NCBI GenBank assembly: GCA_022827045.1
Contig: JAJDTQ010000124.1
Span: 1-47,257, forward strand
Length of the DNA: 47,257 bases
Direction of reading: 5' to 3'
Source: Candidatus Binatia bacterium
Lineage (GTDB): Bacteria; Desulfobacterota_B; Binatia; UBA9968; JAJDTQ01
Below, in pieces: positions 1-47,257 of the stretch (positions are counted from its first letter, which is position 1; the number at the start of each line of letters is the position of its first letter). Below the pieces are notes generated by a model, which saw only the letters and a program-made list of their open reading frames with translations, did no database searches and was not told the origin of the DNA. The position numbers were made by a program, and so were the translations under genes.

Positions 1-67
1 ACGGGTGCATGGGCACGCCAGTGAATCGGCGGGCCTCGACTGCCCCGGCCACCGTCACTTCACCGCA

Positions 68-853
68 TCACCGCCCCGGGTGCAAGCTCTGGTTACTTTC
101 GCGACTAAGCCGCCGCGTCGCGGGGGTCCCCGCTCCAGAGAGGCCCAAGGCGGCAAAAGCCAGGTGATGGGCGCCGACGGCCAGCACGACACCGGCCGGC
201 AGGATCAAGGCATTGCGCAAACGCTTCATCACGAAATAAAGCGCGATCCCGAACGCCGCTCCGGGAGCCCATATCCATAGCACGGAAGGCTCCAGCAGCG
301 CCGGGAGCGAGCGCCAGTGCAGCTTGGCCCCCATCAGGGACATGGCGGCGAGGCACACGGCCCCGCCGATCCCGGCCACGAATCCGCCCGCCACGGGATA
401 GGGGATGAAGCGCACCAGGTTGGCGAGCTTGAACCACCCGATCATGAGACATAACGCTCCGGTTCCCATCGCGCTGATCACGAGCGCGCCGGTCGCGGTG
501 ACGAACAGCGCCTCGCCGCGTGCGTCCACCGTGGTCGCGACAGCGGCCATGACGATCACCAGCGCGGGAGACAGCCCGGCGATCGACCCGCGGTAGCCGC
601 CGGTGAAGGCGATGATGAGGCAGGAGGCGAAGGTCCCAAACAGCACCAGGCCGACGCCCTGGGAGGAATAGGGCGCCAACGGCCCGGAGTATATCGCGGT
701 ACCGAAGGCAACGTAGGCGACGAGCAGGCTCAATCCTGAACTGAGTCCGGCGGCGAGTGCCGGAACCGACTTCCCGGACGCGACATCCGCGCGAAGCTCG
801 GACAGGAGGTTCCGGAACCGGGGCTTCGCTGTCACCGACTCATGGTTAGACAT
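68..853 (-). CDS. SulP-family anion transporter, N-terminal half, probably truncated
   Basis: SulP proteins are inner-membrane transporters of sulfate, bicarbonate or other anions. The 261 residues begin with a soluble leader followed by several hydrophobic helices and glycine-rich turns (GFVAGIGGA near residue 160) typical of the SulP core. Family members are about 500-700 residues with a C-terminal STAS domain; neither the second half of the membrane core nor STAS is here. The last 25 or so residues (from GLSGAGTPATRR) no longer look like a membrane protein, while another frame over the same bases reads LERGPPRRGGLVAKV before stopping, so a frameshift near position 130 is likely. The missing part lies beyond the window, so a pseudogene and a local sequence error cannot be separated. 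Family assignment is fairly sure; substrate unknown. Confidence 0.6.
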   Translation of the reverse strand: MSNHESVTAKPRFRNLLSELRADVASGKSVPALAAGLSSGLSLLVAYVAFGTAIYSGPLAPYSSQGVGLVLFGTFASCLIIAFTGGYRGSIAGLSPALVIVMAAVATTVDARGEALFVTATGALVISAMGTGALCLMIGWFKLANLVRFIPYPVAGGFVAGIGGAVCLAAMSLMGAKLHWRSLPALLEPSVLWIWAPGAAFGIALYFVMKRLRNALILPAGVVLAVGAHHLAFAALGLSGAGTPATRRLSRESNQSLHPGR

Positions 854-869
854 GTCGAAGCGACTCTAG

Positions 870-897
870 CGGGATAGTCGTTGCCGGTAAAGTTGAG
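870..897. repeat. 28-bp copy of the MFS gene 3' region
   Basis: These 28 bases match 3482-3509, inside the MFS transporter gene, at 26 positions. On the minus strand they encode LNFTGNDYP, against LNFTGNNYP in the intact gene. The match ends abruptly on both sides. It sits between the stop of the TMTC-like gene and the start of the SulP gene and looks like a residue of a duplication or deletion. Confidence 0.6.
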
Positions 898-900
898 GGG

Positions 901-913
901 TAGTGTCCTGTCC
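901..913. repeat. Half copy of the TAGTGTCCTGTCC palindromic repeat
   Basis: The 13-base left arm TAGTGTCCTGTCC is identical to the left arm of the perfect palindrome at 27238-27267, and its first 12 or so bases match the one at 7472-7506. The right arm is degraded here to a short GGAC. It directly follows the 28-bp MFS-derived repeat, at what looks like a rearrangement junction. Confidence 0.6.
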
Positions 914-915
914 GA

Positions 916-3402
916 TCAGAAGGACGTGGCCCCTCGAGAGACCGCGCCGGGATTGACAGGGGAGGCCAGCGCCTCGTGTACCCGGGCTTGCAGATTGCGG
1001 GCTTCCTCCAGGTCCGGGGCCAGCTCCAGGGCGCGCTCCACGACCGGAAGCGCCTCGGCGAGGCGGCCGAGGCGATACAGGGTCATGCCGAGATGAAGGT
1101 GGGCCTGCGCAACGAAAGGGGTGGCTTCGACGAGCCGGCGGTACAGGGGCAGGGCCTCCTGGTGCCGCGCCTCTGCGAGATGAAGGCCGCCCAGCCGCTC
1201 CAGAGCCTTGGCGTCGAGGGGGTGGATGTCGAGCGCGCTTCGATAGTGCCGGGCGGCGGCCTCTGCCCGTCCCTGCTTCTCGAGCACCTCGCCCAGCACC
1301 CGGTGCGCCTCGCGGGCCACCCGGCGGCCCGGGGCGAGCGCCAATGCCTCGCCAAGGGCCGCAACCGCGGCCTCGTGTTCCCCCATCCGCAGGAGCACGC
1401 CGCCGAGCGCGACCCGGGCGGCCGCGCGACCCGGCTCCTGCTCGACCGCGGCGTCACACCGTTCCCGCGCCTGCGCGAGCCACGCGCGGACCCCTATCGC
1501 TCCTGCATCGCCCTGCCCGGCAGAGCCTTGCGCCGCGGAAAGGCCGGCCCTGCGTTGCCGCTCGATCTCCAGGTCGACCCGCGCGAGCAGGACCGGCACG
1601 GCGCCAGGGTTGAGCGCGAGCGCCTGGTCCAGGTGCGCCGCCGCGGCATCGAAGCGCTTGAGCTTGCGCAGGGCTTCCGCCAGGAGAGCGTGCAGGACGG
1701 GCTCGTTGTCGAGGTCGCGCACCACGGCAAGCGCTCGGCTGAACGACTCGACCGCGGCCTCGTAGCGGCCGGACTGGAGGAAGGCGAAGCCCTTGTGGAG
1801 GTGCGCCAAGTCGTTGCCGGGGTCATCCGCGAGGATCGCCCGGTAGAGCGTCAGGCCTTCGTCGTAGCGCGCCTGCCGCACAAGGGACCGGGCAAGCTGA
1901 AGTCGAGGCAATGCCTGCCCGCCGCCGCGCCAAAGCGCGACGGCTCGACGAAGCGCCTCCTCCGCCTCGACGGGGTGATCCTGCGCGAGCAGAGTACGGC
2001 CCAGAGCGAGGTATGACGCGTCGACAGGACCTTCGGATAGATCAACCGCTCGGCGAGCCGCGGCGAGGGCCTCCTCGTCGCGGCCAGCGGCGTTCAGGCC
2101 GTGACTCAGGAGGATCTGGCCGAAAAGGTTTTGTGGATTGAGCGTAACGATGTGCCGGCCCAACGCAAGGTCGTCGCGGTAGATCCAGGATTGCCGCCAA
2201 CTCAGGGAGCCCAGCGCCACGAGCACAGCCGCGGCGGCGACCATCGCTCCGGCGCGGCCCCGGCGGGGGAGCCGACCCACGCCGTGGACCGCAACGCCCA
2301 GCAGCACCGCCAGCGGACCTATCATCGCCAGGTACTGGAAGCGGTCGGCGACGAAGGCCATTCGCATGAAGCCGAAGTCCACGAAGCCGAGGACCGGGGA
2401 GAGGGTCAGCACGAAGAAAAGCGCTCCGGCCAGCGGACCGCGGCCGATCCGGCTCCGCGCCAGCCACAGCACCGCGCCGAGGAGAACGAGGGCGGCGAGG
2501 GCGAGCCATCCGAGGATGTCCCCCGAGTGCACTTCCCAGCGGGAATAGAGAACGGGCAGGTACGCGGGCCACACGATCTGACGCACATAGATCCACAGCG
2601 ACCGTGCCGCGATGAGGACACGCTCCACCAGGGTGTAGTCGAAGGCAAAGAGGTTCCGGCCGCGGTAGAAGGCGAGATCGGCGAGTGTGACGCCGAAGGC
2701 GAGCACGAAGAACGGCGCCAAGCGCGCGGCGTCGCGCCACGTGACGCAGCCATCCCGCCACCAGTGAAGCAGCAGGAGGGCGGCCGGCAGGGTGACCGCG
2801 ATGGACTTCGAGAGCAGCGCCGCGGCAAAGAGCGCGAGGGAGAGCATGTAGCGGCCCGGGCTCGGCGTCTCCGCGAACCGTAGCCAGGCATGAGCCGCGC
2901 CAAGATAGAAGAGAGCGGAGAGGAGATCCTTCCGCTCGATGATCCATGCCACCGACTCCGCGTGTACCGGGTGGACCGCGAACACCGCGGCCGCAAGCCA
3001 TGCGCCCGGGACCGCGAAGCGGAGCAGCAGGCGCCACACCAGCACCGAGTTCAGCGCGTGCAGGCCGACGTTGACCGCGTGGTAGCCGACGGGGTGGAGT
3101 CCCCAGAGCTTGTGCTCGATCCAGAAGCTTGTGTAGACGATGGGCCAGTAATGATCCTCGTGGCCGATCTCCGAGGGCGAGAGCCAGATCGAGAAGATCC
3201 CGTCGAGGCGGCGGATCAACGGTTCGGTGACGAAGATCCAATCGTCCCAGACGAAGCCGCCGAAAAACGCAGGGAAATAGACGACGATGGCGAGCAGGGC
3301 GAGGCCCCTGCCCTTGCGGCCCTCGGAGGCCTGTGCCCACAGCGCGAGGCGCCGGCGCGCGGTCGCGAAAGGCGCGGGGGAATCGACGATTCCAACCTTC
3401 AC
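916..3402 (-). CDS. TMTC-like multi-pass membrane protein with C-terminal TPR repeats
   Basis: The 828-residue protein has an N-terminal multi-pass membrane half (to about residue 400) and a C-terminal half of tandem tetratricopeptide repeats (about 420-810; recurring A..LG..L...G...EA units). The motif VWDDW at 51-55 follows the first helix, and a second acidic stretch (GHEDHYWP) lies about 25 residues further on. This is the layout of TMTC/GT-C glycosyltransferase-like proteins, which use a lipid-linked sugar donor and acidic residues in the first outer loop. Bacterial members are poorly characterised, so a protein glycosylation role is inference. Its ATG overlaps the stop of the upstream MFS gene (ATGA), so the two are probably translationally coupled. 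TPRs imply a protein partner. Confidence 0.7.
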   Translation of the reverse strand: MKVGIVDSPAPFATARRRLALWAQASEGRKGRGLALLAIVVYFPAFFGGFVWDDWIFVTEPLIRRLDGIFSIWLSPSEIGHEDHYWPIVYTSFWIEHKLWGLHPVGYHAVNVGLHALNSVLVWRLLLRFAVPGAWLAAAVFAVHPVHAESVAWIIERKDLLSALFYLGAAHAWLRFAETPSPGRYMLSLALFAAALLSKSIAVTLPAALLLLHWWRDGCVTWRDAARLAPFFVLAFGVTLADLAFYRGRNLFAFDYTLVERVLIAARSLWIYVRQIVWPAYLPVLYSRWEVHSGDILGWLALAALVLLGAVLWLARSRIGRGPLAGALFFVLTLSPVLGFVDFGFMRMAFVADRFQYLAMIGPLAVLLGVAVHGVGRLPRRGRAGAMVAAAAVLVALGSLSWRQSWIYRDDLALGRHIVTLNPQNLFGQILLSHGLNAAGRDEEALAAARRAVDLSEGPVDASYLALGRTLLAQDHPVEAEEALRRAVALWRGGGQALPRLQLARSLVRQARYDEGLTLYRAILADDPGNDLAHLHKGFAFLQSGRYEAAVESFSRALAVVRDLDNEPVLHALLAEALRKLKRFDAAAAHLDQALALNPGAVPVLLARVDLEIERQRRAGLSAAQGSAGQGDAGAIGVRAWLAQARERCDAAVEQEPGRAAARVALGGVLLRMGEHEAAVAALGEALALAPGRRVAREAHRVLGEVLEKQGRAEAAARHYRSALDIHPLDAKALERLGGLHLAEARHQEALPLYRRLVEATPFVAQAHLHLGMTLYRLGRLAEALPVVERALELAPDLEEARNLQARVHEALASPVNPGAVSRGATSF

Positions 3403-4568
3403 CCCGCCGCGCTCCTCCGATACTTCGTCGTGAACAGCACGAATCCGCCCATTCCTACCACCGTGGTGGCAAGAAACATGGCGGGGTAGTTGTTGCCGGT
3501 AAAGTTGAGCATGATGCCGGCCAGCACGCCGCCTCCGCCGATGGCGAGGTCGTAGAACAGGTGGTACTGGGCCATGCTGAGGCCCCAGCGGTCACGCGGC
3601 GCCAGGTCCACGGCCATGGTCATGAGCGCGGCGTGGACGGAGCCGTAGCCGAACCCCAGGATGGCCGCGGAGACCAGCAGCATCATGGGGGAGCGCGCCA
3701 GCACCAGCACCAGCATGCCCACCAGGGCCAGCAGGTAGGTCGGGATGACCACGAACGGCCGGCCCTTGCGGTCGGAGAGCGGACCGAAGATGGGCCTCCC
3801 CACCACCACCGCCACCGCGAAGACGCTGAACCAGATGCCCGGATCGCCCCCCATTTCCAGGGCGTAGAGCGAAAGGAAGGCGATGATGCTGCCGCGGGAG
3901 ATCCCCAGAAGCCCCATGCTCACGGCGGGCACGAGGGATTCGGGCAGGATGAAGGTCTCGAACCAGCGCCGGCGCCGGGGCGTGGGCTTGTCCTTCACCG
4001 GCGAGGGGATCAGGACCGCCGCGAGCAGGCCGAACCCCGCCGCCGCCGCGCCGCTGGCGAACACCGTCGGGAATCCCAGACGGCCGACGATCCAGAAGGC
4101 GACGGCCGGCGCGATGGAGTAGGCCACGGTGCTCACCGCCCCGGAGTAGCTGATGAGGGTGCCGCGGAGGTGATCCGGCGAGATGTCCGCCACCAGCGTG
4201 CCGATGGACGTGGTGCATCCCGACCACCCGAAGCCGTGGTAAGTACGCAGGATCAGCGCCACCAGCACCGATCCGGTCCAGATGTAGCCGGTGGCCGCGG
4301 TGATGAAGATGGTCAGCCCGCCCACGAGGAAGACCTTGCTGCCCAGGCGGTCGATGTAGGCGCCCACCAGCGGCCGCACCCAGGTGGCGCCGAGCGGGAA
4401 CGCGGCCATGACCACGCCGATCATGAACGAGCTCGTCCCCATGTTCTTGAGGTAGACGGGGAACACCGGCTCGATCAGGAACATGGCGAAGAACAGCCCG
4501 AAACGGGCGCCACAGGTCAGGAGGAAATCCCGGAGCCAGACCCTCGGTGTTTCGGTGTGCGGTTCCAC
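3399..4568 (-). CDS. MFS transporter
   Basis: A 389-residue major facilitator protein with about 12 hydrophobic helices, the normal size for the family. The loop after helix 2 reads GAYIDRLGSK and the equivalent loop in the second half reads GPLSDRKGRP, the paired MFS signature 2/3 motifs. Substrate cannot be read from sequence; the general look is of drug or small-metabolite exporters. It is the first gene of a two-gene unit with the TMTC-like gene, overlapping it by 4 bases. A 28-bp piece of its 3' region recurs at 870-897. A GC-rich hairpin lies just upstream. Confidence 0.8.
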   Translation of the reverse strand: MEPHTETPRVWLRDFLLTCGARFGLFFAMFLIEPVFPVYLKNMGTSSFMIGVVMAAFPLGATWVRPLVGAYIDRLGSKVFLVGGLTIFITAATGYIWTGSVLVALILRTYHGFGWSGCTTSIGTLVADISPDHLRGTLISYSGAVSTVAYSIAPAVAFWIVGRLGFPTVFASGAAAAGFGLLAAVLIPSPVKDKPTPRRRRWFETFILPESLVPAVSMGLLGISRGSIIAFLSLYALEMGGDPGIWFSVFAVAVVVGRPIFGPLSDRKGRPFVVIPTYLLALVGMLVLVLARSPMMLLVSAAILGFGYGSVHAALMTMAVDLAPRDRWGLSMAQYHLFYDLAIGGGGVLAGIMLNFTGNNYPAMFLATTVVGMGGFVLFTTKYRRSAAG

Positions 4569-4594
4569 GCGCGGTCTACCGGAGTTTCGGGCAC

Positions 4595-4615
4595 GGGCGG
4601 GTTTGAACCCCGCCC
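4595..4615. terminator. GC-rich hairpin between hydantoinase B and MFS genes
   Basis: GGGCGGG and CCCGCCC face each other across a 7-base loop. On the minus strand this lies downstream of the hydantoinase B stop (4650) and upstream of the MFS start (4568). It could weaken read-through, but there is no T-run, so it may equally be a copy of a dispersed palindromic repeat. Confidence 0.4.
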
Positions 4616-4649
4616 CTGTGAGTCGCGGTCGCGACGTGCCGGCAAGACA

Positions 4650-6404
4650 CTACGGCCGTTCCGTCGCGCCGGCGCCGTTGCGGGGCGCGCTTCGGAGGCG
4701 GCGGGTCTCGGCCTCGTCGATCTCGGGCGGCTGGCCGCTCACCGCGACCCCGTACGCAGCGCGGGCGGTCTCGGCGCTGATGTAGCCGTCCCGGACGTCG
4801 TCCAGCACCTTGGACGGCTCCCGCTCGAACGGGTCGCCACGGCCGCCGCCGCCGGCGTACTGAATTCGGAAGACGTCGCCTTTTCCCATTTGCAGCCGGC
4901 TGACCTTGGAAGGAAGCGCCCGCTCACTCTCCGTGCCCGGGTTGAGAAAGGCCGACGACGGGAGCGCGTCGCCGGCGCCGTGGAGCCCTGGGGCGGAATG
5001 CTTGAAGCGGTCGCTGCGCAGGTTGACGTAGGCCTCGTCCGCCAGCATCTTCCAGTCCCGGACCATGCCCAGGCCGCCGCGGTAGTACCCGGCACCGCCC
5101 GATTCCTCGAACAGCTCGTAGCGCTCGATGCGCAGGGGGAACTCCGTCTCCAGGGGCTCCACCGGGGTGTTCATCACGTTGATCACGAGCGAGTTGAGCA
5201 CGGCCGGGCCGTCGGAGTCGGCGCGCGCGCCGCCGCCGCCGCAGTTGAGGTCGTAGAGCGAGAACCACCGCCCGCGGCCGGCATCCTGCCCCGAGATGGA
5301 CACCGAGCCACCGGCGCCGCTGTCCGGCGCCGGCACCACCTCGGGCAGGGCCTCGGCCAGCGCCATCTGCACCACCGACGTGACCATCTGGGCGGGACGG
5401 ACGTACATGTTCACCGGCGCGGGATAGCGGGGGTTCAGGATCGAGCCCTCGGGCGGAAAGGTTACTCTTATGGGCCGGGAGATGCCCTGGTTCACCGGCA
5501 GGTCCGGGCAGAGCACCGCCACCACGAGGCAGTCGATGAAGTTCCGGATGACGCAGGGCCGGAGATTGATGGGACCGCGGGCCTGCTCCGACGACTCCAG
5601 GGTGAAGTGCAGCTCATCGCCGGCCACCCGCAGGGACGCCGCGATGCGATAGGAACGCTCCTGGTCCAGCCCGTCGTCGTCGACGAAGTCCACGCAGGGA
5701 CCGTAGTCGCCGTCGGCGATCTTCCCGATGGCCTTGCGGACCTCCGCCTCGCAGATGTCCATCCACTGGTCCCAGCAGGCGGTGACTTCGTCCGAGCCGT
5801 ACTGGTCCATCAGCTCCGCGAGCTTCCTGAGACCGTAGAAGTTGGTCAAGGCCTGGGCCTGGATGTCCCCCCAGGTGATCTCCGGGGTGCGGGTGTTAGC
5901 CATGATAATGGTCTTGACGTCCTCGTTGACCTCGCCGCCGCGGTAGAGCCGCAGCGCCGGCAGCAGCAGCCCTTCCTGGATCACGTCGGTGGCGTCCGGC
6001 GAGTTGGTACCCGGCACCTTGCCGCCCAGATCCGGCTTGTGGGCCGTGTTGGCGATGTAGGCCACGCGCCGGCCCCCGTGGAATACCGGGGAGACCACGG
6101 TCACGTCGGTGGCGTGGTTCTGGCAGGCGAAGTACGGGTGGTTGAGGATGTAGACGTCGCCTTCGGCGTTGTCCTCGCCGAACACCCGGATCACCTCGCC
6201 CACCTGGGCCGAGATGCCGCCGATGTGCAGCGGCTGCGGCAGCCCCTGGGTCACCATGCGGCCGTCGCGGTCGAAGATCGTGAACGTGAAGTCCTGGCTC
6301 TCCTTGATCACGCTTGAGTAGCCGGTCCGGAGCATGTTGAGGGCCAGCTCCTTGGCAATCTGCGCGGTGGCCCGGTAGACCACTTCCATCTGCACTGCGT
6401 CCAT
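4650..6404 (-). CDS. hyuB: Hydantoinase B / 5-oxoprolinase-family protein
   Basis: A 584-residue HyuB-type protein, close to the usual 550-600. Family hallmarks include the N-terminal MDAVQMEVVYRATAQIAKE start, HIGGISAQVGEV, DVYILNHPY, the histidine-containing TAHKPDLGG, and a glycine-rich C-terminal part (GGGGRGDPFER). HyuB works with HyuA in ATP-dependent opening of hydantoin or 5-oxoproline rings, or as the beta-like subunit of related carboxylases. No hyuA is present on either side: downstream is an MFS transporter and upstream a divergent, unrelated gene. The start is supported by AGGAG 8 bases upstream. Substrate is unknown and the partner would have to be encoded elsewhere. Confidence 0.85.
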   Translation of the reverse strand: MDAVQMEVVYRATAQIAKELALNMLRTGYSSVIKESQDFTFTIFDRDGRMVTQGLPQPLHIGGISAQVGEVIRVFGEDNAEGDVYILNHPYFACQNHATDVTVVSPVFHGGRRVAYIANTAHKPDLGGKVPGTNSPDATDVIQEGLLLPALRLYRGGEVNEDVKTIIMANTRTPEITWGDIQAQALTNFYGLRKLAELMDQYGSDEVTACWDQWMDICEAEVRKAIGKIADGDYGPCVDFVDDDGLDQERSYRIAASLRVAGDELHFTLESSEQARGPINLRPCVIRNFIDCLVVAVLCPDLPVNQGISRPIRVTFPPEGSILNPRYPAPVNMYVRPAQMVTSVVQMALAEALPEVVPAPDSGAGGSVSISGQDAGRGRWFSLYDLNCGGGGARADSDGPAVLNSLVINVMNTPVEPLETEFPLRIERYELFEESGGAGYYRGGLGMVRDWKMLADEAYVNLRSDRFKHSAPGLHGAGDALPSSAFLNPGTESERALPSKVSRLQMGKGDVFRIQYAGGGGRGDPFEREPSKVLDDVRDGYISAETARAAYGVAVSGQPPEIDEAETRRLRSAPRNGAGATERP

Positions 6405-6643
6405 GAGGATTCTCCTGGAAGGGTTGTTTCAATGTTGGTCGTAGCACGATCACCGAACGCGGGCCACCGACCGCGCCGCCGATGAGTCGGACGGATCCGG
6501 TCAGCATTTCCATTGCCGGCGCGGCGTGCTTTGAGGACGCAAGGCCGTTTCGAAACGAGCGCTCGCATCTGGACCGGCCAGCCCGTTTCGTATTAGAGTC
6601 TTGCAGGCTTGATGGGTTCCCGGGCCTGCTGGAGGTGACGGTT

Positions 6644-7474
6644 ATGGCACTTACCCTACGGTCCGTCGCGGCCTCGTTGGCACTCGCCGCAAGCCTCGTC
6701 CTCTCCGGGACCGCGGCCGGCTCCGCCGAAGGCAAGCATGCCGGCATGGTGCTCATCCCCGCCGGGGAATTCACCATGGGGCGCGACGGCGGTCCGAGCG
6801 AGGAAGGGCCAACCCACAAGGTCTTCCTGCCCGCGTTCCACATCGACCGGAACCTGGTCACCATGAAGGAATACGCCAGGTTCATCCAGGCCAAGGGACC
6901 GGTGGGGCCCAAGGGCGAGCAGTACCTGGACATCGCGGACGAGGACAATCGGATCCACCTGATCGGCGGCAGGTGGCAGGTCGAGCCCGGCTGGGAGGAC
7001 CACCCCGCCTCGGAAATGGCGTGGCACGGCGCCGTCGCCTACTGCAAGTGGCTCAAGAAACGGCTCCCCAGCGAAGCGGAATGGGAGAAGGCCGCGCGCG
7101 GCACCGACGGCAGACTGTACCCGTGGGGCAACGGCCCGCCGACGCCGGAGCTGGCTTTCTTCGGCGGCTGGCGCGGCGAGTCCGTGCCCGTGGGCCGGTA
7201 CCCCAAGGGACGCAGCCCCTACGGCGTCCTGGACATGGCCGGTCAGGTGTGGGAATGGACCCGCTCCACCTCGACGTCCTATCCCTACGACCCCAAGGAC
7301 GGGCGGGAGGACCTGTCCGCGCCCTATCCGCGAGTCACCCGGGGCGGCAACACCTCCAGCGGCCCCGAAGGGCTGACAGCCACCTCACGTCACAGCGTGG
7401 ACTCAGGGAGGCAGGCCAGGGGCCACGCCTACTACGGCTTTCGCTGCTCGTCCAGGGTCGAGATGGTGTTCTAG
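6644..7474 (+). CDS. Exported sulfatase-modifying-factor (FGE-sulfatase) domain protein
   Basis: The start at 6644 is chosen because GGAGG lies 8 bases upstream and the protein then opens with a clean signal peptide (MALTLRSVAASLALAASLVLSG, cleavage near GSA-EG); an in-frame ATG further upstream at 6482 gives an unlikely leader. The 276-residue precursor carries one FGE-sulfatase/DUF323 domain: MVLIPAGEFTMG, RLPSEAEWEKAARG, YPWGN, DMAGQVWEWT and a terminal GFRC. True formylglycine-generating enzymes need a C-terminal pair of cysteines; here only the GFRC cysteine remains. It is therefore probably a non-FGE member, a periplasmic binding or scaffold protein. A strong palindrome overlaps its stop codon. 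Confidence 0.75.
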   Translation: MALTLRSVAASLALAASLVLSGTAAGSAEGKHAGMVLIPAGEFTMGRDGGPSEEGPTHKVFLPAFHIDRNLVTMKEYARFIQAKGPVGPKGEQYLDIADEDNRIHLIGGRWQVEPGWEDHPASEMAWHGAVAYCKWLKKRLPSEAEWEKAARGTDGRLYPWGNGPPTPELAFFGGWRGESVPVGRYPKGRSPYGVLDMAGQVWEWTRSTSTSYPYDPKDGREDLSAPYPRVTRGGNTSSGPEGLTATSRHSVDSGRQARGHAYYGFRCSSRVEMVF

Positions 7475-7506
7475 TGTCCTGTCCCACGTTACGTGGGACA
7501 GGACAC
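7474..7506. repeat. Perfect 16-bp-arm palindrome (TGTCCTGTCC family)
   Basis: GTGTCCTGTCCCACGT (7474-7489) and its exact reverse complement (7491-7506) are separated by one base. The hairpin starts on the last base of the sulfatase-modifying-factor-like gene. It could act as a terminator, but there is no T-run, and the same arm sequence recurs at 901 and 27238, so it is first of all a dispersed palindromic repeat. Confidence 0.7.
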
Positions 7507-7716
7507 CAAGCCGCCACCGATGGAGTCATGGTGTAAGGGCGACCGCCGGTCCTCCTGCGGGGATCCATCGCAACGTACGTTCCCTACGCGTTCGGTTCCC
7601 CTACCTTGCGTTTCCCCGGCGCGCGGGCTATCTGATAGCTTCGAATCGACAACCGCCCGGGGTTCCCCCTGCCCACCCACGGCACGTCCCCGCGGCCAAC
7701 CATACCCGGAGGCATC

Positions 7717-8835
7717 ATGGCGCTGTTTTTCCATTCGCAAGACGTGGATGAGCTGGTTCCCTTCCCCGAAGCCGTCTCCATCACCGAGGCGGCGCTCAGG
7801 AAGATCGCCACCCCCGAGGGCGTCAACGCGCCTCGCAAGCGCCTGAATTTGCACAGGAATGTGGGCGAGGCCCCGTTCGACACCGTGCTCAACATCTACG
7901 CCGGGGGGGCCGCCACCTACGGCGCCGTGGGCGCGCAGGTGGCGCTACACCGCAAGGCCATCGTGGGCGACCAGCAGCGGCGCCCGCCGTACAATCCCGA
8001 CCAGACGGAGCTGGCGGTGATCTACGACACCGATTCCGGAACGCTGCTGGGGATCATGGCGCACCGGCCCAAGCACGCGGCGGGGGTCGCCGACCTGCGC
8101 ACGCCGGCCACCAGCCTCGCGGGCCTGGACCGGCTGGCCAAGGAGAGCGCCCGGACGGTGGGAATCTACGGCTCCGGCAACCAGGCCTACTCCACGTTCG
8201 TGGGACTGACCGAGCTCAGGGAGATCGAGAGTGCCAAGGTGTTCAGCCCCACGCCGTCACACCGGGAGGCCTTCGCCCGCAAGATGACGGAGATCACCGG
8301 GGTGCCGGTCCAGCCGGTGGAGGAAGCTCCCCGGGCCGCGCAGGACGTGGACATCGTCCTGTGCATGACCAACACCAACGTCCCGGTCATCGACGGCTCA
8401 TGGTTGGAGCCGGGCCAGTACATCATCTCGGTGATCGGCAGCAACATCGAGCTGGTCAAGAGCGGCAACCTCGACAAGCCCCGCCGGGAGATCGACGACG
8501 GCACCCTCAGACGGTGCGATTTCATCGTTGCCCTGTCCCGCGAGCAGGCGGTGGACTCGCAGCAGGGCGACATCTACTGGCCGATCCAGGACGGCGTCAT
8601 TACCTGGGACAAAGTCGTTGATATTGCTGACATTCTGACCGGGAAGGCGCCCGGGCGCACGAGCGACGACCAGATCATCCTGTACAAGAACCAGGGGGGC
8701 CAGGGCATCGTCGATATCGCCCTGGCCAAGAAACTGTACGATCTGGCGCGGGAGCACGGCAGGGGGTTCGAGCTGGACATCCGTGCGCGCGAGAACTGGT
8801 GGGTCCAGGGCGGTCGGGAAGACTACTGGACGTGA
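7717..8835 (+). CDS. Ornithine cyclodeaminase / mu-crystallin family protein
   Basis: A 372-residue member of the NAD-dependent ornithine cyclodeaminase, alanine dehydrogenase and ketimine reductase family, slightly longer than the usual 320-350. The Rossmann segment TVGIYGSGNQAYS (about 147-159) is the NAD-binding site, and the N-terminal half carries family-typical substrate-pocket segments (KRLNLHRN and the YNPDQTELAVIYD region). The start has GGAGG 5-8 bases upstream. It stands alone, with 200 bases of apparently non-coding DNA before it. Members differ in substrate (ornithine, other amino acids, cyclic imines), so the reaction is not fixed. Being 8 kb from arginine decarboxylase is not strong evidence for arginine or ornithine metabolism. 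Confidence 0.8.
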   Translation: MALFFHSQDVDELVPFPEAVSITEAALRKIATPEGVNAPRKRLNLHRNVGEAPFDTVLNIYAGGAATYGAVGAQVALHRKAIVGDQQRRPPYNPDQTELAVIYDTDSGTLLGIMAHRPKHAAGVADLRTPATSLAGLDRLAKESARTVGIYGSGNQAYSTFVGLTELREIESAKVFSPTPSHREAFARKMTEITGVPVQPVEEAPRAAQDVDIVLCMTNTNVPVIDGSWLEPGQYIISVIGSNIELVKSGNLDKPRREIDDGTLRRCDFIVALSREQAVDSQQGDIYWPIQDGVITWDKVVDIADILTGKAPGRTSDDQIILYKNQGGQGIVDIALAKKLYDLAREHGRGFELDIRARENWWVQGGREDYWT

Positions 8836-8941
8836 ACGGAATACCCCGTTATAAGGTAACCCCTGACCGGCGGCACGTAGTCTTGACGCAGGCCCCCAGG
8901 CGTGAAACTTCGCGGATTTCGTTGGTTTTCTAGGAGTTCGG

Positions 8942-9286
8942 ATGGCGAAAACGGATATACCTGAAACGGTAGTCTGCCCGAACTGCAACCACAACGTCGT
9001 TATACAACTCTACCAGGTAGACATCAGCATCAACAGCTCCCAGGGGCACTTCCACACGGTTCACCATCGCCGTGAGCCGGCCTATACCGTCTATTGCATC
9101 AACTGCGGGCACTTCATCACCAACGATCCCACGGGCAAGCCGCCGAAGCCGGCCAGGCCTGCCGCCGCACAGGACGCCGGCAAGCCCAAGGCCTCCAAGA
9201 CGGCGCCTTCAAAGCGCGCCGCCAGGCCGCCGGCCAAACAGGATGCCGCCCGGGCCTCGGCGAAAAAGAAAACACGGGGGAAGTAA
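8942..9286 (+). CDS. Small zinc-ribbon protein with lysine/alanine-rich tail
   Basis: A 114-residue protein with two CxxC pairs, CPNC (12-15) and CINC (52-55), which should bind one zinc ion. Residues 60 onward are low-complexity and rich in Lys, Ala and Pro, like the tails of bacterial histone-H1-like proteins. The start is well supported (AGGAG 6 bases upstream). It ends 10 bases before the PEP carboxykinase start, so the two probably share a transcript. I do not recognise a named family. A basic tail plus zinc ribbon suggests nucleic-acid binding, but this is inference from composition. Confidence 0.65.
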   Translation: MAKTDIPETVVCPNCNHNVVIQLYQVDISINSSQGHFHTVHHRREPAYTVYCINCGHFITNDPTGKPPKPARPAAAQDAGKPKASKTAPSKRAARPPAKQDAARASAKKKTRGK

Positions 9287-9296
9287 AGGGGAACGC

Positions 9297-11045
9297 ATGG
9301 TTGCGAATGAGTCGGTTCGGAAGTTCGTGAAGGAAGCGGCAGCCATGTGTCGCCCGGACGACGTCGTGTGGTGCGACGGTTCGGAAGAGGAGAAGGAGCG
9401 GCTGACCCAGGTGGCCATCCGGGTCGGGGACCTCATTCCCCTGGACCAGCAAAGCCTGCCGGGTTGTTACCTGCACCGCAGCGCCGCCAACGACGTCGCG
9501 CGCACCGAGCACCTGACCTTCGTGTGCTCGCGGGAGCAGGACGACGCCGGTCCGTCCAACAACTGGATGGCGCCGGACGAAGCCTACGACCGGCTCGGAA
9601 AGATCTACGACGGCTCCATGGCCGGCAGGACCATGTACGTCATCCCCTTCCTCATGGGGCCGGCGGGCTCTCCCTTCAGCAAGGTCGGCATCGAGGTCAC
9701 CGACAGCGTGTATGTCGCCCTGAGCATGCGTGCCATGACCCGCATGGGCAACATCGCCCTGGAACACCTCGGCGACTCGGACGACTTCACCCGCGGTCTC
9801 CACTCCAAGGCGGACCTGCACATCGACCGCCGGTTCATCTGCCACTTTCCCGAGGCCAACACCATCTGGAGCGTGGGCTCCGGCTACGGCGGCAACGCGC
9901 TGCTGGCGAAGAAGTGCATGGCGCTCAGGCTGGCCAGCGCCCTAGGGGCGCGGGAAGGCTGGCTCGCCGAGCACATGATGATCGTCGGCATCGAGAGCCC
10001 CGAGGGCGAGACCGCCTACGTCTGCGGCGCGCTGCCCAGCGCCTGCGGCAAAACCAACCTGGCCATGATGGTGCCGCCCAGGTCCATGAAGGGCTGGAAG
10101 GTGTTCACCGTCGGAGACGACATCGCGTGGCTGCGGGTGGGCGACGACGGGCGGCTGTGGGCGGTGAATCCCGAAGCCGGGTTCTTCGGCGTGGTCCCGG
10201 GCACCAACTCCAAGACCAATCCCAACGCCATGCACACGATCGGGAAGAACACCATCTTCACCAACGTGGGGCTCAAGCCCGACGGCGGCGTGTGGTGGGA
10301 GGGACACGACGATCCCGTGCCCAGAAGCGTCACCGACTGGCGCGGGCGCGCGTGGAACAAAGAAGGGCCGGTGGCCCATCCCAACAGCCGGTTCACGGTG
10401 CCCGCCAGCGAGTGCCCGTCCATCTCCCCCGAGCGGGAGAACCCCAACGGCGTTCCCGTGAGCGCCATCCTGTTCGGCGCGCGGCGGCAGAAGCTCGTGC
10501 CGCTGGTCTACCAAGCCTTCGACTGGGCCCACGGGACGTTTCTCGGCGCCACCCTGGCGTCGGAGACCACCGCCGCCGCCACCGGCGCCGTGGGAGTGGT
10601 GCGGCGCGACCCCATGGCGATGCTGCCCTTCTGCGGCTACAACATGGCCGATTACTGGAACCACTGGCTCTCCATGGGCAAGCGGCTGACCAACCCGCCC
10701 AAGATCTTCCGGGTCAACTGGTTTCAGCGGGACGACCAGGGCGGGTTCCTGTGGCCGGGCTTCGGCGAGAACCTGCGGGTGCTCCAGTGGATCATCGAGC
10801 GTTCCCGGGACGACGGGAAGGCGGACGAAACCCCCATCGGCTACCTGCCCAAGCCGTCCGGCATCAACCGCAAGGGCGCGGACGTATCCAGTGACGCCAT
10901 GCGCCGGTTGCTGCACGTGGACCGTGACGGCTGGCGCACCAACCTGCGAAGCCAGTCGGAGTTCTTCGAGAAGTTCGGAGACCGGCTCCCGTCCGGGATT
11001 CGGGAGCAGCACGCCGGCTTGAGGCAAAGACTCAGGGCCGGGTAA
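9297..11045 (+). CDS. pckG: Phosphoenolpyruvate carboxykinase (GTP)
   Basis: Catalyses oxaloacetate + GTP to phosphoenolpyruvate + GDP + CO2, the gluconeogenic exit from the TCA cycle, in the cytosol. The 582 residues match the usual 590-620. The P-loop reads PSACGKTNLAMM; the nearby FTVGDDIAWL supplies metal/nucleotide ligands, and FLWPGFGENLRVLQWI is the C-terminal family signature. The start ATG at 9297 (MVANES) has AAGGGGA just upstream and lies just after the zinc-ribbon gene; a longer frame upstream only overlaps that gene. GTP-type enzymes are less common in proteobacteria than the ATP type. Confidence 0.95.
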   Translation: MVANESVRKFVKEAAAMCRPDDVVWCDGSEEEKERLTQVAIRVGDLIPLDQQSLPGCYLHRSAANDVARTEHLTFVCSREQDDAGPSNNWMAPDEAYDRLGKIYDGSMAGRTMYVIPFLMGPAGSPFSKVGIEVTDSVYVALSMRAMTRMGNIALEHLGDSDDFTRGLHSKADLHIDRRFICHFPEANTIWSVGSGYGGNALLAKKCMALRLASALGAREGWLAEHMMIVGIESPEGETAYVCGALPSACGKTNLAMMVPPRSMKGWKVFTVGDDIAWLRVGDDGRLWAVNPEAGFFGVVPGTNSKTNPNAMHTIGKNTIFTNVGLKPDGGVWWEGHDDPVPRSVTDWRGRAWNKEGPVAHPNSRFTVPASECPSISPERENPNGVPVSAILFGARRQKLVPLVYQAFDWAHGTFLGATLASETTAAATGAVGVVRRDPMAMLPFCGYNMADYWNHWLSMGKRLTNPPKIFRVNWFQRDDQGGFLWPGFGENLRVLQWIIERSRDDGKADETPIGYLPKPSGINRKGADVSSDAMRRLLHVDRDGWRTNLRSQSEFFEKFGDRLPSGIREQHAGLRQRLRAG

Positions 11046-11137
11046 CCGCGCCCCTCCCCCCCTGCCTACTCGTTGCGCATTTGCCTGTTTGTTGGGCAGT
11101 GTAAAAGCGAGTCAAGTAGCCAGATTGTAGCTGGACA

Positions 11138-11170
11138 CCCTCACCCCGACCCTCTCCCGGAGGGAGAGGG
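11138..11170. repeat. CTCTCCC/GGGAGAG palindromic repeat, copy 1
   Basis: CCCTCACCCCGACCCTCTCC is followed by its partial reverse complement GGAGGGAGAGGG, forming a short hairpin. Copies of this family recur at 13781-13899, 20204-20345, 21866-21951 and 24785-24827. It lies about 40 bases upstream of the amt sigma-54 promoter. Confidence 0.75.
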
Positions 11171-11206
11171 AGTCCGTGGGCGATGAACCGCGCCCGAACC
11201 CCCCTT

Positions 11207-11222
11207 TGGCACCCTATTTGCG
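11207..11222 (+). promoter_or_regulatory. Sigma-54 promoter of amt operon
   Basis: TGGCAC-CCTAT-TTGCG matches the -24/-12 consensus TGGCAC-N5-TTGCW in all but the last base, with the GG-N10-GC spacing. Transcription would begin about 11234, leaving a 60-base leader to the amt start. Sigma-54 control by NtrC-type activators is the usual mode for amt-PII operons. I did not find a convincing NtrC site. Confidence 0.8.
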
Positions 11223-11294
11223 TCCTTTGTCTTCTATCCTTCCCGGCGCACGGCGCTGACGGGACGGAAATCACTCTCGACGGGGGACAAGGCG

Positions 11295-12894
<1,600 letters not shown>

Positions 12895-12908
12895 GGCAGC
12901 TTCGCGGC

Positions 12909-13778
12909 ATGCTCGTACGTTTCATCACTTTCGGAGAGAACCCCGCCGTCGTCATCGCGCGTGGGCGGGGACTCTTCGCCGCCCGCGGCCTGGAAGTCGA
13001 GACCACCATCACGCGCAGCTCCACGGAGCAGATGCGCGGCCTGGGCGCCGGAACCTACGACGTCGCGTCCACCGCCTTCGACAACGTGCTCGCCTGGTCG
13101 GGGCGCGAAGGCGCCGACATCCACGCCGTCGCACAGGCCTCCCAACGGATGTCCCTGCCGGTGTACGTGCGCCCCGAGATCGGCGACTGGGACGACCTGC
13201 GCGGGCGGACGCTGGCGGTGGACGCGGTGGACACGGCCTACGCCCTGGTGCTGAGGAGAATCCTGCTGGCCCACGGGCTGGACCTCGACCGCGGCGACTA
13301 CCGGCTCGACGGGGTCGGCGCCACCGGACCGCGTTTCGAGTCGATGAAGAGCGGCAAGACCTTTGCCGGCATCCTCAACCCTCCCTGGGACAAGCAGGCC
13401 GAAGCGGCCCGCCTCAAACGCATGGCGGACTACCGCGAAGTGCTGCCCGACTACCCGGGCGGGGTGTTCGCTGTCACCACCCGCTGGGCGGGCGCCCACA
13501 AGGACGAGCTCGTCGCCTTCCTCAAGTGTCTCGCGGAGGCCGCCGGTTGGGGCAACGATCCCGCCAACCGCGCCGCCGCCCTGGATCTTCTGCGGGAAGC
13601 CCAGGGAATCGACGACGAACGCGCGGCCAGGGAACTCGCCGCGCTGCCGCCGACCACCGATCTCAACCTGACCGGCCTCCAGGTGCCGTTGGACCTCCGG
13701 GTGTCGTTCGGCATGCCCCCGGGCAAGGGCGCGGACCTGGCCGCGTACTACGATCTCCAGTACCACGCCGAAGCCTAG
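12909..13778 (+). CDS. NMT1/ABC substrate-binding-like protein without signal peptide
   Basis: A 289-residue protein of the periplasmic-binding-protein type II fold (NMT1/THI5, SsuA-like): MLVRFITFGENPAVVIARGRGLFAARGLEVE is the usual first strand and helix, followed by a central GAGTYDVASTAFDNVL and a second lobe from about residue 95. It lacks a signal peptide or lipobox, so it should be cytosolic as annotated. It begins 14 bases after the PII stop and has no evident Shine-Dalgarno, so it is probably co-translated from the amt-glnK transcript. No ABC permease or ATPase adjoins it. Possible roles are a cytosolic ligand sensor or a THI5-like biosynthetic protein; unresolved. Confidence 0.7.
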   Translation: MLVRFITFGENPAVVIARGRGLFAARGLEVETTITRSSTEQMRGLGAGTYDVASTAFDNVLAWSGREGADIHAVAQASQRMSLPVYVRPEIGDWDDLRGRTLAVDAVDTAYALVLRRILLAHGLDLDRGDYRLDGVGATGPRFESMKSGKTFAGILNPPWDKQAEAARLKRMADYREVLPDYPGGVFAVTTRWAGAHKDELVAFLKCLAEAAGWGNDPANRAAALDLLREAQGIDDERAARELAALPPTTDLNLTGLQVPLDLRVSFGMPPGKGADLAAYYDLQYHAEA

Positions 13779-13780
13779 GA

Positions 13781-13899
13781 CCCTCACCCCAACCCTCTCC
13801 CAGAGGGAGAGGGAGTCAGATCAGCCTTCTCCCAAAGGGAGAGGCCCAATTCTCCCCCTCTCCCCTCTGGAGAGGGTGGCCGGAGGCCGGGTGAGGGCC
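13781..13899. repeat. CTCTCCC/GGGAGAG repeat cluster
   Basis: Two or three linked copies: CCAACCCTCTCCCAGAGGG at the left, a shorter CTTCTCCCAAAGGGAGAGG in the middle and CTCTGGAGAGGGTGGCCGG with an inverted GGGTGAGGG end at the right. The outer CCCTCACCC and GGGTGAGGG are mutually inverted, so the block can fold as one large stem. It fills the gap between the nitrogen operon and ppk1 and could act as a terminator. Confidence 0.7.
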
Positions 13900-13963
13900 C
13901 AGGCTGACCGCAGCCGTATTGAAGCGCGTAGGGATTTGTAGTAGTTACTCGGTTCCTGTCGCC

Positions 13964-16078
13964 ATGCCGACCCGCGCGAAACAGAAGTCGACGCTGCCGT
14001 TGCGCAACAAGGAGCTCAGCTGGCTGGCGTTCAATGGGCGCGTCCTCCAGGAGGCGTCGGACGCCTCGGTGCCGCTGCTGGAACGGCTGAGCTTCCTCGG
14101 CATCTTCTCGTCCAATCTCGACGAGTTCTTTCGCGTCCGGGTGGCCCTTCTACGGCGTCTCGAGCAGTTCGGCGCCGGCGCGCGGCGGCTCATGAGCGAT
14201 GATCCTTCCGCGGTGCTGAAGGAGATCCACGCCATCGTGCTGAAGCAGCAGGCGCAGTTCGAGAGCACCTATCGGAGCATCCTCCAGGAACTGGACGAGC
14301 ACGGCGTTACCATCATCAGGGAAAACGAGCTCAACCCCGATCAGGAAGCCTACATCAAGGAGTTCTATCAGCAGAAGCTGCGGCCCACCCTGATCCCCCT
14401 GATGATCAACCACCTCACCGAGTTCCCGCAGTTGAAGGATCAGGCCATCTACCTGGCCATCAGTCTCTACAGCAGCAAGTCCCGGCGCTCGGAATACGCG
14501 TTGATCGAGATCCCCACCGACGTGCTGTCGCGCTTCGTCATCCTGCCCAAGGCCGGCGACCGGGAGTACGTGATCCTGCTGGACGACGTCATCCGCTACT
14601 GCCTGAAGGACATCTTCTCCATCTTCCCCTTCGACCAGTTCGAGGCCTTCACCATCAAGCTGACGCGCGACGCGCAGCTCGACCTGGACGACGACCTCTA
14701 CGAGAGCTACATCGAGAAGATCTCCAAGGGCCTCAAGCAGCGAAGGTCCGGGGCGCCGGTCCGCTTCATCTACGACAACCGGATTCCCCGGCGGCTGCTC
14801 AAGCTGCTCCAGGGCAAGATGGGCCTGGACACCGAGTCCGGCCCGTTCATCCCGGGCGGACGCTACCACAACTTCAAGGACTTCATGGGATTCCCGCGCA
14901 TCGGCCCGAAGAATCTGTCGGCGGCGCCGCTGGAGCCGCTGTCGCACCCGGACATCGACGCCGCGGCCACCTTCTTCAAGGCGATCCGGCGCCGGGACAT
15001 CCTGCTGCACTACCCGTACCAGACCTTCGACTACCTCATCGAGTTCCTGCGCCAGGCGGCCATCGACCCCAAGGTCCGCTCCATCAAGATGACGCTGTAC
15101 CGGGTGGCCCGCAACTCGAAGATCGTCAATGCCCTTATCAACGCCAGCCGCAACGGCAAGCGGGTCACCGTGGTCATGGAGTTGCAGGCCCGCTTCGACG
15201 AGGCCGACAACGTCTACTGGTCGGAACGGCTCCAGGAGGAAGGCGTCCGGGTCATCAACGGCGTGCCCGGACTCAAGGTGCATGCCAAGCTGATCCTCAT
15301 CACCCGCGTATCGCATCGGAAGACCGTGCTCTATGCCAACGTCGGCACCGGCAACTTCAACGAGACCACCGCGCGGATCTACACGGACGACAGCCTGTTC
15401 ACCGCCGACGAGCGCATCACCGCCGAGGTGAACCGTGTCTTCGGCTTTCTCGAGAACAACTACCGCCGGACCACCTTCAAGCACCTGCTGGTGTCGCCCT
15501 ACGACACCCGGCGCAGGCTCACGAAGCTCATCGACACCGAGATCAAGAACGCCCGCAGGGGCCGCCCCGCCCATATCATCCTCAAGGTCAACAACCTCGA
15601 GGACAGCGGCCTGATCCGAAAGCTCTACGAGGCCAGCCAGGCGGGGGTCGAGGTGAGGCTCATGGTGCGCGGGATGTTCTCGCTGGTCCCGGGCGTGAAG
15701 GACGTCAGTGAAGGCATCGAGGCCACCGCCATTCTCGACCGCTTCCTCGAACACTCCAGGGTCATGGCGTTCGCCAACGGCGGCGCCGAGAAGCTTTACA
15801 TCGCCTCCGGCGACTGGATGGAACGCAACGTCGACCACCGCGTGGAAGTGGCCTGCCCCATCTACGACCCGTCCCTGAAGAAACAGCTCCGGGACGTGCT
15901 GGACATCGTGTGGAACGACAACGTCAAGGCGCGAGTGCTGGACAAGGACCTCAAGAACCGTTACAGGTCCGTTGCCGGCGGCAAACGGACACGCGCCCAG
16001 GAAGCCATCCACGCCTACCTGAACGAACTGCACACGCCGAGGCCGGAAGCCGGCGTGCCGCTACGGCTGGCGCGATAG
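13964..16078 (+). CDS. ppk1: Polyphosphate kinase 1
   Basis: Reversibly polymerises the ATP gamma-phosphate into inorganic polyphosphate, at the inner membrane or granule. The 704 residues agree with the family (about 690-720). N-terminal NKELSWLAFNGRVLQEA and SNLDEFFRVRV are signatures, and the two phospholipase-D-like histidine motifs are LKVHAKL (autophosphorylated His) and FLEHSRVMAF followed by DWMERNVDHRVEVA. A TTG at 13919 would add 15 residues without a ribosome site; ATG 13964 is chosen because homology begins soon after. Preceded by the repeat cluster. Polyphosphate glucokinase and a CHAD protein lie 8-12 kb downstream. Confidence 0.95.
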   Translation: MPTRAKQKSTLPLRNKELSWLAFNGRVLQEASDASVPLLERLSFLGIFSSNLDEFFRVRVALLRRLEQFGAGARRLMSDDPSAVLKEIHAIVLKQQAQFESTYRSILQELDEHGVTIIRENELNPDQEAYIKEFYQQKLRPTLIPLMINHLTEFPQLKDQAIYLAISLYSSKSRRSEYALIEIPTDVLSRFVILPKAGDREYVILLDDVIRYCLKDIFSIFPFDQFEAFTIKLTRDAQLDLDDDLYESYIEKISKGLKQRRSGAPVRFIYDNRIPRRLLKLLQGKMGLDTESGPFIPGGRYHNFKDFMGFPRIGPKNLSAAPLEPLSHPDIDAAATFFKAIRRRDILLHYPYQTFDYLIEFLRQAAIDPKVRSIKMTLYRVARNSKIVNALINASRNGKRVTVVMELQARFDEADNVYWSERLQEEGVRVINGVPGLKVHAKLILITRVSHRKTVLYANVGTGNFNETTARIYTDDSLFTADERITAEVNRVFGFLENNYRRTTFKHLLVSPYDTRRRLTKLIDTEIKNARRGRPAHIILKVNNLEDSGLIRKLYEASQAGVEVRLMVRGMFSLVPGVKDVSEGIEATAILDRFLEHSRVMAFANGGAEKLYIASGDWMERNVDHRVEVACPIYDPSLKKQLRDVLDIVWNDNVKARVLDKDLKNRYRSVAGGKRTRAQEAIHAYLNELHTPRPEAGVPLRLAR

Positions 16079-16108
16079 GCCGCCGATCCCACAAACAACG
16101 GTAAACTG

Positions 16109-16117
16109 TGTTAGAAT
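16109..16117 (+). promoter_or_regulatory. Possible extended -10 promoter of speA
   Basis: TG-T-TAGAAT is an extended -10 element, in a local AT-rich patch between ppk1 and speA. No good -35 is present 17 bases upstream. Transcription would start near 16124, giving a 70-base leader to the speA start. Confidence 0.35.
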
Positions 16118-16193
16118 TTGATCGCCGTCGAGGGGCGGACTCGATGGAAACGAACGTTTCGGCACGACAGGAAAGGGAGGCAAGGCCAGGAAG

Positions 16194-18203
16194 ATGAAGA
16201 AGCTGCCGTTGGGCGCTGGTGAGCCGTTTGCGTGGCGCTCCTGGGGCGAGGGGTTCGTCGACGTCAACGCCGCCGGACATCTGGAGATCGTCACGAATCC
16301 GGCCACTCGGGACAAGGTCGATCTGGACGGTCTCGTAAACCGGTTGCGGCGGCAAGGGGTGCATCCACCGGTGCTGGTGCGCTTTCCGCAGCTCATCGAC
16401 CGGCAGATGGAAACCCTCCAGCGGGCGTTCAGGACGGCCACGAGGACCTTCAACTACCGCGGCTCCTACACCTCCGTGTACCCGCTCAAGGTCAACAGCC
16501 GCAAGGCGACGGTGGCGCGGATCTGCAAGGCCGGGCGCCCCTACGGCGCCGGCCTGGAGGTGGGCACCAAGGCGGAACTGTGCATCGCCCTGTCGATGCT
16601 CGGCGACAGCGGCGGCCCCATCATCTGCAACGGCTACAAGGACACCGCCTACATCGAGCTGGCGGCGGCGGCGAGCGAGGCAGGCTACAACGTCGTGGTG
16701 GTGGTGGAACGGCCGCGGGAGTACGAGCTGGTCAGCGAGCTTCGCGCCAAGGGGCTGCCGTGTCCTATGCTGGGTGCGCGGGTGAAGCTCAACGCCAGCG
16801 GCATGGGCCGCTGGGAGGAGTCGTCCGGGGACCTTTCCAAGTTCGGCCTCTCCGCTTCGGACCTGATGGACGCCACCCGCCTGCTGAAGGAATGCCGGCT
16901 GCTCGACCGCCTGCGCCTGCTGCACTTCCACCTGGGCTCGCAGATCACCAACATCCGCAACTTCAAGCAGGCGCTTCAGGAGGCGCTCCGGTTCTACGTG
17001 GAGCTCAAGGAGCTGGGGGTCCCCCTGGACACCCTGGACGTGGGCGGCGGGCTGGGCGTCGACTACGACGGCAGCAACAGCTCGGCGGATTCCAGCGTGA
17101 ACTACAACGTCCAGGAATACGCCAACGACATCATCTACACCACCAAGGAAGTGCTGGACCGCGCGCGCATCGGGGAACCGCGCATCATCACCGAAGCCGG
17201 CCGGTTCCTGGTCACCCACCATGTAGCCCTGCTCGTGGACCCTCTCGAGCAACCCAGGCTGACGCCCAAACCGGGCCGCGCCCGGGCTCGGGCATCCAAC
17301 GTGGACGCCGTCAACGAGCTCGATGACATGGTGGTGGAGATCAACAGCAAGAACTGGCGCGAGTACCTGCACGACGCCTACCAGAAGAAGGACGAGATGC
17401 TCTCGGCCTTCTCCCTGGGGTTCCTTTCCCTGAAGCAGAGGGCCCAGGCGGAATCGGCGTTCGCCCGAATCGTGGAGCTGGCAAGCCGTTTTTCGCGTCA
17501 CGGACGCTTCGACGGCGAGGACAAGGCGGCCCTGGAACGCATCGCCGCGCGGCTGCACGCCTTCAATTTTTCGATCTTCAGATCGTTACCGGACAGTTGG
17601 ATACTGGACATGCTTTTCCCCATCATGCCCACCTGCCGGCTCAAGGAAAAACCCGCCGTCAAGGCCATCCTCGCCGACCTGACGTGCGACTCGGACGGCG
17701 TGATCAACAAGTTCTCGCACCCCCAGGAGCCCCGCTCCACCTTCGAGCTCCACGCCCCGCCCTGGGATGACTCCTACACCCTGGCGATCCTGTTCCTGGG
17801 CGCCTACCAGGAAGCCCTCAGCAGCGACCACAATCTCTTCGGACGGCCCGCGGAGGTCACGGTCGAAACCGACGGCAACGGCGGCATGGAGATCCTCGAC
17901 GCGCGCGAACCCGACACCTGCGCGGACATGCTGACACGGTGGGGTTTCGGCGATCTCGTGCAGCACCATGTCCCGGGAGAACTCCAGGCCGTCCCCCGCG
18001 CGGTGCAGCAGGACTCGCCTTCCGCCCGTTTGGAGCGGATCATGACCCGGGTGCTCACCGGCGGCACCTACCTGGACCGGCACCCCGACGAGGCCGCGAA
18101 GGGCCTCCCCGGAGAAGCCGAAACGGCCATGGAAGGCCCCCAAAGGGCCCGTACACAGGTGGCCCGGGGAGCAAAACAGGCGCGTTCGGCAAGCGGTTCC
18201 TGA
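16194..18203 (+). CDS. speA: Biosynthetic arginine decarboxylase
   Basis: PLP enzyme converting arginine to agmatine and CO2, the first step of polyamine synthesis by the ADC route. The 669 residues match SpeA (about 630-660). SVYPLKVNSRK contains the PLP-binding lysine, GAGLEVGTKAEL and LLHFHLGSQI are barrel signatures, and DVGGGLGVDYDG is the glycine-rich phosphate-binding loop. The C-terminal 40 residues are low-complexity and probably unstructured. No agmatinase or agmatine deiminase lies nearby. A weak extended -10 promoter lies about 75 bases upstream of the start. Confidence 0.95.
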   Translation: MKKLPLGAGEPFAWRSWGEGFVDVNAAGHLEIVTNPATRDKVDLDGLVNRLRRQGVHPPVLVRFPQLIDRQMETLQRAFRTATRTFNYRGSYTSVYPLKVNSRKATVARICKAGRPYGAGLEVGTKAELCIALSMLGDSGGPIICNGYKDTAYIELAAAASEAGYNVVVVVERPREYELVSELRAKGLPCPMLGARVKLNASGMGRWEESSGDLSKFGLSASDLMDATRLLKECRLLDRLRLLHFHLGSQITNIRNFKQALQEALRFYVELKELGVPLDTLDVGGGLGVDYDGSNSSADSSVNYNVQEYANDIIYTTKEVLDRARIGEPRIITEAGRFLVTHHVALLVDPLEQPRLTPKPGRARARASNVDAVNELDDMVVEINSKNWREYLHDAYQKKDEMLSAFSLGFLSLKQRAQAESAFARIVELASRFSRHGRFDGEDKAALERIAARLHAFNFSIFRSLPDSWILDMLFPIMPTCRLKEKPAVKAILADLTCDSDGVINKFSHPQEPRSTFELHAPPWDDSYTLAILFLGAYQEALSSDHNLFGRPAEVTVETDGNGGMEILDAREPDTCADMLTRWGFGDLVQHHVPGELQAVPRAVQQDSPSARLERIMTRVLTGGTYLDRHPDEAAKGLPGEAETAMEGPQRARTQVARGAKQARSASGS

Positions 18204-18309
18204 AAAGTTCCTACCATCGAATATCTACGGTTTGAGCAACAGGACTTCGTGTGCTAGGGTCGTGCATCTGACGTAGTTGCGGGTTTCGAACCCGTTGCGG
18301 CCGGTACCA

Positions 18310-18327
18310 CGCGTGGCGCGCCACGCG
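18310..18327. promoter_or_regulatory. 18-bp perfect palindrome upstream of ABC permease
   Basis: CGCGTGGCGCGCCACGCG is its own reverse complement. It ends 17 bases before the permease ATG, where a dimeric repressor could block translation initiation or transcription. It may also be a chance GC-rich palindrome. Confidence 0.35.
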
Positions 18328-18343
18328 CCGGAACCGCCAGCAG

Positions 18344-20068
18344 ATGCACGACATGCAGACGAGCCCGGCAAGCGCGGCGCCCGCGGTGTCGCCGATCCCC
18401 GCAGTCCCGGCCCTACCATGGCTTCCCCGGGTAGACGGCTGGACACTGGGTATTGTGGCGCTGGCCGCGCTGTTCACCGGCCCTCTCCTCGCGGTGGTGG
18501 GAATCGCCCTGGAGAACAGCGGCGATGCCTGGGGCCACCTCGCCTCCACCGTTCTCGGCACCTATATCAGAGAGACGCTGCTGCTCATCACCGGCGTTGG
18601 CGCGGGAGTCCTGATCGTCGGCGTCGCCACGGCCTGGCTGGTCACCATGTTCGAGTTCCCCGGTCGGTCCGTGCTGCAATGGGCGCTGTTGCTGCCGCTG
18701 GCCATGCCCGCGTACATCGCGGCGTACACCTACACCGACGTGCTCGAGTTCGCCGGGCCCGTGCAGACGGGGCTGCGCCAACTGTTCGGCTGGCAGAGCC
18801 CGGGCGACTACTGGTTCCCGGAGGTCCGCTCCCTGGGCGGCGCCGTGACCTTCATGTCGCTGGTTCTCTATCCCTACGTCTACCTGCTCGCCCGGGCCGC
18901 TTTCGTCGAACAGTCACAGAGTTTGTGGGACGCGGCGCGCGGGCTCGGACTCGGCACCTGGGAATGCTTCTGGCGCGTGGCCGTGCCGCTGGCCCGACCC
19001 GCCATTGCCGTGGGCGTGCTGCTGGCGCTGATGGAGACGCTGAACGATTTCGGCACCGTGGACTACTTCGCGGTGCAGACGTTGACCATCGGCGTCTACC
19101 GGGTGTGGTTCGGCATGAACAACCCGCCGGCCGCCGCGCAGCTTGCGTCCATGGTGCTGGTGCTGGTGCTGGTGATGGCCACCCTGGAGAGGATTGCCCG
19201 CGGCCGGCGGCGCTACCAGTTCAACCACAACGCGCCGCGGCGCAATCCCCTGGCAAGGCTCCGGGGCTACCGCGGGATGCTGGCGCTCTGCGCCTGTGCC
19301 GCGCCGCTGGTTCTGGGATTCGTGGTGCCGGCCGTGCTCATGGCCGTCTCGGCGGCGGGCAGCTACGGCTCTTCCACCGGCGTGGACACGCTGACCCTGG
19401 CCTTCAACAGCATTGCCGTGGCCACCCTTACCGCGCTGGCCTGCCTGTGCGCAGGGCTCTTCCTGGCATACGGCGCCCGCCTGTCGGGGACCACGCTGGT
19501 CAAGTGGGCCACCCGGATCGCCAGCATCGGCTATACCGTACCGGGGGTGGTGCTGGCGGTCGGGGTCATCATATTCGCGGCGGCCGTGGACAACACCGTT
19601 GACGGGTTCATGAGGACCCGATTCCAAACCTCGACCGGGTTGATCCTGAGCGGCACGCTTTGCGCCCTGGTGTTCGCCTGCACGGTACGGTTCCTGGCTT
19701 TGTCGTTCGGGTCACTGGAAGCGGGCCTGACCAAGATCACCCCCAGCATGGACGCCGCTGCCCGATCCCTCGGGCGTCGCCCGGGCGGGGTCCTGGCCCG
19801 TATCCATTTTCCCCTGCTGCGGGGCAGCCTCCTGACGGGCGCCATGCTGGTCTTCGTCGATGGCATGAAGGAGCTGCCCATGACGCTGCTGCTGCGCCCG
19901 TTCAACTTCAACACCCTGGCCACCCACGTCTACGAATACGCCTCCTACGAAGCCTTCGACCAAGCCGTGATCGCGGCCCTCATCATCGTCGCCGCGGGTC
20001 TCGCCCCGGTCATCGCTCTCAGCCGGAGCTTTGCAGGGTCCGGGCGGTTCTCCCACACCGTGGATTAG
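18344..20068 (+). CDS. ABC transporter permease, iron(III)/thiamine type (FbpB/ThiP-like)
   Basis: A 574-residue double-length permease with two six-helix halves, the pattern of SfuB/FbpB. Each half has the EAA loop that docks to the ATPase: SLWDAARGLGLGTWECFWRV and SMDAAARSLGRRPGGVLARI, each followed by a proline-containing segment. Ferric iron is the commonest substrate for such fused permeases; thiamine and phosphonate carriers are alternatives. No binding protein or ATPase gene adjoins it, so it depends on components elsewhere. The start ATG has a second in-frame ATG three codons on. An 18-bp palindrome lies just upstream. Confidence 0.85.
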   Translation: MHDMQTSPASAAPAVSPIPAVPALPWLPRVDGWTLGIVALAALFTGPLLAVVGIALENSGDAWGHLASTVLGTYIRETLLLITGVGAGVLIVGVATAWLVTMFEFPGRSVLQWALLLPLAMPAYIAAYTYTDVLEFAGPVQTGLRQLFGWQSPGDYWFPEVRSLGGAVTFMSLVLYPYVYLLARAAFVEQSQSLWDAARGLGLGTWECFWRVAVPLARPAIAVGVLLALMETLNDFGTVDYFAVQTLTIGVYRVWFGMNNPPAAAQLASMVLVLVLVMATLERIARGRRRYQFNHNAPRRNPLARLRGYRGMLALCACAAPLVLGFVVPAVLMAVSAAGSYGSSTGVDTLTLAFNSIAVATLTALACLCAGLFLAYGARLSGTTLVKWATRIASIGYTVPGVVLAVGVIIFAAAVDNTVDGFMRTRFQTSTGLILSGTLCALVFACTVRFLALSFGSLEAGLTKITPSMDAAARSLGRRPGGVLARIHFPLLRGSLLTGAMLVFVDGMKELPMTLLLRPFNFNTLATHVYEYASYEAFDQAVIAALIIVAAGLAPVIALSRSFAGSGRFSHTVD

Positions 20069-20203
20069 GCGCACTGAAGCCACGATACGCACCCCCCGAA
20101 CGCAGGCATGCGGGACTGCTGAATGCCAACCAATGCCCAATAATTGAGCATCGGCTGAACAATATCTGTGCAAACGTGAGCTCGCCGCGAAGCGGCCAAA
20201 CGT

Positions 20204-20345
20204 CCCCCTCTCCCTCCGGGAGAGGGCTGGGGTGAGGGTTCGCCGGGCGCAAGCGGACCGTTGAATACGGCAAGGGACGGAATGTACAGGGCTATTGGAG
20301 CGCCCTCGGCCGGCCTTGGGCCACCCTCTCCCAAAGAGAGAGGGG
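20204..20345. repeat. CTCTCCC/GGGAGAG repeats in the glnA upstream region
   Basis: Two copies: 20204-20238 (CTCTCCCTCCGGGAGAGGG with the GGGTGAGGG tail) and 20303-20345 (CCACCCTCTCCCAAAGAGAG). The 371-base gap 20069-20439 between the ABC permease and glnA otherwise holds only the sigma-54 promoter; I see no further gene in it. Confidence 0.7.
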
Positions 20346-20367
20346 CTCGAGGCGTGGCCGAGCTGGC

Positions 20368-20383
20368 TGGCACAAAGTTTGCT
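20368..20383 (+). promoter_or_regulatory. Sigma-54 promoter of glnA
   Basis: TGGCAC-AAAGT-TTGCT is a perfect match to TGGCAC-N5-TTGCW. The start point would be near 20395, about 45 bases before the glnA ATG. Upstream bases 20100-20170 contain AT-rich sequence (AATAATTGAGC, AACAATATCTGTGC) that could hold an activator site, but I cannot identify an NtrC consensus. Confidence 0.85.
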
Positions 20384-20439
20384 TCGTTACACGACTGTAT
20401 CAACGTGTCCGAAATACGCGGCTCGAAAGGAAGAATGCC

Positions 20440-21855
20440 ATGACACCGAGACAAGTAATCGACTTTGCCAAGAAGAACGGTGCAGAGATCGTGGACCTGC
20501 GGTTCACCGACCTGCCCGGACTGTGGCAGCATTTCTCTATATCCACCAACGAGTTCGACACCGGCCTGTTCCAGAACGGCATCGGCTTCGACGGCTCGAG
20601 CATCCGCGGCTTCCAGACCATCGACGAGTCGGACATGCTGCTGTTCCCGGATCCCGACACCGCCTTCATGGATCCCTTCACATCCCTGCCCACGTTGAAC
20701 CTTGTGTGCAACATCAAGGATCCGCTGACCGGCCAGCCCTACACCAGGGATCCGCGCTACGTCGCGCTGAAGGCGGAGATGTACCTCAAGTCCACCGGCC
20801 TCGCGGACACGAGCTACTGGGGCCCGGAGATCGAGTTCTACATCCTCGACAACGTCCGCTTCGACCAGAGCTACAACTACGGTTTCTACTACATCGACTC
20901 CGACGAAGGGGCATGGAATTCGGGCAACGGCGACAAGCCGAACCTGGGCTACAAGCCGCGTTACAAGGAAGGCTACTTCCCGGTCCCGCCCATGGACAGC
21001 CTGCAGGACATCCGTTCCGAGATGGTGAAAACGCTGGAGGCTTGCGGCATCGTGTGCGAGGTCCATCACCACGAGGTGGGAACGGCCGGACAGTCGGAGA
21101 TCGACATGCGCTTCTCCACCCTGACGGCCATGGCCGACCAGGTGCTGAAGTACAAGTACATCGTCAAGAACGTGGGGATGCGCCACGGCAAGACCGTGAC
21201 CATGATGCCGAAGCCGATCTTCCAGGACAACGGCTCGGGCATGCACACCCATCAGAGCCTGTGGAAGAACAAGAAGAACGTCTTCTACAACGCCAAGAAC
21301 TACGCGTTGCTGAGCGACACCGCGCGCTACTACATCGGCGGACTCCTGAAGCACGCGGCGGCGCTGTGCGCGTTCATCGCCCCCACCACCAACTCGTACC
21401 GCCGCCTGGTGCCGGGCTACGAGGCACCCATCAACCTCATGTATTCCCAGCGCAACCGGAGCGCGGCCGTGCGGATCCCGACCTACTCCACCAGCGAGAA
21501 GGCCCGGCGCCTCGAGTTCCGCAGCCCGGACCCGAGCTGCAACCCCTACTACGCCTTCTCGGCCATGCTGATGGCCGGGCTCGACGGGGTCGCCAACAAG
21601 ATCGAGCCGCCCAAGCCGCTCGACAAGAACCTCTACGACCTGGCGCCCGAGGAGGCGGCGAAGGTGGAATCGCTGCCCGGCAGCCTGGAGGAGTCGCTGG
21701 ACGCCCTGGAACGGGACAACGCCTTCCTCACCAAGGGCGATGTCTTCACCAAGGACGTCATCGCGGCATGGCTGGCCTACAAGCGGTCCGCCGAAGTGGA
21801 GCCCATGAAGCTGAGGCCCCACCCCTACGAGTTCGCCCTCTACTACGACATCTAG
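20440..21855 (+). CDS. glnA: Glutamine synthetase type I
   Basis: Cytosolic dodecamer making glutamine from glutamate, ammonia and ATP. The 471 residues match GSI (about 469). EIEFYILD and HHHEVGTAGQSEID carry metal-binding glutamates, NGSGMHTHQSLWK is the ATP-binding region, and the DKNLYDLAPEE segment holds the tyrosine adenylylated by GlnE in the GSI-beta type, so covalent regulation is likely. AAAGGAAG lies upstream of the ATG. The sigma-54 promoter 57 bases upstream ties it to the amt-PII operon under common nitrogen control. Confidence 0.97.
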   Translation: MTPRQVIDFAKKNGAEIVDLRFTDLPGLWQHFSISTNEFDTGLFQNGIGFDGSSIRGFQTIDESDMLLFPDPDTAFMDPFTSLPTLNLVCNIKDPLTGQPYTRDPRYVALKAEMYLKSTGLADTSYWGPEIEFYILDNVRFDQSYNYGFYYIDSDEGAWNSGNGDKPNLGYKPRYKEGYFPVPPMDSLQDIRSEMVKTLEACGIVCEVHHHEVGTAGQSEIDMRFSTLTAMADQVLKYKYIVKNVGMRHGKTVTMMPKPIFQDNGSGMHTHQSLWKNKKNVFYNAKNYALLSDTARYYIGGLLKHAAALCAFIAPTTNSYRRLVPGYEAPINLMYSQRNRSAAVRIPTYSTSEKARRLEFRSPDPSCNPYYAFSAMLMAGLDGVANKIEPPKPLDKNLYDLAPEEAAKVESLPGSLEESLDALERDNAFLTKGDVFTKDVIAAWLAYKRSAEVEPMKLRPHPYEFALYYDI

Positions 21856-21865
21856 CCGACGGGCG

Positions 21866-21951
21866 CCCTCACCCTGCCTTCGGCCACCCTCTCCCAGAGG
21901 GAGAGGGCTAATTTGACCTCCTCTCCCTCTGGGAGAGGGTTGGGGTGAGGG
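21866..21951. repeat. Paired inverted CTCTCCC repeats between glnA and antiporter
   Basis: CCCTCACCC...CCCTCTCCCAGAGGGAGAGGG is followed by an inverted copy ending TTGGGGTGAGGG. The two ends mirror each other. The block fills the space between the converging glnA and antiporter genes and may serve as a bidirectional terminator. Confidence 0.7.
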
Positions 21952-23922
21952 TCAGACTTCCTCCTCATCCGGCGTCGGTGCAGTGAGAAGCTGCACGGCT
22001 CGGTCCAGGTCCGCGTGGCTTCCGAGTAACACCAGGATGTCCAGCGGCCGTAGCGGGTAGTCCATGGGCGGACTCTCCACCGAGACCCCGTCCCGCACCA
22101 GCGCCAGCACGCTGGTCCTGCCCTGGAAGTGCTCTTTCAACTGGCCGATGGTGTAGCGCGCCCCGGGCGCATCCTCCTGCACCAGGAACGTGTCGGCGGT
22201 GGCGCCGGTGAGAAACTGGCTGAACCGGGCCAGGCTCTTGCCCTCCAGCCTCAGCCCGCGCAGCATGCTGTAGCCTTCGCGGCGCACCATCTCCACCTGC
22301 AGGGTGATGACGTTGCGTGGCACGTGGTACTCCTGCAGGACCCGCGCGAAGATCTCCACCGACGTCTCGAACTCCTCTGGTATGACCTCGTTGGCGCCAA
22401 GGCGGGTGAGGCGCGGGATCTCGGCCACGTACCGTGTGCGGACGATGATGTAGAGGTCGGAGTTGAGCCGCCGCGCGTGCCAAACGATCCGCGCCGTCGC
22501 CATGGGATCGCTGATGGCCACCACCAGCACCCGCGCCCGCGCCACCCCCATGGCCGCCAGGACCGCCGGGCGCGTGCCGTCACCGAACTGGATCTCCTCC
22601 CCTTCGGTCCGCATCCGCCGTGCCACCTCCGGGTTCAGGTCCAGGATCCTGTGGGGGATGTCCACTTCCCGCAGGACCCGGGCCAGGTTCCGCCCATTGA
22701 GCCCGTAGCCGACGATGAGGACGTGCGCTCTCATGTCGCCCGCCGAGGGCCCTTCCTCCCCATCACCGCGATGCAGCGCAAAACCCAGGCGCCCTCCGCC
22801 GACGATCAACAGCGGGGTCGCCAGCATGCTGAGAATCGCGGTAGCGAGAAAGAGCTGCTCCTGGTCCGGCGAGAGGAGATCGAACGCGCCGCCCATGCGC
22901 GCCAGGATGAGTGAGAACTCCCCCACCTGGGCCAGCGCCAGCCCCAGCAGCAGGCCGAGCCGGAACGAACGCTGCAGGGACGAGAAGATGGCGGTGATCA
23001 GCCCGCCCTTGATGAGCACCAGCAGGAGCCAGGCGCCGCCGATCAGCGAGATTTCGTCCCCCACGAAGGCGAGGTCCACCTGCATCCCGATGGAGATGAA
23101 GAAGATCCCCGCGAAGCTGTCCCGCAACGGCAGGATGTCCGACACCACCTGGTGGCTGTACTCGGAATCGGAGATCAGCAGCCCGGCGATGAAGGCTCCC
23201 AGCGCCAGGGAGATGCCGGACTGGAAGGCCACCCAGGCGGTGCCGAGGCAGATGAGCAGCACGAACAGAACGAAGATCTCCTGGTTCCGCAGCCGCGCCA
23301 CCTGGTGGAGGAACCACGGCACGATGAAACGCGAGGCGGTGAAGATGAGCGCCACCGCCAGCACCGATTTCCCCAGGGTGAGGCCCACGACCTGCAGGGA
23401 CAACGCGTCGGGCTGGCCCAGCACCGGCACCGTCAGCATCATGGGCACGGCGACGATGTCCTGGAGCAGGAGCGTGCCCACCGCCAGCCGTCCGTGCAGG
23501 GCGGACAGCTCGTCGCGGTCGCTGTAGATCTTGAGCACGATGGCGGTGCTGCTGAGGGAAGCCAGCAGGCCGAAGAAGAAGCTGATGCGCAGGGGATAAC
23601 CCAGGTAGACGCCCACCGCCGTCACCGCCAGGACAGTCAGCGCCACCTGAAGGGAGCCGCCGATGATGATCGGTCCCTTCACCGCCAGGAAGCGCTCGAA
23701 GGAGAACTCGAGCCCGATGGAGAAGAGCAGCAGTACGATGCCGATCTCTGCCAGGAGCTCGATCTCTTCGCCATGTCCGATGACGCCGAAGCCGTGGGGC
23801 CCCATGGCGACGCCGACCGCAAGAAAGCCGATCACCGTGGGCAGCCGCAGCTTGTGGAAGGCGAAGACCGTGGCCACCGTAAGGGCCAGGACGGTCACCA
23901 GACTTGTGAGTATGTTGAGCAT
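21952..23922 (-). CDS. CPA2-type cation:proton antiporter with TrkA-N and TrkA-C domains (KefB-like)
   Basis: Inner-membrane exchanger of K+ or Na+ for H+. About 12 hydrophobic helices occupy residues 1-380, with GFLAVGVAMGPHG and SSTAIVLKIYSD typical of KefB/C and CPA2 proteins. From about 400, LIVGYGLNGRNLARVL is a Rossmann TrkA-N (RCK) domain, and residues about 560-650 form a TrkA-C ligand-binding domain. I choose ATG 23922; an in-frame GTG at 23958 would add 12 residues and neither has a clear ribosome site. It faces away from the polyphosphate glucokinase gene, with about 110 bases between starts. Confidence 0.85.
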   Translation of the reverse strand: MLNILTSLVTVLALTVATVFAFHKLRLPTVIGFLAVGVAMGPHGFGVIGHGEEIELLAEIGIVLLLFSIGLEFSFERFLAVKGPIIIGGSLQVALTVLAVTAVGVYLGYPLRISFFFGLLASLSSTAIVLKIYSDRDELSALHGRLAVGTLLLQDIVAVPMMLTVPVLGQPDALSLQVVGLTLGKSVLAVALIFTASRFIVPWFLHQVARLRNQEIFVLFVLLICLGTAWVAFQSGISLALGAFIAGLLISDSEYSHQVVSDILPLRDSFAGIFFISIGMQVDLAFVGDEISLIGGAWLLLVLIKGGLITAIFSSLQRSFRLGLLLGLALAQVGEFSLILARMGGAFDLLSPDQEQLFLATAILSMLATPLLIVGGGRLGFALHRGDGEEGPSAGDMRAHVLIVGYGLNGRNLARVLREVDIPHRILDLNPEVARRMRTEGEEIQFGDGTRPAVLAAMGVARARVLVVAISDPMATARIVWHARRLNSDLYIIVRTRYVAEIPRLTRLGANEVIPEEFETSVEIFARVLQEYHVPRNVITLQVEMVRREGYSMLRGLRLEGKSLARFSQFLTGATADTFLVQEDAPGARYTIGQLKEHFQGRTSVLALVRDGVSVESPPMDYPLRPLDILVLLGSHADLDRAVQLLTAPTPDEEEV

Positions 23923-24033
23923 GCCGCGTGCCGACGGGGAACCGACTTGGTGTTCCACGCGTGCTTCAATGATGATAGACGATTAAGGACTCCATGGATA
24001 CTTGAACGGGCGTATGCGACAACCGAGGAGACC

Positions 24034-24783
24034 ATGAGCGAAGAAAACAGGGTCATGGGCATCGACATCGGCGGCACCGGCGTCAAGGCGGCGCTGGTGG
24101 ACACCCGGGACGGAAAGATGACGACCGAGCGCGTGCGGCTGCCCACGCCCCAACCGGCGACCCCGGCGGCCGTCATGGAGGCCATCAAGGAACTGCAGCG
24201 CCAACTGCAATGGCAGGGGACGGTGGGTTGCGGTTTCCCGGGCCTGGTCAAGAGCGGCCGGGTCCAGCGGGCGCCGAATCTCGATTCATCCTGGATCGGC
24301 TATGACCTGGCCGGCCAGCTCGAGGCGCAACTGGGCGCGCCGCGGGTCGCCATCGGCAACGATGCCGATGCCGCGGGACTGGCCGAGTTCCGCTTCGGCG
24401 CCGGCCGGGGGATGGAAGGAACGGTGATGGTCATCACCCTGGGAACGGGCATCGGCTCGGCGATCTTCCGCGACGGTGTGCTCCTGCCGGACACCGAGCT
24501 GGGCCACCTCGAGATGCGCGGGAAGGCGGCGGAGAAGCGTGCCGCCGCCAGCATCCGCACGAGCCAGGACCTGAGCTGGAAGAAATGGGCGCGGCGGCTC
24601 AACGACTACCTCGTTCACGTGGAGTACCTTCTCGGAGTCGACCTGTTCATCATCGGCGGAGGGGTCAGCAAGAAACCCGAGAAGTTCTTCCCGTACCTTC
24701 AGGGCGTAGGTGGCCGGGTGGAAGCCGCGCGCCTCGGCAACGCCGCCGGCATCATCGGCGCCGCACTGTTCCCCCTGCGCTAG
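24034..24783 (+). CDS. ppgK: Polyphosphate glucokinase (ROK family)
   Basis: Phosphorylates glucose with polyphosphate (and often ATP), giving glucose 6-phosphate in the cytosol. The 249 residues match PPGK. Visible features are IDIGGTGVKAALVD (phosphate binding), RLPTPQPATPAAV, ADAAGLAEFRFGAG (catalytic Asp in the NDADAA segment), TLGTGIGSA, and WKKWARRLNDYL, a PPGK-typical stretch. Ordinary ROK glucokinases are longer, about 300 residues, with a zinc site that is absent here. The start is ATG 24034 (MSEENRVMGID). It lies 8 kb from ppk1, and the polyphosphate-binding CHAD gene follows on the opposite strand. Confidence 0.88.
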   Translation: MSEENRVMGIDIGGTGVKAALVDTRDGKMTTERVRLPTPQPATPAAVMEAIKELQRQLQWQGTVGCGFPGLVKSGRVQRAPNLDSSWIGYDLAGQLEAQLGAPRVAIGNDADAAGLAEFRFGAGRGMEGTVMVITLGTGIGSAIFRDGVLLPDTELGHLEMRGKAAEKRAAASIRTSQDLSWKKWARRLNDYLVHVEYLLGVDLFIIGGGVSKKPEKFFPYLQGVGGRVEAARLGNAAGIIGAALFPLR

Positions 24784-24784
24784 G

Positions 24785-24827
24785 CCCTCACCCGGCCTTC
24801 GGCCACCCTCTCCCAGAGGGAGAGGGG
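24785..24827. repeat. CTCTCCC/GGGAGAG repeat between ppgK and CHAD gene
   Basis: CCCTCACCCGGCCTTCGGCC then CCCTCTCCCAGAGGGAGAGGG. Sits just after the ppgK stop where the two genes converge, so it may serve as a terminator for either. Confidence 0.7.
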
Positions 24828-24838
24828 TTGTGTTTGAC

Positions 24839-24858
24839 TACTCGGACAGGCTCCTAGG
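24839..24858. repeat. 20-bp direct repeat, copy A
   Basis: TACTCGGACAGGCTCCTAGG is identical to 40926-40945. Both copies lie at the 3' end of a minus-strand gene (CHAD and HEAT). Confidence 0.75.
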
Positions 24859-24859
24859 A

Positions 24860-26431
24860 CTAGTCGTCCTGTATGCGGCGAAGCCAGGGCAACAGCATGA
24901 CGTAGGGAGGCTCGGTTTCGCGAAGGCTTCGGCTGAACTGCGCAAACAGTTCGGGAACCCTTGCGCATGCCAGTTCCCGCTGCACCCGCATGCGCGACAC
25001 CAGCACCTCGGCAGCCGGCAGCGCGCGGCCGTCTCCGGCCGCGGACATGGCCTGGGCGAACTCCTGGGTCCGGGCTTCGTGCACGGTAAGGTCCTGGATT
25101 CTGCCCAACGCGTCCTGGAGCTTCTTCAAGCGTTGCACCGCGCCCTTGGCCTCGGGCATCAGATCCCCGAGGATCTCCATCAGGTAACGAAGCTGCTTGC
25201 ACTCGATGCGGAGGGAATGAAAAGCGTCCGCGTCCTTCTGGTTCCGCAGCCGCGCCCCCTGCTCCAGCACCGCACGGCACTTCCTTGCAACGCGCGCTCC
25301 GGCCAGCGACAGTGCGGGCTCCGCGCCCCGCTGTCCCGTTCCGAGGCCGCTGTCGTCCTCGACGGATGAGCGCCAACGTTGCATCGCCGCGTCGTAGTCC
25401 CCGGAACCCATGACTCCCACCAACGTGCGATAAGCCGTCTCCCGCTCACGCGCGGCGAACTCGAACAGCGGCGCGATGTCCTCCGTCAAGGGTGCCGCGA
25501 GCAGGCTTCGGTAGTCGGCCTGCTGCTCCAGGTACACGTCCAGATCCCTCAGCACGTTGGTTGACTTGCCAAGCCACGACAGGTTCTTCCTGAGCCGGGC
25601 GCCGGCCTCGGCGGCAAAGACGTCCCGCAGTTGTCCCAGATACGACCGGGCGCGCCGGACGGCCACTCGGAAATCGTGCAGGAACTCCGCGTCCGTATCG
25701 TTGAGGACACCCTCCTCGTTGGCCCGGGCCACCTGGTATTGGGCGCGGATCATGGCGCGCACCGCCTCGGCCGCGGTCATCGAGGCATCGAGCTTCGCCC
25801 TGGAGACGGACGCCGCGCCCAGAGGGTCGAGACCCAACGCCTCGACCGCCTTCCGGTAACGTGAGCCGTTGCCGGCGTGAACACCGCGCTTCTCCCACCA
25901 CTCGCAGACTTCCCTGAAAATCTTCTTGTAGCCCCGTACCTGCCGGACCACGACAAAGGAGCCCAGCCGCGCCGTCCGCTTTCCGTCCGACGCTTCGTCC
26001 TGACTCACCGAGACCCGCAGGACCGTTTTCCGGTCGCGATTCCAGCGGCTCCATGTGCGTTCCTGGGACCGGACCGAAAAGAGCTCGAGCAGGGCCCGGT
26101 TCCTGGTCAGCGGCACCAGCTCGTCCCGCAGCCCCCCGGGGGGCAGCCTGTCGGCGAACCCCGGAACGCCGTCGAGCTCGATGCGGCTCCACGGATCCGG
26201 CCGATCCAGGGATTCGAGGTGGAGCACGCCCTCGGAACTCCACAAGGCGCGAGACCGGGCGTAGAGCCGCCCGTCGTGGGTGTCCAGGTACAGGGCCTCA
26301 TGGCTGAGCCGAGGCCCCTCGCGCAACTCGAATTGTTGGCGCAATTCGCGCAGCAAACGTTGCCCGGGCCGGCCCTGGGGAATCTCGAACGTCAACTCCG
26401 AGAGCCCCGATGTGGTGGACGGCATCATCAT
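24860..26431 (-). CDS. CYTH-CHAD domain protein, probable polyphosphate-binding
   Basis: An N-terminal CYTH-like half (from about residue 10; LTFEIP, the RLYARSRALWS and RTWSRWNRDRK stretches) is joined to a C-terminal CHAD helical domain. The CHAD signatures are FLHDFRVAVRRARSYLGQLRDVF and FHSLRIECKQLRYLMEIL, with conserved histidines and basic residues. CHAD domains bind polyphosphate and locate proteins to granules; CYTH domains often hydrolyse phosphate chains. The gene begins with ATGATGATG overlapping the stop of parA, and I use the first ATG (26431); it lacks its own ribosome site and so depends on parA translation. Size, about 520 residues, fits CYTH-CHAD proteins. Enzyme activity cannot be judged. 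Confidence 0.85.
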   Translation of the reverse strand: MMMPSTTSGLSELTFEIPQGRPGQRLLRELRQQFELREGPRLSHEALYLDTHDGRLYARSRALWSSEGVLHLESLDRPDPWSRIELDGVPGFADRLPPGGLRDELVPLTRNRALLELFSVRSQERTWSRWNRDRKTVLRVSVSQDEASDGKRTARLGSFVVVRQVRGYKKIFREVCEWWEKRGVHAGNGSRYRKAVEALGLDPLGAASVSRAKLDASMTAAEAVRAMIRAQYQVARANEEGVLNDTDAEFLHDFRVAVRRARSYLGQLRDVFAAEAGARLRKNLSWLGKSTNVLRDLDVYLEQQADYRSLLAAPLTEDIAPLFEFAARERETAYRTLVGVMGSGDYDAAMQRWRSSVEDDSGLGTGQRGAEPALSLAGARVARKCRAVLEQGARLRNQKDADAFHSLRIECKQLRYLMEILGDLMPEAKGAVQRLKKLQDALGRIQDLTVHEARTQEFAQAMSAAGDGRALPAAEVLVSRMRVQRELACARVPELFAQFSRSLRETEPPYVMLLPWLRRIQDD

Positions 26432-27222
26432 CCGTTCGCGGACGGGGAGGAAGGGGAAGAGTGTAGCAGGGCGGCCAGCTCCTCCCAAAGCTCCCTATAG
26501 CGCCCGGTCGCCGAGCCGGCTGGCAGGAAGGCCGGAAGCGGCGCCCGCGCCATCCCCATGCTCTCGACGTCGGCGGCATAGGGGATCGCGGCCCCCAGCC
26601 ATCTCGGGAACTCCTCCTTCATGGCGGCCATGGTCGTCCGGTGCATCTTCTTGCGCGCCTCCACCATGGAGAAGAAGGGCCAGATCTTGTCTTCGTCGTA
26701 CCCCTTGCGCCGGATGAAGGAACGCAGGTTGGAATAGGCCCGGGCGGCCAAAGTTGACGGGACCACCGGGATCAGCAGCAGATCCGCCGCGACGAAGATG
26801 CCCTCCGCAAGCAAGGCCGCGGTCGCGGGGCTGTCCAGCACGATAAGGTCATACTCGCCGCGGAACGGTTCGAGTATCTCCTGCAACCGTTGCCTGGAGC
26901 GCTTGACGTGGCCGAGCGCGGAAGCGAGATGCCGGTGTGACCAGTCGGCCGGCAACAGGTCGAGACCCTCGTAGTCGGTGCCCTTGATGTTGCCGGCGAC
27001 CTTCGCCCGGCCCTTGAGAAAGACCTGTCTGGCTTTCTTAAGCCGGGGTTTGATACGGAAATAGTAGGTCGCCGAACTCTGCGGATCGAGATCGCAGACG
27101 AGCGTCCTGAGTCCGGATTCGGCGCTGAGGTAGGCCAGATTGACGGTGGTGGCTGTCTTGCCGACACCACCCTTCAGGTGATAGACGGCCATCACCTTGC
27201 CCTGTCCGGACTTGCCCGACAT
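26428..27222 (-). CDS. ParA/MinD-type ATPase coupled to CHAD gene
   Basis: A 264-residue partition ATPase. The deviant Walker A KGGVGKTAT lies at 17-25, followed by LVCDLDPQSSAT (switch I/A') and DLIVLDSPA (Walker B). ParA proteins form dimers on nonspecific DNA and move cargo when a partner stimulates hydrolysis. No ParB or parS lies nearby. Its stop overlaps the CYTH-CHAD start by 4 bases, so its partner is probably the CHAD protein, suggesting cargo positioning rather than chromosome segregation. Residues from about 245 (SSPSSPSANG) are a disordered tail. Confidence 0.85.
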   Translation of the reverse strand: MSGKSGQGKVMAVYHLKGGVGKTATTVNLAYLSAESGLRTLVCDLDPQSSATYYFRIKPRLKKARQVFLKGRAKVAGNIKGTDYEGLDLLPADWSHRHLASALGHVKRSRQRLQEILEPFRGEYDLIVLDSPATAALLAEGIFVAADLLLIPVVPSTLAARAYSNLRSFIRRKGYDEDKIWPFFSMVEARKKMHRTTMAAMKEEFPRWLGAAIPYAADVESMGMARAPLPAFLPAGSATGRYRELWEELAALLHSSPSSPSANG

Positions 27223-27237
27223 CGTTCAAACGTCAAC

Positions 27238-27267
27238 TAGTGTCCTGTCCGGTTGGACAGGACACTA
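27238..27267. repeat. Perfect 13-bp-arm palindrome (TGTCCTGTCC family)
   Basis: TAGTGTCCTGTCC (27238-27250) and its exact complement (27255-27267) with a GGTT loop. Shares its left arm with 901-913 and 7472-7484, and the right flank (GACACNAAG, then CCGCCAC) resembles that after 7506. It lies between the HU and parA genes. Confidence 0.75.
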
Positions 27268-27288
27268 AGTCCGGCAGGCCGCCACTGC

Positions 27289-27321
27289 GGTTGGAGGCCA
27301 CTCCCCCCATGGCCTCCAACC
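27289..27321 (-). terminator. Hairpin after the HU gene
   Basis: GGTTGGAGGCCA (27289-27300) and its complement (27310-27321) enclose a 9-base loop. On the minus strand it begins 10 bases after the HU stop, the right place for a terminator, but no T-run follows. It would insulate HU from parA. Confidence 0.5.
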
Positions 27322-27330
27322 TTGCACACG

Positions 27331-27639
27331 TCAGGATCGGGGCTTCTTCGGAGGGACGATAGCGTCTTTGCAGGCTTTGGCAACGCGAAACTTGACGACC
27401 CTTTTCGCAGGGATCTTGATCGCTTCCCCGGTGGCGGGATTGCGCCCCATGCGAGCTTTTCTACTGGTTTTCACCAGTCGGCCGATGCCCGGCACAATGA
27501 AAACCCCGCTCTTCTTGACCTCCTTGACGGCGAGCGCCGCCAGGTTGTCCAGAAAATCTTTCGCGACACGTTTGTTCAAGTCGCACTTTGCCGCCAGATC
27601 GGTCACGATCTGTGCCTGAGTCATTTTCGTAGCTGCCAT
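27331..27639 (-). CDS. hup: HU-family DNA-binding protein
   Basis: A 102-residue nucleoid protein that bends DNA. It has the HU dimerisation helices (IVTDLAAKCDLNKRVAKDFLDNL) and the beta-arm RKARMGRNPATGEAIKIPAKRVVKFR, including the conserved GRNP. The C-terminal KPRS tail is basic, longer than the 90-residue E. coli proteins. A textbook sigma-70 promoter lies upstream and a good AGGGAGAGG precedes the ATG, so it should be strongly expressed. It is followed by two hairpins, so it is probably its own transcript. Confidence 0.95.
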   Translation of the reverse strand: MAATKMTQAQIVTDLAAKCDLNKRVAKDFLDNLAALAVKEVKKSGVFIVPGIGRLVKTSRKARMGRNPATGEAIKIPAKRVVKFRVAKACKDAIVPPKKPRS

Positions 27640-27690
27640 GCCTCTCCCTTCTACGCCCGCTGTTCCATGGGTCGTATCTTAGGTTTTGAT

Positions 27691-27719
27691 ATTATACGTG
27701 CGCTTCACCAGATTGTAAA
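27691..27719 (-). promoter_or_regulatory. Sigma-70 promoter of the HU gene
   Basis: On the minus strand, TTTACA and TATAAT are separated by exactly 17 bases; -10 is perfect and -35 differs from consensus at one base. It lies about 52 bases upstream of the HU ATG in an AT-rich patch. Confidence 0.8.
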
Positions 27720-27766
27720 GAAAAATGCCGGGTGGCGGCCTCGCTGGGCCGCCGGGCGCCCCCTTT

Positions 27767-29230
27767 CTACGGATACTCTACCCGCCAATCCGGCAATCGC
27801 GGATGCGGCCGGCGAAACGCGTGAATGATATCGCTATGGGTCAGATCGTCATACCGGAATGAGGGCAGGTCCGAGCTGATCCGCGAATGATAGCGCATGA
27901 GGACCAGGTAGCGTTTCACCAGCTCCGGGAGCAGGAAGTTCTGCCGCACGTGCTCCCGCCCCTGCCGGCCCAGGGCCGCCGCCGCCTCGCCGTCCTCCAG
28001 AACCGCCCCCATGTGCGAGGCAATGGCGTCGACGTCCAGCGGATCCACCAGGTACCCGGTCACGCCGTCGATTACTTGCCGCTTGATGCCGCCCACGCGG
28101 GAACCGATGACGGGCGCGCCCTGCCACAGGGCCTCGGTCACCACCAACCCGAACCCTTCCCGGGTGGACACGTGCACGAAGCCCCGGGCGATGCGCATCA
28201 AGGCCCCCACCACCCGGTCGTTGTCCTCGACGTTGACCCAGAACCGCACATCCGGGTGATCGTCGGCCTGGAGCTTCAGCTCGTTCAACACCTCGTCGCC
28301 CTCGGGGTCGTCGGAGGCGGTGTTGCCGATGAACAGGAGGTAGGGCTTCGGATCCCAGCGCCGCGCTTCGGCCATGCGTTGGAAAGCCTTCAGAATCGTC
28401 CCCTGGTTCTTGTGACGGTCGTAACGGGAAATAGCCGCGAATATGGGCCGTTCGGGATCCACGTCATGGGCCTTGAACAGCGGGTGCAGGATGTCGAGCG
28501 CTTCGGCCCGGGTATAGTGCCTGTTCTTCTCCGCCAGTGGATCGATGCACGGCATGATCTCGTACACCGGAATCTTGAGGCCCGGGCCCACGAACTCCCG
28601 CATGGTGAAGACCGCGCCGTCGCAATGGTTGACGTACGGCAACAGGAAGCGCCACACGGTCTTGTCGGGGACCGATGTGTCGATGTGACAGCGCCAGATC
28701 ACGTTCCCGAGGATCGGCGCGTTCATGATCATGGCGGCGGGCTGCGGATCGTGGATGACCGTGAGGTCCGATGCGATGAAGGTGTTGCAGGCGTTCTCGT
28801 CGATGGTGTCCAGGTAGGCGCCGAAGATTTCCTCGAGGGAAATGGGCGAGCCCGCTCCTTGAAGCAGGTTGTGGAACTTCTTGGTGACCTGGAAGAACTC
28901 GCGGTTGCCGCGAATGGTGCACCAGCGGGCATCGACTCCCAGCGAGCGGGCGAAGGGAACCGCGCTGCGCAGCATCTCGGCCACCCCGCCGCCCATGGCC
29001 GTGGAATTGACGTTCACCCAGCCGCGGCCCGCCAACGGCTCCGCCAGCCGCCTGAGCTCGTCCATGCCCGGCCGGCCGATGACCGCCTCGTAGTCCGCGA
29101 GGCCGAAGGCTCCCTCCGGCCGAACCTCCTCCAGGCCGACAAGGGCCTCATCCCGGCCGTTCCCGTTGAGGGCCTCGGGCGGGGTCGAAGGAAGTTCCGG
29201 AGCGTCCGTCGTATCGTTCAAGAACGTCAA
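27767..29230 (-). CDS. treT: Trehalose glycosyltransferring synthase (TreT-type, GT4)
   Basis: A 487-residue retaining GT-B glycosyltransferase. WVNVNSTAMGGGVAEML (about 71-87) is the TreT donor/acceptor loop, ISRYDRHKNQGTIL opens the second Rossmann domain, and the C-terminal STREGFGLVVTEALWQGAPVI is the E-x7-E motif of GT4. TreT makes trehalose from NDP-glucose and glucose, usually as a stress solute. The N-terminal 40 residues are an extra, probably disordered extension. Translation starts at TTG 29230, supported by AGGAGGG 6 bases upstream. It lies between the HU and DUF502 genes without partner genes. Confidence 0.88.
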   Translation of the reverse strand: MTFLNDTTDAPELPSTPPEALNGNGRDEALVGLEEVRPEGAFGLADYEAVIGRPGMDELRRLAEPLAGRGWVNVNSTAMGGGVAEMLRSAVPFARSLGVDARWCTIRGNREFFQVTKKFHNLLQGAGSPISLEEIFGAYLDTIDENACNTFIASDLTVIHDPQPAAMIMNAPILGNVIWRCHIDTSVPDKTVWRFLLPYVNHCDGAVFTMREFVGPGLKIPVYEIMPCIDPLAEKNRHYTRAEALDILHPLFKAHDVDPERPIFAAISRYDRHKNQGTILKAFQRMAEARRWDPKPYLLFIGNTASDDPEGDEVLNELKLQADDHPDVRFWVNVEDNDRVVGALMRIARGFVHVSTREGFGLVVTEALWQGAPVIGSRVGGIKRQVIDGVTGYLVDPLDVDAIASHMGAVLEDGEAAAALGRQGREHVRQNFLLPELVKRYLVLMRYHSRISSDLPSFRYDDLTHSDIIHAFRRPHPRLPDWRVEYP

Positions 29231-29393
29231 GGCAGCCCTCCTATGCTGTGAAATTGTGCAGCAATTTTTCCGAACCTAAAATGAGTTACACCAAAATGTC
29301 AACCACGTCGGCAGGGTCCGGGACAAGGCCGCTTGCCAGCGGCAATGCGTTGGCGTATCCTCTGACCTCATCACCCGCGTCACCGGCCCCAGC

Positions 29394-30074
29394 ATGCAAG
29401 CCAGGAAGCCTCATTTTCTGCGAAATACGATGATCACCGGGATCCTGATCCTGATCCCCCTGTTCGTCACCTATATCCTCATCTCGTTCCTGTTCAACCT
29501 GTTGAGCGACGCGGGCACGCCGATCATCCGCGGCCTTCTGTCCTTTCTCGACCTGGACGAGATCAGCTGGCTGACGCCGCTGGTTCCGTTCATCAACCTG
29601 GTTATCGTCCTGTCGCTGATATTCTTTATCGGGCTGATCGGTACAAACATCGTCGGCCGGCGCATCCTCGCGACGGTCAACCAGCTCGTCATGCGTCTGC
29701 CGCTGGTGCGCACCGTCTACGGCGCCGTCAAGCAGGTGGTGGAGACGCTCCAGGGCCCCCAAGGAAGCTTCCAACGCGTGGTGCTGCTGGAATACCCCAA
29801 GAAGGGCGTATGGATGATGGGGCTGGTGGCAACCCGGAGAATCGACACCTTCAACCTATCCCCGTCCGAGACATTGCTGTCGGTGTTCGTACCCACGACC
29901 CCGAACCCCACCTCCGGCTTTCTCGTCCTGATACCCGAGGAAGAGGTCATCGAGACCGACTACAGCGTCGAGGAAGCCTTCAAATTCATCGTCTCGTCCG
30001 GCATCGTCGGCCGGCAGTTCGCCGCCCCGGCGCCGCTCGAACGGACGCTGCACGCCGCCGCGAAAAAGAACTGA
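29394..30074 (+). CDS. DUF502 family membrane protein
   Basis: A 226-residue protein with a short basic N-terminus and two hydrophobic segments (about 13-40 and 64-88), followed by a cytosolic or periplasmic domain with VRTVYGAVKQVVETL, RVVLLEYPKKGVW and VFVPTTPNPTSGFLVLIPEEEV. This is the DUF502 pattern; the function of the family is unknown. It is transcribed away from treT, with 163 bases between starts, and is followed by a GC-rich hairpin (CCCTCCCACGGGGGAGGG, near 30110). Confidence 0.85.
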   Translation: MQARKPHFLRNTMITGILILIPLFVTYILISFLFNLLSDAGTPIIRGLLSFLDLDEISWLTPLVPFINLVIVLSLIFFIGLIGTNIVGRRILATVNQLVMRLPLVRTVYGAVKQVVETLQGPQGSFQRVVLLEYPKKGVWMMGLVATRRIDTFNLSPSETLLSVFVPTTPNPTSGFLVLIPEEEVIETDYSVEEAFKFIVSSGIVGRQFAAPAPLERTLHAAAKKN

Positions 30075-30162
30075 CCCGCGTCGCAACACTTCGTCGTTCA
30101 CCCCTGCAATCCCTCCCACGGGGGAGGGCCGAGGTGACACGGGGTAGAGAGGCACACTTGGT

Positions 30163-31656
30163 TCAGGCCGACACTTCAGCGGGCGGATCGTCTGCCGGGG
30201 GCGGAGGTTCCGGGTTCCCGCCGGGGTTGGCGAAGCGGTCGTTGAGGGCCTGGACGTAGCCGTTGGCCTCGGTGATCACCTGGGAGAGTTGCTGGCGCGT
30301 GCTCTGGTTCCAGCCGGCGGGGCGGGCCGTGAACACCGTCCGGAAGGGCCGCGTGTTCTTGCGGAAACCCGCCGTGAGGGCGGCCACCACGTCGTTGTCA
30401 CGGGCGCCCCCCAGCTCCGCTGCGAGCCGCTTCACCACCCGGTTGCCGGCGAGGCGCCGGAAGGTGTGATGGATATAGCCCGCCGCCCCGGCCGCGACCG
30501 CCAAGGCGACATACGCCCACCCCGACTCCGTCCACAGGGCGGACCAGAATGGATGCGAGAAACGCAACCCGTTCCATTCGCCGGTCCACAGGGTCCACAC
30601 CAGCACCACCGCGAAGAGCACCGCGAAAGCGATTCCGTCCAGCAGGCGGACCCGGCGGCGCCATTCCGTGACCATTTCCTGCAGGCGGGGGACCAGCCGC
30701 AGCTCGATGTCGCGGGCGCCGTGCTCGAGAACGCCCATGACGCGGTAGGCGCGGTCCACCTCGACCTGCCGGAGGCGGCCGTGTATCTCGGCGAGGTCGA
30801 CGTCCCGCTTCTGCTCGAAGCGCGCGCGCACAGCCTCGTCCTCGATGGCGATGGCCGCCCCGGGGCTGTAAATGCAATAGAAACGTCCCGCGGTGAGCCC
30901 TTTCTGCGCCAGCGCCCGCTGCCAGGAGCCCACGATGTCTTCTGGGTTGTTCTCCCGGGCAGTGTTGTCCATCTGGTTCAACACGTAAAGGAACTTGCTC
31001 GAGTCGGTCCGGTGAATCGTCTCCGCCACCAGGTGCTGAAGGGTGTCCTGCATGGTGCCGGGCTCCGGATGCCTGGCGTCGAAGAACACCAGCACGAGGT
31101 CCGACAAGTCGATGATACGATCGGTGACCCGCAACGTCGCCGTCCGCTGCTGGTCTGCGTCGAAGCCGGGCGAGTCGATGAAGATCTTGCCTCGAAGCGC
31201 CTCGCTGGAGCAGGTCTTGAGCTGGAGGTAGGCGTCGATGCGGCTGCCCTCGCCGGCGCTGATCTCCTCGATGGCGCGGCTCATCTTGTAGAACGGGAAG
31301 CGCGGGTCGGCGTCCAGCGCCACCCCCGGCAACACGCGGACGTCCTGCTCCTTGCCGAAGCACAGGACGCTGAAGCGGTCGTCAACCGCCTGGTTGCCGG
31401 TGGGCTGCACCTCCTGGCGCAGGTAATCGTTGATGAAGGTGGACTTGCCCGATGAATAGGTTCCCAGGACGGCCACCAGCGGCCACCACGGAATGCGCGT
31501 GGCGTGGGACTCGTCGGCGGCCAGGAAACCCAACCGCCGCGAGATGTCGTCGAGCTTGCGGAAGCTCTGGACCGCGCTCAGAAGAATCGGGTTCTCCGTA
31601 CGCAGGTGGTTCTCCAGGCTCGCCAGCCTCGCTTCCAGTTCAGCGGGTACCGCCAT
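30163..31656 (-). CDS. Dynamin-like GTPase with C-terminal membrane anchor
   Basis: A 497-residue protein. GTYSSGKSTFIN is the P-loop (about 65-76), DSPGFD is G3 and NQMD is G4, with G-domain spacing of dynamin-like and EHD-type proteins. Two hydrophobic helices lie near residues 345-365 and 385-405, followed by a soluble tail rich in prolines. I choose ATG 31656 because GGAAGGGGAAG lies just upstream and the longer frame overlaps the FAD subunit gene. It follows that gene after 20 bases in the same operon as the molybdenum reductase. Role unknown; membrane remodelling or an NTP switch for metal-enzyme assembly would be guesses. Confidence 0.75.
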   Translation of the reverse strand: MAVPAELEARLASLENHLRTENPILLSAVQSFRKLDDISRRLGFLAADESHATRIPWWPLVAVLGTYSSGKSTFINDYLRQEVQPTGNQAVDDRFSVLCFGKEQDVRVLPGVALDADPRFPFYKMSRAIEEISAGEGSRIDAYLQLKTCSSEALRGKIFIDSPGFDADQQRTATLRVTDRIIDLSDLVLVFFDARHPEPGTMQDTLQHLVAETIHRTDSSKFLYVLNQMDNTARENNPEDIVGSWQRALAQKGLTAGRFYCIYSPGAAIAIEDEAVRARFEQKRDVDLAEIHGRLRQVEVDRAYRVMGVLEHGARDIELRLVPRLQEMVTEWRRRVRLLDGIAFAVLFAVVLVWTLWTGEWNGLRFSHPFWSALWTESGWAYVALAVAAGAAGYIHHTFRRLAGNRVVKRLAAELGGARDNDVVAALTAGFRKNTRPFRTVFTARPAGWNQSTRQQLSQVITEANGYVQALNDRFANPGGNPEPPPPADDPPAEVSA

Positions 31657-31676
31657 GGCTTCCCCTTCCGGCCCGC

Positions 31677-32702
31677 TCACGCGGTGGGCGAGTCCGCGCC
31701 GCCGGCCGTCTCGCCGGCGTCCGCCAGTCGCCGCAACGCGCGCGTGACGTAGACGCGGGTCATGCGCTTTCGATACCAGTAATCCATGTCCGCGTTGTCC
31801 AGCGGATGGGAAACGCGCATGGCCAGTTCCGCGGCTTCGTCGATGGCGCCCTCGTCCACCGGCCTGCCGCACAGGACCCCGGGGGCATCGGCCACCACCT
31901 TGGGCGCCGACGCGACAGCGGTGAGGACGATCTTGGCCCCCTCGCAGGTGCCCGACGCATCGATCCGCAAGGCCGCCGCCACCCCCAGCACCGGGAAGTC
32001 GAAGGAGCCCCGGCGGCGCAGCTTGAGGTAGACGTTGCGCCACCCGAACGCCTCCTCCGGGATCCACACCCCTTGCAACAACTCGTCCGGCTGCTTGGCC
32101 AAATAGTCTATGCCGTCGTCGCGGTAGAGGGAGTCCAGCGGAACCTCGCGGCTGCCGCCAGCGCCGACGAGCACGGCCTCGGCGCCCAGGCTGCTGAGCA
32201 CCGGGGCGGTGTCCGAGGAGCAGATGGCAAGACAGACGCGGCTCTTTGGCGCCACCAGGCAGATGTCCCCGTCCTTCTTGAGGCAGAAACCCACGGCCTG
32301 ACGCCAGAAGAACGACTGGTCGTAGTAGTTGCAGCGCGTGTCCACGAACAGGTTGCCGCCGATGGTGCCGGCGTTGCGGAGTTGAAGCGTCGAGACCAGG
32401 CCGGCCGCGGTGGACAGCGCGGGAAAGGCCGCACGCACGCGTTCATGGTTGGCCACCGCGCTCAGGGTCTCGCCCGCGCCGACCCACAGCCCGCGTCCTT
32501 CTTCCCGGCGGATGCCGCGGTGCTCTTCGACCTTGCCCAGCGAGACCAGGTAGCGCGGCGTGAACTGGCCCCGCTTCATCTTGGGATAGACGTCGGTGCC
32601 GCCGGCCACGGCCATGGCCTCGGGCCCCAGATCGTGCAGCACGCGCGACGCCTCCGCCAGGGTCCTGGGCCTGATATAGGTGAAATCGGGCAGTCGCAGC
32701 AT
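31677..32702 (-). CDS. hcrB: 4-Hydroxybenzoyl-CoA reductase-type beta subunit (FAD, 4Fe-4S)
   Basis: A 341-residue FAD-binding subunit of the xanthine-dehydrogenase family, starting AVAGGTDVYP and with the FAD motif NAGTIGGNLFVDTRCNYY. Unlike most CoxM-type subunits it has a cysteine loop, C124, C140, C148 and C157. That spacing (16, 8, 9) equals that recalled for the extra [4Fe-4S] loop of Thauera 4-hydroxybenzoyl-CoA reductase, which lets electrons at low potential reach the aromatic ring. It is separated by 3 bases from hcrA. The aromatic substrate itself is not proven. Confidence 0.82.
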   Translation of the reverse strand: MLRLPDFTYIRPRTLAEASRVLHDLGPEAMAVAGGTDVYPKMKRGQFTPRYLVSLGKVEEHRGIRREEGRGLWVGAGETLSAVANHERVRAAFPALSTAAGLVSTLQLRNAGTIGGNLFVDTRCNYYDQSFFWRQAVGFCLKKDGDICLVAPKSRVCLAICSSDTAPVLSSLGAEAVLVGAGGSREVPLDSLYRDDGIDYLAKQPDELLQGVWIPEEAFGWRNVYLKLRRRGSFDFPVLGVAAALRIDASGTCEGAKIVLTAVASAPKVVADAPGVLCGRPVDEGAIDEAAELAMRVSHPLDNADMDYWYRKRMTRVYVTRALRRLADAGETAGGADSPTA

Positions 32703-32705
32703 CGA

Positions 32706-35079
32706 CTAGCTCTTCTGCGGCACCTCGACGCCCTGGCCCGGCGCCCAGCGAATCGGCGTGGGGAACTCGAAGGCCGGCACGGTGGGGTCCTTCAGCCGCT
32801 GTTCCAGCGCCCGCAGGATCTTGTCGGGAGTCACCGGTATCTCGCGGATGCGCACGCCCACGGCATCGTAGACGGCGTTGGACACCGCCGGTATCACCGG
32901 CAGCAGCGGACCCTGGCCGGCCTCCTTGGCGCCGAACGGACCCTCGGGGTCGTCGGTCTCCACCAGGATGGTCTCGATGGGCGGCGTCTCCAGCGTGGTG
33001 GGGCTCTTGTATTCCAGGATCGACGGGATCTTGTGCACGCCGGATTTCCGGAACACCTGCTCCTCCATCAGCACTTCGCCCAGGGCCATGTACACGCTCC
33101 CCTCCACCTGTCCCTGGACCCACAGCGGGTTGAAGGCGCGGCCGCAGTCGTGGGCGATCCAAACCTTGTCGATGCGGATCTCGCCGGTTTCGCCGTCACA
33201 GTGGAGCTCCACCACAGCGGCGGAGTAGCTGTAGGCCGGCGTGGGGCCGACCCCCGCCCCCTTGTAGTCTCCGGGATGCCGGGGCGGCCGGTAGCTGCCC
33301 GTGGCCCCCAGCGTGCCGAAGCGGGTCTCCGCCCGCTCGACGCACTCGGCGAAAGCAAGGCCGCGGTCCGGCAGGCTGCGGCTGCGGACCCGTCCGTCTT
33401 CCATCTCCAGATCGTCGGCGGGCACCTCCAGCACCTCCGAAGCCACCTCGAACAGGCGCTCCTTGAGGTTGCCGCAGGCCTGGATGGCGGCGTTGCCGGT
33501 CATCACCGTGACCCGGCTCGAATAGCTTCCCAGGTCCACCGGCGTGAGGTCGGTGTCGGCGGTCACCACCCGCACGTCCTCCGGCCGGAGCCCCAGCTCC
33601 TCGGCCACCGCGAAGGCCAGGATCGAATCGGAGCCCTGGCCGATCTCCGTGGAGCCGCAGAAGACGGTGACGCCGCCGCCCCGGTCCGCGCGGAGCTGGA
33701 CCCCCGAGTGGGGCATGTCGTTCCAGTAGATGGGGAGGCCGGCGCCGCTGATGTAGGAGCTGGCGGCGAAGCCCACGCCGTGTCCCGGCGGCAGCAGGCG
33801 ATGCTTCTCCTTCCAGCCCGAGCTCGCCGCGACCTTCTCCATGCACTCCCGCAGCCCGATGGTGCTGACCCGGAGGCCGTTCACCGTGACCGTGTTGGGC
33901 TCAACCACCTGCTTGAGCCGCAGATCCACCGGGTCCAGGCCGAGCTTGTCGGCGATCTCGTCGAGCTGCACCTCCATGGCGAACCGCGGCTGGGGCGTGC
34001 CGTGGCCGCGCTTGGGGCCGCACGGCGGCTTGTTGGTGAACACCCGCACGCCCTCGAACTTGTACGCCGGCAGATCGTAGGTCACCGTCTGCAAGGCTCC
34101 GGTGTAGTAGACCGTGGCCAGGCCGTAGCTGCTGTAGCCGCCGCCGTCGAGGAAGGAGCGGAACCACATGGCCTTGAGCGTACCGTCGCGCTTGACCCCG
34201 GTGCGCATCCACATCTTCACCGGGTGGCGTCCCCGGTGCACGTAGAACGACTCCTCGCGGTTGAGCGTGATCTTCACCGGCCGCCCGGTGATCGTCGCCA
34301 GCTTGGCCACCGCGATCTCGTGGGAGAAGGGGTCGCTCTTGCCGCCGAAGCCGCCGCCCACCGGCGTGGCGACGACCCGGATGTGTCCCATGGGCAGGTC
34401 CAGCACCCGGGAGAGGGCGCGGTGCACGTAGTGGGGCGTCTGGGTCGACGACCACAGCGTGAGCTTCCCGTCCGGGGTGCAGGTCGCCAGCGCGCAGTAC
34501 TGCTCCATGGGCAGGTGGGTGTTGCCCTGGAAAAAGTAGGTGCCCTCGAAGATCTCGTCCGCCTCCTCGAAACCGGCGTCCACCTCGCCGAACTCGAAGG
34601 AGACCGCCTTCTGGATGTTAGCGCGCCGGTTCCACGTGTGGATGCGGTGGTCTTCGGCCTCCAGGGCGCCCTCGATGGAAAGGATGGGATCGAGCACCTG
34701 GTAGTCGACGTCGATGAGGCGCAACGCCTCCTCCGCCACGTCTTCGCTGACGGCCGCCACCGCCGCCACCGGGTCGCCGACGTAGCGGACCTTGTCCACC
34801 GCCAGCGCCTCCTCGTCCTGGGTGGAGGGCATGATGCCGAACTTCGTCGGCACGTCCTCGCCGGTAATGACGGCATGGACCCCAGGGAGCTCCAGCGCCC
34901 GCCGGACCGAGACGCCGTGGACCAGCGCGTGCGGATGCGGGCTCCGCAACAGCCGGCAGAACAGCATCCGCGGCATGACGATGTCGTCAGCGTAGCGGGT
35001 GTCGCCGGCGCACTTGGCCGGACCGTCGATGCGCGGCAAGGGCTTGCCGATGACCGAGAACCCGCTTTTCTCCCCGTCT

Positions 35080-35087
<8 letters not shown>
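32706..35087 (-). CDS. hcrA: 4-Hydroxybenzoyl-CoA reductase-type alpha subunit (molybdopterin)
   Basis: A 793-residue molybdopterin catalytic subunit of the xanthine-dehydrogenase family. The N-terminal aldehyde oxidase/xanthine dehydrogenase a/b hammerhead (PRIDGPAKCAGDTRYADDI) is followed by VGGGFGGKSDPFSHEIA and the GSTEIGQGSDSI cofactor-binding motifs. Its first 8 bases overlap the hcrC gene end. Odd feature: the loop normally reading xGxE near the Mo site reads KEAGQGPL, with Gln725 (codon at 32913-32915) at the place of the catalytic glutamate. The enzyme may thus have altered chemistry. It would dehydroxylate 4-hydroxybenzoyl-CoA, or act on a related substrate. Confidence 0.82.
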
Positions 35088-35591
<504 letters not shown>

Positions 35592-35595
<4 letters not shown>

Positions 35596-36899
35596 CTCCG
35601 AAAGAACCTCCTGGCCTTGAGCTCGAAACGCGGCAAGGTCCCCGGCGCTACCACCTCCACCACCGGGCGGATGTGCAGGTTGTCCCGGACGGACTCGACC
35701 ACGCCTTCCCCAAGCCCCGCCGGCGCCCGGGCCGCGCCCGGCTCCACCGTGATTTTCAACTCGGCCATGCCGTCGGTCTGCAACACGTCCACACGGAACT
35801 CCTCCACTTCGGGGAACCGCCGGACGATGCCCTCCACGGCGCTCGGGAACACGTTCACTCCCCGTACCACCACCATATCATCCACGCGCCCGAGAACACC
35901 CCCCCGCAGCACCAGCAAGTCGCGCCCGCACGCACAAGGGCCGCGCCGCGGCTCCACCAAGTCGCCGGTGCGGTAGCGGATTACCGGGCTCCCGACCCGG
36001 CCCAGGTTGGTCAGCACCAGCTCGCCCCGCCCGCCGTGCGGCAACGGCACGCCGCTCTCCGGGTCCACCACCTCGGCGATGAACTCGTCCTCGTTGACGT
36101 GGACCCCCTCCGCCAGGGCCTCGCATGCGAAGCCGAAGGCGCCTACCTCGGTAGCGCCGGTGTGGTCGAAGCAGCGGGCGCCCCAGGCTTCCTCGATACG
36201 CTGCTTGGTTGAGGCGATGCTCGCGCCGGGCTCGCCCGCGTGGACCGTCACCCGTACGGCCGAGTCCCGCGCCAGGTCCATGCCCGCCCGCCGCGCCTCA
36301 GCCGCCATGTGGAGCGCATAGGTGGGAGTGCACACCAGCACGGTGGCGCCGTAGTCCACGAGGCTCTTGAGCCGTTGCTGCGTGGATTGTCCGCCGCCCG
36401 AGATGGCCAGCGCGCCCACCTTGCGGGCGCCTTCCCAGCCGCTCCAGAACCCCACGAACGGCCCAAAGGAGAACGGGAAAAAGATTCGGTCCGCGGGCCC
36501 CACCCCGGCCGCTTCCAGCACCGCCTTCCAGCACTCGCCCCACCAGTCCCACGACGCCTCGGTGTCCAGCCAGTACATGGGCCGCCCCGTGGTGCCCGAA
36601 GTCTGGTGGACGCGTACGTACCGCTCAATCGGATAGGTCAGGTCGCTGCCGAACGGCGGATGCCGGAGCTGGTCGTCCGCCAGCTCCTGCTTGGTGGTAA
36701 ACGGCAGTCCGGACAACGGTTCCGGTCCCGCCAGCGGCGGCGCGGCGCGCCCTTCGAGCTTGCGTCGATAGAACACGTTGGTCCGGAGCACCTCGTCCAG
36801 CATGCCGTTGAGCCTGTCCAGCCGCGCGCGTTCCATGTCATCCAACTTTGACATGGAATGTCGAGGCGGCTCAAGCCTCATCGTGTCGGCGGTGAGCAT
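35592..36899 (-). CDS. Phenylacetate-CoA-ligase-like AMP-forming ligase (PaaK family)
   Basis: A 435-residue ligase that activates an aromatic acid to an acyl-adenylate and then a CoA thioester. HQTSGTTGRPMYWLD is the ATP-binding P-loop, DHTGATEVGAFGF the adenylate motif, YRTGDLVEP the following signature and RVDDMVVVRGVNVFPSAVEGIV the hinge and CoA domain. It is the first gene of the molybdenum reductase operon, which suggests it makes the CoA ester used by HcrABC. ATG 36899 has no evident ribosome site; ATG 36854 (MSKLDD) is a good alternative. The 69 bases upstream to the cassette repeat show no clear promoter. Confidence 0.82.
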
Positions 36900-36968
36900 G
36901 GTGGCGGCCCAAGCCCTGCTGCTGCGGGTGTGAAGAGATACCCAGGCAACGAATCCCTTTCAGGCAGT

Positions 36969-36999
36969 TCGGCCATTGACTTATATCATTAAAGATAAC
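36969..36999. repeat. Left terminal inverted repeat of vWA cassette
   Basis: These 31 bases are the reverse complement of 38880-38910 at 27 positions (four mismatches). It is AT-rich (ATCATTAAAGATAAC) in GC-rich surroundings. The match stops abruptly outside both ends. Confidence 0.7.
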
Positions 37000-37011
37000 T
37001 ATAGTTGATAA

Positions 37012-37028
37012 ATATCGTTAATGATAAC
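37012..37028. repeat. Extra internal copy of the cassette repeat tip
   Basis: ATATCGTTAATGATAAC resembles ATATCATTAAAGATAAC of the left repeat (36983-36999) and the reverse complement of the right one (GTTATCGTTAGTGATAT, 38880-38896). Three similar sites in an AT-rich leader look like either subterminal repeats or operator sites. Confidence 0.5.
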
Positions 37029-37216
37029 TTTTTATTATCGTCATTGATTACACGAGGAAGCGCTGCGGCGATGGGTGTTGGAAAAGACCCCGCGCGGTTC
37101 AGTTCGAGAGCAGTGCGGGAGACCAGCCCGCTCGCCGGCAAGGTGGCCCGGATACGGTTCGACCAGGGCGGGAGAACGACGCGGGCCGGTGACAGCCACC
37201 GGCGGAGGGGTAAACG

Positions 37217-38875
37217 ATGGATATGCAAAACCGGCGAGCCCGATGGGTTGATTTTCTCCGGGATACCCGGGCCGGCGCGGTCGGGATCGCGTCCGTGTTC
37301 ATCGCCTTGATGAGCCTCGCGGGCACCGCCCTGGTCAGCGATCATACCGTGCTGGTCCGTCATCGCGACACGCTGCGGGCCGCGGCCGCTACGGCGGGCA
37401 TCGCGACGACGCGGCAGATGGCCAGGCTGGATTCCGGTCTGACCCCGGAGGAACTGGTCCAGGAACTGAAGCCGATGGCCAGACGCTACATTCTGGCCAA
37501 CCTGCCCGAAGGGCTCCGTACATCGGCGGAAGACACGCTGGAGGTCACGGTTACGCCGAGCCGTGCGACCGGCGTTGTAAGCGTTGATGCGTCCGCCGAC
37601 CTGGGAGGGGCGATTGTCGGCCGGTATCTATGGGGCAACCTTGTCAATAGAACCAGAGCTGTGAGCGGCGCCGAGCGCATTATGCTCCCCGTCGATCTGG
37701 TGCTTGCGATCGACGTCACCGGCTCGATGGGCGGCAGCATCATTTTTAGAGAGAATGACCCCCCTGCGGAGCGGAAACGGATCAACGTCGTGCGAAAGGC
37801 GGCGCAGGTTCTCGTTGATGCGTTGTACGACCAGCAGGGCGAGACCGGGCATGTATCGGTCGGGCTGGTGCCGTTCAACACGACCGTAAACATCGGCAAG
37901 GACCGGCAGAGTTGGGTGAGCGATCTGGGCCAGGGGCACAAGGTCATCCCCTCGGGGTTCGGCCCCTGGCTCGGCTGCGTGGAAAGCCGTGTCCAGACCG
38001 ACGACCTCGATCTCTCGCTCGTGACGCCCGCCGACAAGCCGTTCACGTCGTGGTTTTCGCCGAGCACACTGGTTTACGATCCCACGGACCGCGACGCGCT
38101 GGCCGCGGAGACCACCTCGGGGAAGGTGTACGGCGAGAACGACTGGTCCGCCGACAAGGCGGATGCCAAGAGGTATCACCCCAGCCCGCACTTCGGTTGC
38201 CCGCGCGACGAGATCATTCCGCTCACGGACAAGCGCGAGACGATAGATAAGGCGATTGCGGAAATGCGGCCTTGGGGCGGCGGCGGCACCATGACGCATC
38301 TCGGCGCCGTGTGGGGAAGGCGGCTTCTGGCGTCCGAATGGCGGGAGACGTGGGGCCTTCCGGCGGATCGGGAAGAGCTGGACAGGAAGAAGGTTCTCGT
38401 GGTGCTGACGGATGGCTTCAACGGCGCCATCGACGCCAACTGGACCTATCCGGGGGGATACCGGCGCGACGGCGTCGTCCGCAGGCATCAGGATTATTAC
38501 AATTCACAATATACCGGGTTCGGCCGAGCCGGGAGCGGCCGAGCCGGGAGCGGCCGCGTCGTGGACGGCCATCGCGCGGACACCCGGTTGAGCAGCACGA
38601 CGAGCAGGGCCGAGACACGTCGTGTCCTCGACGACCTTCTAAGCCGATCCTGTGAGCTCGCGAAAGGCGAAGGCATTACCGTGTTCACGGTGTCGGCAGT
38701 GCCGCAAGGCCACAACCAGGCGCAGGAGTTGGGGGCGCTGCTCACGGCCTGTGCGACATCCGCGGATCACGCTTTTGTCCAAAACAGCGACGCGGCGAGC
38801 ATGCAGGAAGCGTTTCGCGAAATCGGCCGGATGGTGCAAGGGGTGCGAAGGATAGCGATGGGCCGGTCCGGATAA
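37217..38875 (+). CDS. TadG-like pilus assembly protein with von Willebrand A domain
   Basis: A 552-residue protein with a basic, hydrophobic N-terminal anchor (RDTRAGAVGIASVFIALMSLAGTALVSDH), which is the TadE/TadG-type pseudopilin-like start. A vWA domain follows from about residue 155, with the MIDAS motif DVTGSMGGS, and a later SRTDGF-like VVLTDGFNG segment. Such proteins help assemble Flp/Tad pili, but no tad genes adjoin it. GGAGGGG lies 8 bases before the ATG. Residues about 435-446 repeat GRAGS, encoded by a 15-bp tandem. Codon use and AT-rich flanks differ somewhat from neighbours, consistent with transfer inside the cassette. Confidence 0.75.
   Translation: MDMQNRRARWVDFLRDTRAGAVGIASVFIALMSLAGTALVSDHTVLVRHRDTLRAAAATAGIATTRQMARLDSGLTPEELVQELKPMARRYILANLPEGLRTSAEDTLEVTVTPSRATGVVSVDASADLGGAIVGRYLWGNLVNRTRAVSGAERIMLPVDLVLAIDVTGSMGGSIIFRENDPPAERKRINVVRKAAQVLVDALYDQQGETGHVSVGLVPFNTTVNIGKDRQSWVSDLGQGHKVIPSGFGPWLGCVESRVQTDDLDLSLVTPADKPFTSWFSPSTLVYDPTDRDALAAETTSGKVYGENDWSADKADAKRYHPSPHFGCPRDEIIPLTDKRETIDKAIAEMRPWGGGGTMTHLGAVWGRRLLASEWRETWGLPADREELDRKKVLVVLTDGFNGAIDANWTYPGGYRRDGVVRRHQDYYNSQYTGFGRAGSGRAGSGRVVDGHRADTRLSSTTSRAETRRVLDDLLSRSCELAKGEGITVFTVSAVPQGHNQAQELGALLTACATSADHAFVQNSDAASMQEAFREIGRMVQGVRRIAMGRSG
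38521..38556 (+). repeat. 15-bp tandem repeat inside the vWA gene
   Basis: CGGCCGAGCCGGGAG occurs at 38521-38535 and 38536-38550, followed by a partial third copy. The repeat keeps frame and encodes GRAGS units, so slippage could change length without breaking the gene. Confidence 0.85.
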
Positions 38876-38879
38876 GCGA

Positions 38880-38910
38880 GTTATCGTTAGTGATATCAGT
38901 CAATAGCCGA
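38880..38910. repeat. Right terminal inverted repeat of vWA cassette
   Basis: Reverse complement of 36969-36999 with four mismatches. It starts 5 bases after the vWA stop and ends 2 bases before the LysR stop. Confidence 0.7.
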
Positions 38911-38912
38911 CG

Positions 38913-39821
38913 CTAGGCGAAGTTCTCGAAGAACCGCAGGCACATCGAGCCGAGGGGGTTGCGCCGGCCCTTCGACGTAAGGCGCGCGACGTAGCAGCCG
39001 CCGAACGGCACGAACTCCCCGTGCACGAGCACCAGGACGCCGCGCTCCAGGTAGTCCTCGATGCAGTGCTTCCACCCCAGCGCCACGCCCCGGCCAGCTG
39101 CCGCGGCATCGAGGATCTGCGAGTACGAGTCGTAGTCCTCGATCCGCGGCGCCCGCTCCGGGCGTCCGGCCGCGGCGAACCAGTCGTCCCAGGTCGCCCA
39201 ACCCGTGTTTGGACGCTTGAGGTCGAGCAGCGTCAGCCCGCCCCAGCCCGCTTCCGTGCCCCGCAGCACCGCCTCATGCGCGGCCTGGTAGGCGGGCGAG
39301 CAGATCGGCTGGACCTCTTCCCTGATCACCACGACCTGGTCCTCTCCGGAGCCGCCGCCGTACTGCCAGCCCAGCACCACATCGGCCGTCCCGAACGGCT
39401 GCAGCTCGTGGGCATGGCGCTGGTACGTCAGTAGACGGATCCGCGCGTCCGCGCCGAGCATCGCTTCCAGTTCACCGAAGCGGGGCATGACGATCAGGCG
39501 CGAACCGTCGTGCGAGCAGGCAATGATCACACCCGAGCGCGCCGACTCCGCCGTCTCCTCGGCGCCGGACTGTAACTCACCCAGCGCGGCCGCCACCCGG
39601 CGGTGGTAGCGGAGCCCGGCCTCCGTCAGCCGCGTGCCGGTGCCCACCCGCTCCAGCAGCGGCACACCCAACTGCTTCTCGAGCTGGTTCATGCAGCGGC
39701 TGATGGCGGGGACCGAGGTGCGAAGCTCCCTGGCCGCGAGCGTCAGGCTCCCGAGGCGGCCGACACGCTCGAACTTGATCAGCACGCTGATGGCAGGGAT
39801 CGGCCCTGAAGTCTCCGTCAT
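38913..39821 (-). CDS. LysR-family transcriptional regulator
   Basis: A 302-residue LysR regulator of usual size. The N-terminal winged helix-turn-helix reads LIKFERVGRLGSLTLAARELRTSVPAISRCMNQLEKQLGVPLLER, followed by an effector-binding domain of two alpha/beta lobes. ATG 39821 is chosen over an upstream in-frame ATG (39983) because AGGAAGGA lies 10 bases before it and homology starts there. The nearest gene upstream on the same strand is the formyltransferase (stop 39878), 56 bases away. The end touches the cassette repeat. Target unknown; the cluster around it gives no clear partner. Confidence 0.88.
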   Translation of the reverse strand: MTETSGPIPAISVLIKFERVGRLGSLTLAARELRTSVPAISRCMNQLEKQLGVPLLERVGTGTRLTEAGLRYHRRVAAALGELQSGAEETAESARSGVIIACSHDGSRLIVMPRFGELEAMLGADARIRLLTYQRHAHELQPFGTADVVLGWQYGGGSGEDQVVVIREEVQPICSPAYQAAHEAVLRGTEAGWGGLTLLDLKRPNTGWATWDDWFAAAGRPERAPRIEDYDSYSQILDAAAAGRGVALGWKHCIEDYLERGVLVLVHGEFVPFGGCYVARLTSKGRRNPLGSMCLRFFENFA

Positions 39822-39877
39822 GGCGGCGAGATCCTTCCTACACTCCCCCGACCGGCACTGTCGGTTCAAGTCACGGT

Positions 39878-40792
39878 TCAACCGAGGCGCCGGCCGTGAC
39901 GGATACCGGCCTGACCGGCGTATTGGGCGGCGGCAACCTTGGTCCGGGAGTCGTGAGTCCTCACGCGCTGCACCACCACGCATGCCCCACCAGCCGCCAC
40001 CGTCATGCCGGCGTCGGACAGGTCCAGAACTTCTCCAGGCTCGCCCGAGCCCGTTCCCAACCGGCTGCCGTACAGCTTTAGCCTATTGCCGCCGACAGTG
40101 GTCCAGGCGCCGGGCTGGGGGTCGGTCCCGCAGATGAGGCGGTGTACGTCTTCCGCCGGCCTGGACCAGTCGACCTCGGCGTCAGCCTCCTGGCACCAGC
40201 TCTCATAGGTAGCGCGGCTGTGGTCCTGCTCGATGCGCGGCGCGGTGCCAGCGCGCACCAGCTCCACGGCCTCGGCGATGGCGTCCACGCCCATGGGGAA
40301 CAGCTTCTGGAAGTAAAGGCTGCCGACGGTATCGTCGTCGGCGATCTCCACCTCTTTCTGCAGCAGGATCGGGCCCTCGTCCAGACCCTCGTTGGGCCAG
40401 AAAATGGTGAGGCCGGTCTTGTCGTCCCCCTGGATGCGCGCCCAGTTGATGGAGCTGGGGCCGCGGTGCAGCGGCAACAGCGAGGGATGGTACTGGATGG
40501 TGCCCAACCGCGGCGCGTCCAGGACCCGCCGGGGCACCAGGAGCGTCACGTAGGCCATGACGCACAGGTCGGACCGGAAGCTCCGCACGAGTTCCAGCGC
40601 CTCGTCCGTCTTGAAGGTCGCGGGCTGGTGGACCGGAAGCCCCTGCTCCAATCCCGCCTCCTTGAGCGGACCCGTGGGCGAGCCTTCCCGGTCCGGCGGA
40701 CAGAGGACGCCCACCACCTCGTCAGGACCCGCCATCAACCGTTCCAGCACGGCCTTGCCGAACGCCTGCTGCCCGTGGATCAGAATGCGCAT
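39878..40792 (-). CDS. Formyltransferase, 10-formyl-THF hydrolase/Fmt-like
   Basis: A 304-residue protein of the formyltransferase fold that uses 10-formyl-tetrahydrofolate. The start MRILIHGQQAFGKAVLERL and YHPSLLPLHRGPSSINWA resemble the N-terminal hydrolase domain of formyl-THF dehydrogenase (ALDH1L1) more than methionyl-tRNA formyltransferase. Catalytic candidates are His in YHPSLLP and Asp in GLDEGP. A C-terminal domain from about 200 (VDWSRPAEDVHRLICG) is the Fmt-like domain. ATG 40792 was preferred over the longer 40849 start because homology starts there. The last 25 or so residues (RTHDSRTKVAAAQYAG) look unusual. No adjoining one-carbon genes. Confidence 0.75.
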   Translation of the reverse strand: MRILIHGQQAFGKAVLERLMAGPDEVVGVLCPPDREGSPTGPLKEAGLEQGLPVHQPATFKTDEALELVRSFRSDLCVMAYVTLLVPRRVLDAPRLGTIQYHPSLLPLHRGPSSINWARIQGDDKTGLTIFWPNEGLDEGPILLQKEVEIADDDTVGSLYFQKLFPMGVDAIAEAVELVRAGTAPRIEQDHSRATYESWCQEADAEVDWSRPAEDVHRLICGTDPQPGAWTTVGGNRLKLYGSRLGTGSGEPGEVLDLSDAGMTVAAGGACVVVQRVRTHDSRTKVAAAQYAGQAGIRHGRRLG

Positions 40793-40890
40793 ATCAACAT
40801 CGGGAAAGATACCGAAACTGGCGCAAGCAGGGAAGCCTGAATGCAGCAACCCTACCGGTCCACAGAGGTTCCAAGACCGTTCGTCCTGAG

Positions 40891-40918
40891 CGTAGCGAAG
40901 CGAAGTCGAAGGACGCCA
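40891..40918. repeat. Direct repeat flanking HEAT gene, copy A
   Basis: 28 bases that match 43164-43191 at 25 positions, in the same orientation, one copy on each side of the HEAT-repeat gene (CGTAGCG...GTCGAAGGACGCCA). Confidence 0.6.
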
Positions 40919-40925
40919 TACTCCT

Positions 40926-40945
40926 TACTCGGACAGGCTCCTAGG
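40926..40945. repeat. 20-bp direct repeat, copy B
   Basis: TACTCGGACAGGCTCCTAGG, identical to 24839-24858. The stop codon of the HEAT gene lies inside it. Confidence 0.75.
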
Positions 40946-43079
40946 CGCCGCCCAGGGCTTCCAGAACCAGCCGAAGCCCTGGCCTCGATACCCCGGGAAC
41001 GCTCAACATCCCGATCAACCCCCGTGTCACCTCGATGTGACGCACGCATGCGTCCATGAGGCTGTCGGCCCGGCCGCCGTCCACCAGCACCCGCAGGCCG
41101 TCTTCAAGCAAACGATCCTCGCCTGCCGCGATGACGGCGTCCACAGCGGCTCGGCGGACCAGGGACGAGGAGTCGTGAAAACCCGCCGCGGCTCTCGCCG
41201 GATGGACGGCGGCAACCGCCGTCACCGCCGCCGCCCGGACCGAGGGGTCGGGGTCGTCCAGCAGCGGGATGAGTTGTCGCGCGTGGTCGAGACCCGTCGC
41301 GGTCAGGCCGCGGACGGCGGCGCAACGCACGCGCGCATCGTCGGAGCCCAGTGACCGCGCCAGGACAACCCGCAGGACGGGCGCCAACGGCATGGCCGCC
41401 GCGCGCTGGGCGATGGCCTCGAAGACGCCCGCCCGCAGGTCGGATTCCGTCGACAAGGCGGTTTCCGCCAGCACCTCGTCCATGCCCTCGACGGCGCAGT
41501 CCGCGGCAAGCCGGACCGCCATCAGACGAATATCGGCCTCTACGTCGTCAACGCCTTCCACCGGCACGCGGCGGGACCGGACTCGCCCCGCGCCAGGAGG
41601 AGACGGTGGAGGATCGTGGGACGGTACGGTCGTCCCAGGCTCCGCTGCCTGAATCGCTTCGAGGGTGGATCGGGGGAACAGCGGCGCTTTGGCAACGCCG
41701 CCCGAGAGGGCAGCGGATGCTTCCAGCTCAGGCACGTCGGCGGCCACGATGCCGCCCGCGGGAGTTATGGCGACCGGTCCGCTCCCGGCGGAACCGGCCG
41801 CCGCGTGACCCGGAGCGTCATCGATTGCATCCGCGCTGCCGAACGGGCGGGACCGGAGATTGCCGCGCATGGCCTCGATCAAGAGATCTCGCGCCTGCCG
41901 CCGGCTCTCCTCGGAGGCGCCGCGCGTCATTGCCGCGGCTGCCGCCAGGGCGGCCACCCGGACCTGTCGGACCAAACCCGCCGCCGCCGCGGACAGCGCG
42001 GCGAGAGCCTCTCGGGTGCCGATCTCCCCCAATGCCTTGAGCGCGGCGATGCGTACCTCGGCAAGCCGTTCTCCGTCCGCCGCCGTGTCTCGCAGCGCGC
42101 TCGCCGCCCCTGCCCCCATCACCCTGGGCAGCGTTGACGCACACGCCGCGGCCAGGCGCGGGTCACTCTCCCCAAGCCAGGCCGTCAGCTTTGCGGCGAT
42201 CGACGGTTCGTCGGCGGAGGAGAGGTGCGGCGCCAGCCCTTCGAGAGCCGTGGCGCGGACATGGGGATCGGGATCGGCAAGCGCCGCGCGGCCCAGGTCC
42301 GGTGCCCCCGAGGCAACGCGCCCCACTGCGATGGCGCGGACCGAAGCCTCCGGATCCTTCAATACCAAGGCGGACAATGCCGCGTCTCCCGCATACAGGC
42401 ACTCCGCGGCAAGCCGGCGAACGCCCGGGCTCGGGTCGGCGACCAGGCGGTCGCGGAGCGGCGCCAGCCGATCCCGCCCGGCCCGCGACAGCGCCGCCAG
42501 GGCACGCTCCCGGACCCGCCCGTTGCCGTCCTTCAGGAAATCGAGGAGAGCCGCGACTCCCCGCCCGGGCATCTTCGCCAGGGCGGCGAAGACCACGTGG
42601 TCGAGCTCCTGCCCACCCTCGTCGGCACGCGCCCGGATCAGGTCGTCCACCGCGGACTCGGCGCCCATGTCCCCCAGGGCCGTGATGGCGGCCACCTGCA
42701 CGTCCAGCCAATCGTCCCACGAACCCTCCTCCCACGCCACCTCCGACCCGCATCGATCCCGCGCCAGCGCCCGCAGCAACTCCGTGGACGCCGCGTCCTT
42801 GAGCCGGCCCAGGGTCCGCACGGCCGCGGTCTTGACCTCGCCCGCCGGATCGCCCTGCAACGAGCGCCGGATCGCCGGCGCGTCCTGCGGCCGGGCGCAA
42901 CGCACCAGCGCCGCCATGGCATCGGCCCGCACGTCCGGGTCCGGGTCCAGCAGCGCGTCCACCAGAGCCGGCGCCGCGTCCTCGTCGCCCAGCGCGCCGA
43001 GAGCGCGCGCGGCGGCGCAGCGAATCGGTTCCTCCGGCGCTTTCAGATGGGGCGAGATGATCCGTACGGGATCAGTCAC
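40941..43079 (-). CDS. HEAT-repeat protein
   Basis: A 712-residue protein made of repeated 30-40 residue helical hairpins with the HEAT pattern (for example EEPIRCAAARALGALGDEDAAPALVDAL, and repeated DPDPDVRADAMAAL-type helices). There is no signal peptide, and a Pro/Ser-rich linker near residue 500 splits two repeat blocks. HEAT solenoids are protein-binding scaffolds; no partner is evident, although the molybdoenzyme operon lies just upstream on the same strand. The gene is flanked by near-identical 28-bp direct repeats and separated from the molybdoenzyme by a strong hairpin. Specific function unknown. Confidence 0.8.
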   Translation of the reverse strand: MTDPVRIISPHLKAPEEPIRCAAARALGALGDEDAAPALVDALLDPDPDVRADAMAALVRCARPQDAPAIRRSLQGDPAGEVKTAAVRTLGRLKDAASTELLRALARDRCGSEVAWEEGSWDDWLDVQVAAITALGDMGAESAVDDLIRARADEGGQELDHVVFAALAKMPGRGVAALLDFLKDGNGRVRERALAALSRAGRDRLAPLRDRLVADPSPGVRRLAAECLYAGDAALSALVLKDPEASVRAIAVGRVASGAPDLGRAALADPDPHVRATALEGLAPHLSSADEPSIAAKLTAWLGESDPRLAAACASTLPRVMGAGAASALRDTAADGERLAEVRIAALKALGEIGTREALAALSAAAAGLVRQVRVAALAAAAAMTRGASEESRRQARDLLIEAMRGNLRSRPFGSADAIDDAPGHAAAGSAGSGPVAITPAGGIVAADVPELEASAALSGGVAKAPLFPRSTLEAIQAAEPGTTVPSHDPPPSPPGAGRVRSRRVPVEGVDDVEADIRLMAVRLAADCAVEGMDEVLAETALSTESDLRAGVFEAIAQRAAAMPLAPVLRVVLARSLGSDDARVRCAAVRGLTATGLDHARQLIPLLDDPDPSVRAAAVTAVAAVHPARAAAGFHDSSSLVRRAAVDAVIAAGEDRLLEDGLRVLVDGGRADSLMDACVRHIEVTRGLIGMLSVPGVSRPGLRLVLEALGGA

Positions 43080-43093
43080 GGGTCATTTGACTT

Positions 43094-43175
43094 CGCTCCG
43101 CTACGCAGGGGCAAGCCCGGGCGGACGTTGGGGCCGCCCTCCGGCCACCCGGGCTTGCCCCTGCGTAGCGGAGCG
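43094..43175. terminator. 28-bp perfect inverted repeat between HEAT and molybdoenzyme genes
   Basis: CGCTCCGCTACGCAGGGGCA onward (43094-43121) is exactly complementary to 43148-43175, enclosing 26 bases that themselves contain GGCC pairs. On the minus strand it follows the molybdoenzyme stop, so it may end that operon. It lacks a T-run and its arms belong to a dispersed repeat. Confidence 0.65.
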
Positions 43176-43191
43176 CGGTCGAAGGACGCCA
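43164..43191. repeat. Direct repeat flanking HEAT gene, copy B
   Basis: Matches 40891-40918 at 25 of 28 bases in the same orientation. It overlaps the right arm of the 43094-43175 hairpin. Confidence 0.6.
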
Positions 43192-43200
43192 ACACCGACG

Positions 43201-45882
43201 TTATTCCAGGGCGATGTCGCGGCGGGCGAACGACATGCTGCGGAACTGGCGCTTGTAGGGGCTTTCGCCCATGCGCCGCAACCGTCCCACGCCCATCTTG
43301 TAGTTGTAGTTGCCGCTGATCCAGTCCACCACCCGGCCCGAGAGGGCGTTGGCCGGCTGGCTGGTCTGCAGGAAGTCGGTGAAGCCGACGCCCTTCTTGA
43401 TGGCCGGCGTCACGATCACCACCGCGGTGATGGCGCCGCGGGTCAGCTCGATGTAGCCGTTGCGAAGGAGCGCGGCGAAGTCGAAATCGTCGGCCTCGAT
43501 GCCGAGAATGGTTTCCTTCTGCACCGGGATGCGGTCGGAATGGATCATCGCGTAGTCGCCCGACTCCAACCCCCGCGCGCGGGCATCGTCCGGATGAAGC
43601 TCGATCCAGTTCTCGGGCCAGCGCTGCTCGATGTAGGGGCGCCGCCGGTCGTCGTAGCCCGACTGCCAGCGCTCGTTGATACGGCCGGAGGTGATCCAGA
43701 TCTCCCCTTCCCGGGGCTTCATCCACTCCCAGTAGCTGGAGAAGAGCTCCCACGGCGCCTTCTGGAGATTCAGTTTCCCGGTCTGGGTGTTGAAGTGCGT
43801 CAGCTTCTTGTTGAACACCGTGGCGCCGGCCGGGCCGTCGTCCGGCAGTACCCGGTTCACGTCGTGGAGCCGCTTGGTCTCCTCCAGGGTGCCGTCGGCG
43901 CGCATGAGCACCGGGCCCTGGATGCCGTTGGTGCCGAACTCCCGGAGCTTGTCGTGAAGGGTCTTGCCCTCGCGCCGGGCCGCCACCTTGACCGCGAAGA
44001 AGTCCTTGCGCGAGCCGCGGGAGAAGCGCGCTCCCTCCTCCAGCACCTGGTTGGAGTCCTCCCAGTCGAAGCCCTCGAAGCCCATCTTCCGCGCCAGTCG
44101 GGCGATGATCCACCAGTCCGGCCGGGCCGCGCCGGGAGCGTCGTAGAACTTGGGGTAGAGGCGGATGCGCCGCTCGCCGTTGGCCCGGGTGAAGGTCTCC
44201 TCGCCCCAGCCGGCGGCCGGGAACACGATGTCGGCGTAGCGCGCGCCGATGGGGTCCACCAGATAGATGTCCTGGTGCCACACCACCATGCCGCCCGAGT
44301 CCGTCCGCTGCTTCAGGGTCTCTACTACGTCCTTGCGGTCGAAGCTCCGCACCTGGTGCGGGTTGCGCGTCGTCAACTCGTCGAACTTCTCCTGCAGCGA
44401 CTGGGTGCCGCACATGCCCTGGACCCAGGTGTTGCCGATGACGTGGGCGAGACGGGTATGACCAGCCATCAGGTAGCGGTCGGTATCCAGCGCCCTCCGG
44501 CGCCGGCCCGGCAACTTTTCCGGGCTCTTGTTGCGCGGGTAGCTGCCGCCCCGAAGGCCGCCGCGCTGGTGTCCGCCGGCCCGCCCCACCACCTGGCCGG
44601 GCCGCCCGCCGGCGCCGCAGACGATGCCCAGGGAAGCGATGGCGTTGGTGTTGCCGGTGTTGTTGGACCAGTAGCAGCCCTTCTCGATCATGATGGAGGT
44701 CTTGGGCCGGGACCCGTCCTCGCGCGGCTTCGCCATCCATTCGGCGGCGGTATGGATCTTCCGGACGTCGATGCCAGCGATGGCCGCGGCTTTCTCCGGC
44801 ACCGTGTAGTCCTGGGCCAGCAGCCACTTCTTCCAGTCCTCGAACCCGTCGGTCTGGAACATTCCCCAGGTGGTGCGCCACTGCCACGGCGTGTTGCGCG
44901 TGCCCTGCCCGAACCCGGATGAGCTTTCCCACTTGGAGTTGACCCACTTGCGGATCCACTCGCCGTCCTCCCAGCCGTTCTCGACGATCACCCGGGCGAT
45001 GGCCATCAGCACCGGCAGGTCAGTGCCCGGCTGGATGTCGATGTACATGCCGCCCTGGCTTTCCGCGTAGGCTACGCCGGCGGTGCGGCGCGGCAGCATG
45101 AAGATCGTCCTCTGCCCGTTCTGGATGCCAGGCATGACCCAGTCGGTAAACAGGATGGTCTTGGTCTCGTAGGGGTCGGTGCCGCAGATCAACAGCACTT
45201 CGGCGTCGCGCCAGTCCTCGTAGGACGGCCCGAAGTTGTCCAACCCCGCATCGCGAAAACCGGGCGTGGAGGTGACGTCCGACGGCGTGTCGTGAAACGT
45301 GAAGTTCGCCGTGCGCACGTTGCGCAGGGCGTACTTGGTGATCGCGTAGGTGTTCTCGAGATAGCCGTAGGAGAAGGTCTTCACGGCGTAGGCGTTGGTG
45401 CCGTGCTTCGCCAGGACGTAGTTGCCCACCTCGGCCGCGACGTCGAGGGCGAAGTCCCAGGTCACCGGCATCAGCACCCCGAAGATCCGCACCAACGGCG
45501 ACCGCAACCGGTCACGGGTAGGCTTGTCGGGGTTGTAGACCTTCTGCGCGATCAGGCCGCCCCGGACCGAGGAGTTGCCGGTGTGATTGACGAAGTCGGT
45601 GTCCTTGTCGGGAAGGATGACCACGTGGTGGGGCCGGCCTTCGTGCATCACGATGTTGTGCTGATCGCCGCTGACCCAGTAACCAAGGGGTTCCACGGGG
45701 AAGTCCGCGCCGAGGGCGTTCTCGGCGGCGCTCGGGCCGCCGTTCTTCCCGCCCCGCACGGGCCAGCGATACACCTTGTAGCCGCAAGCCACCACGCAGT
45801 AGTCGCACGCCGTGGAGATGACCTCCGCGTCCGGGGGCGGCAGCGGCACGCTCTGTTCAGGGACGTGATACGGAGTAGCCAT
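43201..45882 (-). CDS. idrA: Molybdopterin catalytic subunit, arsenite oxidase/iodate reductase (AioA/IdrA) family
   Basis: An 893-residue DMSO-reductase-family enzyme. The cluster site C26-DY-C29-VVA-C33 followed by Ser104 in NSSVRGG is the [3Fe-4S] arrangement of AioA (three Cys and a Ser). Arg434 and His438 (GRAGGHQ) align with two arsenite-binding residues of AioA, but the region matching its first His/Glu reads DTPSDVTSTPGFRDAG, without that histidine. No Tat signal; it would be carried out with its Rieske partner. ATG 45882 has GAGG; a GTG at 45897 overlaps the Rieske stop. With the peroxidase-like gene, the set fits iodate reductase (IdrA) better than arsenite oxidase. Substrate is inferred. 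Confidence 0.75.
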   Translation of the reverse strand: MATPYHVPEQSVPLPPPDAEVISTACDYCVVACGYKVYRWPVRGGKNGGPSAAENALGADFPVEPLGYWVSGDQHNIVMHEGRPHHVVILPDKDTDFVNHTGNSSVRGGLIAQKVYNPDKPTRDRLRSPLVRIFGVLMPVTWDFALDVAAEVGNYVLAKHGTNAYAVKTFSYGYLENTYAITKYALRNVRTANFTFHDTPSDVTSTPGFRDAGLDNFGPSYEDWRDAEVLLICGTDPYETKTILFTDWVMPGIQNGQRTIFMLPRRTAGVAYAESQGGMYIDIQPGTDLPVLMAIARVIVENGWEDGEWIRKWVNSKWESSSGFGQGTRNTPWQWRTTWGMFQTDGFEDWKKWLLAQDYTVPEKAAAIAGIDVRKIHTAAEWMAKPREDGSRPKTSIMIEKGCYWSNNTGNTNAIASLGIVCGAGGRPGQVVGRAGGHQRGGLRGGSYPRNKSPEKLPGRRRRALDTDRYLMAGHTRLAHVIGNTWVQGMCGTQSLQEKFDELTTRNPHQVRSFDRKDVVETLKQRTDSGGMVVWHQDIYLVDPIGARYADIVFPAAGWGEETFTRANGERRIRLYPKFYDAPGAARPDWWIIARLARKMGFEGFDWEDSNQVLEEGARFSRGSRKDFFAVKVAARREGKTLHDKLREFGTNGIQGPVLMRADGTLEETKRLHDVNRVLPDDGPAGATVFNKKLTHFNTQTGKLNLQKAPWELFSSYWEWMKPREGEIWITSGRINERWQSGYDDRRRPYIEQRWPENWIELHPDDARARGLESGDYAMIHSDRIPVQKETILGIEADDFDFAALLRNGYIELTRGAITAVVIVTPAIKKGVGFTDFLQTSQPANALSGRVVDWISGNYNYKMGVGRLRRMGESPYKRQFRSMSFARRDIALE

Positions 45883-45893
45883 GGCAACGGTCC

Positions 45894-46469
45894 TCACGAC
45901 TGGAGATTGTCGAACCGGCCGTATATCAGGCCGAACATGCCCACGGCATAGATATCATCGCCTTCGAGTTCCAGCAGCACCTGGGGTAGCGACTGGTACG
46001 CCTGTCCCGAGATGAAGATGCCGTGGCGGGTCAGGTCGAAGGTGGTGAGGTGCAGCGGGCACGGCCCCAGCGCCTTGTCGCCGGCCTGGTACGTGCCCTG
46101 AAGCGGGCCCCCCTGGTGCGTGCAGGTATAGTTGAAGGCCACTACGTCCCGGCCGGGCCCGATGCCGCCGCCTGCCGGCGTGCCCAGCTTCGCCAGGATC
46201 GACTCCGCGTATTCCCCCTCGTCCGGATATTCGAAATCGACGGGCTCATCGAGTTCCAGCGCCGATAGCTTGCCGATGAGCTTGCGCGGGTAGGTGGATA
46301 CCACCGCCGGCGTCTGCGCCCCGGTGCGCCCGGGAATGCCGACCATGATTACAGCGGTGGTGATGCCGCTCCACAGGAGAAAGCTGCGCCGGCTCACGAG
46401 GCAGGACGCCGGGGCTTCCCCTTCCGCGCCACCCGCCGGGCCGGCGAGGTTTAGGCAGGATATCGTCAT
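45894..46469 (-). CDS. idrB: Rieske [2Fe-2S] small subunit with Tat signal (AioB/IdrB)
   Basis: A 191-residue electron-transfer subunit. The Tat signal SRRSFLLWSGITTAVIMVG lies at 26-44, placing the mature protein in the periplasm, with the Rieske ligands C116-T-H118 and C137-PL-H140. The C-terminal GQAYQSLPQVLLELEGDDIYAVG matches AioB. Its stop overlaps the GTG alternative start of the catalytic gene, so the two are coupled and presumably exported as one complex. The long leader before SRR is slightly unusual but still fits. Confidence 0.85.
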   Translation of the reverse strand: MTISCLNLAGPAGGAEGEAPASCLVSRRSFLLWSGITTAVIMVGIPGRTGAQTPAVVSTYPRKLIGKLSALELDEPVDFEYPDEGEYAESILAKLGTPAGGGIGPGRDVVAFNYTCTHQGGPLQGTYQAGDKALGPCPLHLTTFDLTRHGIFISGQAYQSLPQVLLELEGDDIYAVGMFGLIYGRFDNLQS

Positions 46470-46504
46470 GGTACTGTCCTCCGGTGCCGGCGTGGAACCC
46501 GGCG

Positions 46505-47257
46505 CTACGACCCCTTCCCGCCGGGAGGCGGCAGCGGCTGCATCACCGGGAGATCCGGCGTCTCCATCAGGATTTCCTTGCCCGAGAGACTTTGAAGGAA
46601 CGCCACCAGGTCACTCATCTCCGCGTCGGCGAGGCCCAAGGGCCGGATCAACGGACTCTTGGTGGCGGCGAACTCGTTCTCGCCGCCACCGCCGTTGTAG
46701 AACTCCACCACGTCACGCAGGGTCGCCAGCATGCCGTTGTGCATATAGGGGGACGTGTACCTGGTGAAGCGGAGGCTCGGGGTACGGAACTTGCCCAGGT
46801 GCTTCTTCTCCTTGGTGCGGAAGTAGAGACCCGGGTCGTCCTTGGTCTTGCGGTACATTTCTTCGGTGACGCCCTTGGCATAGAGCTCGAAGCGGAAGGT
46901 GATCTGCGCCACCGCATCGTCCTCCCAACCCTCGTAAGGGGGCACGCCGACGTTGTGGTACTTCTCGTCCGTCAGCAGCGGCCCGTGGTGGCAGGCGATG
47001 CAGTTGGCCTTGCCGGCGAAAAGCGCCAGGCCCCGCTTCTGCGACGCGTCCAGCGCGGCGTCGTCGCCGCGCATGTAGCGGTCGAAGGGCGTGTCGGTCT
47101 GCACCAGCGTGCGCTCGAACGCGGCGATGGCCATGTAGGCGTGGCGGATGTTGGGCCAGTCGTCGCCGAAGACCTCCTTGAACCGCCGCCGGTACTCGGG
47201 CACGAAGGCGAGCCGCGCCTCCATCATGTCGTCCTCGCCGTTGCCCGCCACCGCGCC
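46505..47257 (-). CDS. Di-haem cytochrome c peroxidase-like protein, C-terminal part (IdrP-like)
   Basis: About 250 residues of a di-haem peroxidase (MauG/CCP family); the N-terminal part lies beyond the window edge. CIACHHGPLLTD is a CxxCH haem motif, and FRTPSLRFTRYTSPYMHNGMLATLRDVVEFYN is the C-terminal family signature (the methionine-containing YMHNG). The first haem site is not in view. It ends 35 bases before the Rieske gene and is transcribed with it. Such peroxidases accompany Idr operons, where they are thought to remove reactive oxygen by-products; they are not part of typical arsenite oxidase operons. Confidence 0.75.
   Translation of the reverse strand, partial: GAVAGNGEDDMMEARLAFVPEYRRRFKEVFGDDWPNIRHAYMAIAAFERTLVQTDTPFDRYMRGDDAALDASQKRGLALFAGKANCIACHHGPLLTDEKYHNVGVPPYEGWEDDAVAQITFRFELYAKGVTEEMYRKTKDDPGLYFRTKEKKHLGKFRTPSLRFTRYTSPYMHNGMLATLRDVVEFYNGGGGENEFAATKSPLIRPLGLADAEMSDLVAFLQSLSGKEILMETPDLPVMQPLPPPGGKGS

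Follow-up and report, generated by a model that had tools for sequence, protein, structure and literature searches.

Gene order and the peroxidase pair

The window, the whole 47,257-nucleotide stretch of DNA analysed, carries near its right edge four minus-strand genes in the order di-haem peroxidase, Rieske subunit, catalytic subunit and HEAT-repeat protein. The first (idrP2, 46505–47257) matches PF03150, is of the CCP/MauG kind and has its 5′ end past the right edge of the window. It is followed by idrB (45894–46469), whose product contains the twin-arginine motif RRSFL and a two-part Rieske ligand motif, and by idrA (43201–45897), which encodes an 898-residue catalytic molybdopterin subunit matching PF18465, PF00384 and PF01568. 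These two genes overlap by 4 bases, and idrA starts with GTG, an alternative ATG being possible five codons inward. Behind idrA lies the gene for a 712-residue HEAT-repeat protein (40941–43079; PF13646 and other matches), which we propose as a fifth gene of the cluster from its conservation across loci, its co-occurrence with idrA and its structural model. The initial annotation had described a peroxidase, a Tat-borne Rieske subunit and a catalytic subunit in this order on one strand, and both the order and the Tat motif are borne out. The cluster is very probably an iodate reductase (idr) operon, idrP1–idrP2–idrB–idrA, with idrP1 past the window edge and the HEAT-repeat gene behind, and we infer iodate as the substrate.

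The visible part of IdrP2 is 96% identical to residues 131–380 of a 380-residue protein in the same-genus genome G001. A single haem motif, CIACH, is seen at residue 86 of its 250 residues, and the other lies past the window edge. Both peroxidase genes adjoin, in idr order, in the same-genus genomes G001, G002, G004, G005 and G006; the second peroxidase gene that the initial annotation suggested seeking upstream is thus present in close relatives. IdrP1 and IdrP2 are alike in matching PF03150, fall with the MbnH/MauG/CcpA di-haem family and have 6e1c ('Di-heme enzyme') as their best solved match. They score under the TIGR04039 and TIGR03791 cut-offs, indicating that they are not members of those equivalogs.

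Among 80 related genome loci, 70 have at least 3.1 kb of upstream sequence, and the order idrP1–idrP2–idrB–idrA is found in all 70. In one SAR324 locus (L076), which possesses idrB and idrA, the 2.2 kb ahead of idrB gives no match to a peroxidase. A peroxidase is annotated within 3–5 kb in none of ten aio-type plasmid loci, for which the gene tables are incomplete. The accessible text of PMC8692401 describes idrA-clade neighbourhoods that keep idrABP1P2, and aio neighbourhoods without peroxidases. It also describes the idrABP1P2 cluster of Pseudomonas sp. SCT and Denitromonas sp. IR-12 (the iodate reduction island), which combines an AioA-like subunit without a signal of its own, a Tat-type Rieske subunit and two CCP-like di-haem proteins, all features of the window clade. 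The window differs from that cluster in having a HEAT-repeat gene behind idrA and a Binatia-type host.

Family and pocket residues of the catalytic subunit

The catalytic subunit scores 422 bits against TIGR02693 (cut-off 359) and the Rieske subunit 117 bits against TIGR02694 (cut-off 95.65), which settles the family level. The TIGR02693 equivalog does not tell IdrA-type proteins from AioA. In our tree ten AioA-type rows separate with support 100, and the window subunit sits in a 16-row set, again with support 100, together with eleven alphaproteobacterial rows. On sequence grounds it is therefore nested among alphaproteobacterial IdrA-type proteins and apart from AioA, where IdrA-type is a name given by synteny and similarity to rows of which none is known as assayed. 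Among the matches listed, its identity reaches 85% with marine alphaproteobacterial IdrA-type proteins outside the genus, including 84% with the Pelagibius litoralis and Sulfitobacter algicola proteins. The corresponding values are about 50% for Azonexus-like rows and about 26–30% for AioA. These identities and the nesting speak against an enzyme between AioA and IdrA, which the initial annotation had raised as an alternative and which we reject; the iodate-reductase-like reading that it favoured is supported by the tree and by the second peroxidase in close relatives, with activity predicted. None of the proteins with proven iodate activity, from SCT, IR-12, Azoarcus DN11 (AYH44092.1) and R. 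azorensis (WP_093034476.1), appears by name among the matches listed, which comprise three sets of 120 rows and are mostly nameless. The nearest proteins by sequence belong to the marine alphaproteobacterial idr clusters of Roseovarius azorensis and its relatives (described in part in PMC11445184), which have the same gene order, whereas the window host is in another phylum.

The AlphaFold model of IdrA is closest to arsenite oxidases, which make up the top 11 PDB matches. The subunit shares with AioAB of NT-26 and A. faecalis not only the fold but also the [3Fe-4S] site, found by alignment and motif search as C31-x2-C34-x3-C38 (codons 31–38, 45784–45807; this and the following positions are on the minus strand) with a Ser that aligns with the AioA Ser, as the initial annotation had read it. 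The AioA pocket comprises Asp169, His199, Arg201, Glu207, Lys413, Arg447, His451 and Glu453 in NT-26 numbering, a list taken from the accessible part of PMC10448176. Four of these eight residues are kept in the alignment. His202 (45292–45294, within FTFHDTPS) corresponds to His199 (His195 in A. faecalis), and Lys406 to Lys413. The motif R439-A-G-G-H443-Q-R445 (44563–44583) retains Arg447 and His451, the Arg-x3-His pair noted initially, and replaces Glu453 with Arg445. The other three changes are Asp169 to Ser176 (45370–45372), Arg201 to Thr, and Glu207 (Glu203 in A. faecalis) to Ser210 (45268–45270).

His occupies the His199 position in all 261 database rows and in each of the 91 locus rows of IdrA type, the window row among them. 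The initial annotation saw no His where the first arsenite-binding histidine would stand, and its argument from that absence is wrong because the aligned His202 is present. Of the arsenite-binding set to be compared with the AioA structure, the two His and the Arg are there, but the full His/Glu/Arg/His set is not, its Glu being Ser210. At NT-26 positions 169, 199, 413, 447, 451 and 453, 350 of 352 IdrA-type rows read S-H-K-R-H-R, against D-H-K-R-H-E in 9 of 10 AioA-type rows. The Glu207 position holds Ser in the window and Asp in the Azonexus-like rows, which stand in here for the SCT and IR-12 sequences. Asp is also found there in 120/261 database rows (one contributing match set likewise numbers 120 rows), and the deep IdrA-type rows L084, L101 and L102 keep Glu. 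Ser206 of the window IdrA aligns with NT-26 Ala203, the position that supplies the metal ligand in other enzymes of the DMSO-reductase kind. Serine ligation of molybdenum by Ser206 is not claimed; Ser is found at this position in only 83/91 locus rows and 189/261 database rows.

The HEAT-repeat gene behind idrA

In 59 of 68 loci idrA is followed by a gene for a relative of the window HEAT protein, and the gene adjoins most of the marine alphaproteobacterial idrA genes compared, as it does in the window. Culturable alphaproteobacteria that carry both genes include Ruegeria, Roseibium and Pelagibius. HEAT relatives are present in 12/15 idrA-bearing genomes and in 1/280 others (one family). The protein is modelled as two HEAT solenoids, and a fold search with this model returns general scaffolds (importins, CAND1 and PP2A subunits) among the 50 matches listed, with no function indicated.

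It is possible, though we think it doubtful, that the gene is a mere neighbour, carried by shared descent of the block and unconnected with iodate reduction. Such repeats are common and fast-changing, other genes stand behind idrA in G332 and G044, and a relative of the window protein is missing beside idrA in nine of the 68 loci, including Azonexus and Thiothrix plasmids; neither of the two Azonexus-like loci with downstream sequence (L089 and L090) has a HEAT gene. Against this, the position is kept outside the genus at 22–46% identity, and an author-chosen alignment of 24 rows has 20 invariant columns, including W116, W121, W124 and Q128. The skewed co-occurrence also argues against chance adjacency, as do L084 (one of the nine misses) and the deep loci L144 and L145, where Pfam detects a long HEAT-repeat open reading frame directly 3′ of idrA. 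A text search of the literature, covering mostly non-subscription papers without figures or supplements, finds no mention of HEAT repeats with iodate reductase, and the neighbourhood figures of PMC8692401 may show the gene unnamed. We propose that the HEAT gene is a new part of the cluster, not found described as belonging to the idr system, and that its product probably acts in the cytoplasm to assist the folding or export of IdrA.

Predicted function, host and significance

In the working that we propose, IdrA would be folded in the cytoplasm and would receive its bis-MGD molybdenum and its [3Fe-4S] cluster there, with the HEAT protein assisting at this stage or at export. IdrA would then be carried out on the Tat signal of IdrB; a motif search finds no RRxF[LI] on IdrA itself. 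Following the literature model for Denitromonas, electrons in the periplasm would leave the quinol pool by way of a c-type cytochrome and pass through the IdrB Rieske cluster and the [3Fe-4S] cluster to molybdenum, where iodate would be deoxygenated to hypoiodous acid and in the end to iodide. The peroxidase pair may serve to remove peroxide or a similar oxidant. In the pocket the inner cationic set (His202, Lys406, Arg439 and His443) is kept and acidic residues of AioA are lost, a charge pattern expected to suit anions such as iodate better than neutral arsenous acid.

In the accessible text of PMC8692401, deletion of idrA in Denitromonas abolishes growth on iodate, and that of PMC11445184 describes iodate reduction with idr induction in a marine alphaproteobacterium bearing the cluster. 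Iodate respirers confirmed up to 2022 all belong to one small clade of ten genomes, according to part of PMC8801600, and we presume that the Azonexus-like rows represent this clade. Several observations count against the iodate reading: this presumed clade of respirers is about 50% identical, has Asp at the Glu207 position and shows no HEAT gene in its two loci with downstream sequence; L076 has no peroxidase match; idrP1 falls outside the window; and Glu stands at the Glu207 position in L084, L101 and L102. The window pocket is unlike that of the Azonexus-like clade at the Arg201 and Glu207 positions, as would suit an enzyme that reduces some other oxyanion (bromate, chlorate or mixed halogen oxyanions), takes iodate as a side substrate and serves an aerobic host in detoxification instead of respiration. 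We regard this as unlikely: idr transcripts of R. azorensis respond to iodate and its IdrA is found in an active band (PMC11445184, in part), and the sequence features seen point to no other oxyanion. The reading as an arsenite oxidase (AioAB) that adjoins a peroxidase gene by chance is rejected as highly improbable, since the passed TIGR02693 cut-off and the database name arsenate reductase (azurin) are outweighed by the low identity to AioA, the fully supported separation of AioA-type rows, the four changed pocket residues of eight and the peroxidase pair kept in 70/70 loci.

The carrier of this predicted iodate reductase is an uncultured Binatia-type lineage, likely associated with sponges. 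Relatives of the lineage live in sponges. Between the flanking genes of the idr-less genome G008, 93 bases match the cytochrome end and 191 bases span the start of an open reading frame assigned by Pfam as an amidohydrolase, and in idr-less G003 69 bases match the end of the HEAT gene. Because these genomes keep remnants of the block, clean insertion into an idr-less ancestor is not favoured; G009 has no remnant between the flanking genes, and in G007 the flanking gene that was sought is absent. The idr cluster is already known from an Endozoicomonas isolated from a sponge (PMC8692401, in part). A word search finds iodine unmentioned in the Binatota paper (PMC8262859), and a literature search for idrA in Binatia-type lineages or iodate in sponge symbionts returns nothing on the subject, as judged by title.

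Speculatively, the idr system of marine alphaproteobacteria, the Binatia genus and some deep relatives may include the HEAT protein as a dedicated fifth part, acting in the maturation or guidance of IdrAB. What divides arsenite oxidase from iodate reductase might be the pocket acids (Asp169, Glu207 and Glu453 becoming Ser, Ser or Asp, and Arg). The window lineage might have acquired the complete block from marine alphaproteobacteria and might convert iodate to iodide inside an animal host.

Databases label the named relatives among the matches listed as arsenate reductase or arsenite oxidase. The residue pattern tells IdrA-type from AioA-type proteins and names residues for a substrate switch. 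The HEAT gene emerges as a conserved, putative part of the cluster, and a Binatia-type lineage is added to the known hosts of the idr cluster. Bacterial iodate reduction matters for the supply of iodide in the sea and for the clean-up of radioiodine.

The operon and its gene order in relatives

Three minus-strand genes stand at the right end of the window: one for a di-haem peroxidase (idrP2; 46505–47257, PF03150, with its 5′ part beyond the window edge), one for a Rieske protein (idrB; 45894–46469, TIGR02694 at 117 bits against a cut-off of 95.65, carrying RRSFL as well as a Rieske motif) and one for a molybdopterin catalytic subunit (idrA; 43201–45897, TIGR02693 at 422 bits against a cut-off of 359, with C31-x2-C-x3-C38). 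Their order is the one reported by the initial annotation. The Rieske and catalytic genes overlap by 4 bases, and a motif search found no RRxF[LI] in the catalytic subunit. The NCBIfam model TIGR02693 takes in IdrA-type proteins and AioA alike, and where databases give IdrA-type proteins a name, it is either arsenate reductase (azurin) or the large subunit of arsenite oxidase.

The second peroxidase gene sought by the initial annotation exists in close relatives, since genomes of the same genus carry a P1–P2 pair. In the nearest genome, G001, whose catalytic subunit is 96% identical to that of the window, P1 (11682–12785), P2 (12791–13933), Rieske and catalytic genes lie on one strand, with a divergent c-type cytochrome gene upstream; the window peroxidase corresponds to P2 (96% identity over residues 131–380 of G001 P2). 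One contig end of G006 holds P1, P2 and part of idrB, and another holds the end of idrA. The catalytic gene was detected in four of the nine genomes searched in the genus (G001, G002, G004 and G005) and not in G003, G007 (76% complete), G008 or G009. In addition to its 96% identical idrA, the G004 genome has on contig C922 (L098) another idrA fragment, 86% identical, which is either a second copy or contamination (estimated at 7% for this genome).

Among the best 80 of 92 loci confirmed by scanning genome contigs, every one of the 70 with 3.1 kb or more of sequence ahead of the catalytic gene has the order P1-P2-B-A. The remaining ten loci have short upstream stretches; two of them are complete, three have P2-B, three B only and two nothing upstream. 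One short locus, L076 from SAR324, has B and A with 2.2 kb before B lacking a peroxidase match, and is possibly a true exception. Plasmid loci of Vibrio and Azonexus likewise carry two peroxidases with B and A; the Thiothrix locus starts at A and is uninformative on this point. None of ten aio-type plasmid loci has a peroxidase annotation. These gene orders agree with the account in the text of PMC8692401, in which idrABP1P2 is kept in idrA-clade neighbourhoods whereas aio neighbourhoods lack peroxidases.

The catalytic subunit and its pocket

We built a quick-method tree with SH-aLRT support from 52 IdrA-type sequences, hand-chosen out of 352, and ten AioA-type sequences; the program flagged two long AioA-like sequences and long-branch joins. 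The window subunit groups with the IdrA-type sequences and the ten AioA-type sequences split off (support 100), in line with the iodate-reductase-like reading of the initial annotation. The window and its genus form a group of five (support 100), one member being a 97% identical database protein, within a set of 16 (support 100) whose other eleven members are alphaproteobacterial. The nearest group outside the genus comprises Afifella, Pelagibius, Kiloniellaceae, Denitrobaculum and Sulfitobacter sequences (support 94). Identity is 81–85% to the best non-genus database sequences listed and about 26–30% to AioA. Arsenite oxidases are 11 of the 11 top matches of the AlphaFold model (pLDDT 79.1, pTM 0.84) among solved structures.

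The second sphere of NT-26 AioA is described in the text of PMC10448176 as Asp169, His199, Arg201, Glu207, Lys413, Arg447, His451 and Glu453, and the set for A. faecalis AioA in that of PMC3758308 as H195, E203, R419 and H423. The window equivalents of the NT-26 residues are, in order, Ser176, His202, Thr204, Ser210, Lys406, Arg439, His443 and Arg445. We counted these positions in 91 locus sequences (window included; L081 and L095 are one genome) and 261 database sequences, some of which are near copies. The His199 position is His in 91/91 and 261/261, so the first arsenite-binding histidine, said initially to be absent, is not missing. Lys413, Arg447 and His451 are also retained in all 91 and 261. 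The Asp169 position is Ser in 91/91 and 260/261, and the Glu453 position Arg in 90 and 261, with Cys in one. At Arg201 there is Thr in 81 locus and 136 database sequences, Lys in 3 and 120, and other residues in the rest. At Glu207, the locus sequences have Ser (84), Asp (3), Glu (3) or Ala (1) and the database sequences Ser (140), Asp (120) or Ala (1), Asp occurring in Azonexus-like sequences and Glu in three deep ones. Nine or ten of the ten AioA-type sequences have the AioA residues at the pocket positions.

As read from these alignments, the pocket change relative to AioA is a loss of acids and not of the first histidine. The text of PMC10448176 places AioA Asp169 and Glu453 at the mouth of the funnel, where Ala substitutions reduced activity by 30 and 65%, and describes a bond between Glu207 and the Mo=O group. 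Loss of the pocket acids would suit an anionic substrate, the Glu207 change not being universal. Residue 206 of the window protein is Ser and aligns with NT-26 Ala203; this position is Ser in most IdrA-type sequences and Ala, Gln or others elsewhere. In other DMSO-reductase enzymes this position provides the metal ligand.

A HEAT-repeat gene behind idrA

Directly behind idrA lies a gene (40941–43079, minus strand) for a 712-aa HEAT-repeat protein, a proposed fifth member of the cluster. In 68 of 83 loci (L008–L090) the idrA match is complete up to residue 850 and is followed by 1.5 kb or more of sequence, and in 59 of these 68 a relative of the window HEAT protein comes next on the same strand (E 1e-6); the loci are not independent events, because many are near relatives (Ruegeria, Roseibium). 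The nine without a match are L071, L072, L076 and L082 (SAR324 and a deltaproteobacterium), L079 (Emcibacter), L088 (Vibrio), L089 (Azonexus), L090 (Thiothrix) and L084, which despite this has a 669-aa HEAT-repeat ORF behind idrA. Two deep loci outside the 68, L144 (G025) and L145 (G182), also have a HEAT-repeat ORF there; the deep proteins (L084, L144 and L145) are possible relatives of the window protein. The idrA match in L145 falls into two parts with one TAA reported in a frame nonetheless open for 919 aa, and the split is probably an insert and not a break. The HEAT position is occupied by other genes in L142 of G332, where a cupredoxin-like ORF is found together with a porin, and in L143 of G044, where there is a 4Fe-4S protein. 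The related loci L072 and L082 share an ORF there with a hydrophobic start and NGGSVSGxVLLKGKVPNPERIAVAK.

Whole-genome searches of seven idr genomes gave exactly one HEAT match each (E 1e-10). Across the nine genus genomes, a HEAT relative (E 1e-60) is present in G001, G002, G005 and G006, all idr-bearing, and was not found in G004, where the idr contig breaks off inside idrA, or in the four idr-less genomes. Among 295 Ruegeria-family genomes, 15 have idrA (E 1e-150), 13 a HEAT relative (E 1e-10) and 12 both (hypergeometric chance 8e-18, ignoring kinship of the genomes), with 56–179 bases between the two matches in the double carriers. Those with idrA and no HEAT match are G505, in which idrA is broken by a contig end, and G566 and G583, in which idrA is only 50–52% identical; G429 lacks an idrA match, and its HEAT match lies 900 bases away from the start of a contig.

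An alignment of 24 chosen HEAT sequences has invariant W116, W121, W124 and Q128. The structural model (pLDDT 84.9) consists of two HEAT solenoids (about 4–404 and 513–711) and a floppy linker, and the matches listed in a fold search are general scaffolds. A literature search found no link between HEAT repeats and iodate reductase, and word searches of the main text of the idr papers PMC8692401, PMC10149662, PMC8801600, PMC10746228 and PMC11445184 yielded no HEAT protein. We tentatively suggest that the protein could be a helper for IdrAB folding, cofactor loading or export.

Carrier and history of the block

Binatia is part of Candidatus Binatota, of which the order Bin18 is tied to sponges in the text of PMC8262859 and PMC9999580, with hosts including Rhopaloeides and Aplysina. 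The window's lineage may have a sponge source; a sponge-isolated Endozoicomonas with idr is already on record in the text of PMC8692401. Elsewhere in the window (1–40849) the gene content is ordinary, including PEP carboxykinase, polyphosphate kinase, hydantoinase B, an antiporter, a LysR regulator and a formyltransferase; Pfam scans covered 20 of the 49 long ORFs listed, and four of these 20 had no match.

The block was likely moved by transfer from alphaproteobacteria into the window's genus, because the genus catalytic gene is nested among alphaproteobacterial ones and the four further idr genomes among 395 of the phylum lie on distant branches. The two genes that flank the block adjoin in G003, G008 and G009, with 282–532 bases between them. 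G008 retains sequence from the end of the cytochrome gene and from the beginning of an amidohydrolase ORF, and G003 one stretch from the end of the HEAT gene; these remnants between the flanking genes point to loss of the block there.

The electron route and the role of peroxide would follow the Denitromonas model, as set out in the text of PMC8692401. The nearest functional support is the iodate reduction and idr induction described for a marine alphaproteobacterium in the text of PMC11445184, and iodate activity is predicted for the window's clade.
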